From Acidimicrobiia bacterium (GTDB lineage Bacteria > Actinomycetota > Acidimicrobiia > Spongiisociales > Spongiisociaceae), in contig VXRE01000093.1 of the NCBI GenBank assembly GCA_009838635.1, positions 1-45,780 of the forward strand: a stretch of DNA of 45,780 nucleotides, written 5' to 3'. Under the pieces are notes generated by a model, which made no database searches, was not told the DNA's origin, and saw only the letters and a program-made list of their open reading frames with translations. Of this stretch, positions 1-45,780 are shown in pieces; within the stretch, counting starts at the first letter, position 1, and every line of letters starts with the position of its first letter. The translations under genes and the position numbers were made by a program.

Positions 1-100
1 CGCGCCCGCCCCCCCCGCGCCCGGGGGCCCGCCGCCCCCGCCCCCCCGCGGGGGGGCGCCGGCGGGCCCGCCCGCCCCCCCCCCCCCCCCCCCCGCGCCG
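1..100. other. Low-complexity C/G tract at window edge
   Basis: This stretch is almost wholly C and G in homopolymer blocks, including an unbroken C run of more than 20 bases just before position 95. No reading frame, hairpin family or repeat unit makes biological sense of it, and base use becomes normal after about position 105. Such tracts are typical of assembly ends or sequencing noise in very GC-rich templates. From 101 to 246 I see only short AT-richer spacer sequence ahead of the first gene, with no clear promoter. Confidence 0.6.
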
Positions 101-246
101 CGTTTTTCGCGTTCTTGCGGCTCGGGGACACTAGCTGGGCCGCTGATAGTGTGAGGAACATCTAACCGCCTGTCCTGCATCTACAGCGGGCCGCTTCATC
201 TGCTCCCGCAGACATGTCACGCATCGTGGTCAGGCGGGTCACGCGG

Positions 247-1116
247 ATGGAAGGCGCCGAGTTGGAATACGAGTTCGTCAGGTTCAGCCGGGACGATGCA
301 GTGGCCACGATCACCCTCGACCGTCCGGATGCGATGAACGCGCTATCGCATGGGCTCGAAAGGGAACTCCATCACGCGCTCGACGAGGCCGATGCCGATA
401 CGGCCATAAGGGTGATAGTCCTGACCGGGGCAGGACGGGCGTTCTCCGCAGGCTACGACTTCGATGACGAGGTTCCGGGCAAAGATGCCACCACTGCCGA
501 GACATTGGGCCAGTGGCTCGACACCAACCAGCGAAGCGTGGAGGGCTTCATGCATGTGATGGAGCTCTCGACACCGGTGATAGCCGCGGTCAACGGATGG
601 TGCCTGGGCGGAGGGTTCTGGTACGCGTTGTGCTCGGACATCACGATCGCCTCCGAGGACGCGACCTTCGGCCAGCCGGAGGTCAGGGGGATATCGAGTT
701 CGTCCATCCTGTTCGCGGTGCTGGCCGGGTGGAAGAACGCCCACCGCTACACGCTCACCGGCGACCACTTCGACGCCGCCGAGGCGCTGCGGATGGGGGT
801 CGTGAACGAGGTGGTGCCGGCCGACCGGTTGCTGGAGCGGGCCTACGCACTGGCCGCGAGGATTGCCATGGTCCCGGCCGACTCGGTGCGTCTCAACAAG
901 GCGATCACCACCTACGGCCTGGAGGCGATGGGACTGCGGAACGCCCACAACGTGATGGCGTTCCTCGCCACCATCGCCCACGCTTCCGGCGATTCACCCG
1001 ACGTCCGGCACCTCAACGAGGCATATCGCCGGGGAGGGACCAGGGCGTTCCTCGACGCTCGCGACGGTCCGTTCCAACCCGAGCCCGGCGGGCCGCGGTC
1101 GCGCAGAGACGGGTGA
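247..1116 (+). CDS. Enoyl-CoA hydratase/isomerase family protein (crotonase fold)
   Basis: A 289-residue crotonase-superfamily protein expected to act on acyl-CoA thioesters in the cytoplasm. The N-terminal strand ends in TLDRPDAMNALS, the usual CoA-pocket entry. The segment GRAFSAGYDFDD supplies the first oxyanion-hole amide and NGWCLGGGFWYALCSDI the second, with the Gly-Gly-Gly turn intact. FGQPEVRGI carries a Glu at the position used as catalytic acid/base in hydratases. The C-terminal helical part runs to a Pro/Gly/Arg-rich tail. I chose ATG at 247, where the homologous part begins; an in-frame ATG at 214 would add 11 residues, and neither has a strong ribosome site. A VOC protein follows 63 bases later on the same strand. 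The exact substrate cannot be told; hydratase, isomerase and hydrolase members look alike at this level. Confidence 0.85.
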   Translation: MEGAELEYEFVRFSRDDAVATITLDRPDAMNALSHGLERELHHALDEADADTAIRVIVLTGAGRAFSAGYDFDDEVPGKDATTAETLGQWLDTNQRSVEGFMHVMELSTPVIAAVNGWCLGGGFWYALCSDITIASEDATFGQPEVRGISSSSILFAVLAGWKNAHRYTLTGDHFDAAEALRMGVVNEVVPADRLLERAYALAARIAMVPADSVRLNKAITTYGLEAMGLRNAHNVMAFLATIAHASGDSPDVRHLNEAYRRGGTRAFLDARDGPFQPEPGGPRSRRDG

Positions 1117-1179
1117 CCCGGTCACCCCGTCCACCCGCGGTCTAGCATCCCTTGGGACACCACGATCGAAGGGCGCGCA

Positions 1180-1617
1180 GTGATCACCAGTTTCAACCAC
1201 TCGGGAATCGTGGTCCGGGATCTGGACGAGATGTTGCGGTTCTACACGGAGGATCTCGGTCTCACCGTCCTCGAACGCTACGAGATGGAGGCGGGACCCG
1301 AAGGTGATCACGCCGGAATACCGGGGGCGCGCCGTACCGAGGTATTCCTCGGTCTCGGGGATGACGGCCACATGCTCGAACTCATCGAGTACCTGGAGCC
1401 TCTCTCGAGCGACGGTCATGTCGAGCTGAACAAGCTGGGCGCCACCCACGTCTGTTTCCTCGTGGACGACCTGGACAGGGCCCACGAGGAGCTGGTGGGC
1501 AAAGGCGTCTCCTTCGTTACGGAGCCGATCTTCTCGAAGACCCCGGATGGGGACGATTGGGGCGTGGTCTACTTCCAGGATCCGGAGGGCAACTGGCTCG
1601 AGTTCATCCAGCTCTAG
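1180..1617 (+). CDS. VOC-family (glyoxalase/dioxygenase fold) metalloenzyme
   Basis: A 145-residue vicinal-oxygen-chelate protein made of two beta-alpha-beta-beta-beta modules. The four expected metal ligands are visible: His7 in FNHSGIVV, Glu67 in HMLELIEY, His90 in ATHVCFLVDD and Glu141 in NWLEFIQL. The last is embedded in the typical FQDPEGNWLEF ending. Length is normal for single-chain glyoxalase I or methylmalonyl-CoA epimerase-type members, and an intact ligand set argues for a working metalloenzyme. The start is GTG at 1180. It sits between an enoyl-CoA hydratase and amidohydrolase-like paralogue 1, so a role in isomerising or cleaving an intermediate of the same catabolic route is possible, but the reaction is not identifiable. 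Confidence 0.82.
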   Translation: MITSFNHSGIVVRDLDEMLRFYTEDLGLTVLERYEMEAGPEGDHAGIPGARRTEVFLGLGDDGHMLELIEYLEPLSSDGHVELNKLGATHVCFLVDDLDRAHEELVGKGVSFVTEPIFSKTPDGDDWGVVYFQDPEGNWLEFIQL

Positions 1618-1679
1618 GCCCGAAATAATGCTGGAGTGGTAGATAATTGAAGAACCGGACAGGGGCAGGAGAGGGATCG

Positions 1680-2582
1680 ATGGTCACGGTTGATTGCCAC
1701 CTTCATCTGACCGAGACGCCCAGCCAGGTTCCCGACTGGTGGATGACCGAGATGTACCGGCCCTACGGGGGCGTCTTCGGGTCGACCGACGGGGCCTGGA
1801 TGGTTGACCTGCTGGATCGGTCCGGTGTCGACGTGGGTCTGGTGCAGGGCGCCGACATCCGCCGCACGACCTGGCACCCGGACTTTCCTGAGGAACATGA
1901 GGTGTTCGTTCCCAACGACTACACCGCCGAGCAGGTGGCAATGTTCCCGGATCGGCTCAAGGGGGTCGTCTGCGTGGACCCGATCCGCGATGTCGGGGCT
2001 GCGCTGGAAGAGATCGACCGTTGTGTCCTGGAACTGGACTTCCGCGCTGTCAAGCTCGTGGCGGCCTACCAGCACTACTCGCCCAACGACCGCCGGCTCG
2101 ACCCGATCTACGAGCGATGCATCGAGCTGGATGTCCCGGTGCACATCTTCACGGGTTGGACGCCGACCATCACCGCCAAGCTGGTGCACGCGGATCCGGT
2201 GCTCATCGATGAGGTCGGCCGCCGCTACCGGGACCTGAAGCTCATCGTGGCGCTCGGTGTGCCATGGATCGATCAATGCATCCTCATGGTCGCGAAGCAT
2301 CCCAACTTCTACGCGGACATGTACCACTACTCGGAAATGGGACCGGAACCCCTCTACGGGGCGCTGGAGACGTTCCGGTCGCTGTCCGCCCTCGACCGGG
2401 TGTTGTACGGGTCCAACAACAGCGACAAGGTGCGCGTGGGTCGGGAGGAGTCAACCGTCCCGGACGTGTACCGGAGCGTCAACGAGGTGGCCGAACGACG
2501 GGGCGCCCCTCCGTTCTCGGACGAGGAGATGGCGGCGATCCTGGGCGGTTCGGCCGCCGGCATCTACAAGATCGGCGCCTAG
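1680..2582 (+). CDS. Amidohydrolase-2-like TIM-barrel protein, paralogue 1 (metal site degenerate)
   Basis: A 300-residue protein of the amidohydrolase_2 (ACMSD-like) family and the first of five paralogues here. The start is ATG at 1680 behind GGAGAGGGA; all five paralogues begin Met-Val-Thr/Ser-Val/Ile-Asp-Cys-His. The HxH pair is present (His7, His9). Three other ligands of the family are lost when aligned with paralogue 3: residue 157 is Phe (FTGWTP) instead of His, the His of AHLGYPW is deleted (ALGVPW), and the late Asp is Asn (YGSNNSD). After this comes an Asp-Lys-Val-Arg segment absent from paralogue 3. Conserved family blocks include IRRTTWHPDFP, VPNDYTAEQV and SPNDRRLDPIYE. It converges on the selenoprotein gene with 40 bases between. 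A classic metal-dependent hydrolase or decarboxylase role is doubtful. Confidence 0.8.
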   Translation: MVTVDCHLHLTETPSQVPDWWMTEMYRPYGGVFGSTDGAWMVDLLDRSGVDVGLVQGADIRRTTWHPDFPEEHEVFVPNDYTAEQVAMFPDRLKGVVCVDPIRDVGAALEEIDRCVLELDFRAVKLVAAYQHYSPNDRRLDPIYERCIELDVPVHIFTGWTPTITAKLVHADPVLIDEVGRRYRDLKLIVALGVPWIDQCILMVAKHPNFYADMYHYSEMGPEPLYGALETFRSLSALDRVLYGSNNSDKVRVGREESTVPDVYRSVNEVAERRGAPPFSDEEMAAILGGSAAGIYKIGA

Positions 2583-2622
2583 ACGGTCCGAACCGGAATC
2601 TGCGATTCGTGCCCGCCCGGTC

Positions 2623-3936
2623 CTAGGACATTGCCGGGACGTCGAAGACCGTGGGTTCCGAGACCTCGGCCTCGAGTGCCGAGATGGCGGTCTCCACGAC
2701 CCGGCGGCGATACTCCATCTCGTCGGCCGTGTCCAGGTCCGGATCCCCGAAGGGATGGGTGACGGCCTTGCCCTGGACGATCCGGAGTACGCCCACGGAC
2801 TCGGCCAGCGGGACCAGCGCCGTGACCAGGGCCGCCGGAATGCCCTGGTTCTCGATCGACTTGGCGAGCGTAGACCCGCTACGCGTCCCTGTCCCTCAGG
2901 TCGAACCCACGATCGCGGCCTGAACCCCGTCGGCGATCAGGGCGCGTCCCATCTCGGCGCCGATGCGGGTCATGTCGCGCAGAGTGCCCATGTTGCCCGT
3001 GGTGCTCAGCAGCTCGGAGTGGAGGCTCAACCGGCCCGCCTGCTCCATGGACCGGGCGGCATCGAGCGGTACCTGGCGGTCGGGGTCCTGGTTGGCGAAG
3101 CTGGTGTCGATACCGCCGTGGACCGATTCGAACTCGCCCTCCGCGAAGCCTTCCCGGTCCTGGATCGGGTATCTCATCCAGTCGGTCGCCCATCCGGAAG
3201 GCAGGCGGTCGGGGTTGCCCGCCGGGACGATCCCCGCCTCGGTCACCAGCGCCAACCGGAAGGGGGCGCCCGTCGTGATCGGCTCGGAGGCCTCGGCGGG
3301 TTCGTAGCGGGGGAGCGGCCACTCGGTAGCGAAGGGCTCTCCGCGCATCTTCGTGAGCAGCATCTCGATCGCCCGGGTGGAACCCCGCAGGTCCTCGAAC
3401 GTGTTGCGCCGGAGCCCCTTGGTGAGGGTGCCCTCCTCCGCGGCGCTGCCGAGTTCTTCACCTCTAGCCAGCCTGGACGCCAGATGCGCGAGGCGCTCCA
3501 GTGCGGTGCCCATGCTGGCGGCTGTCTCGGCGGTGGCGAGAGTCGGGACCCAGGCCCGGTAGTCGGCGGCGCCCGGGCTGTCGGGGTGGAGTCCGGTGAC
3601 CGCCGGCACGCCGAGGTGTTCGATCACCGCCTTGCAGACCGCGCCGCAGGCCAGACCGTACCGTCCGGATCCGAAGGCCGGTCCGGCCACCACGACGTCC
3701 GGGTCGAACCCGGCGATCAGCCCGATCACCTCGTCCACGGCGCGGCTCCCGCCTTGCGCCATGTAGTTGTCGCCGCCGATGACGGTCCCGACGATCCGGT
3801 CCTCGCCTTCCAGGAAGCGGGTCAGGCCCCGGCCGCTTCCCACCGGACCCAGTTCGGAGACCGGTCCCATGCCTGCCTGGTCCTCACCGCCCAGTCCCCC
3901 GAAGAACTGGTTGAGATAGTGGACGATTCTCGCCAT
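2623..3936 (-). CDS. grdB-like: GrdB-like reductase component B selenoprotein; in-frame UGA read as selenocysteine
   Basis: The product resembles GrdB/GrdF/GrdH, the substrate-binding selenoprotein of glycine, sarcosine and betaine reductases. The N-terminus (HYLNQFFGGLGGEDQAGMGP) and the block VVAGPAFGSGRYGLACGAV are hallmarks. Conventional reading stops at UGA (2896-2898) after residue 346. Read as selenocysteine 347, the frame gives GTGTRSGSTLAKSIENQGIP and runs 90 residues to TAG at 2623, for 437 residues, the usual GrdB length. A bSECIS-like hairpin follows the UGA. The site reads U-G-T-G-T-R-S, so both cysteines of the clostridial UxxCxxC motif are replaced. The start ATG lies 10 bases after the grdE-like stop, so the two are co-transcribed. 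In known systems component B binds the amine and forms a selenoether passed to GrdA; no GrdA is present here. Automated callers would truncate this gene. Confidence 0.88.
2868..2884 (-). promoter_or_regulatory. bSECIS-like hairpin after the UGA of the GrdB-like gene
   Basis: On the minus strand GCGTAG pairs perfectly with CTACGC around the five-base loop CGGGT. The loop begins 18 bases after the UGA and contains adjacent G and U. Bacterial SECIS elements are short hairpins within the coding sequence whose apical loop lies roughly 16-37 bases past the UGA and usually holds a G and U that SelB recognises. Geometry and loop content both fit. A six-pair stem is modest, so binding by SelB is inferred. 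Confidence 0.65.
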
Positions 3937-3946
3937 CGGTTACCCC

Positions 3947-5281
3947 TCAGTACTCCTCGCCGCGGATACGTGTCCCACCGAACTGGTGGGTGCTGGCCAT
4001 GACGATGGCCAGCGGCGCCTCGAACGCGCCTGACGGGTCATCTTCGATCCGGATCAGTGCGTCACCACCGATCACCCGCTCCACGGGCTCGAAGCGGACG
4101 GCCTCCTCGTAGTTTCCGGTGCTCACGATGGCATCGGCCTCCGGAACGAAATGGACGAAGCCGGATTCGCCCGGGTTGGCCGCCATCTCCATCGACAGCA
4201 TCGTCGTGGTCACTCTCCGTCGCTCCAGGTTCCTGCAAATCATCATGGCGTCGACAGCGGGATGCCCGCCGCCGGCGTAGTTGATCAGCGCACCTTCGGC
4301 GCCCATCATGATCGCCAGGTTGGCCGCATGGTTGGCGAGGCGCTCCTTGGCGGCGCGGGTGTCTCCGTTGGTGAAGAGGACCACACCCCGGAAGTCGATG
4401 TCCTGGCCGTGGCGGGCGTAGAGATCCTCGATGATCGGGTGGTTCTGCACCGTGTAGGTGAGTTCCCGCATGCACGCGATGGCGTTCCAGCCGCACACCA
4501 GGGCCCCGTCGAGCAGCTCGTTGGGGTGGATCGGCGTGGGCAGGTGGGCGGCGCCGCCGATGGCCCCGGCGCCGGGAGCGATCTCGCCATGCAGGAACGG
4601 GATGGCCAGTTGGTACAGGTACACGACCGCCGGCAGCCCGTTGACCGGCGAGGGGGCCAGGTCGTAGGTGTCCACCCGGTCGGGTGTCTTGCCGAGCGTC
4701 GTCTCCGCCAGGTACCGGGCCGCCTTAAGGCCTGCGAGCCGGACCGCCTTGTTGTACTCGACCGCCTCCGGCGTTCCCTCGAAGACGTTGGTGGGACGGT
4801 CCTCGCTCTCGAGCAGTGCGGTGGTCGGTTCACAGGAGACCACCACGTTGATCAGTTCCGAGAGGGGCGAGTATCCGGCTGTGGATCCGGCCATGTCGAA
4901 GACGGCCTCCCGCCAGTAGCGCGGCTCGCCCGGTACCGGAAGGGCGGTCTCCACGACCGCCACCCCTTTCAGGGCGTGGGTGGTTCCCGTGCCGACCAGC
5001 CGCGGCACGGTCAGGAGACCCGAGAAGTCCGTGCCGGGAGGGTCCACCTTGATCCTCGGCTCCACCGCATCGATGGCGTTTATCACCCTGACCGATTCCC
5101 CGGGCCGGATGATCTCCACCGAGACGGCGGCAAGATCCGGATCCGCGGAGAGCTGGTCCTCCAACTCCTCGATGTTGATGGTCAGGATGCCGTCTGCGAA
5201 AGCGGTCTTGTCGCCGGCCCGGACATCGGACACGTCGAAGGCGCCGACGTCCAGGATCTGGCGGCGCGGGCCGGAGTTCAC
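3947..5281 (-). CDS. grdE-like: GrdE-like reductase component B alpha/beta proprotein (putative pyruvoyl enzyme)
   Basis: A 444-residue protein of the Gly_reductase family (GrdE/GrdG/GrdI, PrdA-like), partner of the selenoprotein encoded 10 bases downstream. In clostridial systems the proprotein cleaves itself at a cysteine to give two subunits, one capped by a pyruvoyl group that forms a Schiff base with the substrate amine. Features typical of the family are the early RVINAIDAVEPRIKVDPPGT block, the AHLPTPIHPNELLDGALVCGWNAIACM block and the late FTNGDTRAAKERLANHAANL and GAEGALINYAGGGHPAVD blocks. By position Cys263 (ALVCGW) is the best cleavage candidate, with Cys270 as alternative; I cannot confirm this from one sequence. 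The start is GTG at 5281 with GAGGGG upstream. The BKACE gene ends 58 bases upstream. Substrate could be glycine, sarcosine, betaine or something else. Confidence 0.83.
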   Translation of the reverse strand: MNSGPRRQILDVGAFDVSDVRAGDKTAFADGILTINIEELEDQLSADPDLAAVSVEIIRPGESVRVINAIDAVEPRIKVDPPGTDFSGLLTVPRLVGTGTTHALKGVAVVETALPVPGEPRYWREAVFDMAGSTAGYSPLSELINVVVSCEPTTALLESEDRPTNVFEGTPEAVEYNKAVRLAGLKAARYLAETTLGKTPDRVDTYDLAPSPVNGLPAVVYLYQLAIPFLHGEIAPGAGAIGGAAHLPTPIHPNELLDGALVCGWNAIACMRELTYTVQNHPIIEDLYARHGQDIDFRGVVLFTNGDTRAAKERLANHAANLAIMMGAEGALINYAGGGHPAVDAMMICRNLERRRVTTTMLSMEMAANPGESGFVHFVPEADAIVSTGNYEEAVRFEPVERVIGGDALIRIEDDPSGAFEAPLAIVMASTHQFGGTRIRGEEY

Positions 5282-5339
5282 GCCGGCGTCCCCTCGCGCC
5301 TCGCGGCGGGCTCGGGACGCTTCCGCCGAGGTCCGGGCT

Positions 5340-6305
5340 TCATGCGACCTGCGGGAGGCCCAGCATCTGGCGGGCCTGGGCGGGGGTGGCGATCTCGCGG
5401 TTCATGTCTTCGGCGATCCTGCGGATGCGGCTCACCAGCTGGGCGTTGCCGGTGGCCTTCTCGCCCCGCCGGTAGTAGATGTTGTCTTCCAGACCGACCC
5501 GAACGTGGCCTCCCAGCAGGATTCCCAGGACGTTCATAGGGATCTGGAACGGCCCGGTGCCGATCACCGAGTAGAGGGCGCCGGCCGGGAGTTCGTTGAT
5601 GAGCGACATGAGGTTGGCGGGCGTCGGGAACGACGCGGTCTGGGCGCCCAGGACGAACTGCACCATGTAAGGGGGTGTCACGTTCTCGTTGTAGATCAGA
5701 TCGCGAAGCACCCAGTACTGGCCCGGGTCGTAGACCTCCAACTCCGGCTTCATCCCGCGCTCGGCGATCACCGACGCGTAGTGGTTCAGTTCACCGTAGG
5801 TGGTGCCGCTGCACATGTCGTACTCGACCGGCCCGCGGGGATGTGGGAGGTCGGAAGGCCGCTCGGGCATGGTGAACTTCGACACGAACGGGCCGAGGTT
5901 GAGGGTGGCCACGTCCGGGGCCGGGTCGGCGTACAGCGGCGAGTACCGTTCCTCCGTGGTCAGGGTGGGCCCGCCGCCGGTGCTGTTGTTGATGATCACA
6001 TCCGGGCACAGCTCCCGGATCATCCCGTTGACCTTCCCGTAGTCGGCGGGGTTGCCGGTGCACTGACTCCAGTCGTCGGGATCCCGCACATGCACGTGTA
6101 TCTGCGACGCGCCGGCCTCGTATGCCCTCCGGGCTTCCTCCGCCTGCTCCTCCGGGGTCTCGGGAAGAGCCGGGTTCGACTCCTTGCCATGGCCACCGCC
6201 GCTGATGGCCGCGGTGATGATCAGGGGCGGCAGCGCACTCCGAGCCGTCTTCCGCATCCAGAGGTACGGGTCGCGAAAGTCCCAAGTCGCTTCGATTTCG
6301 CCCAT
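5340..6305 (-). CDS. BKACE family beta-keto acid cleavage enzyme (DUF849)
   Basis: A 321-residue TIM-barrel enzyme of the BKACE/Kce family, which condenses a beta-keto acid with acetyl-CoA and cleaves it to a CoA ester and acetoacetate or a related product. The signatures are PLIITAAISGGGHGKE near residues 27-41, the zinc-binding His70/His72 pair in IHVHVRDPDD, NNSTGGGPT, a later PELEVYD that should hold the third ligand Glu, and RVGLEDNIYYRRGEKA near the C-terminus. I use ATG at 6305 because AAAGGA lies 7 bases before it; an ATG at 6332 has none. Family members act on 3-keto-5-aminohexanoate, dehydrocarnitine and others. Placement between a deaminase-like amidohydrolase and the GrdE/GrdB pair suggests an amine-bearing keto acid, but that is inference. 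Confidence 0.88.
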   Translation of the reverse strand: MGEIEATWDFRDPYLWMRKTARSALPPLIITAAISGGGHGKESNPALPETPEEQAEEARRAYEAGASQIHVHVRDPDDWSQCTGNPADYGKVNGMIRELCPDVIINNSTGGGPTLTTEERYSPLYADPAPDVATLNLGPFVSKFTMPERPSDLPHPRGPVEYDMCSGTTYGELNHYASVIAERGMKPELEVYDPGQYWVLRDLIYNENVTPPYMVQFVLGAQTASFPTPANLMSLINELPAGALYSVIGTGPFQIPMNVLGILLGGHVRVGLEDNIYYRRGEKATGNAQLVSRIRRIAEDMNREIATPAQARQMLGLPQVA

Positions 6306-6320
6306 CGGTGTTCCTTTCGA

Positions 6321-6330
6321 GACAGCTGTC
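6321..6330. promoter_or_regulatory. Perfect 10-bp palindrome before the BKACE gene
   Basis: GACAGCTGTC is perfectly self-complementary and sits 15 bases upstream of the chosen BKACE start, directly before its ribosome site, inside the 91-base gap after the amidohydrolase gene. Read on the minus strand it overlaps TTGACA. A repressor operator for the BKACE-grdE-grdB segment is possible, but 10-bp palindromes also arise by chance in GC-rich DNA. Confidence 0.22.
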
Positions 6331-6396
6331 AACCCCCGGTCGGTGCCTCGTCCTGGTACCGAGGGACCACCTTACGAGGCCCGAATCATAAAGAAC

Positions 6397-7875
6397 CTAG
6401 CCCTCCGACCGATCAAGCGTGGTCGGGGGTGTTTCGGTCATCCGCCACGGTTCGAGCAGCGGGGAGAGACCCGCCCGGGCGACGAGGTCCGCGGCTCGCC
6501 CGTTCGCTTCCTCGACGACGGCCGCTTCGTCCACCATCGTGCAGCTGCCGTTCTCGAAGATGACATCGCCGCCGACGATCGTATGGGTCACGTCGGCGGG
6601 GCCGGTCGAGTAAACGACAGAAGCCACCGTGCGGTGGAGCGGTGAATGGTGAGGAGCGGACTGATCCACGATCACCAGGTCCGCGAGCTTCCCCGGCGCG
6701 ATGACACCGGCTTCGATCCCCATGTACTCGGCGCCGGCGCGGGTGGCGAGTTCGATCGCTTCCTCACCGTTCGACTCGGTGGGGTTCTGGGAGTGGACGC
6801 GCTGGAGGAGGACCGCCTGCTTCATGCAGGCGAACATGTCCAGCCGGTGCCCGCTGCCCCCGTCCAGACCGAGAGCAACGGTTGCGCCGGCGCCGCGCAG
6901 GTCGCGGAGACGCATCACTCCCAAGGCTATGTACTGATGGGAGATCGGGCAGTAGGCGATACCGGTTCGGGAGTCCCCGACCAGTTCGACCTCGCGGTCG
7001 TCGAGGAAGATCCCGTGGGCCAGGGTGGCGCCCCGGCCCAAGAGCCCCCGCTCAGCCAGCCACAGCACCGGCCTGCGGTCGTACTCCTCGAGATAGAAGA
7101 CCGGGTCGTTCGCCGCCTCCGAGCAATGCGAGTGCCAGCCGACGCCTTTCTCGTGTGCCAGACCGACCGCATCGACCACGAGGTCCTGGCTGACGTAGAT
7201 GATGTTGAGGGGCGCCGGCCAGACGCCGACCCGGGCGCCGGCCGGGCGGGCCTCGATACAGGCCCGGGTGATGTCGATCTCCTCCTGGTTGGCGTAGCGG
7301 AACAACTCGCCCGCCAGGCCGTGCTTGACCGCCATCCCGGTCAGTTCGCCGGTCATGCCCCTGGCGACCGCCCCTCGCAGCCCGACCGCCTCGATGGCGT
7401 CCGCCACGGCCAGGGTGGATGCGAAGTCGGTAGGTGCGTAATGGTTGTCGAGCACGGTGGTGACGCCGGCGCGAGCGGCCTCCACCGCTCCGAGTTGAGC
7501 GCCGATCCTGGCCTCATCGATGGAGATGGCGGTGGTGACCGGCCACATGAAGTCAGACAGCCAAGGCCACAGCTCCAGGCCTTCTCCGAGACCCCGCGTC
7601 AGGTACTGGAACAGGTGCTGGTGGGTGTCCACGAGCCCGGGCAGGACCGCCCCTCCGGTGGCGTCGATGACCTGTTTCGCTTGGTAGTGACCGAGATCAC
7701 GGGCGGTGCCGACCGCGACGATCCGATCCCCGGTTATGGCTACCGCTCCCGGGTCGATAACCCGGCGCCGGTCGTCCACGGTGACCACCGTCCCTCCGGT
7801 GATGAGGAGATCGCAGGGGACAGGCTCCGAGGTGACCGGGCCCTCCTGGGAGCCTCCGGCGGGTGGACTCACCAT
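6397..7875 (-). CDS. Amidohydrolase, deaminase-type (TRZ/ATZ, MtaD/SahH-deaminase-like)
   Basis: A 492-residue metal-dependent hydrolase of the cytosine-deaminase/AtzA-like branch. It begins with the usual small beta domain (LLITGGTVVTVDD, then DATGGAVLPGLVDTHQHLFQ with His85 and His87). It continues with a barrel carrying GWHSHCSEA and TLAHGIFLD, and LGLDGGSG supplies the late Asp. A C-terminal beta domain (APGKLADLVIVDQ) closes the fold. Members remove amino or chloro groups from purines, triazines and related rings; YCPISHQYIALG replaces the common Cys-Pro-x-Ser-Asn form. The start overlaps the stop of the upstream tandem-ABM gene in ATGGTGA, indicating translational coupling. BKACE follows after 91 bases. 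The substrate is unknown; a nitrogen-bearing compound imported by the nearby ABC systems is a fair guess. Confidence 0.82.
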   Translation of the reverse strand: MVSPPAGGSQEGPVTSEPVPCDLLITGGTVVTVDDRRRVIDPGAVAITGDRIVAVGTARDLGHYQAKQVIDATGGAVLPGLVDTHQHLFQYLTRGLGEGLELWPWLSDFMWPVTTAISIDEARIGAQLGAVEAARAGVTTVLDNHYAPTDFASTLAVADAIEAVGLRGAVARGMTGELTGMAVKHGLAGELFRYANQEEIDITRACIEARPAGARVGVWPAPLNIIYVSQDLVVDAVGLAHEKGVGWHSHCSEAANDPVFYLEEYDRRPVLWLAERGLLGRGATLAHGIFLDDREVELVGDSRTGIAYCPISHQYIALGVMRLRDLRGAGATVALGLDGGSGHRLDMFACMKQAVLLQRVHSQNPTESNGEEAIELATRAGAEYMGIEAGVIAPGKLADLVIVDQSAPHHSPLHRTVASVVYSTGPADVTHTIVGGDVIFENGSCTMVDEAAVVEEANGRAADLVARAGLSPLLEPWRMTETPPTTLDRSEG

Positions 7876-8531
7876 CCGGTGTCCGGCGGCCAGATGTTCG
7901 GCCCGGAGATGGGCTCGAGCGCTCCGTCCGAGTAGTACCCCCCGTACCGATCGAGATGAGCAGCCGTGTACGGTGCGGCCGCGTGGTCGCCCGCCGCGTC
8001 GGCATCGGTGTGGACCCGATAGAGCCAGAACTCGGTGGAGAGGTCGAGATTCTGGTTGATGTCGAAACGGAGCAGCCCCTGTTCCGCTGCTGCGGCCGCA
8101 TGGGCCTGCTCCGTCACCGAGGCGATGAAGCCGTCCGTGTCCTCGGGTCGCACGGAGATGCGCGCCTGGTAGACCACCATCCCCCCGGTGGATGGAGGAT
8201 CTTCGGATCGCTCCCCGGTCGCGTCACGGCGCGCCTTGGCGGTGCTGTCGAGGCTGCGGCACGTCGCCCAGACCAGTTGATCCGCCATTCCATCGGTAGC
8301 CGCGAACCAGGCTGCGAAGTGCGCCGACTCGCCGTGGGCTTCGACCGCGCCGTCATCGTCGTAGATCTCGTTGAATCCCACCCTGGCCGGGTCCGTATCG
8401 TCACCGAAGATGTCGAAACGGCGGCACCCTGGCTCGGTCGCCACAGACGCACGGGCGTTGGCGATCGACGCCGTCAGGAACCTGTCCAGGTGATCCTGGC
8501 GGATGGTGGCCTGAACAGTGATGGTTCTCAT
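7869..8531 (-). CDS. Tandem antibiotic-biosynthesis-monooxygenase (ABM) domain protein
   Basis: A 220-residue protein with two ferredoxin-like ABM modules in one chain. Module 1 (about residues 1-95) begins MRTITVQATIRQDHLDRFL and has TEPGCRRFDIFGDD. Module 2 (about residues 110-205) begins VVYQARISVRPEDTDGFI and has EQGLLRFDINQN. The repeated order is beta strand, helix, x-G-C/L-L/R-R-F-D-I strand, then the acid-rich strand. ABM proteins usually act as dimers of single modules as cofactor-free monooxygenases or quinol oxidases, so this fusion mimics a dimer. It is the first gene of a minus-strand series and overlaps the next by the ATGGTGA junction. It is divergent from the ABC permease gene with 155 bases between, which probably hold promoters for both. 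The reaction is not known. Confidence 0.8.
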   Translation of the reverse strand: MRTITVQATIRQDHLDRFLTASIANARASVATEPGCRRFDIFGDDTDPARVGFNEIYDDDGAVEAHGESAHFAAWFAATDGMADQLVWATCRSLDSTAKARRDATGERSEDPPSTGGMVVYQARISVRPEDTDGFIASVTEQAHAAAAAEQGLLRFDINQNLDLSTEFWLYRVHTDADAAGDHAAAPYTAAHLDRYGGYYSDGALEPISGPNIWPPDTGW

Positions 8532-8686
8532 GTCGTTCCCGTCGGGTGCGTTACAACGCTAGCGGTCTACGCCTCCCGCATCGTTGGATTCAGCCGTTCG
8601 GCGGCCAGGACCGGCGGGTAAGATTTTTCGAGATGGTATGCCTCCGCGGGCAGACCACTAACCGGCTCCCGAAGGGACGATGGAAT

Positions 8687-10282
8687 ATGGCAACCGGAGG
8701 GGCTGTCTCCGCAAGGGGAGTATCCGGTTGGCGATCGGCCGCCCTGGGGGTTGCAGGCGTGGGAGTCCTCCTCGCGGGATGGGAACTGGTCGGCCAATTC
8801 GAGGTGTTCGGTAGGGGTTGGCCGCCCTTCACGGATGTTCTCGAGTCTCTTTCCAAGGACAGGGAGATCCTGCGTCGGGCCGCCGCAGGCACGATCCGGG
8901 ACGCGGTGCGGGGATTCGCCGCCGGGATGGCATTGGGAATCTCTCTGGCCATCATCGGGCTGGTCATCATCCCGCTCCGCCGGGGCATCGGGCGCCTGGC
9001 CACCGTCGTCAATTCCATCCCCTGGATCGCTCTGGGCCCGCTCATCGTCATGGTGGTGTCGTCGTCGGCGACTCCGGTGGTCTTCGCGAGCCTGGCCGTG
9101 TTCTTCTCGAGCTTCATCGCGGTGAGTTCCGGTTTCAACCTCGTGAGCGCATCCCATCAGGACGTGTTCACCGTTCTGGGGGCGTCCAGGACCAGCCGCT
9201 TCTGGAGGCTCGAGATACCGGCGGTGCTGCCTTCGATCGTGTACGCGGCCAAGCTCGGCGCTCCCGCCGCCATGTTCGGCGTGGTCTTCGGCGAGTGGTT
9301 CGGCACGACCGAGCCGGGATTGGGCCTGGTGATGGTCGTGGCCCTCCAGCAGTTCTTCACCGCCCGGCTCTGGGCAGCCGCTGGGCTGACGGCCTTCATA
9401 GCGATCGTTGCTTTCGGCCTCTTCGCCCTGGTGGAAGAACTGGTCCGGCGTCGCGACTTCTCCGTCCGCCAGGACGTGCGGGAACTGGCCGGTTCCGGCC
9501 GATCGAAGGAGGGGGAGAGTGAGCCCGCTTCCTGGCGCGGCCGACTGGTGGACATTGCTCTCACGGTGTGGCCCTTCGTCTTGGTCATCGGCTTCTGGCA
9601 GTTCGCGGTCACGATCTGGGACGTCAGTCCCATCGTGGCCCCCACCCCCGAATCGGTGGTGAGCGACATCGCCGGGGATCCCGGCACCTATTTCTCGTAC
9701 ACGTTCAACACGCTGCAGATGGCTGCGGTGGGTCTGCTGGTCGGCAGCCTCATCGGGCTGGTGACGGCACTGGCGAGTTGGCTGTCTCCGGTGCTGAGGG
9801 GCATGCTCACCACACCCATGATCATCATGTACTCCGTTCCGCTGGTAGCGACCGTCCCGATCATGGCGAGGGTGATCGGTTACACGCGGACCACGGTTGT
9901 GGCGGTTGCCGCCCTGGTCTCGATGTTCCCGACCTTCGTGCTGGTCAGTTCCGGTTTTCGTTCCACACCCCCCGGCGCCGACGATGTGTTCTCGGTCATG
10001 GGCGCACGGCGCCGCGCCAGATTGCGTCACCTGGCGCTGCCCTCGGCAGTGCCCGACTTCCTCACGGCGCTCCGGCTGAACGGGGCGCTGGCGATCGTCG
10101 CCGCGATCCTGGGGGAGTACCTCACCGGCCGCGACGGCCTCGGGTGGCTCTTCGCTCTCTCGTACGGCGGTCTCGAAATGGCTCGGGCCTGGGGTTCCGC
10201 GGTGGTGATAGTCATCCTGTCGGTGGTCGTATACGTGGGTGCGAGCCGGCTCGAGGAGCGCGGGCAGCAGCGGATGCTCTAG
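8687..10282 (+). CDS. ABC transporter permease, two permease domains fused (NitT/TauT/ThiX type)
   Basis: A 531-residue inner-membrane protein with two complete BPD-type permease domains. Domain 1 (roughly residues 20-265) contains the EAA-type loop VFTVLGASRTSRFWRLEIP and then AAKLGAPAAMFGVVFGEWFG. After a polar linker rich in Arg, Glu and Ser, domain 2 (roughly 300-525) contains VFSVMGARRRARLRHLALP and ALAIVAAILGEYLTG. ATG at 8687 is preferred because GAAGGGA precedes it by 9 bases; the upstream extension from 8546 is polar and unlike permeases. Each half matches one of the two separate permeases at 22252-23861, which together total nearly the same length. The binding-protein gene follows 102 bases later; the ATPase lies beyond it on the other strand. 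Substrate unknown. Confidence 0.9.
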   Translation: MATGGAVSARGVSGWRSAALGVAGVGVLLAGWELVGQFEVFGRGWPPFTDVLESLSKDREILRRAAAGTIRDAVRGFAAGMALGISLAIIGLVIIPLRRGIGRLATVVNSIPWIALGPLIVMVVSSSATPVVFASLAVFFSSFIAVSSGFNLVSASHQDVFTVLGASRTSRFWRLEIPAVLPSIVYAAKLGAPAAMFGVVFGEWFGTTEPGLGLVMVVALQQFFTARLWAAAGLTAFIAIVAFGLFALVEELVRRRDFSVRQDVRELAGSGRSKEGESEPASWRGRLVDIALTVWPFVLVIGFWQFAVTIWDVSPIVAPTPESVVSDIAGDPGTYFSYTFNTLQMAAVGLLVGSLIGLVTALASWLSPVLRGMLTTPMIIMYSVPLVATVPIMARVIGYTRTTVVAVAALVSMFPTFVLVSSGFRSTPPGADDVFSVMGARRRARLRHLALPSAVPDFLTALRLNGALAIVAAILGEYLTGRDGLGWLFALSYGGLEMARAWGSAVVIVILSVVVYVGASRLEERGQQRML

Positions 10283-10384
10283 GCAGTACCGGCCTCCTGC
10301 CGTACTCGGCGTGCACAAAACCAGGTGCATTCCCCGACCAGGGGTGGCAGACTGAAGCATCCGAGGCGAAGTAGGAGGAGACCA

Positions 10385-11563
10385 TTGCGGTACACACGTA
10401 GATCACGACTAGGCGGGATGATTCTCGTATTGGCCTTGCTGGCGGCCGCGTGCGGGGATGACGAGCCTGCCGCCACGACGGCTGCTCCTGCCACGACCGC
10501 CGCGCCCGCAACCACGGCCGCGCCGGATACGACAGCAGCGCCGGATACGCCGGCTGCGCCCACCACGACGGCTGCGCCCACGACGACGGCGGCACCGACC
10601 ACCGAAGCTCCCATGGAACCGACGGTCATCCGTGTCCGGCTGAACTGGACGGCGGATCCAGGATTCCTGGGGCTGTACATGGCGGACGAATTGGGGTTCT
10701 TCACCGAGGAGAACGTAGTGGCCGAGTTCGAGTACGGCGGCCCCAACGTGCCGCATCCCGTCCAGATCCTGGCCGGGGGAGCTGCGGACATCGGCTTCGG
10801 AGGTCTGGCCATCATTGCCGATGCGGTGTCACAGGGCGATGAATTCGTGATCTTCGGGACAAGGCTTCAAGAGGGCATCCTGGGGATCAGTTCCCTGGCC
10901 TCGGACCCGATCCTGACTGCGAGCGACATATGCGGCAGCAAGATCGGGGCCACCCCCGGTGACATAGTCCAACTCGATGCGCTTCTGACCCTCAACGGGC
11001 TGGAGGCCGGGTGTTACGACATGGTCCCGGTTGGTTACGACCCGTCACCGGTCGCTGAAGGCTTGGTGCGTGGCCAGATCAACTACATGAACAGCCACCC
11101 CGTCATCCTCGATTTCATGGGCATCGACAACGTCGCCGTGTCCTATGCCGACTTGGGCATGCAGATGTATCACGACCTGGCGTTCGTCAACCGAAGCTTC
11201 CTGGACGCCAACCGCGATGCGATGGTGGGATTCCTGCGGGCGATGATCAAGGGCTGGGAAGCGGCCTTCGCCGATCCGGATGCCGCCATCGACCTGATGA
11301 TGAACAAGTGGGGAGGGGCCGAGATCGGTATGGACATCTCGTTCCAGCGGCCCGTCCATGACGCTCAGGTGCCTTTGATGACGAGCAGCCTCACCGACGA
11401 GAAGGGTCTGTTCCAGATGGACTTCGATCTCATGGCGTCCACCATGTGGGACGTCCTGGCCCTCACGGGTATCGAGAACCTTCCCAGTGCCGAGTCGATG
11501 ATCGACACCAGCCTGCTCGACGATGCGTTCGCCGGCTGCGGAGCTTCGCTCCTCGAGTGCTGA
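10385..11563 (+). CDS. ABC transporter substrate-binding lipoprotein (NMT1/THI5/TauA-like), set 1
   Basis: A 392-residue secreted binding protein. The start is TTG at 10385, just after AGGAGG; an ATG at 10325 lacks a site. The signal peptide runs through LALLAAAC with the lipid-modified cysteine at about residue 23, followed by a low-complexity linker of repeated Thr-Ala-Ala-Pro-type units to about residue 75. The binding domain begins VIRVRLNWTADPGFLGLYMAD, with GFFTEENV and GGAADIGFGG, matching the NMT1/SsuA-type fold for thiamine precursors, sulfonates and similar small ligands. It ends with GCGASLLEC, a pair of cysteines that the set-2 protein also has. A strong terminator follows. The ligand cannot be predicted. 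Confidence 0.9.
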   Translation: MRYTRRSRLGGMILVLALLAAACGDDEPAATTAAPATTAAPATTAAPDTTAAPDTPAAPTTTAAPTTTAAPTTEAPMEPTVIRVRLNWTADPGFLGLYMADELGFFTEENVVAEFEYGGPNVPHPVQILAGGAADIGFGGLAIIADAVSQGDEFVIFGTRLQEGILGISSLASDPILTASDICGSKIGATPGDIVQLDALLTLNGLEAGCYDMVPVGYDPSPVAEGLVRGQINYMNSHPVILDFMGIDNVAVSYADLGMQMYHDLAFVNRSFLDANRDAMVGFLRAMIKGWEAAFADPDAAIDLMMNKWGGAEIGMDISFQRPVHDAQVPLMTSSLTDEKGLFQMDFDLMASTMWDVLALTGIENLPSAESMIDTSLLDDAFAGCGASLLEC

Positions 11564-11585
11564 TCGCCCGGGTCTCCCGGTTATA

Positions 11586-11626
11586 GGGAAGTGGCGTCTC
11601 CGACTGACGGGGCGCCACTTTCCTTC
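11586..11626 (+). terminator. Intrinsic terminator after binding-protein gene (set 1)
   Basis: An 11-bp stem with one G-T pair (left arm GGGAAGTGGCG at 11586, right arm CGCCACTTTCC ending at 11623) encloses a loop of about 16 bases. A T-rich stretch continues on the plus strand. It lies 22 bases after the stop at 11563 and ahead of the convergent ATPase gene. Confidence 0.75.
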
Positions 11627-11690
11627 TGGTCGGTTCCGAGCACAGGGCAGCCTGATCCGCGGCCTGGGTTGATCTGCGGGAAGTGGGCTC

Positions 11691-12509
11691 TCAGGTCTCC
11701 GTAGAGTCCAAGGCCAGGGTGAGCTCGTCGGCTATCGCGTGGAATTCCGGAGTGGTCGCCAGTTCCCGTGTCCGGGGCCTCTCGAACTCCACCTCCTGTA
11801 CCAACTTCACTTGTCCCGGCCGCTCGGTCAGAACGATGACCCGGTCGGCGAGGAACAGGGCCTCGTCCACCGAGTGGGTCACCAGAATCGTGGTGTGCTG
11901 CTGAGCGGACCAGATCCGCTGCAGTTCCATGTTCATCTGCCGGCGGGTCACCGCGTCGAGGGCTCCGAACGGCTCGTCAAGGAGCAGGACTTCGGGGTTC
12001 AGGGCGAGGGCGCGAGCGATGGCGACGCGCTGGCGCATCCCGCCCGAGAGCTGCTTCGGCCTCGCCTTCTCGAACCCCGCCATACCGACGAGGGAGATGA
12101 GATCGGAGATGCGCTCGCGGTCCGGCTTCATCCCGGCCACGTGGAACGGCAGCGCGATGTTGTCCCACGAACTGAGCCAGGGGAGCAGAGCGTGATCTTG
12201 GAAGGCCACGCCCAGGCGATGCGCAGCCGCCAACTCGGCCGGCTGTCGCCCGTTCACGACCACTGTTCCGAGGGAAGGTGTCTCCAGCGATCCGACCAGC
12301 CGTAGCAAGGTCGACTTACCACAGCCGGATGGACCGATAAGCGCTACGAACTCCCCGGCCGCCACATCGAAGCTGACGTCGGAGACCGCCAGCAGCGACT
12401 CTCCCCTCCGCAGCTTGAACTCCTTGCTCACATCCCGCAGCGAGATGACCGGTGATCCGTCCGCGATCTCTCCGCCCGCGTCATCGTCGACGAAGCTGCG
12501 GTCAGTCAA
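11691..12509 (-). CDS. ABC transporter ATP-binding protein (SsuB/TauB/ThiZ-like)
   Basis: A 272-residue cytoplasmic ATPase. All motifs are present in order: Walker A GPSGCGKST, Q-loop AFQDHALLPW, signature LSGGMRQRVAIARAL, Walker B VLLLDEPFGALD and switch VTHSVDEA. The LLPW and DEPFGALD forms are typical of nitrate/sulfonate/taurine-type importers. The start is TTG at 12509 with AAGGAGG a few bases upstream, preceded by an acidic N-terminal extension of about 20 residues. It converges on the set-1 binding protein, so it must have its own promoter. It is the only ATPase of this type in the window although three permease sets are present, so it may energise more than one of them. Confidence 0.9.
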   Translation of the reverse strand: MTDRSFVDDDAGGEIADGSPVISLRDVSKEFKLRRGESLLAVSDVSFDVAAGEFVALIGPSGCGKSTLLRLVGSLETPSLGTVVVNGRQPAELAAAHRLGVAFQDHALLPWLSSWDNIALPFHVAGMKPDRERISDLISLVGMAGFEKARPKQLSGGMRQRVAIARALALNPEVLLLDEPFGALDAVTRRQMNMELQRIWSAQQHTTILVTHSVDEALFLADRVIVLTERPGQVKLVQEVEFERPRTRELATTPEFHAIADELTLALDSTET

Positions 12510-12620
12510 TGGCGCCTCCTTGCGGGTTCCCCGGAAATGGAGACTAGTCCCGGGTCGGTTGCGGTGGCACGCCGCCGGGCGTAGCCGGGTATCGCATTGC
12601 GGCCGAAGGCCGGTACCGGA

Positions 12621-13022
12621 TCACAAGGTTCCCCAGAACTCCGGCGGGTCGCCCGCCAGCTCCTGGACGGTGGCTTCCATCGCGAACACCGTGGTTCCTG
12701 GGTTGATGTGGCCGCCGATCGTCCGGCCGGTGGAATCGGCGAACACGGCGTGTATGTGCACCAGCGGTTGGCCTTCGTACAGGGAGATGTTGCCCGTCCC
12801 GCCCGCGACCTCGAGTTGTTCCTCCCGGGCGAAGGTGCGGTAATCGCCGGTATCCGGGTCGTACCAGGAGAGGTCGGCGCGGCTTACCGAGCCGAGAAAC
12901 GTGATCGTCGCGCCTAGGACGCCGTTGGATCGGGCGAACTCTGTCAGCGAGCCCAGCAGGTCATCCCCCTGGCTCAAGCTCAAGAGGTGGATCCTGCCCG
13001 GATCGAAATCAAAAACCTTCAC
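12621..13022 (-). CDS. PPC/PCC (DUF296) domain protein
   Basis: A compact protein of about 133 residues that is essentially one PPC (plant and prokaryote conserved) domain. Diagnostic parts are GRIHLLSLSQGDDLLGSL at the N-terminus, FLGSVSRADLSWYD, and PLVHIHAVFADSTGRTIGGH near the C-terminus, where the His residues cluster as in metal-binding members. In plants PPC domains are found with AT-hooks; bacterial single-domain members form trimers whose role is poorly known. I prefer GTG at 13022, where homology starts; a GTG at 13112 would add 30 unlike residues. It is divergent from the DUF6176-like gene. No AT-hook or other DNA-binding segment is visible, so a transcriptional role should not be assumed. 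Confidence 0.75.
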   Translation of the reverse strand: MKVFDFDPGRIHLLSLSQGDDLLGSLTEFARSNGVLGATITFLGSVSRADLSWYDPDTGDYRTFAREEQLEVAGGTGNISLYEGQPLVHIHAVFADSTGRTIGGHINPGTTVFAMEATVQELAGDPPEFWGTL

Positions 13023-13156
13023 GCCGGTGCGCTCCGGTCGGGTGGGCGAGTCGGCAGCAACCGCACCCGACGAGTCTAGGAGCACCCAATACGGGCGCGT
13101 GGGGCGACCCACCCGATTGATACACTCCGCACCTGCCCGGAGAATGGGAGACCTCG

Positions 13157-13522
13157 TTGGCGGAGACGACCGAGTTCCTGATAGTGGCGCCGATCCTTCC
13201 CGGGAAGCGGGAGGCGTGGCACCGGATGATGCGGGAGGTCACCGGACCCCGGTACGAGGAGTGGGCCGACCATCACCGGCGGATGGGCGTCTCGCGCGAG
13301 GTGGTCTGGGAGCAGCGTCTTCCCGGGATGGACCTGGCCATCGTGGCCATCGACGGCGTCGACCCCGAGGCCATCCTCGACAAGATGACCGTCTCCGATC
13401 ACCCCTTCGACATCTGGTTCAGGGACACGATCGTAAGCGTCACCGGATACCTGGAGACTGCACCGGACGAGATTCCCGCTCCCACCCTCGTGGGCAAGTT
13501 CGAGGCCCGGACACAGCAATGA
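13157..13522 (+). CDS. DUF6176-like / ABM-like small protein
   Basis: A 121-residue protein with an EFLIVAPILPGKREAWHRMM opening, an early Arg-Tyr-Glu-Glu-Trp helix, then VWEQRLPGMDLAIVAIDG and HPFDIWFRDTI. The strand-helix-strand layout and the length fit DUF6176-type proteins, which resemble ABM-fold dimers. The start is TTG at 13157 with GGAG 7 bases before it. The gene for an enolase-superfamily enzyme begins 31 bases after its stop, so the two are probably one transcript. Function unknown; I see no catalytic motif that could be named with confidence. Confidence 0.65.
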   Translation: MAETTEFLIVAPILPGKREAWHRMMREVTGPRYEEWADHHRRMGVSREVVWEQRLPGMDLAIVAIDGVDPEAILDKMTVSDHPFDIWFRDTIVSVTGYLETAPDEIPAPTLVGKFEARTQQ

Positions 13523-13553
13523 CACTCCGGCCCGGCCTCCGGGTGGTGACCGC

Positions 13554-14717
13554 GTGAAGATCAGCCGGATCACGGCCTTCTCGGCCGGTTACATGAAGGC
13601 CGACCCGGAGATGCATCGCAGCTTCTCGCTGGTCAAGATCGACACCGATGCCGGGCACGTGGGATGGGGTGAGGCAAGCTCCTCCTACGGGCACTCCTAC
13701 CCCACGGTCGTGGAGACCATCGTCGATGATGTCCTCGCCGACGTGCTGGTCGGCAAGAACCCGCTGGCGATCCGGGCCCGCCTCGCCGAGATGCACCTAT
13801 GGCTGGACGGCTACCTCGGATGGGACGGTGTCTCTGCGCAGGTCATCGGCGCCATCGAGATCGCTCTGTGGGACATCTTCGGTCAGGAGCACGGCGTCTC
13901 GCTTGCAGCGGTTCTCGGCGCCGGCGTGGACAGCCTGCCTCTCTACGCTACGGGGACGACTTCGTTCGAGGTGGACCTCGGCTGGCACGAGACGTACTTC
14001 GACGATGTCCTCGAAGTCGGGATCAGGGCCATCAAGGTGCGGCTGGGCAACGACCCGGATCGGGATCTCGAGTTGATCGCCCGGACCAGGAGCGTCATCG
14101 GCGATGATTGCCTTCTGATGGCTGACGGCTACTGGACGTACACGCTCCGCGAGGCGATCCGCCTGGCGCGGAAGATGGAACCGTACGACGTGAGCTTCTA
14201 CGAGGAACCCCTTCCCCAGTACATGATCGAGGCGCTCGCCGAGCTCCGGGCCGAATCGCCGGTCCGCATCGCGGTCGGTGAGCGCGTCTTCTCCCTGGCC
14301 GGATTCAGGAACGTGGTGCATCATCGCGCCGCGGACGTTCTCCAGCCGGACCCGACGGTTTGCGGAGGCATACTCGCGTGCATGGAGGTGGCGGCCCTGG
14401 CGAAGGCACATGATCTCGCCGTGGTCCCCCACATCGGAGGCCTGACCGCAGTGGGAGTGGCGGCGGGTCTCCATCTCGCGGCCGCCATCGAGCCCGAAGT
14501 GCTCGAGTACGACCCCGATCCGTACCAGCCGCTACGGGACGATCTGCTGGTCGACCCCATCTTCGGCATGGATCGCGTCGAGGACGGCCGCATGGCGGTC
14601 CCCACCGGGCCCGGGCTGGGGATCGAGATCGACGAAACCGTCCTGGCTGCCTACCCGTACCAGCGGGGGAAGCTCTACCAAGAGCTGTACCCCGAGCACG
14701 GCGCCGGTCGCCTGTGA
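13554..14717 (+). CDS. Enolase-superfamily enzyme, mandelate racemase-like
   Basis: A 387-residue enzyme with the capping domain at residues 1-125 and the barrel after it. Metal ligands are visible as Asp191 (LMADGYWTY), Glu217 or Glu218 (FYEEPL) and Glu243 (VGERVF). The general base pair is Lys161-x-Arg163 (IKVRLG) on one face and an Asp266-His293 dyad (LQPDPTVCGG, VVPHIGG) on the other. The 27-residue Asp-to-His spacing equals that of mandelate racemase, placing it in the MR subgroup rather than among muconate cycloisomerases, which use two lysines. Such enzymes abstract the alpha-proton of carboxylates and often dehydrate acid sugars. The start is GTG at 13554. It converges with the hydroxyacyl-CoA dehydrogenase. 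Substrate unknown. Confidence 0.87.
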   Translation: MKISRITAFSAGYMKADPEMHRSFSLVKIDTDAGHVGWGEASSSYGHSYPTVVETIVDDVLADVLVGKNPLAIRARLAEMHLWLDGYLGWDGVSAQVIGAIEIALWDIFGQEHGVSLAAVLGAGVDSLPLYATGTTSFEVDLGWHETYFDDVLEVGIRAIKVRLGNDPDRDLELIARTRSVIGDDCLLMADGYWTYTLREAIRLARKMEPYDVSFYEEPLPQYMIEALAELRAESPVRIAVGERVFSLAGFRNVVHHRAADVLQPDPTVCGGILACMEVAALAKAHDLAVVPHIGGLTAVGVAAGLHLAAAIEPEVLEYDPDPYQPLRDDLLVDPIFGMDRVEDGRMAVPTGPGLGIEIDETVLAAYPYQRGKLYQELYPEHGAGRL

Positions 14718-14753
14718 CCATCTGCGGGACCCGATAGTTCCCGAAGAGGGGTT

Positions 14754-15704
14754 CTACAACGGCGAGAAGGCGTCTGCCTCCTCCAGGGCGTCCAGTACGG
14801 CCAGGTAGGCCAGGTCCCGCTTGCGCACCACCTCTCGCTCGGAGCGGCCGCCGTAGTCATAGAAGCCTCGGCCCGTCTTGGGTCCGTAGAAGCCCTGGTC
14901 GACGACCTCCTTGAGGTAGGGCGGCACTTCGAGGCCCATCTCTGCCGTGCCTTCGGCGATCAGGTCGAGCCCGTTGAAGTCCAGACTCTGGAAGATGCCC
15001 ACCAGCCCCAGCCGCACGCCCACGCTGGTCTTCAACGCGAAGTCGATGTCCTCCAGCGTCGCGGCGCCGTCGTCCATCAGCTCCTCCGCCGCAGCCCCCA
15101 TCGCCATCATGACCTTGTTGGCGATGAAGCCGATCGCGAACCGATTCATCACGAGCGGCTGCTTCCCGATGCGCCGGAGCAGGTCGGCCGTCCACTCGAG
15201 CGAGTCTCCGGACGAGTCGGGTCCGCCGGCGACCTCCACCAGAGGGATGATGTACGCAGGCATGAACCAGTGGGCGCAGACGAACCGCTCGGGTCTGGCG
15301 GCCGTCACCTGCGTGAACAGGTCCAAGGCCGAGGTGTTGCTCGCCAGCACCACATCGGGCGCGGCCGCATCCTCGAACGCGTTGACGACCGCCTGCTTGG
15401 CGGCGATGGTCTCGCTCACCACTTCCATAGCGAACTCTGCCCGGGCCGCTGCCTCGGCCAGCGAGGTGGTCGGATGGAGGCGCCCCAGGATCGTAGGGAT
15501 CTCGTGGGAAGCCAAGCGGCCTGCATCGACCAGAATTCGTAGGTTGGCCTCCACCAGTCCGGGGGCGCGCGCCAATGCCGTCTCGTCGAGGTCCACCAAG
15601 TCCACATCGATCCCGGCTTGGGCGAAGACTTGGGCGATCGAATGCCCCATCGTCCCGGCGCCCATCACGGTGATGCGCTGTACTTCTCCCGGGCTAGGTC
15701 GCAT
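14754..15704 (-). CDS. 3-hydroxyacyl-CoA dehydrogenase family protein
   Basis: A 316-residue NAD-dependent dehydrogenase. The N-terminal Rossmann domain opens ITVMGAGTMGHSIAQVFAQA, with VDLVDLDE ending in the Asp that selects NAD. MEVVSETIAAKQ and LASNTSALDL are classical. The catalytic His and Glu lie in CAHWFMPAYIIPLVEV, and the C-terminal domain has NRFAIGFIANKVMMAM and QGFYGPKTGRGFYDY. The length and the HWFMPxYxIPLVEV form are shared by hydroxyacyl-CoA dehydrogenases, L-carnitine dehydrogenase and gulonate dehydrogenase, so a non-CoA hydroxy acid substrate is possible. The start is ATG at 15704; the open frame continues upstream to 16409 only as an antisense shadow of the SDR gene. It lies 32 bases after the SDR stop and is probably co-transcribed with it. 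Confidence 0.87.
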   Translation of the reverse strand: MRPSPGEVQRITVMGAGTMGHSIAQVFAQAGIDVDLVDLDETALARAPGLVEANLRILVDAGRLASHEIPTILGRLHPTTSLAEAAARAEFAMEVVSETIAAKQAVVNAFEDAAAPDVVLASNTSALDLFTQVTAARPERFVCAHWFMPAYIIPLVEVAGGPDSSGDSLEWTADLLRRIGKQPLVMNRFAIGFIANKVMMAMGAAAEELMDDGAATLEDIDFALKTSVGVRLGLVGIFQSLDFNGLDLIAEGTAEMGLEVPPYLKEVVDQGFYGPKTGRGFYDYGGRSEREVVRKRDLAYLAVLDALEEADAFSPL

Positions 15705-15736
15705 GGCTCGCCACCCTAGTGGTCCGGTACCCGCGG

Positions 15737-16513
15737 TTAGCCGACCAGGGTCTCGAGGTGGCCGTCGATGGGGATGACCGCTCCCGTGATGCCGGCGCTC
15801 AGAGGGGAGCACAGGTAGAGGACCAGATTGGCGATCTCGTCGGGCTCGATGAAGGTCCGGAGGGATGCCTGCATCTTCCACTCGTCGGACACCTCCTGGA
15901 AGGGAACGCCCCGCTCGTCGGCCAGGTCCTGCATGACCCTGTCGAGCCGGGGACCGGCCACGCCTCCCGGACATACCGCGTTCACCCGGATGCCGTAGGG
16001 GCCGAGTTCGGAGGCCCAGGTCTTCGTCAGGCCGAGCAACGCCCATTTGGCCGCCGCGTACGGGCTCCGTAGGGGGGAACCGAAGAGTCCCGAGACCGAC
16101 GACATGTTGACGATGGCCCCGGTCCCGGCCTTCTTGAGGTGCGGCGCCGCGGCCCGCGTGCTGAGGAAAGCACCATCGAGGTTGCCACTCATGCAGGCGC
16201 GCCAGTCCTGGTAGGTAAGTTCGTCGACCGGGACCGTGGGGCCGCTCGGCCCAGCGTTGTTCACCAGGACGTCCAGCCCACCGAGCTGCTCCACCGCGTC
16301 GTCGAACAGCCTGCCGACATTCTCTTCCGATCCGACATCGGCCAAGGTAGCGGTGATACCGGGCACTTCTTCTACGGCTGCCGCCAATGCGCCGGCATCG
16401 ATGTCGCATATATGCACCCCGGCTCCGGCCTCGACGAACCTCTCGGCCACCGTGCGGCCGATCCCGGTCGCCGCGCCGGTAATGACAACCCTCGAGCCCG
16501 ACAACCCCATCAT
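15737..16513 (-). CDS. SDR-family oxidoreductase
   Basis: A 258-residue classical short-chain dehydrogenase. It shows VVITGAATGIGRTVAERF (cofactor glycine motif), VHICDID with Asp for NAD preference, VLVNNAGPSG, and the catalytic Ser in NMSSVSG with the Tyr-x-x-x-Lys in SPYAAAKWALLGL. VNAVCPGGV follows, then a C-terminal GAVIPIDGHLETLVG. The start ATG at 16513 has AGGAGG 7 bases upstream; a Met immediately after it is an alternative. The downstream gene is a hydroxyacyl-CoA dehydrogenase, so both may oxidise hydroxyl groups in one pathway. The extended segment DLADERGVPFQEVSDEWKMQ is longer than in most members and forms the substrate lid. Confidence 0.88.
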   Translation of the reverse strand: MMGLSGSRVVITGAATGIGRTVAERFVEAGAGVHICDIDAGALAAAVEEVPGITATLADVGSEENVGRLFDDAVEQLGGLDVLVNNAGPSGPTVPVDELTYQDWRACMSGNLDGAFLSTRAAAPHLKKAGTGAIVNMSSVSGLFGSPLRSPYAAAKWALLGLTKTWASELGPYGIRVNAVCPGGVAGPRLDRVMQDLADERGVPFQEVSDEWKMQASLRTFIEPDEIANLVLYLCSPLSAGITGAVIPIDGHLETLVG

Positions 16514-16680
16514 TCCTAGTCCTCCTGTGTGGCGCCGGAGACGGAGGATGCCCAAGAACGTCCCGTGAGATCCCGCCGCAGCCAGCCTACATTACGGGTG
16601 CCGAGGGCCGTCGGGCCTGGGCCGGCCTGTAGAATGAATGCCCAACCGGCGTATCGCACTATCCACGATGGGAGGCTTCG

Positions 16681-17586
16681 ATGGTCAGCGTCGACTGTCA
16701 TCTGCATCTCGGCGTGGTCCCGGACCATATACCCGAGTGGTGGTTGACCGAGATGTACCGACCGTACGGGGGTGGAGCGCTCGCCAACTACGACGGGCAG
16801 TGGATAGTCGACCTCCTGGATCGTTCCGGAGTCGATGTCGGTCTGGTCCAGGGTGGAGACATGCGGCGCACGACCTACCATCCTGATCATCCCGCCGACC
16901 ATGACGTATACGTCCCCAACGACTACACGGCCCACCAGGTCGCTCTCTTTCCGGACAGGTTGAAGGGCGTCGCATGTATCGACCCGATCAGGGATGTGGG
17001 CGCTGCCCTGGAGGAACTGGACCGATGCGTCAACGAGTTGGACTTCCGCGCCCTCAAGCTGCTGGGTTCCTACCTTCACTTCTCGCCCAACGACCGGCGC
17101 CTGGATCCGATCTACGAGAAATGCATCGAGTTGGGCATCCCCGCCCACTTCTTCACCGGATGGACCCCGATCATCATGGCCAAGCTCGAAAACGCCGATC
17201 CGGTGCAACTCGACGAGCTCGGCCGTCGCTTCCGCGACCTCAAGGTGATCATCTCGATGGCCGATCCTTGGATCGACCAGTGCATCCTGCTGGTGGCGAA
17301 GCACCCCAACTTCCACGGCGACATGTATCACTTCGCCGAACTCGGGCCTGAGCCTCTGTTCGAGACCCTGGACCGGTTCCGTTCGCTGTCGGCGCTCGAC
17401 CGGGTGCTGTACGGATCCAACAACAGCGACAAGGTGCGGGTCGGCCGGGAGGAAGCCACGGTGCCGGACGTGTACCGCAGCGTGAACCGGGTCGCCCGAG
17501 AGCGGGGGGCCGAGCCGTTCACAGACGAGGAGATGGCGGCGATACTGGGTGGTAACGCGGCGCGCCTGTACGGATTGGGGGACTGA
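16681..17586 (+). CDS. Amidohydrolase-2-like TIM-barrel protein, paralogue 2 (metal site degenerate)
   Basis: A 301-residue paralogue, very close to paralogue 1 along its whole length: both share LLDRSGVDVGLVQG, DPIRDVGAALEE, LSALDRVLYGSNNSDKVRVGREE and VPDVYRSVN. It opens VSVDCHLHLG with both histidines. The ligand positions changed in paralogue 1 are changed here too: Phe at 158 (HFFTGWTPII), no His in the strand ISMADPW, and Asn instead of Asp in GSNNSD. The gene is followed 3 bases later by paralogue 3, which has an intact site, so the two proteins are made together and could form a mixed oligomer. The start ATG lies 8 bases after GGGAGG. It is divergent from the SDR/dehydrogenase pair. 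Confidence 0.82.
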   Translation: MVSVDCHLHLGVVPDHIPEWWLTEMYRPYGGGALANYDGQWIVDLLDRSGVDVGLVQGGDMRRTTYHPDHPADHDVYVPNDYTAHQVALFPDRLKGVACIDPIRDVGAALEELDRCVNELDFRALKLLGSYLHFSPNDRRLDPIYEKCIELGIPAHFFTGWTPIIMAKLENADPVQLDELGRRFRDLKVIISMADPWIDQCILLVAKHPNFHGDMYHFAELGPEPLFETLDRFRSLSALDRVLYGSNNSDKVRVGREEATVPDVYRSVNRVARERGAEPFTDEEMAAILGGNAARLYGLGD

Positions 17587-17589
17587 CCA

Positions 17590-18462
17590 ATGGTAACGAT
17601 CGACTGTCACCTGCACGTGACCGAGGTGCCCGAGCACGCTCCCGAGTGGTGGGTACGGGAGATGTACGCGCCATGGGGATGGGACGTCGGTTCCGTGGAC
17701 GGTTCAGATATCGTCGAACACCTGGATGCCACCGGATTCGATATCGGCATGATCCAGGGTGGAGACATCCGCCGCACGACCTACCACCCCGATCATCCTG
17801 CCGACCACCGCGTCTTCGTTCCCAACGACTACGTCGCTCACCAGGTCGCCCTGTCCGGGGGCCGACTCTATGGCGTGGCGGCGATGGATCCGCTTCGGGA
17901 CATCCCGGCGGCGATGCTCGAGTTGGAGAGATGCGTCAAGGAACTGGATTTCCGGCTGCTCAAGCTGGTGCCGACCTATCACCACTACGCCCCGAATGAC
18001 CGGCGGCTGGACCCGCTCTATGAGAAGTGTCTCGAGTTGGACATACCGGTGATGGTCCACACCGGATGGACGGCCACAATCAACTCGGCGATGGAGTTCC
18101 AGGACCCGATCCAGCTGGATGACATCGGACGTCGCTACCGGGATCTGAAGGTCATCGTCGCGCATCTCGGTTACCCGTGGGTGGATGAAGGGGTGGCCGT
18201 GGTCGCCAAGCACCCCAACTTCTACGCCGAGATGGCGGGATGGACCGCCTGGGGACCCGAAATCCTGGCGGGCGCCCTCGTGAAGCTCAAGGAACTCGGC
18301 GCTATCAACCGCGTGGTCTTCGGATCGGACAACACCGACGCGAGGAATCTCTACCGTGATGCCCGCCGGATCGCACGCGAGCAGGGCACCGATATCACCG
18401 ATGAGGAGATGGCCGGGATCATGGGCGGCACGGCGGCGGAGCTCTTCCGGATCAGCGCGTAG
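17590..18462 (+). CDS. Amidohydrolase-2-like TIM-barrel protein, paralogue 3 (complete metal site)
   Basis: A 290-residue protein and the only one of the five with every expected ligand: His7 and His9 (DCHLHV), His157 (VHTGWTA), His192 (VAHLGYPW) and Asp247 (FGSDNTD). This is the pattern of metal-dependent amidohydrolase_2 enzymes such as ACMSD-type decarboxylases and lactone hydrolases. It lacks the Asp-Lys-Val/Ile-Arg insertion after the late Asp that all four others have, which makes it about 10 residues shorter. The rest is clearly homologous (IRRTTYHPDHP, VPNDYVAHQV, APNDRRLDPLYEK). It is translated directly behind paralogue 2 and ahead of an SDR gene 54 bases downstream. It is the best candidate in the set for real hydrolytic or decarboxylating activity. 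Confidence 0.85.
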   Translation: MVTIDCHLHVTEVPEHAPEWWVREMYAPWGWDVGSVDGSDIVEHLDATGFDIGMIQGGDIRRTTYHPDHPADHRVFVPNDYVAHQVALSGGRLYGVAAMDPLRDIPAAMLELERCVKELDFRLLKLVPTYHHYAPNDRRLDPLYEKCLELDIPVMVHTGWTATINSAMEFQDPIQLDDIGRRYRDLKVIVAHLGYPWVDEGVAVVAKHPNFYAEMAGWTAWGPEILAGALVKLKELGAINRVVFGSDNTDARNLYRDARRIAREQGTDITDEEMAGIMGGTAAELFRISA

Positions 18463-18516
18463 GAGCCACGTTCGGCCGCTCGCGCGCCGGATCCGTCCAG
18501 AACGAAGGAAGTGGAT

Positions 18517-19326
18517 GTGGCCATCGCGGACATGAGCGACCGGACGATCGAAGACCTCATATCTCTCCGTGGGCGTACCGCGGTGGTCACGGGAGCCGGC
18601 CGGGGCATCGGTTACGCGATCGCTCGACGGTTCGTCGAGGCCGGCGCTGAGGTCATCGTCGCCGACGTGGACGGGGAACGCGCCTCGGAAGCGGTAAGGT
18701 CGCTGGGGACCGACCGGGCCGTTGCAGCCGGCGTGGACGTCACGGACCGAGGGTCGATCGTAGCGCTGGCCGATCTCGCCGTAGCCCGGACGGGCGGGAT
18801 CGACGTCTGGGTGAACAATGCGGGCATCTACCCGGATGACGCCCTGTTCGACATCGATGACGACCAGTGGGATCGCGTCCTCGACGTCAACCTGCGGGGT
18901 ACCTATCTGGGCGCCCGGGAGGCGGCCGCCCGGATGATCGCCCGGCGGACGGGGGGTGTCATCATCAATATCTCGACGGCGCCCGCGTACGTCCGGGAAG
19001 GCGCCCCGCACTACGTCGCCTCGAAGCTCGGGGTGGTGGCGCTTACCAGGAGGATGGCGGCGGAGCTCGGAGTGCACGGGATCCGGGTTCTGGCACTGGC
19101 CCCCACGGTCATCCTCACGCCGGGGATGGAGGAGTCGGCTGAGGAGGGCGGCTGGGACCTCGGGGACCTTGCCGAGCAGATGAGCCGGGAGCTACCGCTC
19201 GGCCGCGCCGGCGTGCCGGACGACGTGGCCCGGGTTGCCTTGTTCTGCGCGTCCGACCTGGCAGCCATGATGACCGGCTGCGAGGTCCGCGTCGACGGTG
19301 GAGACAAGCACGGCGGGCAGACTTAG
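18517..19326 (+). CDS. SDR-family oxidoreductase
   Basis: A 269-residue short-chain dehydrogenase with AVVTGAGRGIGYAIARRF, VIVADVDG (Asp for NAD), VWVNNAGIYPDD, INISTAPAYVREG with the catalytic Ser, and HYVASKLGVVALT with Tyr and Lys. It ends in a Gly-rich VDGGDKHGGQT tail. The region after the nucleotide fold (TPGMEESAEEGGWDLGDLAEQM) is the lid. I prefer GTG at 18517, seven bases after GAAGGA; GTG at 18511 is too close to that site. It is the third gene in the transcript with paralogues 2 and 3 and may process their product or precursor. The substrate is unknown. Confidence 0.87.
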   Translation: MAIADMSDRTIEDLISLRGRTAVVTGAGRGIGYAIARRFVEAGAEVIVADVDGERASEAVRSLGTDRAVAAGVDVTDRGSIVALADLAVARTGGIDVWVNNAGIYPDDALFDIDDDQWDRVLDVNLRGTYLGAREAAARMIARRTGGVIINISTAPAYVREGAPHYVASKLGVVALTRRMAAELGVHGIRVLALAPTVILTPGMEESAEEGGWDLGDLAEQMSRELPLGRAGVPDDVARVALFCASDLAAMMTGCEVRVDGGDKHGGQT

Positions 19327-19363
19327 TAGGCGGCGCCCACCGCCGGCACCGGAGGGCTCCGGT

Positions 19364-19780
19364 TCAGTGATGCTCGTCGGGGAAGTCCCATGCCCGGAGT
19401 TCGCCGGGCTCGAGCCGGACGAGCGTACCCGGAGGTAGTCCGGCCAGGTACGCGTCTACTTCGGTTGCGGCGACGTAACGCTTGACGATCCGGCGGTCGA
19501 CATCGGGGCTCTGGGGCAACAGCCGAGCGGAACCGCGTATCTCGAGGCCGCGCATGGGCGGTTCGGCCTCCGCCACCACGACCGACGCCCGCCGGTCCCG
19601 CCTCAGGTGCCTCGCCTTCACGTCGTTGCGGCCGATAGCGATGTTGAACCCGCCGTCCCGCCATTCGAACCACACGGGCGACAGCAGGACCAGCCCGTCC
19701 CGACCGTAGGTCGCCAGCGTCGCCAGGAGCGGGCGATCGAGCAGGTCACCCAAGTCCTCAACGGAAAGACCGGTTCGCAT
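19364..19780 (-). CDS. PPOX-class (pyridoxamine 5'-phosphate oxidase-like, possibly F420-dependent) protein
   Basis: A 138-residue split-barrel protein. The opening LLDRPLLATLATYGRDGLVLLSPVWFEWRDG and the following KARHLRRDRRASVVVAEAEPP are typical of the actinobacterial flavin/F420-binding family that reduces various substrates. The C-terminal VRLEPGELRAWDFPDEHH resembles the tryptophan-containing end of these proteins. A single-domain length is normal. It is convergent with the SDR upstream and divergent from paralogue 4. Cofactor and substrate cannot be fixed from sequence; F420 is plausible because the family is large in actinobacteria. Confidence 0.75.
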   Translation of the reverse strand: MRTGLSVEDLGDLLDRPLLATLATYGRDGLVLLSPVWFEWRDGGFNIAIGRNDVKARHLRRDRRASVVVAEAEPPMRGLEIRGSARLLPQSPDVDRRIVKRYVAATEVDAYLAGLPPGTLVRLEPGELRAWDFPDEHH

Positions 19781-19878
19781 GGCCGGATTCTATGCCCCCA
19801 CCGGCCGGGCCTGATCACGGCCGGCCCCTGCTAGTACTGTGCGGGATCAAGCCAGGTAACCCACCACTAGGAGCGACC

Positions 19879-20781
19879 ATGGTCACCGTCGACTGCCACC
19901 AGTACATCGGTTTGACACCGAGCCAGGTCCCCAAGTGGTGGATGGAGGAGATGTACCTGCCGTACGGGGGCACGGGCGTCTCCCGGTATGGCCAGGACAT
20001 CGTGGACATGATCGACGACGCCGGAATCGACATCGCGATCGTACAGGGGGGCGACATCCGGCGTACCACCTCGCATCCGGACCATCCCGGCGACCACGGG
20101 GTGTACATCCCCAACGAGTGGATCGCCCAAGAGGTGGCGAAACACCCGGGCCGGCTCCTCGGCCAGGTGGCGGTCGATCCGTTGCGCGATCCGCAGGACG
20201 CCCTCGCCGAGACCGAGTACTTCATCAAGGAGCACGGGTTCGTGGCCCTGGCGCTCAAGACCGCCTACCACGACCATGCCATCAACGACCGCCGGGTATA
20301 TCCCTTCTACGAGAAGTGCATCGAGCTGGACGTTCCCGTGGACCTCTTCACGGGGTGGACGCCGATCATCAACGCTCCTATGAAGTACTCGAATCCGATC
20401 CTGCTGGACGACGTGGGCAGGGAGCTCCGCGACCTTAAGGTGGTCTTCTACCTGGCCTTTCCATGGATCGATGAGGGGATCGCCGTTGCCGCCCGCCATC
20501 CCAACTTCTACATGGACCTGGCGTGGTTCGGAGGGGGGAGCGCGGAGCAGCTCTACGACGCGCTGCTGAAGATCAAGGACTTCGGGGCTATCGATCGGGC
20601 CCTGTACGGGTCGGACGGGAACGACAAGATCAGGATCGGCAAGAACGTGGCGACGGTCCCCGAGCTCTTCCGCGCCGTGAACGAGGTCGCCGAGAGGCGG
20701 GGTACGGCTGAAATCTCAGACGACGAGATGGAGGCCATCATGGGGGGCACCGCCAACCGGCTGTACAAGCTCGGCTTGTAG
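19879..20781 (+). CDS. Amidohydrolase-2-like TIM-barrel protein, paralogue 4 (most altered HxH site)
   Basis: A 300-residue paralogue starting at ATG 19879, seven bases after AGGAG. It is the only one in which the first metal motif itself is broken: VDCHQYIG has Tyr at residue 9 in place of His. It also has Phe in LFTGWTPII, no His in the FYLAFPW strand, and GSDGNDKIRIGKN, where the Asp is kept and the Asp-Lys-Ile-Arg insertion is present. With at most two canonical ligands left, tight metal binding in the family manner is unlikely. Yet the frame is open, codon use is normal, and long blocks such as GGDIRRTTSHPDHPGDHG and YEKCIELDVPVDLFTGWTP are conserved. It converges on the set-2 binding protein with a terminator between. 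Confidence 0.82.
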   Translation: MVTVDCHQYIGLTPSQVPKWWMEEMYLPYGGTGVSRYGQDIVDMIDDAGIDIAIVQGGDIRRTTSHPDHPGDHGVYIPNEWIAQEVAKHPGRLLGQVAVDPLRDPQDALAETEYFIKEHGFVALALKTAYHDHAINDRRVYPFYEKCIELDVPVDLFTGWTPIINAPMKYSNPILLDDVGRELRDLKVVFYLAFPWIDEGIAVAARHPNFYMDLAWFGGGSAEQLYDALLKIKDFGAIDRALYGSDGNDKIRIGKNVATVPELFRAVNEVAERRGTAEISDDEMEAIMGGTANRLYKLGL

Positions 20782-20826
20782 GAGCTCCTCCTAGACACGG
20801 TCCGGCCGGCGCCGGAGTACAGGAAA

Positions 20827-20864
20827 GAGAGGCGCTGCCCCTCCTTTGGGAGAGGCAGCGCTCT
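20827..20864 (-). terminator. Intrinsic terminator between paralogue 4 and binding protein set 2
   Basis: CGCTGCC at 20833 pairs with GGCAGCG ending at 20860. The stem extends inward through CTCC/GGAG and outward through AGAG/CTCT with one bulged G. On the minus strand the hairpin is followed by TCTCTTTCC, so it should terminate the minus-strand ABC operon that ends at 20883; it may also serve the convergent plus-strand gene. Confidence 0.7.
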
Positions 20865-20882
20865 ATCGTCGAGAACTCGCTT

Positions 20883-22064
20883 CTAGCAGTCCAGCAATGA
20901 GGAGCCGCAGCCCTCGTAGGCGGACTCGAGGATCGAGATGTCGTAGACGTCGGCGGCGTCCGGAACCGATTCAAGCCCGGTAGCCGTGATCACGTAACCG
21001 TTCTGGATGTTCTGGATCTGGTCGAGATCGAACCAGAACAGGCCCTTCTCATCGGTGAGGGGGCTGGTCATCAGGGGGATCTGTGCCTCGTGGATCGGGA
21101 ACTGGTCCTCGAGGACCAGGCCGAGATCGACCCCGCCCCACGTGTTCATCACCAGGTCGATCGCGTGGGCAGGATCGTTGAATGCGTATTCCCAGCCCCT
21201 GATGTTGGCCCGGAGGAAGCCCACGATCGCCTCACGATTGTTGGCCATGAACTCTGTCGTAGTGAAGAACAGGTCCTGGTAGGCGGGCAAACCCATCTCG
21301 CTGAAGGTCCAGCTGACGTTGCAGATCCCCTGCGCGTTCAGCGGGAGGGGATGGCTGTTGACCCAGATCAGCATGCCGTCGACCGTTCCGTCGACCACCG
21401 GCGACATGTCCCAGCCGGCCGGAATCAGCTCGTAGGTGCCGGGCTCCAACCCGTTGGCGGTCAGCAGCGCGTCTATCAGGAATCCGTCGGTGGTGCCGCC
21501 TGCGATCTTCTTTCCGGCGATATCGGCCGGTGAGTTGATCGGGTTGTCGCAGAGCGAGCCGATGCCGGTCGGGTCGGACTGCATCCTGACGCCGAACACC
21601 ACGAAGTCGGCTCCCTCAGACATGGCCAGAGCGAGCGAGAACGGATCGGTGACGCCGATATCGGCTGCTCCGCCCGCAACCACCTGGGTCGAGTTGGGCA
21701 CGTTCGGGCCGCCATGCTCGATCGTGACGTGGATATTCTCGTCATCGAAGAAGCCCTGCTCGACGGCCTCGTAGAGCCCCATGAAGCCGGGGTCGGCGAT
21801 CCAGCTCAGCCTGAGCCTGATATCGGTCGGCTCGGCGGGCGCGGGTGCCGCGGTGGTCGTCGGGGCGGCCGTGGTGGTCGTAGCTGCCGCGGTGGTCTCG
21901 GTCATCTCGGCCTCGGTCGTGGTCGGCGCGGCCGTGGTAGTCGGCGCGGCCGTAGCCTGTGTTGCCTGCGTCTCGGCAGTCTCGTCGTCTCCGCAGGCAA
22001 CCGCCAAGAGCGCGAGGAGCGCAACCACCGATATCCACTTGACCCGTTTCCTCTGGGTAATCAT
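20883..22064 (-). CDS. ABC transporter substrate-binding lipoprotein (NMT1/THI5/TauA-like), set 2
   Basis: A 393-residue homologue of the set-1 binding protein. The start ATG at 22064 follows AGGAGGAG; an earlier in-frame start at 22154 is not needed. The signal peptide ends LLALLAVAC with the lipidation Cys at about residue 24, then a Thr/Ala/Pro/Glu linker to about residue 80. The binding domain matches set 1 block by block: LRLSWIADPGFMGLYEAVEQGFF, GGPNVPNSTQVVAGGAADIG, NNREAIVGFLRANIRGWEYAF and LMTSPLTDEKGLFWFDLDQ, with the same Cys-Gly-x-Ser-Leu-Leu-x-Cys ending. Ligand-contact regions differ (TDPFSLALAM against FGGLAIIADAV), so the ligands may be related but not identical. It is the last gene after two split permeases, 187 bases downstream of them. 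Confidence 0.9.
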   Translation of the reverse strand: MITQRKRVKWISVVALLALLAVACGDDETAETQATQATAAPTTTAAPTTTEAEMTETTAAATTTTAAPTTTAAPAPAEPTDIRLRLSWIADPGFMGLYEAVEQGFFDDENIHVTIEHGGPNVPNSTQVVAGGAADIGVTDPFSLALAMSEGADFVVFGVRMQSDPTGIGSLCDNPINSPADIAGKKIAGGTTDGFLIDALLTANGLEPGTYELIPAGWDMSPVVDGTVDGMLIWVNSHPLPLNAQGICNVSWTFSEMGLPAYQDLFFTTTEFMANNREAIVGFLRANIRGWEYAFNDPAHAIDLVMNTWGGVDLGLVLEDQFPIHEAQIPLMTSPLTDEKGLFWFDLDQIQNIQNGYVITATGLESVPDAADVYDISILESAYEGCGSSLLDC

Positions 22065-22251
22065 GCGTTCTCCTCCTGGTAGTCGCGCTCCGACAATTCC
22101 TAGCTCATTCCGTGCGCGCATCGGGCGAACCGATCCGCCGGCCCGGACAAGCATACCGATGCAGGTTCGCCGCCCACCGGGATGGACTGCCGCACGACAC
22201 GAACGAGCGCGCCCGATGATCGCTTTCGGCTGACGCCGAACCCGCGCTCGC

Positions 22252-23094
22252 TCACGTCCAGCGTTCGATACCTCGTTCCTCGACCCGGCTGGCGAGCGCG
22301 TAGGAGAGGATGGACAGGGCGATTATGACCATCGCCGCCCCCCAAGCCCGGTCGACATCGAACCGGCTGAACGAGAGGGCGAACAGCCAACCCAGGCCCC
22401 GGACGCCGGTCAGGTACTCCCCGATGACCGCCGCAATGAATGCGACCGCCGCGTTGAGACGAAATGCGACCAGGAAGTTCGGCATCGCGGCAGGCAATGC
22501 CAGCCTCAGCAATTGCACCGTTCGCGGTGCCCCGAGGCTCCGGAAGACATCCGACGAGCCCGCCGGCAAGTCCAGAAGACCGGAGTTGACGAGGACGAAG
22601 GTGGGGAACATCGACACGATGGCTGCAATGGCCAGAACCGTGGTGGGGGAGTAGCCCAGCACCTTCGCCATGATCGGAATCGTGGCCACGATGGGAGCGG
22701 AGTAGAGCAGGATCATGGAGGTCGTCAGCAAACCGCGGAGCACCCGCGAAAACCACACGGCGATCGCGGCGGCTACACCGATGGCCGTCCCGATCGCCAG
22801 ACCGGCAGCGGCTTCCAGCACGGTCCGCCAACCGTAGGACCAGTACTCCCCCGGCGCCGACCAGATGTCGAAGGCCACGTCGCCCGGTGGCGGGATCACG
22901 AGCCTGTGCACGCCACCGAGGGTCACCCACGCCTGCCAGGCGGCGACCACCAGCACGTAAGGCCAGATGGCGACGAGGAAGCGGCGCGCCAGGGACCGGA
23001 CGGCCGGAAGCCGGTAATCACGGGGATCGCCCTCCATGCCCGTTCGGGTCGATGGATCCTGGACGGCGGCGGGGGGTCCGTCGGTAGGTCGCAT
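22252..23094 (-). CDS. ABC transporter permease, second half of split pair (set 2)
   Basis: A 280-residue inner-membrane permease matching domain 2 of the fused protein at 8687-10282: LLTTSMILLYSAPIVATIPIMAKVLGYSPTTVLAIAAIVSMFPTFVLVNSG corresponds to that protein's second domain (only parts of this identity are quoted elsewhere). The EAA loop is VFRSLGAPRTVQLLRLALP and the late block AAVIGEYLTGVRGLGWLFAL. The start ATG at 23094 overlaps the stop of the upstream permease in an ATGA junction, so the two are coupled and made in equal amounts. Confidence 0.88.
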   Translation of the reverse strand: MRPTDGPPAAVQDPSTRTGMEGDPRDYRLPAVRSLARRFLVAIWPYVLVVAAWQAWVTLGGVHRLVIPPPGDVAFDIWSAPGEYWSYGWRTVLEAAAGLAIGTAIGVAAAIAVWFSRVLRGLLTTSMILLYSAPIVATIPIMAKVLGYSPTTVLAIAAIVSMFPTFVLVNSGLLDLPAGSSDVFRSLGAPRTVQLLRLALPAAMPNFLVAFRLNAAVAFIAAVIGEYLTGVRGLGWLFALSFSRFDVDRAWGAAMVIIALSILSYALASRVEERGIERWT

Positions 23095-23861
23095 CAGCGG
23101 AACCGGCTCAGCGCCGCCCTCTCGAGGGCCGCGAACACGGCGAATACTGCAATGGCGATCAGGGATGTGAGAGCGGCCGCCGCCCATAGGCGGTCGGCGC
23201 GGAGGCTTCGCATCGAGGTGACTATCAGGGCGCCGAGACCGGGACGTGATGAGCCGAACCACTCCCCGAAGACCACGCCGAACATCGCCGCCGGGGCCCC
23301 GAGTTTGGCGGCATATATCAAAGATGGCACCGCGACCGGCAGCTGCAACCTCCGGAACCTCGTCCAGCGAGACGACCCCAGGCTGGTGAGGAGGTCATGG
23401 TGGGACTGGCGGGCGAGGTAGAAGCCCGAGGTGATGGCGATGAAGCTGGCGAAGAAGACGGCCAGCAGCGCGAACGTGAACGGCACGGTCTCCTGCGATA
23501 CCATCATCACCAGGACAGGCCCGAGCGCTATCCACGGTATCGAGTTGACCAGGGTCGCCATCCTGCCGATACCTCGGTTCAGCGCCGGTGCGAGCAGTCC
23601 CAGCACCGCGAGCAACAGCCCCAGCAGGATCCCGGCGACGAACCCCTTACCTGCGTCGATGATGGTGGCCCTGGCGGCCCTGCCGAAGACAGGCAGGTTC
23701 TCCAGGAACGCCCCCACCACGGCCGACAGGGGTTGCCAGTTGCGGCCAAGGAGCTCGAGCCTGCCCACCAGTTCCCAGACGCCCATCATGAGCAGGACGC
23801 CGACGGCGCCGAGCGCGACCATGGTGGCCTGAGACGACGCCTTCGCCGTGCTCGATGACAT
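23094..23861 (-). CDS. ABC transporter permease, first half of split pair (set 2)
   Basis: A 255-residue inner-membrane permease corresponding to domain 1 of the fused set-1 permease. It shares VWELVGRLELLGRNWQPL near the start, NSIPWIALGPVLVMMVS, the EAA-type LLTSLGSSRWTRFRRLQLP and AAKLGAPAAMFGVVFGEWFG. The stop overlaps the next permease start, so the pair replaces what is a single polypeptide in set 1. It is the first gene of the set-2 operon and is divergent from paralogue 5 across a 236-base gap that should hold the control signals of both. I could not define promoter boxes there. Confidence 0.88.
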   Translation of the reverse strand: MSSSTAKASSQATMVALGAVGVLLMMGVWELVGRLELLGRNWQPLSAVVGAFLENLPVFGRAARATIIDAGKGFVAGILLGLLLAVLGLLAPALNRGIGRMATLVNSIPWIALGPVLVMMVSQETVPFTFALLAVFFASFIAITSGFYLARQSHHDLLTSLGSSRWTRFRRLQLPVAVPSLIYAAKLGAPAAMFGVVFGEWFGSSRPGLGALIVTSMRSLRADRLWAAAALTSLIAIAVFAVFAALERAALSRFR

Positions 23862-24097
23862 CAGCGGACCCGGGCTCGAATGCCGATCACTAGCGCCGTC
23901 GGGAGCTGAGCCTCGTTCGTCTGCGGCACGACAAGTCTCCTCACGCCTCGCTGCCCGCCGACCGTCGAGTGTATCCAGCGCTCATGGCCTCCGCCACGGT
24001 GCGAAGTACCCGGTCATAGCTGTCGTCGTTCGTCCCCTGTCTATTCTCCTACGGGCAGGGCCCGCTTCCGATCCCGCCCGACACCGCAGGAGAGTCC

Positions 24098-24997
24098 ATG
24101 GTCACCGTAGATTGCCATCTACACCTCACCGAGGTGCCGGAGCAGGTCCCGCATTGGTGGATGCAGGAGCTGTACCGGCCGTACGGCGTCGAGTACGGCA
24201 CCACCGACGGGGAGTGGATGGTGAACCTGCTCGACAGGTCGGGAATCGACATCGGGATGGTCCAGGGGAGCGACATCCGCCGCACCACCTTCCATCCTGA
24301 CCATCCCGGCGAGTACGAGGTGTACGTGCCGAACGACTACACCGCCGGCCAGGTCGCCATGTACCCGGACCGGCTGAAGGGCGTCGCGTGCATCGACCCG
24401 ATGCGGGGTATTCCGTGGGCGGTCGAGGAGCTGGAACGGTGCGTGAAGGAGTTGGACTTCCGGGCCCTCAAGCTCGTTCCCAGCTACCAGCTCTACTCCC
24501 CGAACGACCGCAGCCTGGACCCGTTGTACGAAAAGGCCATCGAGCTGGACATCCCGGTGCATTTCTTCACGGGATGGACCCCCATCATCAACGCGTCGCT
24601 GGAGTTGGCGGACCCGTTCCTGCTGGACGGTGTGGGACGACGCTTCCGCGACATGAAGGTCATCGTCGTTATCAACTGGCCCTGGGTGACCAAGGGGATA
24701 CTGATGGTGGCGAAGCATCCCAACTTCCATGCCGATCTCTGCCACTTCGCCGGCGGAGCGCCCGAGCCCCTTCATGACGCCCTTGCCATGCTCAGGTCAT
24801 ACGTAGCGACCGGTCGGGCCATGTACGGCTCGGACAACAGCGACAAGGTTCGCATCGACAATGACTTCGCCGCGGTGCCGGAGCTCTACCGGAGGGTCAA
24901 CGATGTCGCCGAGCGCCAGGGCTCCGAGCCGTTCACGGACGAGGAACTGGCCGCGATCATGGGAGGCACCGCCGCCCGCCTATACAAGCTGAGGTAG
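24098..24997 (+). CDS. Amidohydrolase-2-like TIM-barrel protein, paralogue 5 (metal site degenerate)
   Basis: A 299-residue paralogue with VDCHLHLTEVPEQVPHWWM at the start (both histidines kept). The changes seen in the other altered members recur: Phe in HFFTGWTPII, no His in the strand VVINWPW, and the insertion DKVRIDND after GSDNSD, where the Asp is retained. It departs from the others in KEGSDIRRTT-type positions (QGSDIRRTTFHPDHPGEY) and in RSYVATGRAMYG. ATG at 24098 follows CAGGAGAG. The PhyH-like oxygenase gene begins 6 bases after the stop, so the two are almost certainly co-translated. It faces the set-2 transporter operon back to back, which links this family to uptake of its ligand. 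Confidence 0.82.
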   Translation: MVTVDCHLHLTEVPEQVPHWWMQELYRPYGVEYGTTDGEWMVNLLDRSGIDIGMVQGSDIRRTTFHPDHPGEYEVYVPNDYTAGQVAMYPDRLKGVACIDPMRGIPWAVEELERCVKELDFRALKLVPSYQLYSPNDRSLDPLYEKAIELDIPVHFFTGWTPIINASLELADPFLLDGVGRRFRDMKVIVVINWPWVTKGILMVAKHPNFHADLCHFAGGAPEPLHDALAMLRSYVATGRAMYGSDNSDKVRIDNDFAAVPELYRRVNDVAERQGSEPFTDEELAAIMGGTAARLYKLR

Positions 24998-25003
24998 CGG
25001 AAC

Positions 25004-25876
25004 ATGCTGTCCAGGGATCAGATCGACTTCTACAACGAGCACGGCTACGTCGCGGTGACGGATGTCCTGTCGTCCTCCGAGGTCAGCGAGCTGCAACGGG
25101 TGACCGACGAGCTGGTCGAGAGCACCCGGTTCCTGACCGAGAGCGATGAGAGGTTCGATCTGGAGCCCGGTCACGCGGCCGATGACGTCCGGGTGCGCCG
25201 CATCAAGCGTCCCTCGTTGCACCACGACCTGTACATGTCGATGCTGCATCACGACGCCATCCTCGACATGGTGGCACAGCTCATCGGCCCGTCCATCCGA
25301 TTCACGGGCGAGAAGCTGAACATGAAGTCCGCGGAGTTCGGCAGCGTTGTGGAGTGGCATCAGGACTGGGGCTTCATGCCGCACACCAATGACGACCTCT
25401 TGGCCGTGGGCATCGCCATCGACGACACGACCACGGAGAACGGCGCCCTGCTCGTGATCCCCGGCTCCCACCGCCAACCGATCTACGACCACCACGAGGA
25501 CGGCTACTTCGTCGGCGCGGTCGGCCGCGAGCACTTCGACCCGGCGGACGCCGTGCCCGTCGAGGTCCCGGCAGGGGGGATATCCATCCATCACATCCGC
25601 ATGCTGCACGGGTCACCGCCGAACACCTCCGATCGGCCGCGGCGCCTCTTGTTCCTCGAGTTGGCGGCCGCGGACGCCTGGCCCCTGTTCGGCCTCGGCA
25701 ATTGGGACACCTGGAGCACTTGGGATGAGTACAACGCGTGCCTGCTGAGGGGAGAGCCTGTAGCGGAGCCGCGGATGACGGACGTCCCGGTGAGGCTGCC
25801 CCATCCGTCCCGGCCGTGGCCGGGTTCGATCTATGCCCTCCAGGAGAGCCTGTCGTCCTCCGCATTCTCCGAGTAG
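25004..25876 (+). CDS. Phytanoyl-CoA dioxygenase (PhyH) family Fe(II)/2-oxoglutarate oxygenase
   Basis: A 290-residue double-stranded beta-helix oxygenase. It opens with the family's DFYNEHGYVAVTDVLSSSEV. The iron triad is His119-x-Asp121 (EWHQDWGF) and His202 (RMLHGSPPNTSD), with Arg213 or Arg214 following as the 2-oxoglutarate salt-bridge partner. GALLVIPGSHRQPI is the usual strand before the second half. All cofactor residues are present, so activity is likely. Family members hydroxylate acyl-CoAs, compatible solutes and secondary metabolites. Translation follows paralogue 5 by 6 bases; the ADP-forming acyl-CoA synthetase lies 87 bases downstream. The substrate could be an amine, acid or CoA ester handled by the same operon. 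Confidence 0.85.
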   Translation: MLSRDQIDFYNEHGYVAVTDVLSSSEVSELQRVTDELVESTRFLTESDERFDLEPGHAADDVRVRRIKRPSLHHDLYMSMLHHDAILDMVAQLIGPSIRFTGEKLNMKSAEFGSVVEWHQDWGFMPHTNDDLLAVGIAIDDTTTENGALLVIPGSHRQPIYDHHEDGYFVGAVGREHFDPADAVPVEVPAGGISIHHIRMLHGSPPNTSDRPRRLLFLELAAADAWPLFGLGNWDTWSTWDEYNACLLRGEPVAEPRMTDVPVRLPHPSRPWPGSIYALQESLSSSAFSE

Positions 25877-25963
25877 GACGGCCTGTGGCCGGGTCGTGCC
25901 AACGCCCACCATGTCGGTACCCATGCCAGCCCGCCGACCCTCGATCCACTAGGAGCTAGGGAC

Positions 25964-27400
25964 ATGCAAGGCTCGCCCGGACTCGACGCGATGCTCAAGC
26001 CCGAGTCGATCGCGGTCGTCGGCGCCTCCCGTGACAAACCGGGCGCGAGCTGGGTGGACATGTTCGGCCAGCTGGTCGAGTTCGGCTACCGCGGTCGTCT
26101 CTACCCGATCAACCCGAAAGCCGACGTCATCCGTGGCCACAAGGCCTATGCCGGCCTCACCGACCTGCCGGAGCCGGTGGATCTCGTGATTGTCGGCCTC
26201 TCGGCCCCCATCGTCCCCTGGATCCTCCGCGACTGCGTTGCCACCGGTAACCGTAACGTTCACATCTTCTCGGCCGGTTTCGGCGAGACGGGTGAGGAGC
26301 AGGGCAAGGTCTTACAAGAGGAGATCACGAAGATCGCGGTCGAGGGCGGTCTGCGGGTGATCGGTCCCAACAGCATGGGTGTCTTCTCGCCGAGACTCCG
26401 CCTGGTCACCTGGGCGGGGGCGCCGGAGGCGGTCGGATCGGTCGGGATCCTCACCCAGAGCGGGGGCTTCGCCGACGGGATCATCGGGTACGGCTCCCAG
26501 ATCGGGCTCTCGTTCAGCACCGTCGTCAACTATGGGACGGGCCTGACGGTCGATGCCTCGGATCTGTTGGAGTACCTCTCGGACGATCCGGAGACGGACA
26601 CGATCGGGGTGTATCTCGAAGGAGTGGCCGACGGCCGGCGTCTCTTCGATGCCGTCGCCCGGACGACCCGGGACAAGCCGGTCGTCATGGTGAAGCCGGG
26701 CGCCAGCCGGGCAGCCCGCCGGACGGCCGCCTCCCACACGGGCTCCTTGGCGGGCGATGACCGGGTCTGGCAGGCGTTCTTCGCGCAGAGCGGAGCGATC
26801 CGGGTCGATTCGGTCCAGGAAATGGCGCACACGATCGACGCCGTGAGACGACTCCCGCGGCCGGCCGGGAACAGGGTCGCCGTCCTCGGGACCGGTGGTG
26901 GGAGCAGCGTGCTGGCGGCCGATGCATGCAGCCGGGCCGGCCTCGACCTGCCGCCGCTCTCCGCCGAAGCCCGGGCCGAGCTTCGTGAGACCATTCCTGC
27001 GGCCGGCAACATCATCACGAATCCGGTGGACGCGCACGATGTGATGACCGATCCGGCGCAGATGCCGGCCGTGCTGAAGGTTCTCAGCTCTCAGGAGTAC
27101 CTCGACATGGTGGTCGTGTACTTCCACGTCGACTGGATGTACGACGTGGCGCCCGACCGGATAGCCGCGCTGGCCACCTTCCTCGCCGAGTCGGGCTCCG
27201 AGCACATGAACGGCAAGCCGCTGGTAGCAACGTGGCGTTCCTACCGTTCGGGGCCCGAGTACGGCAAGGTCATCCGGGAGATGCGGGAAATACTGGTCGA
27301 CGGAGGCATCCCGCTGTTCCCGGACATCGACTCCACCGCCCGAACCCTGGCCCGGCTGGCCGAGTATTCGGGTTTCGTGGCCTCGGCGGAGGCAACGTGA
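25964..27400 (+). CDS. ADP-forming acyl-CoA synthetase, alpha-type subunit
   Basis: A 478-residue protein with a CoA-binding Rossmann domain (PESIAVVGASRDKPGASWVD, LYPINPKADVIRG), a succinyl-CoA ligase-like flavodoxin domain (VGILTQSGGFADGIIGYG) and a second ligase domain. The phosphohistidine expected in these enzymes is in AASHTGSLAGDD. Together with the next gene it should make an acyl-CoA from acid, CoA and ATP, or run backwards to make ATP. ATG at 25964 follows AGGAGCTAGGG. Its stop overlaps the beta subunit start in TGATG. It lacks the ATP-grasp domain found in single-chain relatives, so the pair is a split version. The acyl substrate is unknown; it is larger than the archaeal acetate form in some loops. 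Confidence 0.87.
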   Translation: MQGSPGLDAMLKPESIAVVGASRDKPGASWVDMFGQLVEFGYRGRLYPINPKADVIRGHKAYAGLTDLPEPVDLVIVGLSAPIVPWILRDCVATGNRNVHIFSAGFGETGEEQGKVLQEEITKIAVEGGLRVIGPNSMGVFSPRLRLVTWAGAPEAVGSVGILTQSGGFADGIIGYGSQIGLSFSTVVNYGTGLTVDASDLLEYLSDDPETDTIGVYLEGVADGRRLFDAVARTTRDKPVVMVKPGASRAARRTAASHTGSLAGDDRVWQAFFAQSGAIRVDSVQEMAHTIDAVRRLPRPAGNRVAVLGTGGGSSVLAADACSRAGLDLPPLSAEARAELRETIPAAGNIITNPVDAHDVMTDPAQMPAVLKVLSSQEYLDMVVVYFHVDWMYDVAPDRIAALATFLAESGSEHMNGKPLVATWRSYRSGPEYGKVIREMREILVDGGIPLFPDIDSTARTLARLAEYSGFVASAEAT

Positions 27401-28080
27401 TGCGGGCCGGGGCCGAGTTGGCCGGCCGAGCAGGCGAGATGCGGTCGTTGTCGGAGTTCGAGAGCAGGAACGTCCTCGACAGCTATGGCATCCCTGTGGT
27501 GGATGCGACCCTCGTCAACACGCAGCAAGAGGCCGTGGAGGCGGCCGCCGGCACCGGATATCCCGTGGTCTTGAAGGGATGCGGCTCCGGCCTGACGCAC
27601 AAGTCGGAGGTCGGAGCCGTCAAGCTGAACCTCACCACGAGCGCCGAGGTCGCGTCGGCGTTCAGGGCCATCGAGGCTGCTGCGGCCGGAGGGTTGGACG
27701 GCATCCTGGTGCAGCCGCAAATCTGGGCAACGCGCGAACTCGTGGCCGGCATGGTCCGGGATCCGCAGTTCGGCCCGTGCGTGATGTTCGGTCTGGGCGG
27801 CATCTACACCGAGGTCCTGGATGATGTCAGCTTCCGGATCGCCCCGCTCCAGGAACGCGACGCGATGGCGATGATGGACAGCATCCGAGGAGCGGCAATC
27901 CTGGGTCCTGTCCGCGGCACAGAAGCCGCAGACCGTGCTGCTCTGGCCAGGATCCTGGTTTCCCTTGGGCGCATCGGCCTCGAGAACGACAGCATCGAAG
28001 CGATCGATGTCAACCCGCTCCTCCTCCAGGACGGTGGCTTCCCCGTCGCGGTCGACGCCGCCATCTGGATCACCCGGTAA
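27400..28080 (+). CDS. ADP-forming acyl-CoA synthetase, beta-type (ATP-grasp) subunit
   Basis: A 226-residue ATP-grasp protein. FESRNVLDSYGIPVVDATLV is the usual start of the domain. PVVLKGCGSGLTHKSEVGAV contains the ATP-binding Lys and the His that receives the phosphoryl group. VQPQIWATRELVAGMVRDPQFGP and MFGLGGIYTEVLDDVSFRI follow, and IEAIDVNPLLL carries the metal-binding Asn. The start is ATG at 27400, overlapping the alpha stop by one base, with GGAGGCAACG ahead of it; an in-frame GTG precedes directly. Length is normal for the split beta subunit. A gap of 159 bases separates it from the third permease pair. Confidence 0.88.
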   Translation: MRAGAELAGRAGEMRSLSEFESRNVLDSYGIPVVDATLVNTQQEAVEAAAGTGYPVVLKGCGSGLTHKSEVGAVKLNLTTSAEVASAFRAIEAAAAGGLDGILVQPQIWATRELVAGMVRDPQFGPCVMFGLGGIYTEVLDDVSFRIAPLQERDAMAMMDSIRGAAILGPVRGTEAADRAALARILVSLGRIGLENDSIEAIDVNPLLLQDGGFPVAVDAAIWITR

Positions 28081-28239
28081 CGGGCTAGCAGGTCGCCCCC
28101 GAGCAACCCGACCGGCTCGGCGCGTTCGTCTTTCCCGCCGGATAGGCTTTCCGGTAGCGTTGCCTAGTAGGCAAACAGAATGGCGCCGCGCGCCCCGTCC
28201 TATGGGTGGCCTATGCCACGAGCACGGTGAAGGGATTCC

Positions 28240-29190
28240 GTGACCACGACCAGCACCGATGTTCTCAACGTAAGAGCGACAGCGCGCCGGAACAGGCGGC
28301 GGCGCCGGGTCTCCTACGTTTTCTATTCGGTCCTGGGGATGCTGCTGTTCCTGCTGTACTGGCAGCTGCTGGCCGCGCCCTTCTCGCCCCTCTCCTCGCT
28401 CATCCCGACGCCGATCGAGGCCTCCACCCACTTCCGGGACAACCTGCTGTTCAGCGAGCCGATGAAGGACAACTTCGTTCACGCCTGTCCGGACCTGTCG
28501 GCAGATCTGGAGTTCAAGAGGGGCAGGCTGGACAGCCTTCCGGATCGCTGCTTCGGGTACCTTCCCCATCTGCTGCACACCACCCGCAACATCCTGATCG
28601 CGGTCGCGCTGGGGACGGTCATCGGCTTGGCGGTCGGGCTGAGCAGTCTGCTCATGCCGTGGATTGCCGACGTGGTCACACCGGTGACCGGTTTCTTCGG
28701 GACGACCCCCATCTTCATCGTGGCGCCTTTCTTCGTGATCTGGTTCGGGATCGACTATCCCCTGTTGACCACCATCGGGGTGGTCGCCTTCTACACCACC
28801 CTTCTGATGTATTTCTTCACCCGCCGGGCGGCCGAGAACATACCGGTGGGGATCATCGAATCAGCCCTCACCTTGGGAGGGGACCGCCGCACCATCTTCC
28901 GCTGGGTGTACCTGCGGGGAACGATTCCGGAGATCGCGGGAGGCTTCCGGATCACTCTGGGAGGAGCCTGGGGGTTGGGGACGCTGGTGGAGGTGCTGGG
29001 ACCACAGATGGGTGGAGGGTTCCTGATCCGCATGTGGAGCTACGTGATGGGCCACGCGGGGGGACCGACCGCGGTGGTCGCTCTGATTCTCTTCTTCGGC
29101 GTGCTGGCTGCGGTGGTCGACGGGATCCTGGTACTGGGAATACGGTCCCTGACGAGGTGGTCCGAGGGCGGCCGCCAACTGGCCCTGTAG
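28240..29190 (+). CDS. ABC transporter permease (NitT/TauT-type), third set, gene 1
   Basis: A 316-residue inner-membrane permease. An Arg-rich N-terminus leads into a first membrane helix (FYSVLGMLLFLLYWQLLAAP). A periplasmic stretch of about 60 residues with two cysteines (HACPDLSADLEF, PDRCFGYL) separates it from the next, and is larger than in sets 1 and 2. The permease core has TRNILIAVALGTVIGLAVGL, VAPFFVIWFGIDYPLL and the EAA-type ALTLGGDRRTIFRWVYLRG, then GGAWGLGTLVEVLG. The start is GTG at 28240 after AAGGGA. The partner permease begins 21 bases later. No binding protein or ATPase gene is attached, so it must borrow both from elsewhere or the genes lie outside the window. Confidence 0.83.
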   Translation: MTTTSTDVLNVRATARRNRRRRRVSYVFYSVLGMLLFLLYWQLLAAPFSPLSSLIPTPIEASTHFRDNLLFSEPMKDNFVHACPDLSADLEFKRGRLDSLPDRCFGYLPHLLHTTRNILIAVALGTVIGLAVGLSSLLMPWIADVVTPVTGFFGTTPIFIVAPFFVIWFGIDYPLLTTIGVVAFYTTLLMYFFTRRAAENIPVGIIESALTLGGDRRTIFRWVYLRGTIPEIAGGFRITLGGAWGLGTLVEVLGPQMGGGFLIRMWSYVMGHAGGPTAVVALILFFGVLAAVVDGILVLGIRSLTRWSEGGRQLAL

Positions 29191-29211
29191 GCAAGGGAAG
29201 GCGACGACGGT

Positions 29212-30405
29212 TTGAATCAGCAGCCTGCGCTCCTCCGAGCCCTCTTCTGGATTGGATGGCTGATCTGGGCTGTCCTGACCCCGTGGCTGCTCGTTCAGCT
29301 GCCTGACAGCCTCCCCTTCGTCACCTGGACGCATACCGACGGTGTGATCACCGTCACGTGGTCTTACCTCGTTTCAGGGTTGGTGCTGTTCTTGGCCTGG
29401 CCGGTTGCGTTGCGCCCGAGCCGGGTCAAGGACGTTCTGGTCAGGGCGGGACGGGGGATAGCGGCCTGGCCGGACATGCTGTGGGCCGGTATGCGCCGCA
29501 GCCCTCTCTTCTTCGTCTCCTGGGTGGCCTTGATGCTGGCGTGGCAGTTGGCGTCCTATGTCGTGCCTCATGGGACTCTCGAGCATCCTCTGGTTCCCGG
29601 ATGGGACTACGTGTTCGGTGAGACCCTCTTCGGAATGTCCAGGTACTGGACTGTCCGCGGGCTTGACCTCGGGTTGGTGAGCTTCAATGTCGAGGGACTG
29701 GCGCCTCTTCCCATCCTCCGTGGCGAAGCGACCTGGTTGGGTGCGTTCCTCGCCATCGCCTATCACTCGGGTGTGACCCTCTTCAGGCTGCTGTGCGGCC
29801 TGGTGCTCGGCATGGCGCTCGGTCTCCTGACCGGTCTGCTCCTTCCCTACTGGCCGGCGGTGCGCAAGACCGCGTGGGCGCCCATGAACTTCCTGCGGAT
29901 GATCCCCCTCCTGGTGGCGGCTCCCTGGTTGCAGCTCGTCCTGGGCCGCCGCTTCCTGGGTATCACCATCTACATCGCCTTCGGGGTGTGGATAGTCCTG
30001 GTGGTGGCCACCATGAATGCGGTATCCAACGTGCCCGACCGGTACATCGAGAGCGCCCGTACGCTGGGCGCCTCCCGGCTGCAGACCTACTACAGAGTGA
30101 TAGTGCCGGGGTCGATTCCGGAACTGCGCACCGCCCTGCTGCTCGCCATGGGAGGGAGTTGGTCACTGGCCATCGTCGCCGAGTTCCTGGGTTTCGGTTC
30201 CGGGCTGGGGCACCTGGCCGACGCGGCGGTGCACGGAACCAACACCGCCCAGCTGTTGATAGTGGCGTTCATCGTGGCCCTCTACGCCCTCACGACCTTC
30301 TTCCTCCTCAACGAGGGATTCAAGAAGCTGATCAGCTGGGTGCCACAACGCACCACCGGCAAGACGGACATCAGAAAGGTAGCCGGCGCGGCAACAGGAA
30401 TCTGA
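29212..30405 (+). CDS. ABC transporter permease (NitT/TauT-type), third set, gene 2
   Basis: A 397-residue permease, longer than usual because two extra hydrophobic segments precede the core (ALFWIGWLIWAVLTPWLLVQ and SYLVSGLVLFLAWPVAL). The core resembles its neighbour: LFRLLCGLVLGMALGLLTGL, LRMIPLLVAAPWLQLVLGRR, the EAA-type loop ARTLGASRLQTYYRVIVPG and AMGGSWSLAIVAEFLGFG. The start is TTG at 29212, with AAGGGAAGG about 10 bases upstream. It is the last gene of the plus-strand series that begins with paralogue 5. An unmatched pair of long permeases suggests a different substrate from sets 1 and 2. The 166 bases after it show no clear terminator. Confidence 0.82.
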   Translation: MNQQPALLRALFWIGWLIWAVLTPWLLVQLPDSLPFVTWTHTDGVITVTWSYLVSGLVLFLAWPVALRPSRVKDVLVRAGRGIAAWPDMLWAGMRRSPLFFVSWVALMLAWQLASYVVPHGTLEHPLVPGWDYVFGETLFGMSRYWTVRGLDLGLVSFNVEGLAPLPILRGEATWLGAFLAIAYHSGVTLFRLLCGLVLGMALGLLTGLLLPYWPAVRKTAWAPMNFLRMIPLLVAAPWLQLVLGRRFLGITIYIAFGVWIVLVVATMNAVSNVPDRYIESARTLGASRLQTYYRVIVPGSIPELRTALLLAMGGSWSLAIVAEFLGFGSGLGHLADAAVHGTNTAQLLIVAFIVALYALTTFFLLNEGFKKLISWVPQRTTGKTDIRKVAGAATGI

Positions 30406-30571
30406 TCGCCGAGCCCACCGCGCCGGCCAGGTCTCGGCCGCTGAGTCCGTCGAAACTGCGAGGTAACAAGGGAGAGGGCGCAGCCAGACCGCCGGCGACT
30501 GCCACGCATTGACGGTTTCGGCTTGGTCGTACGGCTGATCGGGAGTGACACCCCGCTTGCGATGTGGACCG

Positions 30572-31102
30572 TTACAACGCCTCGTGCATCTCGCGGGTGA
30601 TCGACCACATTTCTATGTCGTGAAACCGGCCATCTAGGAACCCGAGTGAGCGCAGCACCCCCTCCCGGGTGTAGCCGCACTTCTCCGCCACCCGCTGCGA
30701 CGCGAGGTTGTCCGGATGGATACTGAGCTGGAGTCGGTCCATCAGCTTGGTCGAGAACAGGTACTCGGTAAGCAGCCCCAGGGCCTCGGTCGCGTAGCCC
30801 TTCCCGGAGTACTGCTCGCCGAACACTTGGTAGTTGATCTCGTAGCCGTAGAAGTAGTAGGTGACGGGAATGAAGCCGATCCACCCGACGGTGTCGGCGG
30901 CCGCATCGATCATCAGCAGCACTCCGGAGTCGTCGGACCAGTAGCCGTCCCGCTCGAACCGGCCGCGGATGTCTGTCTCGGACTTGAGAAAGTGGCCGAG
31001 AGCACCGCGCGTGCCGAGGTCGTTAAGTAACTCGATCAGGTCGTCAAGGTCGGCCCTGCGCACGAGGCGAAGGCTGATCAGATCTCCTCGCAAGGGTGGC
31101 AC
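30572..31102 (-). CDS. GNAT-family N-acetyltransferase (RimJ/RimL-like)
   Basis: A 176-residue acetyltransferase. It begins with the family's LRGDLISLRLVRRADLDDL. The acetyl-CoA pyrophosphate loop is in QYSGKGYATEALGLLTEYLF, and the C-terminal part has IHPDNLASQRVAEKCGYTREGV, usual for RimJ/RimL/SpeG-type members acting on protein N-termini or small amines. The start is ATG at 31102. It is the end of a minus-strand pair following the LCP gene with 110 bases between, so it may have its own promoter. No neighbour indicates the acceptor. It marks the change from the catabolic cluster to housekeeping-type genes. Confidence 0.85.
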   Translation of the reverse strand: MPPLRGDLISLRLVRRADLDDLIELLNDLGTRGALGHFLKSETDIRGRFERDGYWSDDSGVLLMIDAAADTVGWIGFIPVTYYFYGYEINYQVFGEQYSGKGYATEALGLLTEYLFSTKLMDRLQLSIHPDNLASQRVAEKCGYTREGVLRSLGFLDGRFHDIEMWSITREMHEAL

Positions 31103-31212
31103 GCAATCCTCCCGATCGGGTCGATCCCTACCACGGCTCTTACCTCTTCGCAGGCTAGCCGTCGTCGTGGCTGTGGCTCCCTGGGATTGTTCAGATGACC
31201 CGGGCGGTGGGC

Positions 31213-32760
31213 TTACTGGGTCGTCCGGCAGCTATTGGCGAGGAGCGCGTTCGACGTGTTGGCGCGGCCTTCGAGTGCCTGGGCGACGGCGGCCCGGACC
31301 TGGGCGATGGGAGCATCGCCGGGCTGGAACTCGGGCGGGATGAAGTTGACGGTGACGATCCTCGACGTGTCGAGGCGGTCCGCGAGGCCCATCAGGTCGC
31401 TGAGACGATTGATCGGGATGTCGGTGCTGACATGGCCGGCGATGATGTCGGTGAGGTCCGCATACCGGTACACCAACTCCATGCGTGGCACCTGGTCCAG
31501 CAGGGCTCCGACCACGCATCGTTGGCGGGTCATCCGATGCCAGTCCGTGGTGCCGGTCCGGGCCCGCACGTAGCCGAGGGCGGTGAGGCCGTCGAAGTGG
31601 TGGTACCCGGGTTCGGTGGTTATGAGGACGGGCGGGCCGTCCGCCACGATGGGTTTGATCCGCTCGTCGATCGTCTCGCTCACGTACAGGTCGATGCCGC
31701 CGAACAGGTCGATGATCTTGACGAAACCCACCATGTCGAGCAGCACGTAGTACTGGATGGGCAGACCGGTCAGCTGGGCGAGCGCGGACTTGATGGCGTG
31801 TCCGGCCGGATCATCGACGTGGGGGAAGGCTTCAGGATGCGTCAGCCCGAGGCCGTAGATCTCGTTGACGATCTCCGGAAACCCATCGGGCCACATCTCG
31901 GCGGCGGCGGTTCCGTCCGGGAAGGTGACGTGACGCCAGTTGCGTGGCACGCTGAACGCCGCCGCGTCGCCGGTGGCCACGTCGATCGAGACCACGATGA
32001 TCGTATCGGTTCTCACCCCCACCCGGTCGAAGCCGGCGTCGCTGCCCAGCAGAGCAATGGTGAGGCGGTCCGAGCCGTCCCATGTCAGTTGTGGTTGCGC
32101 GGCCGGGGCCGGGACCGTGGCAGTGGTGGATGTGGCAGGGGCCGGGGTCGTCGCCTGTGTAAGTGGCACGATGGGTCTCGATGGGTCGGCCTCGCCGGCC
32201 TCCGGCAGCGAGGTCGTGGGGGAGGTGGTAGGAAGCGGGGTCGGAGCCGCGGTCAGCGTGTTGGTGGCGACGAATACGTCCGACAGCAGGGCCAGCTGCA
32301 CCGAGGCGAGTCGGATGACCACCACGTGGGGAGCGGCGATGAGCGCGGCCACCAGGGTGAGCGTGATCGCTGTCCCGACCCGCCGCCGCGGCTTGTGGCG
32401 CCACCGCCAGTAGCGGCGGTCCGCAGTCCTGTACGCGTCCACCGCAACCGCGGAGCGAAAGGCGAGTAGGAGCAGGCTCCCCACCATCACGATCCGGAGC
32501 GAGGAGACGTTCACGGTCCAGAGGAGCAGGGTCCTCGTGCCGCGGGCTACCACGTAGCCGAGCGCGAAGACGTAGGCCATCAGGGTCCCGTTGGCGAACA
32601 GCAGCGCACGGCGGGTTCGGTGGCCGAAATGGCCCAGGCCGGGCCAGATCGCGGAGAGCGCCGCGGCCACCAGCGGGTCCGGTCCCCGGCGCCGCAGATC
32701 CATCCATGCTCCGCTCACAGCGACCTCGTTCAGAGCAAACTTGCGCATCAAGTCTGCCAT
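31213..32760 (-). CDS. LCP (LytR-CpsA-Psr) family cell-wall ligase with extra N-terminal membrane domain
   Basis: A 515-residue membrane protein. Residues 30-110 contain two or three hydrophobic segments, the first with AALSAIWPGLGHFGHRTRRA, a form typical of TM2-like membrane modules. A further membrane helix (about 130-150) precedes an extracellular Thr/Pro/Ala linker to about 225. The LCP domain follows: LTIALLGSDAG, Arg250-Thr-Asp252, then Arg273 in SVPRNW and later LDMVGFVKIIDLFGGIDL and TALGYVRAR, the residues that bind polyprenyl pyrophosphate in the family. Such enzymes attach glycopolymers to peptidoglycan or arabinogalactan. The fusion of a TM2-like module is unusual next to the single-helix form. 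Start is ATG at 32760 (Met5 is an alternative); neither has a clear ribosome site. Confidence 0.85.
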   Translation of the reverse strand: MADLMRKFALNEVAVSGAWMDLRRRGPDPLVAAALSAIWPGLGHFGHRTRRALLFANGTLMAYVFALGYVVARGTRTLLLWTVNVSSLRIVMVGSLLLLAFRSAVAVDAYRTADRRYWRWRHKPRRRVGTAITLTLVAALIAAPHVVVIRLASVQLALLSDVFVATNTLTAAPTPLPTTSPTTSLPEAGEADPSRPIVPLTQATTPAPATSTTATVPAPAAQPQLTWDGSDRLTIALLGSDAGFDRVGVRTDTIIVVSIDVATGDAAAFSVPRNWRHVTFPDGTAAAEMWPDGFPEIVNEIYGLGLTHPEAFPHVDDPAGHAIKSALAQLTGLPIQYYVLLDMVGFVKIIDLFGGIDLYVSETIDERIKPIVADGPPVLITTEPGYHHFDGLTALGYVRARTGTTDWHRMTRQRCVVGALLDQVPRMELVYRYADLTDIIAGHVSTDIPINRLSDLMGLADRLDTSRIVTVNFIPPEFQPGDAPIAQVRAAVAQALEGRANTSNALLANSCRTTQ

Positions 32761-33021
32761 GTCGCAGTGCCCGGATCGGGTTTATCACCCCATCAAGGCA
32801 TGCGCCGGACCCCGCCTCCCGGGAGCGGCCTTGGTGTTGCATGACCGCTTGTAGACATCGCCATGGCGATCTTCGCGGCCGGTTCGTTGCTGCTCGTCTC
32901 CACCTGTACCGCTCCCACGAGCCCCCTACTCCCACCCCGGCGTCCCAGCCGGAACCCTCCCGACCATGGCTGTAGTCGACCGATTACCCGACGGGTGGGC
33001 TGGTCCTGAGGGAGATCCGGG

Positions 33022-33192
33022 TTAGTCGGCTAGGAAGAGAGCTGCCATGGATGCGCCGAAACCCATCGTGGAGATGGCGACCACGATAAACCATCGGATG
33101 AGACGGTTGATGGCCTTCTCTACATTCGCTTCAGCGGTGGCGATGGCCTCTGCAGCCTTGGCATCTGCCTATCCTTCGGTGGCAGCGGGCAT
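33022..33192 (-). pseudogene. Interrupted small coiled-coil/membrane protein gene (in-frame TAG at codon 8)
   Basis: Starting at ATG 33192 behind GAGAGGGGA, the frame reads MPAATEG, then TAG at 33169-33171, then continues for 48 residues to TAA at 33022. The second part has an Ala/Glu/Lys-rich amphipathic helix (ADAKAAEAIATAEANVEKAI) followed by NRLIRWFIVVAISTMGFGAS and AALFLAD, a clear membrane segment. The continuous sense after the stop implies a real small protein of about 56 residues once encoded here, broken by a single base. No other start codon lies between the TAG and the helix. The MITE-like element ends 29 bases upstream, in its presumed promoter. A sequencing error is possible. 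The 261 bases between this gene and the LCP start show nothing I can support. Confidence 0.5.
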
Positions 33193-33220
33193 CCCCGTCC
33201 CCTCTCGTGCTCTTCAACTA

Positions 33221-33321
33221 TAGGAGGGTGCTGAGAAAGACGAGATTGGTTGGCCCGCGACACTTCTCGCGCTTTCTTTTCCGGCAATCGGGCCAACGGG
33301 ACATTTCTCAGTACCCTCCTA
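33221..33321. mobile_element. MITE-like palindromic element (101 bp)
   Basis: Its ends are 18-bp inverted repeats with one mismatch: TAGGAGGGTGCTGAGAAA at the left and TTTCTCAGTACCCTCCTA at the right. Both ends carry TA, as expected for a TA target duplication. Inside, TTGGCCCG (from 33250) pairs with CGGGCCAA (from 33289), and CGCGA/TCGCG form a small hairpin around CACTTC. There is no room for a transposase, so it would move only with help from a full element elsewhere, possibly of the IS630/Tc1-mariner type, which uses TA targets. The base composition is less GC-rich than the flanks. It lies between the interrupted small gene and the ABM gene. Confidence 0.6.
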
Positions 33322-33390
33322 GCGTACGATGGTTAGGGTATATGGGGATAAAGGAATATAGAAGCCCTATGACAACCTGGAGGATTGGCT

Positions 33391-33705
33391 GTGAGTGTCG
33401 TCAAGATCAACGCGATCGCCGTGCCGGATGGAAGAGGTGCGGATCTGGAGGCGCGGTTCGCGGCGCGGGCTCGTGAGGTGGACGGGGTAGAGGGTTTCGA
33501 AGGGTTCGAGCTGCTGAGGCCGGTGGATGGCGAGACCCGCTACTTCGTCTACACCAGGTGGAGGTCGGAGGAGGACTTCCAGCGGTGGGTCAGCAGCCGG
33601 GGGTTCCGGCGCGGCCACAAGGCATCGGACGCGGGCACGGACAACCGGCCGGTCGGTGTCACTTCCGAGTTGTTGTCGTTCGAGGTGGTCGAACTCGCTA
33701 GCTGA
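33391..33705 (+). CDS. ABM-domain protein (heme-degrading or quinol monooxygenase-like)
   Basis: A 104-residue single ABM module: SVVKINAIAVPDGRGADLEARF, then VEGFEGFELLRPVDGETRYFVYTRW, and EEDFQRWVSSRGFRRGH. This order matches the IsdG/MhuD-like and antibiotic-monooxygenase group, where Asn, Trp and His side chains shape the pocket; Asn is present in KINAI, Trp in FQRWV and His in RRGH. That combination is compatible with a heme-degrading role but is not proof. The start is GTG at 33391, seven bases after GGAGG; the TTG at 33385 is too close. Its upstream region is AT-rich for this window and abuts the MITE-like element. It converges on the sterol reductase gene with 16 bases between. Confidence 0.75.
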   Translation: MSVVKINAIAVPDGRGADLEARFAARAREVDGVEGFEGFELLRPVDGETRYFVYTRWRSEEDFQRWVSSRGFRRGHKASDAGTDNRPVGVTSELLSFEVVELAS

Positions 33706-33721
33706 GGGTGCGACGGGCTTC

Positions 33722-34861
33722 TCAGTAGATCCAGGGATAGATCCGGTACTTCACCCTTGCCTTGTACTCGGCCCACTTCTCGGGGCCGTACTTCTCCTCG
33801 CAGAACTTGTTGTCGTAGCGTTCCCGCGTGGTGAACATGATGACCACGAAGATGAAGTAGGTCCAGGCCCAAAGGTTGGTGAAGTGGCCGAACGCCAGGG
33901 CCATCCCCAGCGAGATGAACCCCTCGCCCCCGTAGTTCATGTGGCGGGCCAGGCCCCAGAAACCGCTGACGAGGAGCTTGCGGTCGCCGGCCTCGATGTA
34001 CTCGGGCTCGATGAAGCCGAGGAACTTGCGATCGGGCCAGCGCTTGAACGTGTACTTCTGCATGGCGGCGCCGCGGGACATGCCCCACCCGAAGAGGAAG
34101 CTCACCGACGCTCCGATGAGCCAGACATACCTGCCCGGTCCCGAGAATCCGGGGTCCGGGTGGACGGCCATTCCCCACAGCGGAATGGTGAACATCCACC
34201 CGTAGATCAGGAGCCCGCCCCAGAACATCTTGAAGCCCATCCGCTCGTGGATCAGGTCGTAGGTATACAACTGGACACGCTCGAATATGAAGTAATCCAC
34301 GATATACCATGTGAAGAACGCGGTATACAGGACAACACCGGGGTTGGCGTCTTCGCCGAAGCGGTCGTAGTGGTAGGCCACTGCGGACCACCCGTTGAGC
34401 ACCAGCATCGTCCCGCCCACCACATAGAAGTACATCTTGATGTCGATGCGCTGGTTGAAGAAGGACAGCTCTTGGGCCCGTCCGATCCACAAGGCCAGTA
34501 ACGGGTTCTTCACCTCACCCGGTGGCTGGCTGTACACCGCGATGATGGAGAGGATCAGGGTCACCACCGTTCCGCCGGCCACGGCATAGAGGGTGGACCG
34601 GTAGAACCAGTCCTGGGGCATCCCGGTCAGTTCGAAGTACCACAGGATCACCACGACTATGAAGACCAGGAGACCGTTCAGCCGGTAGCTTCGAGGCTCG
34701 CCGGTCTCGGGATCGATGACGTAGCCGGGGACGCGGCGTCCCGGCACCACGAGCTGTAACACGAAGAACCCGGCGAATGCCGCCAGCGGGGTCAAGTACC
34801 CCCAGACCGCCTCCGTCCCGGAAAGCTCGACGAGGTGGCCGATACCAAGCCATTCGAACAT
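33722..34861 (-). CDS. ERG4/ERG24-family sterol reductase-like membrane protein
   Basis: A 379-residue polytopic membrane protein with about nine hydrophobic segments. The C-terminal part carries the family's NADPH-binding signatures: LLVSGFWGLARHMNYGGEG, then TTRERYDNKFCEEKYG, KWAEYKARVKYRIYPWIY at the very end. This is the ending of eukaryotic delta-14 and C-24(28) sterol reductases. An internal NGWSAVAYHYDRFGED and NPLLALWIGR are also family-like. ATG at 34861 has GGGGGAAGGGA upstream. Bacterial members occur in a minority of lineages; no cyclase or other sterol gene is visible here, so it may reduce imported or host sterols, or another lipid. It may have been acquired by transfer, although its composition matches the neighbours. 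Confidence 0.83.
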   Translation of the reverse strand: MFEWLGIGHLVELSGTEAVWGYLTPLAAFAGFFVLQLVVPGRRVPGYVIDPETGEPRSYRLNGLLVFIVVVILWYFELTGMPQDWFYRSTLYAVAGGTVVTLILSIIAVYSQPPGEVKNPLLALWIGRAQELSFFNQRIDIKMYFYVVGGTMLVLNGWSAVAYHYDRFGEDANPGVVLYTAFFTWYIVDYFIFERVQLYTYDLIHERMGFKMFWGGLLIYGWMFTIPLWGMAVHPDPGFSGPGRYVWLIGASVSFLFGWGMSRGAAMQKYTFKRWPDRKFLGFIEPEYIEAGDRKLLVSGFWGLARHMNYGGEGFISLGMALAFGHFTNLWAWTYFIFVVIMFTTRERYDNKFCEEKYGPEKWAEYKARVKYRIYPWIY

Positions 34862-34968
34862 GACCGAAGTCCCTTCCCCCAGCGATGTCGTGATTGACGA
34901 TAGCCCCGATCAATCCGCCGGTCGCGGATTCCCCTGGGTCGTTGGGCTCGATCTGACGGATTCCGGAG

Positions 34969-36123
34969 TCAGGCTCCCCACTCCTTGACAGCCGCGGCCA
35001 GGCGGGTTACGCCTTCCAGCAGGGGTTCGGTGGCGGTGGCCAGTGACAGGCGCACGTAGGCGGTGCTTCCGGGACCGAAGGTGTTGCCGGGGACCACGGC
35101 TACGCCTCGTTCCAGTACCAGGCGGCGGGCGAATTCCAGCCCGCTCATGCCGCTGCCGCTGACGTCGGCCATGAGGTAGAAGGCGCCGGTGGGCCGCACG
35201 TGGGGGATTCCTTCGCGCCCGAGTAGCTCCACTACACGGTCGCGGCGCCGCCGGTAGGCGTCTCGCATCTCGGCGACCATCTCCTGGGGACCGGTGATGG
35301 CGGCCACGGCCGCCTTCTGGGCGGGGGCGTTCACGCAGGAGGAGATCGGTTCCTGGGTCTTGATCACGTTCTCGGTCAGGGAGGGCGGGGTGACCAGGTA
35401 GCCGACCCGCCAGCCGGTCATCGCGTAGGTCTTGGAGAAGCTGAAGAAGGTCACCACCCGGCCGTCCGGGTCGAGTGGGCCGGCGGACACGTGAGGGTCG
35501 TCGAACCAGATCTCGTCGTACACCTCGTCCGACAGCACCCAAAGGTCGTAGGCCCGGGCCAGCTCCAGCAGTTCCACCAACGCCTCCCGGGTGGTGGTGG
35601 CGCCGGACGGGTTGCCCGGGGAGTTCAGCAGCAACACCTTGGAGCGGTCGGTGATGTGGGGTTCGATCCGGGCGGCGTTCGGGATGAAGTCGTCCTCCGC
35701 CGACAGCGGGAACAGGCGGGCCGTGATCCCTTGCAGGGTCATCATCAGGTGGTAGTTGGGCCAGCTGGGATCGCTCAGCAGCACCTCGGCGCCGGGGTCG
35801 GTAACCGCGGCCAGCGTGCTGTAGAGGCCGACCACCGCCCCGGGCGTCACCACGATCTGGTCGGCCGAGGCCTCGATGCCGTTACGGTCGCGCACCTTCT
35901 GGGCCAGCACCTCCCGTAGTTCCGGGATCCCCGCGTTGGGCGTGTACCGGGTGAATCCGTCCACGGCCGCTCGATGGGCCGCCTCCACTACGTGGTCGGG
36001 GGTGGAGAAGTTGGGCTCGCCCACCTCCAGATGGATGACGTCCTCGACCGTCCAGGCCAGTTCCATGATCTCCCGGATGCCTGACCGGCTCATCGACTCC
36101 ACTGCTAGGGACGGCTTGGCCAC
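34969..36123 (-). CDS. PLP-dependent class I/II aminotransferase
   Basis: A 384-residue fold-type I enzyme. It begins SLAVESMSRSGIREIMELAW, continues with LEVGEPNFSTPDHVVEAA, RYTPNAGIPELREVLA, LLLNSPGNPSGATTTREAL and DEVYDEIWFDD, and has the PLP lysine in FFSFSKTYAMTGWRVGYL. The C-terminal TGAFYLMADVS, VAVVPGNTFGPGS and YVRLSLA complete the pattern. These are features of the aspartate/aromatic aminotransferase group. The start is GTG at 36123, 7 bases after AGGAGG, overlapping the 3' end of the acetamidase-like gene by 19 bases; the long open frame upstream of it is a shadow. It probably shares an operon with that gene, pairing amide hydrolysis with transamination. Amino donor not determined. 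Confidence 0.87.
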   Translation of the reverse strand: MAKPSLAVESMSRSGIREIMELAWTVEDVIHLEVGEPNFSTPDHVVEAAHRAAVDGFTRYTPNAGIPELREVLAQKVRDRNGIEASADQIVVTPGAVVGLYSTLAAVTDPGAEVLLSDPSWPNYHLMMTLQGITARLFPLSAEDDFIPNAARIEPHITDRSKVLLLNSPGNPSGATTTREALVELLELARAYDLWVLSDEVYDEIWFDDPHVSAGPLDPDGRVVTFFSFSKTYAMTGWRVGYLVTPPSLTENVIKTQEPISSCVNAPAQKAAVAAITGPQEMVAEMRDAYRRRRDRVVELLGREGIPHVRPTGAFYLMADVSGSGMSGLEFARRLVLERGVAVVPGNTFGPGSTAYVRLSLATATEPLLEGVTRLAAAVKEWGA

Positions 36124-36980
36124 GGGGCATCCTCCTCGACGTAGCGGCGTTCGATCTTTGCCAGGGCAGAGTAGACCGGTGGCACCACCTGGCCCACCCG
36201 AACGGTACCGGCTGCGCCCAGCAGCCGGTAGGCCTCGGCCAACGAATAACGGCCCGTATGGCGCATCCGGCGGGCCAGATCGTCGTAGGCCATCCGCACC
36301 AGGTCCTCCAGGTGGCCGGGTCCCGGGGCCACACTGGCCCATTCCGTAGCCGTGTTCACCTGTGGCAGGCCGCAGAAACCCGTCGCGGCCGGATCGCTCC
36401 GTCCGAAGCTCAGCGTCACGTCGGCCTGGCATTCGATGGCCGAGCGATGTATCTCTGCGTCCCCTTGGGCGAGATGGGCGTCTCCCAGCGACACCATGCC
36501 TCCGTCCACGCCTGCCCTGAGGATCACGGTGGCGCCTGCTGTCACCTCGGGCAGGTCGACGTTGCCCAGGAACTCCACGCCCTGGCGGAACGACAGCACC
36601 GGGTCACCGGCGGGCGCCACGCCCAGGGTGCCCACGAAGGGTCGGTACGGAACCGACACCGGACCCCGCGCGGTCGGGATCTCCACCCGGTCACCCGCGC
36701 GGTGGCAGATGACGGTCTCCGCGGCGAGGGACGGGTGGAGGGTGGGCGTGGTCGTCATGTACCCGAAGCCGGTCACGGGGGCGCCGGAGACGTGCTCGAT
36801 GTGCACCTCTAAGCAATCCCCCGCGCGCACGCCTTCGATGGCGATCGGTCCGGTGACCGGGTTGGCGCCGCCGATGCGGTCCATCACATCTTCGAGCGTC
36901 TCGTAGACCACCTCGGGCCCGGTGATGGTTCCGCTGTGGGCGTCCTCGGTCTCGACCAGGATCGACTCGCCCGGCGCCAC
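36105..36980 (-). CDS. Acetamidase/formamidase family protein (start uncertain)
   Basis: An amidase of the FmdA_AmdA family, which hydrolyses short amides. Present are GANPVTGPIAIEGVRAGDCLEVHIEH, RPFVGTLGVAPAG, SLGDAHLAQGDAEIHRSAIE with the acidic and His residues that bind metal, and YSLAEAYRLLGAAGTVRVGQVV near the end. The first usable start codon is GTG at 36980, but the frame upstream still translates as family sequence (THFEFDASLAPAIT) for at least 20 residues without any ATG, GTG or TTG. The true start may be a CTG near the end of the ABC gene, or bases are missing. Overlap with the aminotransferase by 19 bases shows tight coupling. The OppF-like gene ends just 101 bases upstream of the GTG. 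Confidence 0.75.
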   Translation of the reverse strand: MAPGESILVETEDAHSGTITGPEVVYETLEDVMDRIGGANPVTGPIAIEGVRAGDCLEVHIEHVSGAPVTGFGYMTTTPTLHPSLAAETVICHRAGDRVEIPTARGPVSVPYRPFVGTLGVAPAGDPVLSFRQGVEFLGNVDLPEVTAGATVILRAGVDGGMVSLGDAHLAQGDAEIHRSAIECQADVTLSFGRSDPAATGFCGLPQVNTATEWASVAPGPGHLEDLVRMAYDDLARRMRHTGRYSLAEAYRLLGAAGTVRVGQVVPPVYSALAKIERRYVEEDAPWPSRP

Positions 36981-37081
36981 CGTGATGGCGGGCGCCAGCG
37001 AGGCGTCGAACTCGAAATGGGTCCGATCACGGGCTAGCCGCCGGAGATCGGCGCTCGGAGATCCCGCCTCGTCAGGACCCC

Positions 37082-38143
37082 TCAGATGATGGCCTTCGCT
37101 TCGGCGAAGTGGCAGGCCACCAGGTGGCCGGGCGCCTCCTCCTTCAGGGCCGGCTCCTCCGCGTGGCAGATCTCCTTATCCCTCCCGATCGGGCATCGGG
37201 TGTGGAACCGGCACCCGGGCGGTGGGTTGAGCGGGCTGGGTACATCACCCTCCAGCAGGATCCTGGAGCGTTGCCGCTGGACCTTCGGGTTGGGCGTGGG
37301 CACAGCAGACAGGAGAGCCTGGGTGTAGGGGTGCATGGGCGCCGTGAACAGGCGGTCGGTGCTGGTCTGCTCCACGATCTTGCCCAGATACATGACCGCG
37401 GTGTCGTCGCAGATGTGACGCACCACCGCCAGGTCATGGGCGATGAACAGGTAGGTCAGCCCCAGCCGGTCCTGCAGTTCCTCCAGGAGGTTGAGTACCT
37501 GGGCCTGGATGGACACGTCCAGGGCCGAGACCGGCTCGTCCAGGATGAGGAAGCCGGGATTGAGCGCCAGGGCCCGGGCCACGCCGATCCGCTGGCGCTG
37601 CCCGCCCGAGAACTCGTGGGGGTAGCGGTCGGCGACGTTGGGGTTCATCCCCACCAGCGAGAGCAGTTCGCCCACCCGATCGCCGCGCTCTCTCCTGGTG
37701 AGAGGGGTGTGGACATGGAGCAACTCTCCGATCGCAGTCCCCACCGACATGCGGGGATTGAGGGAGGCGAATGGGTCCTGGAAGACGATCTGCATATGGC
37801 GGCGCAGTTCCCGCAACTGGCGGCGATCCGCCGCGATGACGTCGATCCGCTCGCTGCCTCCTCCGTCGAGCGGACGGGTGAGAACCACCTCACCGGACGT
37901 GGGCTCGATGAGGCGCAGGATGCTGCGGGCGGTGGTGGACTTGCCGCATCCCGACTCGCCGACCAGACCCAGGGTGCGGCCGGCGCCGATCTCGAAGGAG
38001 ACTCCGGCCACCGCCGAGACCTCCCCCTTCTCGCCGCCGAAGACACCGCCTCCCACCAGAAAGGTCTTCACCAGGTCCCGGACCGAGAGAGCTACCTCGT
38101 GGCTGCCGTTGGCAGCAGGGGCGGGCGGGGAGACGGAAGGCAT
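37082..38143 (-). CDS. ABC transporter ATP-binding protein, OppF/DppF-like (solitary)
   Basis: A 353-residue ATPase of the oligopeptide group. In order: Walker [17 protein letters not shown]-loop [17 protein letters not shown], signature [17 protein letters not shown], Walker [17 protein letters not shown], switch [13 protein letters not shown]. The C-terminal oligo_HPY extension has [19 protein letters not shown], whose three cysteines are typical of the OppD/OppF tail. An Ala/Pro-rich start precedes it. OppF normally works with OppD, two permeases and a binding protein; none is adjacent, and the gene upstream is divergent, so this ATPase is the first and only transporter gene of its transcript. 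The acetamidase-like gene begins about 100 bases downstream. Confidence 0.87.
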
Positions 38144-38285
38144 TGGCGGCCATTCTATATGGCGGCCCCACCGGAGCGCTCGGGCTGGTGTGACCTATGC
38201 CGGTTCCGCGCCTGCGGATAGTATGGAGGGGCATGGTCGATGGGATCAATGCCACCGACAGCCGCGAACAGAAAGGCGAAACGGG

Positions 38286-38825
38286 ATGGCCGAGGATTTT
38301 CGGGGGAAACTAGGGGGACTGGAAGGCGAGGAGTTCGATGCCTTCCTGGAGGGGAGCTACCTGGCTCGGGTGGCCTGCCTGACGCCCGATGGCGCCCCGT
38401 ACGTCATCCCCCTCTGGTACCAGTGGGACGGCGACGCGATGTGGTTCGTGGGTCGCCAGCGTGCGGTGTGGTGCGAGTACATGAAGGCCGACCCCCGGGT
38501 CTCCCTAGTGGTGGATGCCCCCCACAGCGAGCCGGACGAGATGGGCCGTAGCGTCGAGATCCCCAAGGTGATCATGCAGGGCATGGCCGAGATCGTCGAG
38601 GAGCCCAACGTTGGCGGCCACTGGGTGGAGGTCGCCAAGGAGATGTCCTACCGGTACCTGGGTCCCAACGGTCCGGAGTACCTGACCGGGACCATCAACC
38701 AGCCTCGCTGGCTCATCAGAGTGGTGCCCACAGAGGTCATGAGTTGGCAAGGAGTGGGCTGGGCCCGGCGCTACTGGGTCGAGGGCACGGGCGGCGCCAG
38801 CTACGACGAAGCCCACGGCAGGTAA
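38286..38825 (+). CDS. PPOX-class (pyridoxamine 5'-phosphate oxidase-like) protein
   Basis: A 179-residue split-barrel flavin/F420-type protein. EEFDAFLEGSYLARVACLTPDG, VIPLWYQWDGDAMWFVGR and KADPRVSLVVDAP are typical of the family; a longer C-terminal part includes WVEVAKEMSYRYLGPNG and LIRVVPTEVMSWQGVGWARRY, where aromatic residues are dense. Length is greater than the 138-residue relative at 19364-19780, reflecting an extended C-terminus. ATG at 38286 follows AAAGGCGAAACGGG. It is divergent from the OppF-like gene. A perfect hairpin follows the stop. Cofactor and substrate are not identified. Confidence 0.75.
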   Translation: MAEDFRGKLGGLEGEEFDAFLEGSYLARVACLTPDGAPYVIPLWYQWDGDAMWFVGRQRAVWCEYMKADPRVSLVVDAPHSEPDEMGRSVEIPKVIMQGMAEIVEEPNVGGHWVEVAKEMSYRYLGPNGPEYLTGTINQPRWLIRVVPTEVMSWQGVGWARRYWVEGTGGASYDEAHGR

Positions 38826-38833
38826 CCCCCGCT

Positions 38834-38854
38834 CCCCGGACTCGTGGTCCGGGG
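38834..38854 (+). terminator. Hairpin after PPOX-fold gene, possible terminator
   Basis: CCCCGGAC pairs perfectly with GTCCGGGG around the loop TCGTG, nine bases after the stop at 38825. No T-run follows, so it may stabilise the mRNA or work as a weak or factor-assisted terminator. The remainder of the 277-base gap up to 39102 shows no other feature I can support. Confidence 0.45.
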
Positions 38855-39102
38855 CTTGGCCCCGATTATTCATGGTGGGGGTCTGTCCGGGTGACGGGAA
38901 CTGCTGTTCCGTGGTCCTGACCTGGGGTTATAGCCATTCGACGGCTCCATCTTCCGGCTGGGTGTGGATCGACCGCCGAGTGAGGGGCAGCAGCTGGCGA
39001 GTGATGTGGTTGAAGTGGCCTGATCCGCGTTGGTGTGCTGGGAACAGGAATATTCAGGGCTACCAGGGGGCGTGCTCGGGACAAAGGTTGCGGGCCGGCC
39101 GT

Positions 39103-39921
39103 TCAGCCGAGGCGCTTCAACCATCCGAGGGTGAAGGCGTTCCACTCGTCGGCCATCTCGTAGAAGGCGATGTGGCTGGATGCGGGCCCGGTGAACACGT
39201 GCATGGTCGAGCCGGGGATCCGCCTCTGCACCTCTAGTCCGTAACGGGTGGGAACCTGCCAGTCCACCTCGCCCGACGTGATCAGGGTGGGCACGCGGAT
39301 ACGGTGCAGCCTGTCGAGCGTGTCATGGGTCTTGTCGGCGTGGAAATGCCCCAGCATCCCGTCGCGGCTGGGCGGATGGGGGTTCTCGAAGATGAACCCC
39401 TGCTCGAAGGCGGCCACGTCGTCGGGACGCTCGTTGATGAAGTGAGGGCTGGCCACCCACAGCAGCGCAGTCCTGATATACATGGCGTAGTCCTCGTGGA
39501 GCACGGGGAGTTCGTTGGTGTCGATCATGCGGATGAACCACTCGTCCGAGTAGCCCCACGTGCAGTGGAGTTGGACCGAAGCCACCTTTGACGGGTGGTT
39601 GATGGTCAGCTCCTGAGCGGTGGCGCTCCCCAGCGAGAGTCCGGATACGTGGGCCCGCTCGATACCGAGATGGTCCAGCAGGGCGGCGGCATCATCGCCC
39701 AGTACCCGCATCGAGTAGGTGGTGGGATCCGACGGGCGGGTGGTCTGGCCGGTCCCTCGGGCGTCATAGGTGATCACCGTGTAGTCGTCCCGGTAGGCGG
39801 CCACCTGTCCCGCCCAGGTCGAGTGGTCGGCGGCGGTGCCCATTATCAGCAGCAGCGGGTCGCCGGCGCCCGCCACCTCGTAGTACATGTCGATTCCGGT
39901 CGGTAGCGATGCGAACGGCAC
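39103..39921 (-). CDS. Alpha/beta-hydrolase fold protein
   Basis: A 272-residue hydrolase. The oxyanion region is LLLIMGTAADHSTWAGQ, the nucleophile Ser96 is in the elbow VSGLSLGSATAQE, an acidic residue lies in TSGEVDWQVPTRYG and the catalytic His in ASSHIAFYEMADEW. The Gly-x-Ser-Leu-Gly elbow is normal for the family. YDARGTGQT is the common strand ahead of the elbow. It is the last gene of the minus-strand amidase operon, 43 bases after the zinc dehydrogenase. Haloperoxidase-, esterase- and 3-oxoadipate enol-lactonase-like members look alike, so the substrate stays open. Confidence 0.85.
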   Translation of the reverse strand: MPFASLPTGIDMYYEVAGAGDPLLLIMGTAADHSTWAGQVAAYRDDYTVITYDARGTGQTTRPSDPTTYSMRVLGDDAAALLDHLGIERAHVSGLSLGSATAQELTINHPSKVASVQLHCTWGYSDEWFIRMIDTNELPVLHEDYAMYIRTALLWVASPHFINERPDDVAAFEQGFIFENPHPPSRDGMLGHFHADKTHDTLDRLHRIRVPTLITSGEVDWQVPTRYGLEVQRRIPGSTMHVFTGPASSHIAFYEMADEWNAFTLGWLKRLG

Positions 39922-39964
39922 GGGATCGGCCTCCTTCTTCCTTGGTTGTTTCGCGGAGAGACGA

Positions 39965-40972
39965 CTAGGCGGTGGGAGCCCCGAGGCCTGTGGACATCAT
40001 GATCTTGGCGTCGGTGCGGGCCCCTGTGGCCAGGTCCTCGAAGGCCTGGGCCGTGTCCTCGAAGCTCTCCACGCTCCCGATCAGCGAGTCGAGGTCGAGC
40101 CGCCCCGAGGCGAGGTGGTCGAGAGCCTCCTCGAACACGGCGTCCGGATAGCAGAAGCTCCCCATGACCATCCGCTCGCCGACCACCACGTCGAAGAGCG
40201 GGATGCTCACCTCGGGGAGCCCCAGCCCCACGAAGCAGGCCACGGCCGCCTTAGGGATGTTCTGGATGGCGGCGTAGGCGGTGGCGGTGATCCCCACCGC
40301 GTCGAAGGAGACATCGAACGGGCCGGCCTCCGCGACCTGGCCGGGCTCGAGGGATCTGAAGCCACCGTCCCGGGCGAGCGCCCGGCGGGAGGGCATGGGA
40401 TCCGACACGCTCACCGAGGCGGCTCCTTCCAGGCGGCAGGTCTGGGCGATGGACTGCCCGATCATCCCTCCTCCCACCACCAGGACGTCCTGGCCGGGTC
40501 CGACACCTGCCCGGCGGGTGGCCTGGAGGGCGACCGCCATGGGCTCCACCCCCGCGCCCCACAGCATGCTGAGGTCGCCCAGCGGCACAACCCGGGCGGA
40601 GGGGACCACGATGGCATCGGCGAAGGCGCCCTGGATGTCGGGCGTCACGCCGATCACCCTCAGCGCCGCGCAGTGGTTCTCGAACCCGTGACCGCAGGCT
40701 CCGTCGCACGGGAGGCTCGGGTTGAACGTGATCGGCGTGCCCACCTCCAGACCCTCGACCCCGGGGCCTTGCGCCTCGACCCATCCGCTTGCCTCGTGGC
40801 CCATGATCATCCCGGGAAGCCGCCGTCCCGACTCGCCGGTGTACCCGTGCAGGTCGGACCCGCAGATTCCCACGTAGGCCATCCGCAGCCGGACCTCGCC
40901 GGGGCCGGGAACCGGGCGGGGCCGGGTCTCGACGTGGAACCGGTGGGGTCCGTCGAACACCAGGACCCGCAT
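39965..40972 (-). CDS. Zinc-dependent alcohol dehydrogenase-like protein (MDR family)
   Basis: A 335-residue medium-chain dehydrogenase. The catalytic zinc site is Cys37 (VGICGSDLHGY) with His59 and Glu60 (MIMGHEASG). The structural zinc lobe has only three well-placed cysteines (Cys89, Cys93 and Cys101 in PCDGACGHGFENHC) instead of four, so that site may be weak or absent. The Rossmann domain has VLVVGGGMIGQSIAQTCRL and VSVSDPMPSRR. ATG at 40972 is used; a GTG at 40984 overlapping the amidase stop is an alternative. It is 8 bases after the amidase gene and likely co-transcribed. Sorbitol-, threonine- and other polyol-dehydrogenase relatives share this form; the alcohol here is unknown. Confidence 0.85.
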   Translation of the reverse strand: MRVLVFDGPHRFHVETRPRPVPGPGEVRLRMAYVGICGSDLHGYTGESGRRLPGMIMGHEASGWVEAQGPGVEGLEVGTPITFNPSLPCDGACGHGFENHCAALRVIGVTPDIQGAFADAIVVPSARVVPLGDLSMLWGAGVEPMAVALQATRRAGVGPGQDVLVVGGGMIGQSIAQTCRLEGAASVSVSDPMPSRRALARDGGFRSLEPGQVAEAGPFDVSFDAVGITATAYAAIQNIPKAAVACFVGLGLPEVSIPLFDVVVGERMVMGSFCYPDAVFEEALDHLASGRLDLDSLIGSVESFEDTAQAFEDLATGARTDAKIMMSTGLGAPTA

Positions 40973-40980
40973 GCCGACGG

Positions 40981-42396
40981 TCACTCCACGCGGACCGGCG
41001 GCCGGTGCTCGGACCAGGTCGTGGTCGCCTCGTAGGCGGCGCCGATCCGGAGGACCGTCACCTCGTCGAAGGGACGCCCGGCGATCTGGAGGCCGATCGG
41101 CAGGCCGTTGCGATCGAACCCGCACGGGACGGTGAGCGCCGGCTGGCCGCTCAGGTTGAACGGGGCGGTCGTGCGCACGTAGGAGGAGGTCACGTCCTCC
41201 TCCCTCTCCCGATAGTCGATCATCTCCTGGTCGGCGAGAGCGGCGGTGGCGGGCAGGGTGGGGGTGATCACCGCGTCCAGGCGTTCCCGGTTGAACGCCC
41301 GCCGCAAGGCGTTCCGGATGATCCGGCGGGCGCCGAGGCCCTTCAAGTAGTGGGCCGACGGCATGATGGTGCCGATGGCGAACAGCTGGCGGATGCCGGG
41401 ATCGATCAGCTCCGGCGACTCCCGGAGCAGGCGACGGTGGTAGGCGGCCGCCTCGGGACCGACGATGGCGAACTCAGCTGCCAGCGTGCAGGTCAGCTCC
41501 GGGATGTCGAGTGGGACCAGGCCGGCCCCTAGCTGTTCGATGTGCTCGACCGCATCATGGAAGGCCCGCTCCACGTCCTCCTGCATGGGGGAGAAGGGAG
41601 GCGAGGCCATGACACCGAGCCGCAGTCCGTCTACCCCGCGGCCCAGCATCGCGGAGTAGTCCGCGGGTGGGGGAGAGGGCTCGGTCGGAGGGTCGGCCGG
41701 GTCGGGGCCCGCCAGGACCTGGAGCGTGGCCGCGCAGTCCCGCACGGTGGCGGCCAGCGGTCCGAGGTGGTCCAGCGACCAGGCCAGCGTCTCGACTCCG
41801 GCCCGAGACACCCTCCCGAAAGTCGGCTTCAGCCCGGCTATCCCGCAGACGGACGCGGGAATCCTGATCGATCCGCCGGTGTCACTCCCGAGTGCCATCG
41901 GGACCACTCCGGCGGCCACGGCCGCGCCGGATCCCCCGCTGGACCCGCCCGGAAGGCGGGCGGTATCCCAGGGATTGGCGGCCGGAGGGCTGAAGACGCC
42001 GCAGGCCAGCTCATGGGTGGTCGTCTTGCCCACCATCACGGCCCCCGCCTCCCGCAGCCGGGCGACCACGGCGGCGTCGTGGTCGCGGGGCTCGTCGGGA
42101 TAGGCCGGTGATCCACACCGGGTGGGAAGGCCATCCATGTGGATGATGTCCTTGATGGCGACCGGGACTCCGGTCAGCGGCCCGGCCCCCTCTCCCGAGT
42201 CCAGGACCCGGTCGGCCTGCTCGGCAGCCCGCATCGCTCCCTCCCGGTCCACGAGAGCGAAGGCGTTGAGCCGGGTGTCGGTCTGATCGATGCCGTCGAG
42301 CGCGCGCCGGGTGACCGCCACGGAGGTGGTGGCGCCCTCGCGGAGTTGGCGGGCGATGCCTGCTATGGAGCGGGCGCTCACGGGTCCCGTCACCAC
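40981..42396 (-). CDS. Amidase signature family hydrolase (AtzE/AtzF/GatA-like)
   Basis: A 471-residue amidase. The Ser-cis-Ser-Lys triad is complete: Lys82 in PVAIKDIIHMDG, Ser152 in LPGGSSGGSGAAV and the nucleophile Ser176 in GSDTGGSIRIPAS. VCGIAGLKPTFGRVSRAG follows as in the family. The C-terminus has TAPFNLSGQPALTVPCGFD and GLQIAGRPFDE. The start is GTG, overlapping the end of the small AtzG/GatC-like gene by 7 bases, which suggests a complex of the two as in AtzE-AtzG and GatA-GatC. The upstream RidA-like gene completes a set that could process a nitrogen-rich amide. Substrate is not known. Confidence 0.9.
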   Translation of the reverse strand: MVTGPVSARSIAGIARQLREGATTSVAVTRRALDGIDQTDTRLNAFALVDREGAMRAAEQADRVLDSGEGAGPLTGVPVAIKDIIHMDGLPTRCGSPAYPDEPRDHDAAVVARLREAGAVMVGKTTTHELACGVFSPPAANPWDTARLPGGSSGGSGAAVAAGVVPMALGSDTGGSIRIPASVCGIAGLKPTFGRVSRAGVETLAWSLDHLGPLAATVRDCAATLQVLAGPDPADPPTEPSPPPADYSAMLGRGVDGLRLGVMASPPFSPMQEDVERAFHDAVEHIEQLGAGLVPLDIPELTCTLAAEFAIVGPEAAAYHRRLLRESPELIDPGIRQLFAIGTIMPSAHYLKGLGARRIIRNALRRAFNRERLDAVITPTLPATAALADQEMIDYREREEDVTSSYVRTTAPFNLSGQPALTVPCGFDRNGLPIGLQIAGRPFDEVTVLRIGAAYEATTTWSEHRPPVRVE

Positions 42397-42587
42397 TTCG
42401 GGGAGAAGGAGGTCGGGTTGGCAGCGGGAGCGTCCGCCTCGTGCCTTGACAGCAGCCGGTCCAGGATCCCTCCTGCTTCGTCCCAGCCGGCCAGCGCCTC
42501 GGCGATCGCCACCGCGTCGAACGCCGGTCCGGTCAAGCCGTGCCGGGATAGGGCTTCGGAGACGGCCTCGGGGATCGGGTCAGTCAC
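42390..42587 (-). CDS. Small AtzG/GatC-like amidase partner (DUF4089-type)
   Basis: A 65-residue-class protein (64 residues after counting from ATG) beginning MTDPIPEAVSEALSRHGLTG, with a single predicted helix pair and the ending DAPAANPTSFSPKW. AtzG and other DUF4089 proteins are this size, sit directly before an AtzE/AtzF-type amidase and wrap around it much as GatC does around GatA; the terminal Pro-x-x-F/S-x-P-x-W part resembles theirs. The gene overlaps RidA upstream by 8 bases and the amidase downstream by 7, so the three are translated together. Identification rests on size, context and the C-terminus, since the sequence is too short for a firm match. Confidence 0.55.
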   Translation of the reverse strand: MTDPIPEAVSEALSRHGLTGPAFDAVAIAEALAGWDEAGGILDRLLSRHEADAPAANPTSFSPKW

Positions 42588-42942
42588 CTGGCACCACCGC
42601 GATCACATCCACCTCCATCTTGAGGCCGGGCAGTCCCAGTGCCGCCGCCTGCATCGCGGTCACCGCCGGGAACGGCCTCCCGGCGAACACTTCCTCACGG
42701 ACGGGGAACTCCTCGGAAATCTCCCGGATGTCCTGCATGATGTAGGTGACCTTGACCACGTCGGCGACCGAGCTACCCGCCGCCGCCAGCACGTCCTCGA
42801 TGTTCCGCCACACCTGCCTGGCCTGCTGTTCCACGGTGTCCCCCACGATCTGGCCGTCCCGGTCGAAGGCCACCTGACCGGCCAGGTAGATGGTGTTACC
42901 GGCCCGGATGGCGTGGGAATAGGGCTCAGGAGGATCGCTCAA
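42580..42942 (-). CDS. RidA (YjgF/YER057c) family protein without the catalytic arginine
   Basis: A 120-residue protein with the RidA fold: SHAIRAGNTIYLAGQVAFDRDGQI, QARQVWRNIEDVLAAAGSSVADVV and GLKMEVDVIAVVPGD. In enamine/imine deaminases the active-site Arg lies in a Pro-Ala-Arg-Ser/Thr segment; here the same place reads FPAVTAMQAAAL, with Val, so classical 2-iminopropionate hydrolysis is not expected. That matches the Rid4-7 subgroups, whose members often sit in amine and amide catabolic operons. The first gene of the minus-strand operon; its stop overlaps the small protein start. The 97-base gap to the divergent FAH-family gene should hold both promoters. Confidence 0.83.
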   Translation of the reverse strand: MSDPPEPYSHAIRAGNTIYLAGQVAFDRDGQIVGDTVEQQARQVWRNIEDVLAAAGSSVADVVKVTYIMQDIREISEEFPVREEVFAGRPFPAVTAMQAAALGLPGLKMEVDVIAVVPGD

Positions 42943-43039
42943 GGCCTCTACTTCGACGGCTTCGATCCCCAGTGGTCACCTCCTTCGCGCCGTTTCGGAT
43001 CATATACAATGCCGCCCGACGCTACCGGGAAGGGAGTGA

Positions 43040-43873
43040 ATGCGGATAGCTCGATTCAACGCGGGAGGTTCGGAAGGCTGGGGTTTCGTCTGTGGCGAGC
43101 AGGTCTGTCCGGTGAAGGACGGGACCGAGCTGATGGACGTTCTGGGTGACCGGGAAGCACTGGCGGCCCTTTTCGATGCGGCCGGTCCCGAGCATTCGCT
43201 CTCGGACGTGCAGTTGCTGGCGCCGGTCGCCGACCCGCCGCAGTTCCTAGGCATAGGCCTCAACTACCGGCTCCATGCTGCGGAGACGGGTGCCGCCATC
43301 CCCGAGTCCCCGATCTGCTTCCCCTTCTTCAACTCCTCGATCATCAACCCGGGCGACGCCATCTGCCTGCCTCCTTTCACCGACAAGGTGGACTGGGAGG
43401 TGGAGCTGGCGGTGGTGATCGGCAAGGAGGCCTGCTGCGTTTCCGAGGAGGACGCCGTCGACTACATCGCCGGCTACACCATCGTCAACGATGTATCGGC
43501 CCGGGACATCCAGGTCAGCGAGGGTCAATGGAGCCGGGCCAAGTCGTTCGACACCTTCAAGCCGATGGGTCCCTGGATCGTCACGGCCGACGAGTTGGGC
43601 GCCGCCGGAGACCTCGATGTCAAGCTGTGGGTGAACGGCGAGATCAAGCAGGACGGCGAGACGTCCGATCTGATATTCAACGTGCCCCAGCTCGTGTCCC
43701 ACATGTCCCAGCACCTCACCCTCGGGGTGGGGGCCGTCATCTCGACCGGAACGCCCAGCGGGGTGGGCATGGCTCGCAAGCCTCCCGAGTACCTGGGTGC
43801 CGGCGATGAGGTCACCTTGGAGGTCGAGGGTATCGGTCGCCTCACCAACCCGGTGGAGGCAGCCGGCTGCTAG
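43040..43873 (+). CDS. Fumarylacetoacetate hydrolase family protein
   Basis: A 277-residue FAH-fold enzyme. The N-terminal part ends in DPPQFLGIGLNYRLHAAETG; the metal site is in DKVDWEVELAVVIGK (Glu-x-Glu pair) and NDVSARDIQVSEGQWSRAK, with KSFDTFKPMGPWIV next. The C-terminus has VISTGTPSGVGMARKPPEYL and GDEVTLEVEGIG. These are the features of FAH-family hydrolases, decarboxylases and hydratases of the 4-oxalocrotonate and 2-oxo-4-ene-1,7-dioate types. Start ATG at 43040 with GGGAAGGGAG ahead. Three plus-strand genes follow each other here. Which reaction it performs cannot be decided. Confidence 0.88.
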   Translation: MRIARFNAGGSEGWGFVCGEQVCPVKDGTELMDVLGDREALAALFDAAGPEHSLSDVQLLAPVADPPQFLGIGLNYRLHAAETGAAIPESPICFPFFNSSIINPGDAICLPPFTDKVDWEVELAVVIGKEACCVSEEDAVDYIAGYTIVNDVSARDIQVSEGQWSRAKSFDTFKPMGPWIVTADELGAAGDLDVKLWVNGEIKQDGETSDLIFNVPQLVSHMSQHLTLGVGAVISTGTPSGVGMARKPPEYLGAGDEVTLEVEGIGRLTNPVEAAGC

Positions 43874-43941
43874 ACACCGCAGGCCTGGTCTCACCGACGT
43901 AGAGTTAGGGGCCAGGCACGGCGCTCGAGGGAGGTGGTCGA

Positions 43942-44757
43942 ATGGCGACGGTAAGGGTCAACGGAGTCGATCTCTGGTACGAGTTCTCGGGCTCCGGCGA
44001 GACGGTGGTCCAGATCGGCGGCGCGGTGAGCGGCCACGAGGGATATGCCACCATCACCCCAGGTGTCGCCGAGCACTTCCGGGTGCTGGACTACGACCAT
44101 CGCGGCTACGGCCTCAGCAGCCGCCCCAAGCAGCGTTACACGCTCGAGACCTGGAGTGCCGACCTGGCTGCCCTGATGGACGCCCTCGAGATCGAGAAGG
44201 CCCACATCCACGGCGGGTCGATGGGGAGTTTCATAGCCCTCGACTTCGCCGCCCGGTTTCCGGAGAAGACCGACAAGCTGCTGATGGGCGCGGGTGCGGT
44301 CGCCAAGTGCGACGCCATGGGAATCCACATGTTCCGCGTCTGGCAGGACGTCGCCTCCGCCTACGGCGCCGTGTCCGAGCAGCTGGCCAGGGAGTTGCTC
44401 ACCAAGGCCTTCGGGAGAAGGTTGCTGGACGAGATGGGCGACGACATCCTCCGGGAGACCCTGGCGGTGCTGGAGCGCAACACGGATACGGACGTGTTCA
44501 TCGACGCGTGCCAGGCGATGATCGACACCGACGTCCGGGACGTGGTTCCGAACGTGACGGCGCCCGCCCTGGTGATGTGCGGTCGCCATGACATCCTGAC
44601 GCCCTTGGACGCCGGGCCGGGAGGCGCCGGGGCCCGATGGGTGGCGGAGAACCTCCCGAACGGGCGCTTGGAGATATTCGAGCACAGCGGCCACGGCCAC
44701 TACGTCGAGGAGATCGAACGGTCGGTCGAAGTCATCCTGGACTTCCTGGCCAGCTGA
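43942..44757 (+). CDS. Alpha/beta-hydrolase fold protein
   Basis: A 271-residue hydrolase with VVQIGGAVSGHEGYATITP near the oxyanion site, YDHRGYGLSSRPKQRYT before the elbow, nucleophile Ser93 in HIHGGSMGSFIAL, an Asp in MCGRHDILTPLDAG and the catalytic His in HSGHGHYVEE. It is different in sequence from the one at 39103-39921, so this is not a recent copy. ATG at 43942 has GGGAGG 8 bases before it. It lies 68 bases after the FAH gene, suggesting that it removes an ester, lactone or diketone before or after FAH chemistry. The exact reaction is unknown. Confidence 0.85.
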   Translation: MATVRVNGVDLWYEFSGSGETVVQIGGAVSGHEGYATITPGVAEHFRVLDYDHRGYGLSSRPKQRYTLETWSADLAALMDALEIEKAHIHGGSMGSFIALDFAARFPEKTDKLLMGAGAVAKCDAMGIHMFRVWQDVASAYGAVSEQLARELLTKAFGRRLLDEMGDDILRETLAVLERNTDTDVFIDACQAMIDTDVRDVVPNVTAPALVMCGRHDILTPLDAGPGGAGARWVAENLPNGRLEIFEHSGHGHYVEEIERSVEVILDFLAS

Positions 44758-44833
44758 TCCGCATGTGGGAGGAATGCTGGATCCACGAGGAGGCCGTCAT
44801 GCCAGGTCAGTACGAGACTCCGGTGGTACGGGC

Positions 44834-45577
44834 ATGAGGCTTGAGGGCAAAGCGGCGGTCGTCACCGGCGCAGGCCAGGGGATCGGGGCGGCCATCGCCC
44901 GTCTCTTCGCGGCCGAGGGGGCCAGGCTGGTGCTAGCGGACCTGAGAAGTGGTCCTGCCACAGGCATGGTGGAGGAGATCACGTCCCGCGGTGGGGAGGC
45001 CGTGTTCGTGCAGGCGGATGTCACCTCCGACGCCGATTGCAAGCGGATGACCGACACGGCGATCGAGCGCTTCGGCTGCCTGGACATCCTGGTGAACAAC
45101 GCCGGCATCGCCGGCAAGGGCACCGTGACGGAGGCGACCGAGGAGCTCTGGGACCGGGTGATGGCCGTGAACCTGAAGTCGATCTTCCTCGCCTCCCGCC
45201 ACGCCGTTCCCCACATGGAGCGAGCTGGGGGAGGTTCGATCGTCTGTATCGCTTCAGTGGCGGGCATGACGGGGGAGATGGGCCAGGTGGCCTACAACAC
45301 CTCGAAGCACGGGGTGATCGGCCTGGTGCGGTGCATGGCCTACGACCACGCCGCGGCGGGCATCCGCGTCAACGCCGTCTGCCCGGGCGCCATCGACACG
45401 CCCCTCCTGAGCCCGCTCACCGAGGAGCGCCTCACCAGGCTGGAGGGCCTGCACATGATGCGGAGGCTAGGCCGGCCCGAGGAGATAGCCCGTGCCGTGC
45501 TCTACCTGGCCGGGGATGAGTCCTCGTTCACGACCGGCGCCGCAATGGTGGCAGACGGCGGCTACACAGCTTTCTGA
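44834..45577 (+). CDS. SDR-family oxidoreductase
   Basis: A 247-residue short-chain dehydrogenase: AAVVTGAGQGIGAAIARLF, LVLADLRS, ILVNNAGIAGKGT, the Ser in IASVAGMTGEMGQ and the Tyr-x-x-x-Lys in AYNTSKHGVIGLV, then VNAVCPGAIDTPLLSP and GAAMVADGGYTAF. LADLR suggests NAD. ATG at 44834 is chosen because homology begins there; there is no clear ribosome site. It ends the plus-strand group with the FAH and hydrolase genes. The final 203 bases of the window (45578-45780) hold a 12-bp palindrome CCGTCCGGACGG near 45589 but no gene I can support. Confidence 0.87.
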   Translation: MRLEGKAAVVTGAGQGIGAAIARLFAAEGARLVLADLRSGPATGMVEEITSRGGEAVFVQADVTSDADCKRMTDTAIERFGCLDILVNNAGIAGKGTVTEATEELWDRVMAVNLKSIFLASRHAVPHMERAGGGSIVCIASVAGMTGEMGQVAYNTSKHGVIGLVRCMAYDHAAAGIRVNAVCPGAIDTPLLSPLTEERLTRLEGLHMMRRLGRPEEIARAVLYLAGDESSFTTGAAMVADGGYTAF

Positions 45578-45780
45578 CGCCTGGGCAGAGCCGTCCGGAC
45601 GGAAGGGTTGAACTTGTCACACCCCCACCATATGTTGAGTATCGCCAAGCACCCATGCCGGCCGCAGCTTCGACCGATCGGTTCGGCCGGGCCTGAGGGA
45701 ACGAATACATGCTCAATGGAGCGACAGCCGTCTCGTCCGGCCGCCGGGCGGGCATGGCCTACCACGCTCCGAGCCAGGAG

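Follow-up and report, generated by a model that had tools for sequence, protein, structure and literature searches.

The grdB-like gene at positions 2623–3936 of the contig analyzed here raises the question of whether the UGA within its coding sequence ends the protein or is read as selenocysteine (Sec), and, if the latter, what a selenoenzyme of this type would be doing in an Acidimicrobiia bacterium. The window, by which we mean the whole stretch of 45,780 nucleotides that was analyzed, is an entire contig (C138) of a draft assembly (2.89 Mb in 171 contigs, 95.75% complete) from a marine, probably sponge-associated actinobacterium, whose nearest named relatives are metagenome-assembled genomes of Acidimicrobiia. 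We note that positions 1–100 of the window are a low-complexity C/G run at the contig end, which is probably an assembly or sequencing artefact.

The in-frame UGA and the sequence beyond it

A sequence-only reading of this locus, which gave no strand, had proposed a frame that stops at a UGA in codon 347 and then resumes to a TAG, for a total of 437 residues. Translation with TGA read as U bears this out: the gene lies on the minus strand and runs from an ATG at 3936 to a TAG at 2623, with 437 codons including a single in-frame TGA at codon 347 (2896–2898, minus strand), which sits in the peptide context AAIVGST-U-GTGTRSG and is followed by 90 further residues. Without readthrough the frame is 346 amino acids long. 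Taking into account both the G+C content and a spurious plus-strand frame of 581 amino acids that spans the same bases, a long open frame alone is no evidence for this gene; rather, it is homology, SECIS pairing, and conservation in the compared sequences that place the grdB-like selenoprotein far beyond chance. The product matches Pfam GRDB (PF07355) with 373 bits and TIGR01918 with 415 bits (cut-off 65), the latter from residues 3 to 432 and along the 431-position model from end to end, such that the earlier description of the protein as GrdB-like holds over its full length.

The alternative is that UGA347 is an ordinary stop, the product a truncated GrdB of 346 amino acids, and the downstream frame a remnant. 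Standard gene calling does end at this codon, as this alternative would have it, but the genome encodes a complete Sec machinery, as all four components that were searched for are present above their cut-offs: tRNA-Sec with anticodon UCA (77 bits, gathering score 47), selA (418 bits, cut-off 268, contig C55), selB as a single 594-amino acid frame directly after selA (320 bits, cut-off 242), and selD (377 bits, cut-off 125). Furthermore, conservation speaks against an ordinary stop: the Sec347 column reads TGA in all 98 aligned GrdB copies and Cys in none, in an alignment of the family genomes with 80 loci of other bacteria in which some genomes appear under two locus identifiers, so that the copies are not all independent. 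Within the family, TGA stands at this column in every full-length relative, as it does in 26 of 26 copies from the class, which were found in 24 genomes in a survey of 395 and which contain exactly one TGA each. The remark that selenoproteins are uncommon in actinobacteria calls for a refinement: earlier reports exist (PMC1794560), and the TIGR01918 gene is found in 24 of these 395 genomes.

The downstream part is also kept across the aligned relatives, rather than decaying behind an ordinary stop. In the 80 codons after the UGA, changes are mainly third-position and synonymous, the same as in the 100 codons before it, and, judged from this pattern of substitution, the stretch after UGA347 evolves as protein, with TIGR01918 being matched through to its end; both observations argue against a remnant. 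In the AlphaFold model of the GrdB-like protein, which is of high confidence along its whole length (mean pLDDT 91.6), Sec347 begins a helix that lies mid-domain, between strands 340–344 and 368–372. According to this model, a protein stopping at residue 346 would lack the latter half of the domain, which again disfavors truncation. A sequence search of the PDB returned no relative of GrdB or GrdE, and the Foldseek matches of the GrdB model were uninformative, the two at E < 0.001 being solute-binding proteins with TM-scores of at most 0.26.

The RNA just past the UGA carries a further signal, in the form of a SECIS-type hairpin (GCGUAG-CGGGU-CUACGC, positions 2868–2884, minus strand) that starts 14 nucleotides after the U of the UGA. 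For this sequence, the stability of the hairpin is not significant by itself, as 7% of synonymous shuffles are equally stable, and the hairpin energy alone would therefore be compatible with an ordinary stop. Because this energy is weak, we took covariation as evidence instead. The four inner core pairs of the hairpin form in all 77 distinct 45-mers, and pair 18/26, which joins the first base of codon 353 to the degenerate third base of codon 355, forms in 88 of 88 distinct sequences, as UA, AU, or GC. Of the 75 distinct sequences with UGC (Cys) as codon 353, 74 have an A at the end of codon 355 and one has a G, giving a U-G pair; even Ser355 is written UCA in three of these sequences. All 11 sequences with AGC (Ser) as codon 353 have UCU as codon 355, and both of those with GGC (Gly) have a C at the end of codon 355. 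The AGC/UCU and GGC/GCC forms are each confined to one lineage, such that there are few independent switches. Among the sequences compared, pair 18/26 is the clearest sign of selection on the RNA, and such covariation is not what an ordinary stop would predict.

Taking all of this together, we consider it extremely improbable that UGA347 is an ordinary stop, and we are highly confident that the gene encodes a GrdB-type component-B selenoprotein in which UGA347 is decoded as Sec. The claim that this is a true selenoprotein, truncated by gene callers, is therefore well backed by the Sec machinery together with the conserved TGA and downstream part, with the call ending at 346 amino acids.

The window genome encodes at least four apparent selenoproteins. 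In addition to the grdB-like gene, grdA has an in-frame UGA in a CFVU motif, and selD (L021:6424-7473, contig C91) has its own in-frame UGA in the context GGGUASKLG, making selenophosphate synthetase itself an apparent selenoprotein. Contig C91 also carries (L020:6833-7780; positions 6833–7780, plus strand) a further GrdB/PrdB-like gene, a short one whose in-frame UGA lies in VPVUPVCHQS. This gene and its UGA are kept in 13 family genomes, including one (G006) without GrdB and GrdA, and it probably encodes one more selenoprotein, with a role of its own.

Partner subunits and the cysteines that are replaced

Directly upstream of the grdB-like gene lies a gene for a GrdE-like component B subunit of 444 amino acids (positions 3947–5281, minus strand; PF09338, 326 bits). 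Relative to the clostridial GrdB, GrdF, and GrdH proteins (TIGR01918, PF07355), the system resembles its counterparts in the full-length homology of the Sec subunit (41–47% identity to the aligned clostridial copies), in the placement of Sec in an STUGT context, in the adjacent GrdE-type subunit, and in the presence of GrdA and GrdC in the genome. It differs from them, however, in the loss of both cysteines of the UxxCxxC motif, in a partner subunit without the pyruvoyl-forming Cys, in the lack of GrdD, in the separation of grdA and grdC from grdB, and in a genome that contains heme-copper oxidases. In the case of the motif, the protein reads UGTGTRS where the canonical sequence is UGTCTRC, and other Acidimicrobiia copies keep the second Cys, as UGTGTRC or UGTSTRC; the motif is said to interact with GrdA (PMC13188914). 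In the case of the GrdE-like protein, the cleavage site reads WNAIACM as opposed to the canonical NCVSACDK, and the alignment places Asn266 at the pyruvoyl-forming Cys, which is residue 242 in the GrdE of C. difficile (PMC9908766). The protein forms a clade with the other BKACE-linked Acidimicrobiia copies (support 100/99; BKACE being a beta-keto acid cleavage enzyme family), with the copy of one Acidimicrobiales locus, L079, on a long branch.

The remaining partners are found on another contig (C70) of this draft genome, where GrdC (593 bits, cut-off 450) and GrdA (197 bits, cut-off 130) lie side by side. The separate contigs are tied to one system by L079, where BKACE, GrdE, GrdB, GrdC, and GrdA follow one another in one row. 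Of the 15 family genomes, 12 have both full-length GrdB and GrdA, and three have neither. The subunit responsible for acetyl phosphate formation, GrdD, was found in none of these 15 genomes, where no score exceeded 28 bits (cut-off 350), while the positive controls Caloramator and Formimonas scored 582–622 bits. Candidates at about 20–27 bits were rejected, the one from the window genome being PlsX beside an RNase III gene, as judged from sequence and gene order. For a single genome, GrdD might be hidden in the 4% that is missing, but this is not plausible for all 15.

A search for GrdD likewise found no match in the genomes, of unstated completeness, to which several other GrdB/GrdC/GrdA loci belong (Deltaproteobacteria, Chloroflexi, Nealsonbacteria, and Desulfofundulus). 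Loci from other phyla (L064, L068, L070, L075, L095, and L110) have the order GrdE-GrdB-GrdC-GrdA, as compared to the clostridial order E-A-B-C. For five of them (L064, L068, L070, L075, and L110) the corresponding genomes yielded no GrdD, and this GrdD-free type of Grd system is possibly widespread.

These features bear directly on whether the enzyme could be an ordinary component B of glycine or sarcosine reductase, yielding acetyl phosphate. This reading is in line with the best overall matches of the two subunits, which are to GrdF (409 bits) and GrdG (232 bits), and with the presence of GrdA and GrdC, but it conflicts with the replacement of the pyruvoyl Cys by Asn and of both UxxCxxC cysteines, with the absence of GrdD, and with scores that fall far under the equivalog or exception cut-offs (GrdF model, cut-off 800; GrdB equivalog TIGR01917, 393 bits, cut-off 602; GrdH model, 368 bits, cut-off 775). 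Glycine or sarcosine is an unlikely substrate because these motifs are missing, and we regard this reading as quite improbable. The sequence comparisons point instead to a system that is not a standard glycine reductase, and whose substrate is probably not glycine.

Losses of this kind are reported from two known systems. In the fluoroacetate reductase of Cloacibacillus porcorum MFA1, FarB is without CxxC and FarE without the pyruvoyl cysteines, and GrdI of betaine reductase is reported likewise not to be a pro-protein (PMC10838667). The former raises the possibility of a FarB/FarE-like reductive dehalogenase with a haloacetate as its substrate, for example one from halogenated sponge metabolites. 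The losses of CxxC and of the pyruvoyl Cys do match those of FarB and FarE, but the FarE model reaches only 135 bits (cut-off 675), a score lower than that for GrdG, only one of the two cysteines is lost in the other Acidimicrobiia copies, and neither the antiporter or other far-type transporter nor the radical-SAM gene of the far operon was seen among the annotated neighbors, which are instead BKACE and an amidohydrolase. We therefore consider a dehalogenase of this type unlikely, albeit less so than an ordinary glycine or sarcosine reductase. The D-proline reductase PrdA/PrdB is related only as a distant homologue with the same two-subunit design, as the PrdB model gives 56 bits (cut-off 300) over part of the protein, and the PrdA model 35 bits (cut-off 700).

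Gene neighborhood and candidate substrates

The gene order on the minus strand suggests a probable operon, which would begin with a two-domain ABM-family protein (positions 7869–8531; PF03992 in two stretches), the gene for which overlaps the start of an amidohydrolase of the deaminase/chlorohydrolase (SsnA/AtzA-like) type (positions 6397–7875; PF01979, 165 bits), probably in the same operon, followed by a BKACE-family enzyme (positions 5340–6332; PF05853, 278 bits), the GrdE-like protein, and GrdB. Both the ABM-family and the amidohydrolase genes are found at the same place in L050–L055, and the BKACE-GrdE-GrdB order is kept in nine of nine close relatives (L050–L058) and in L079.

We note some further features of the surroundings. 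There are five Amidohydro_2 paralogues in the window, with the pattern MVTVDCHLHL...WWM.EMYRPYGG (positions 1647–2582, 16681–17586, 17590–18462, 19792–20781, and 24098–24997, plus strand), and two further paralogues beside grdA on contig C70, which is an unusual local expansion. Near the probable operon, the window also contains two THI5/NMT1-type solute-binding proteins (positions 10325–11563 and 20883–22154), with ABC permease or ATPase genes, and the ligand of these proteins may hint at the substrate. The assignment of a 3HCDH protein (positions 14757–15701) as a carnitine dehydrogenase was unsupported, as it scored 117 and 97 bits where the cut-offs are 592 and 414.

The preferred reading of UGA347, as Sec in a GrdB-type component B, leads to the following proposal for the chemistry. 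SelB and Sec-tRNA would decode UGA347, aided by the SECIS hairpin within the coding sequence just past the UGA. Together, GrdB and its GrdE-like partner would then bind a small carboxylate whose alpha carbon bears a leaving group, and, by homology, Sec347 would attack this carbon, such that the leaving group is released and a carboxymethyl selenoether is formed. The carboxymethyl group would pass to the Sec of GrdA and be reduced, and the resulting acetyl group would be taken up by GrdC, again by homology. Since the GrdE-like protein is without the pyruvoyl Cys and GrdB without both UxxCxxC cysteines, the substrate would form no Schiff base, and could be betaine, another quaternary-ammonium compound, or a non-amine compound, perhaps made from a 3-keto acid by the adjacent BKACE; without the pyruvoyl group, betaine-like or halogenated compounds are favored over amines that require a Schiff base. 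Because GrdD is absent, release of acetyl phosphate is unlikely, and our guess is that the acetyl group probably passes to CoA or another acceptor.

Within this proposal, a special case is that of a betaine reductase releasing trimethylamine, fed by carnitine or choline catabolism via BKACE. The BKACE of Pseudomonas aeruginosa turns 3-dehydrocarnitine into a betaine unit (PMC12482172), and carnitine use has been reported for the sponge-symbiont guild, including Acidimicrobiia (PMC5649159), which together make a carnitine- or choline-derived betaine our first guess. This is also consistent with the adjacency of BKACE in the relatives named above, with the report that GrdI, too, is not a pyruvoyl pro-protein, with the Sec subunit of GrdH/GrdI belonging to the same family, and with a choline-sulfatase (602 bits, cut-off 433) that follows grdB at a distance of about 0.7 kb in one relative (L057). 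However, the GrdH model scores below GrdF, no carnitine dehydrogenase was found above cut-off among the window genes tested, no betaine transporter was recognized adjacent to the genes, with the nearby transporter having a THI5-like binding protein, and the BKACE is nearest to the 3-keto-5-aminohexanoate cleavage models, although below cut-off. On balance, betaine, and with it a reductase of this type, is the first choice among the substrates considered here, but a tentative one.

Significance for the organism and the family

Membership of the GrdB family is itself known, and the Sec trait is not new in these organisms: SelA and SelB are reported to co-occur in most sponge-symbiont bins, and to be missing from most related reference genomes (PMC5649159). 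What is new here is that CxxC, pyruvoyl Cys, and GrdD are all three lost in a system that has a BKACE partner and belongs to a bacterium carrying cytochrome oxidase genes, and a search of the literature found no description of this cluster or of Grd in Acidimicrobiia. The grdB-like system suggests a function for the Sec machinery noted in sponge symbionts (PMC5649159).

The presence of heme-copper (cytochrome) oxidase genes in the window genome makes it probable that the organism can respire oxygen. This leaves room for a broader and more speculative reading, which we would put forward with considerable doubt, in which a GrdD-less and pyruvoyl-free selenoenzyme, coupled to BKACE, would serve oxygen-respiring actinobacteria by passing acetyl groups via GrdA and GrdC to CoA, such that Stickland-type selenium chemistry would allow an animal symbiont to assimilate the carbon of an organohalide or a quaternary amine.

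For annotation, the consequence is more immediate, as standard gene calling would yield a protein of 346 amino acids that ends at its active site. Selenium-dependent reductase chemistry is best known from anaerobic amino-acid fermenters. The readthrough described here shows it to be conserved in a genus of Acidimicrobiia, with cytochrome oxidase genes in the window genome, and the combined lack of CxxC, pyruvoyl Cys, and GrdD suggests that both its substrate and its product are different.
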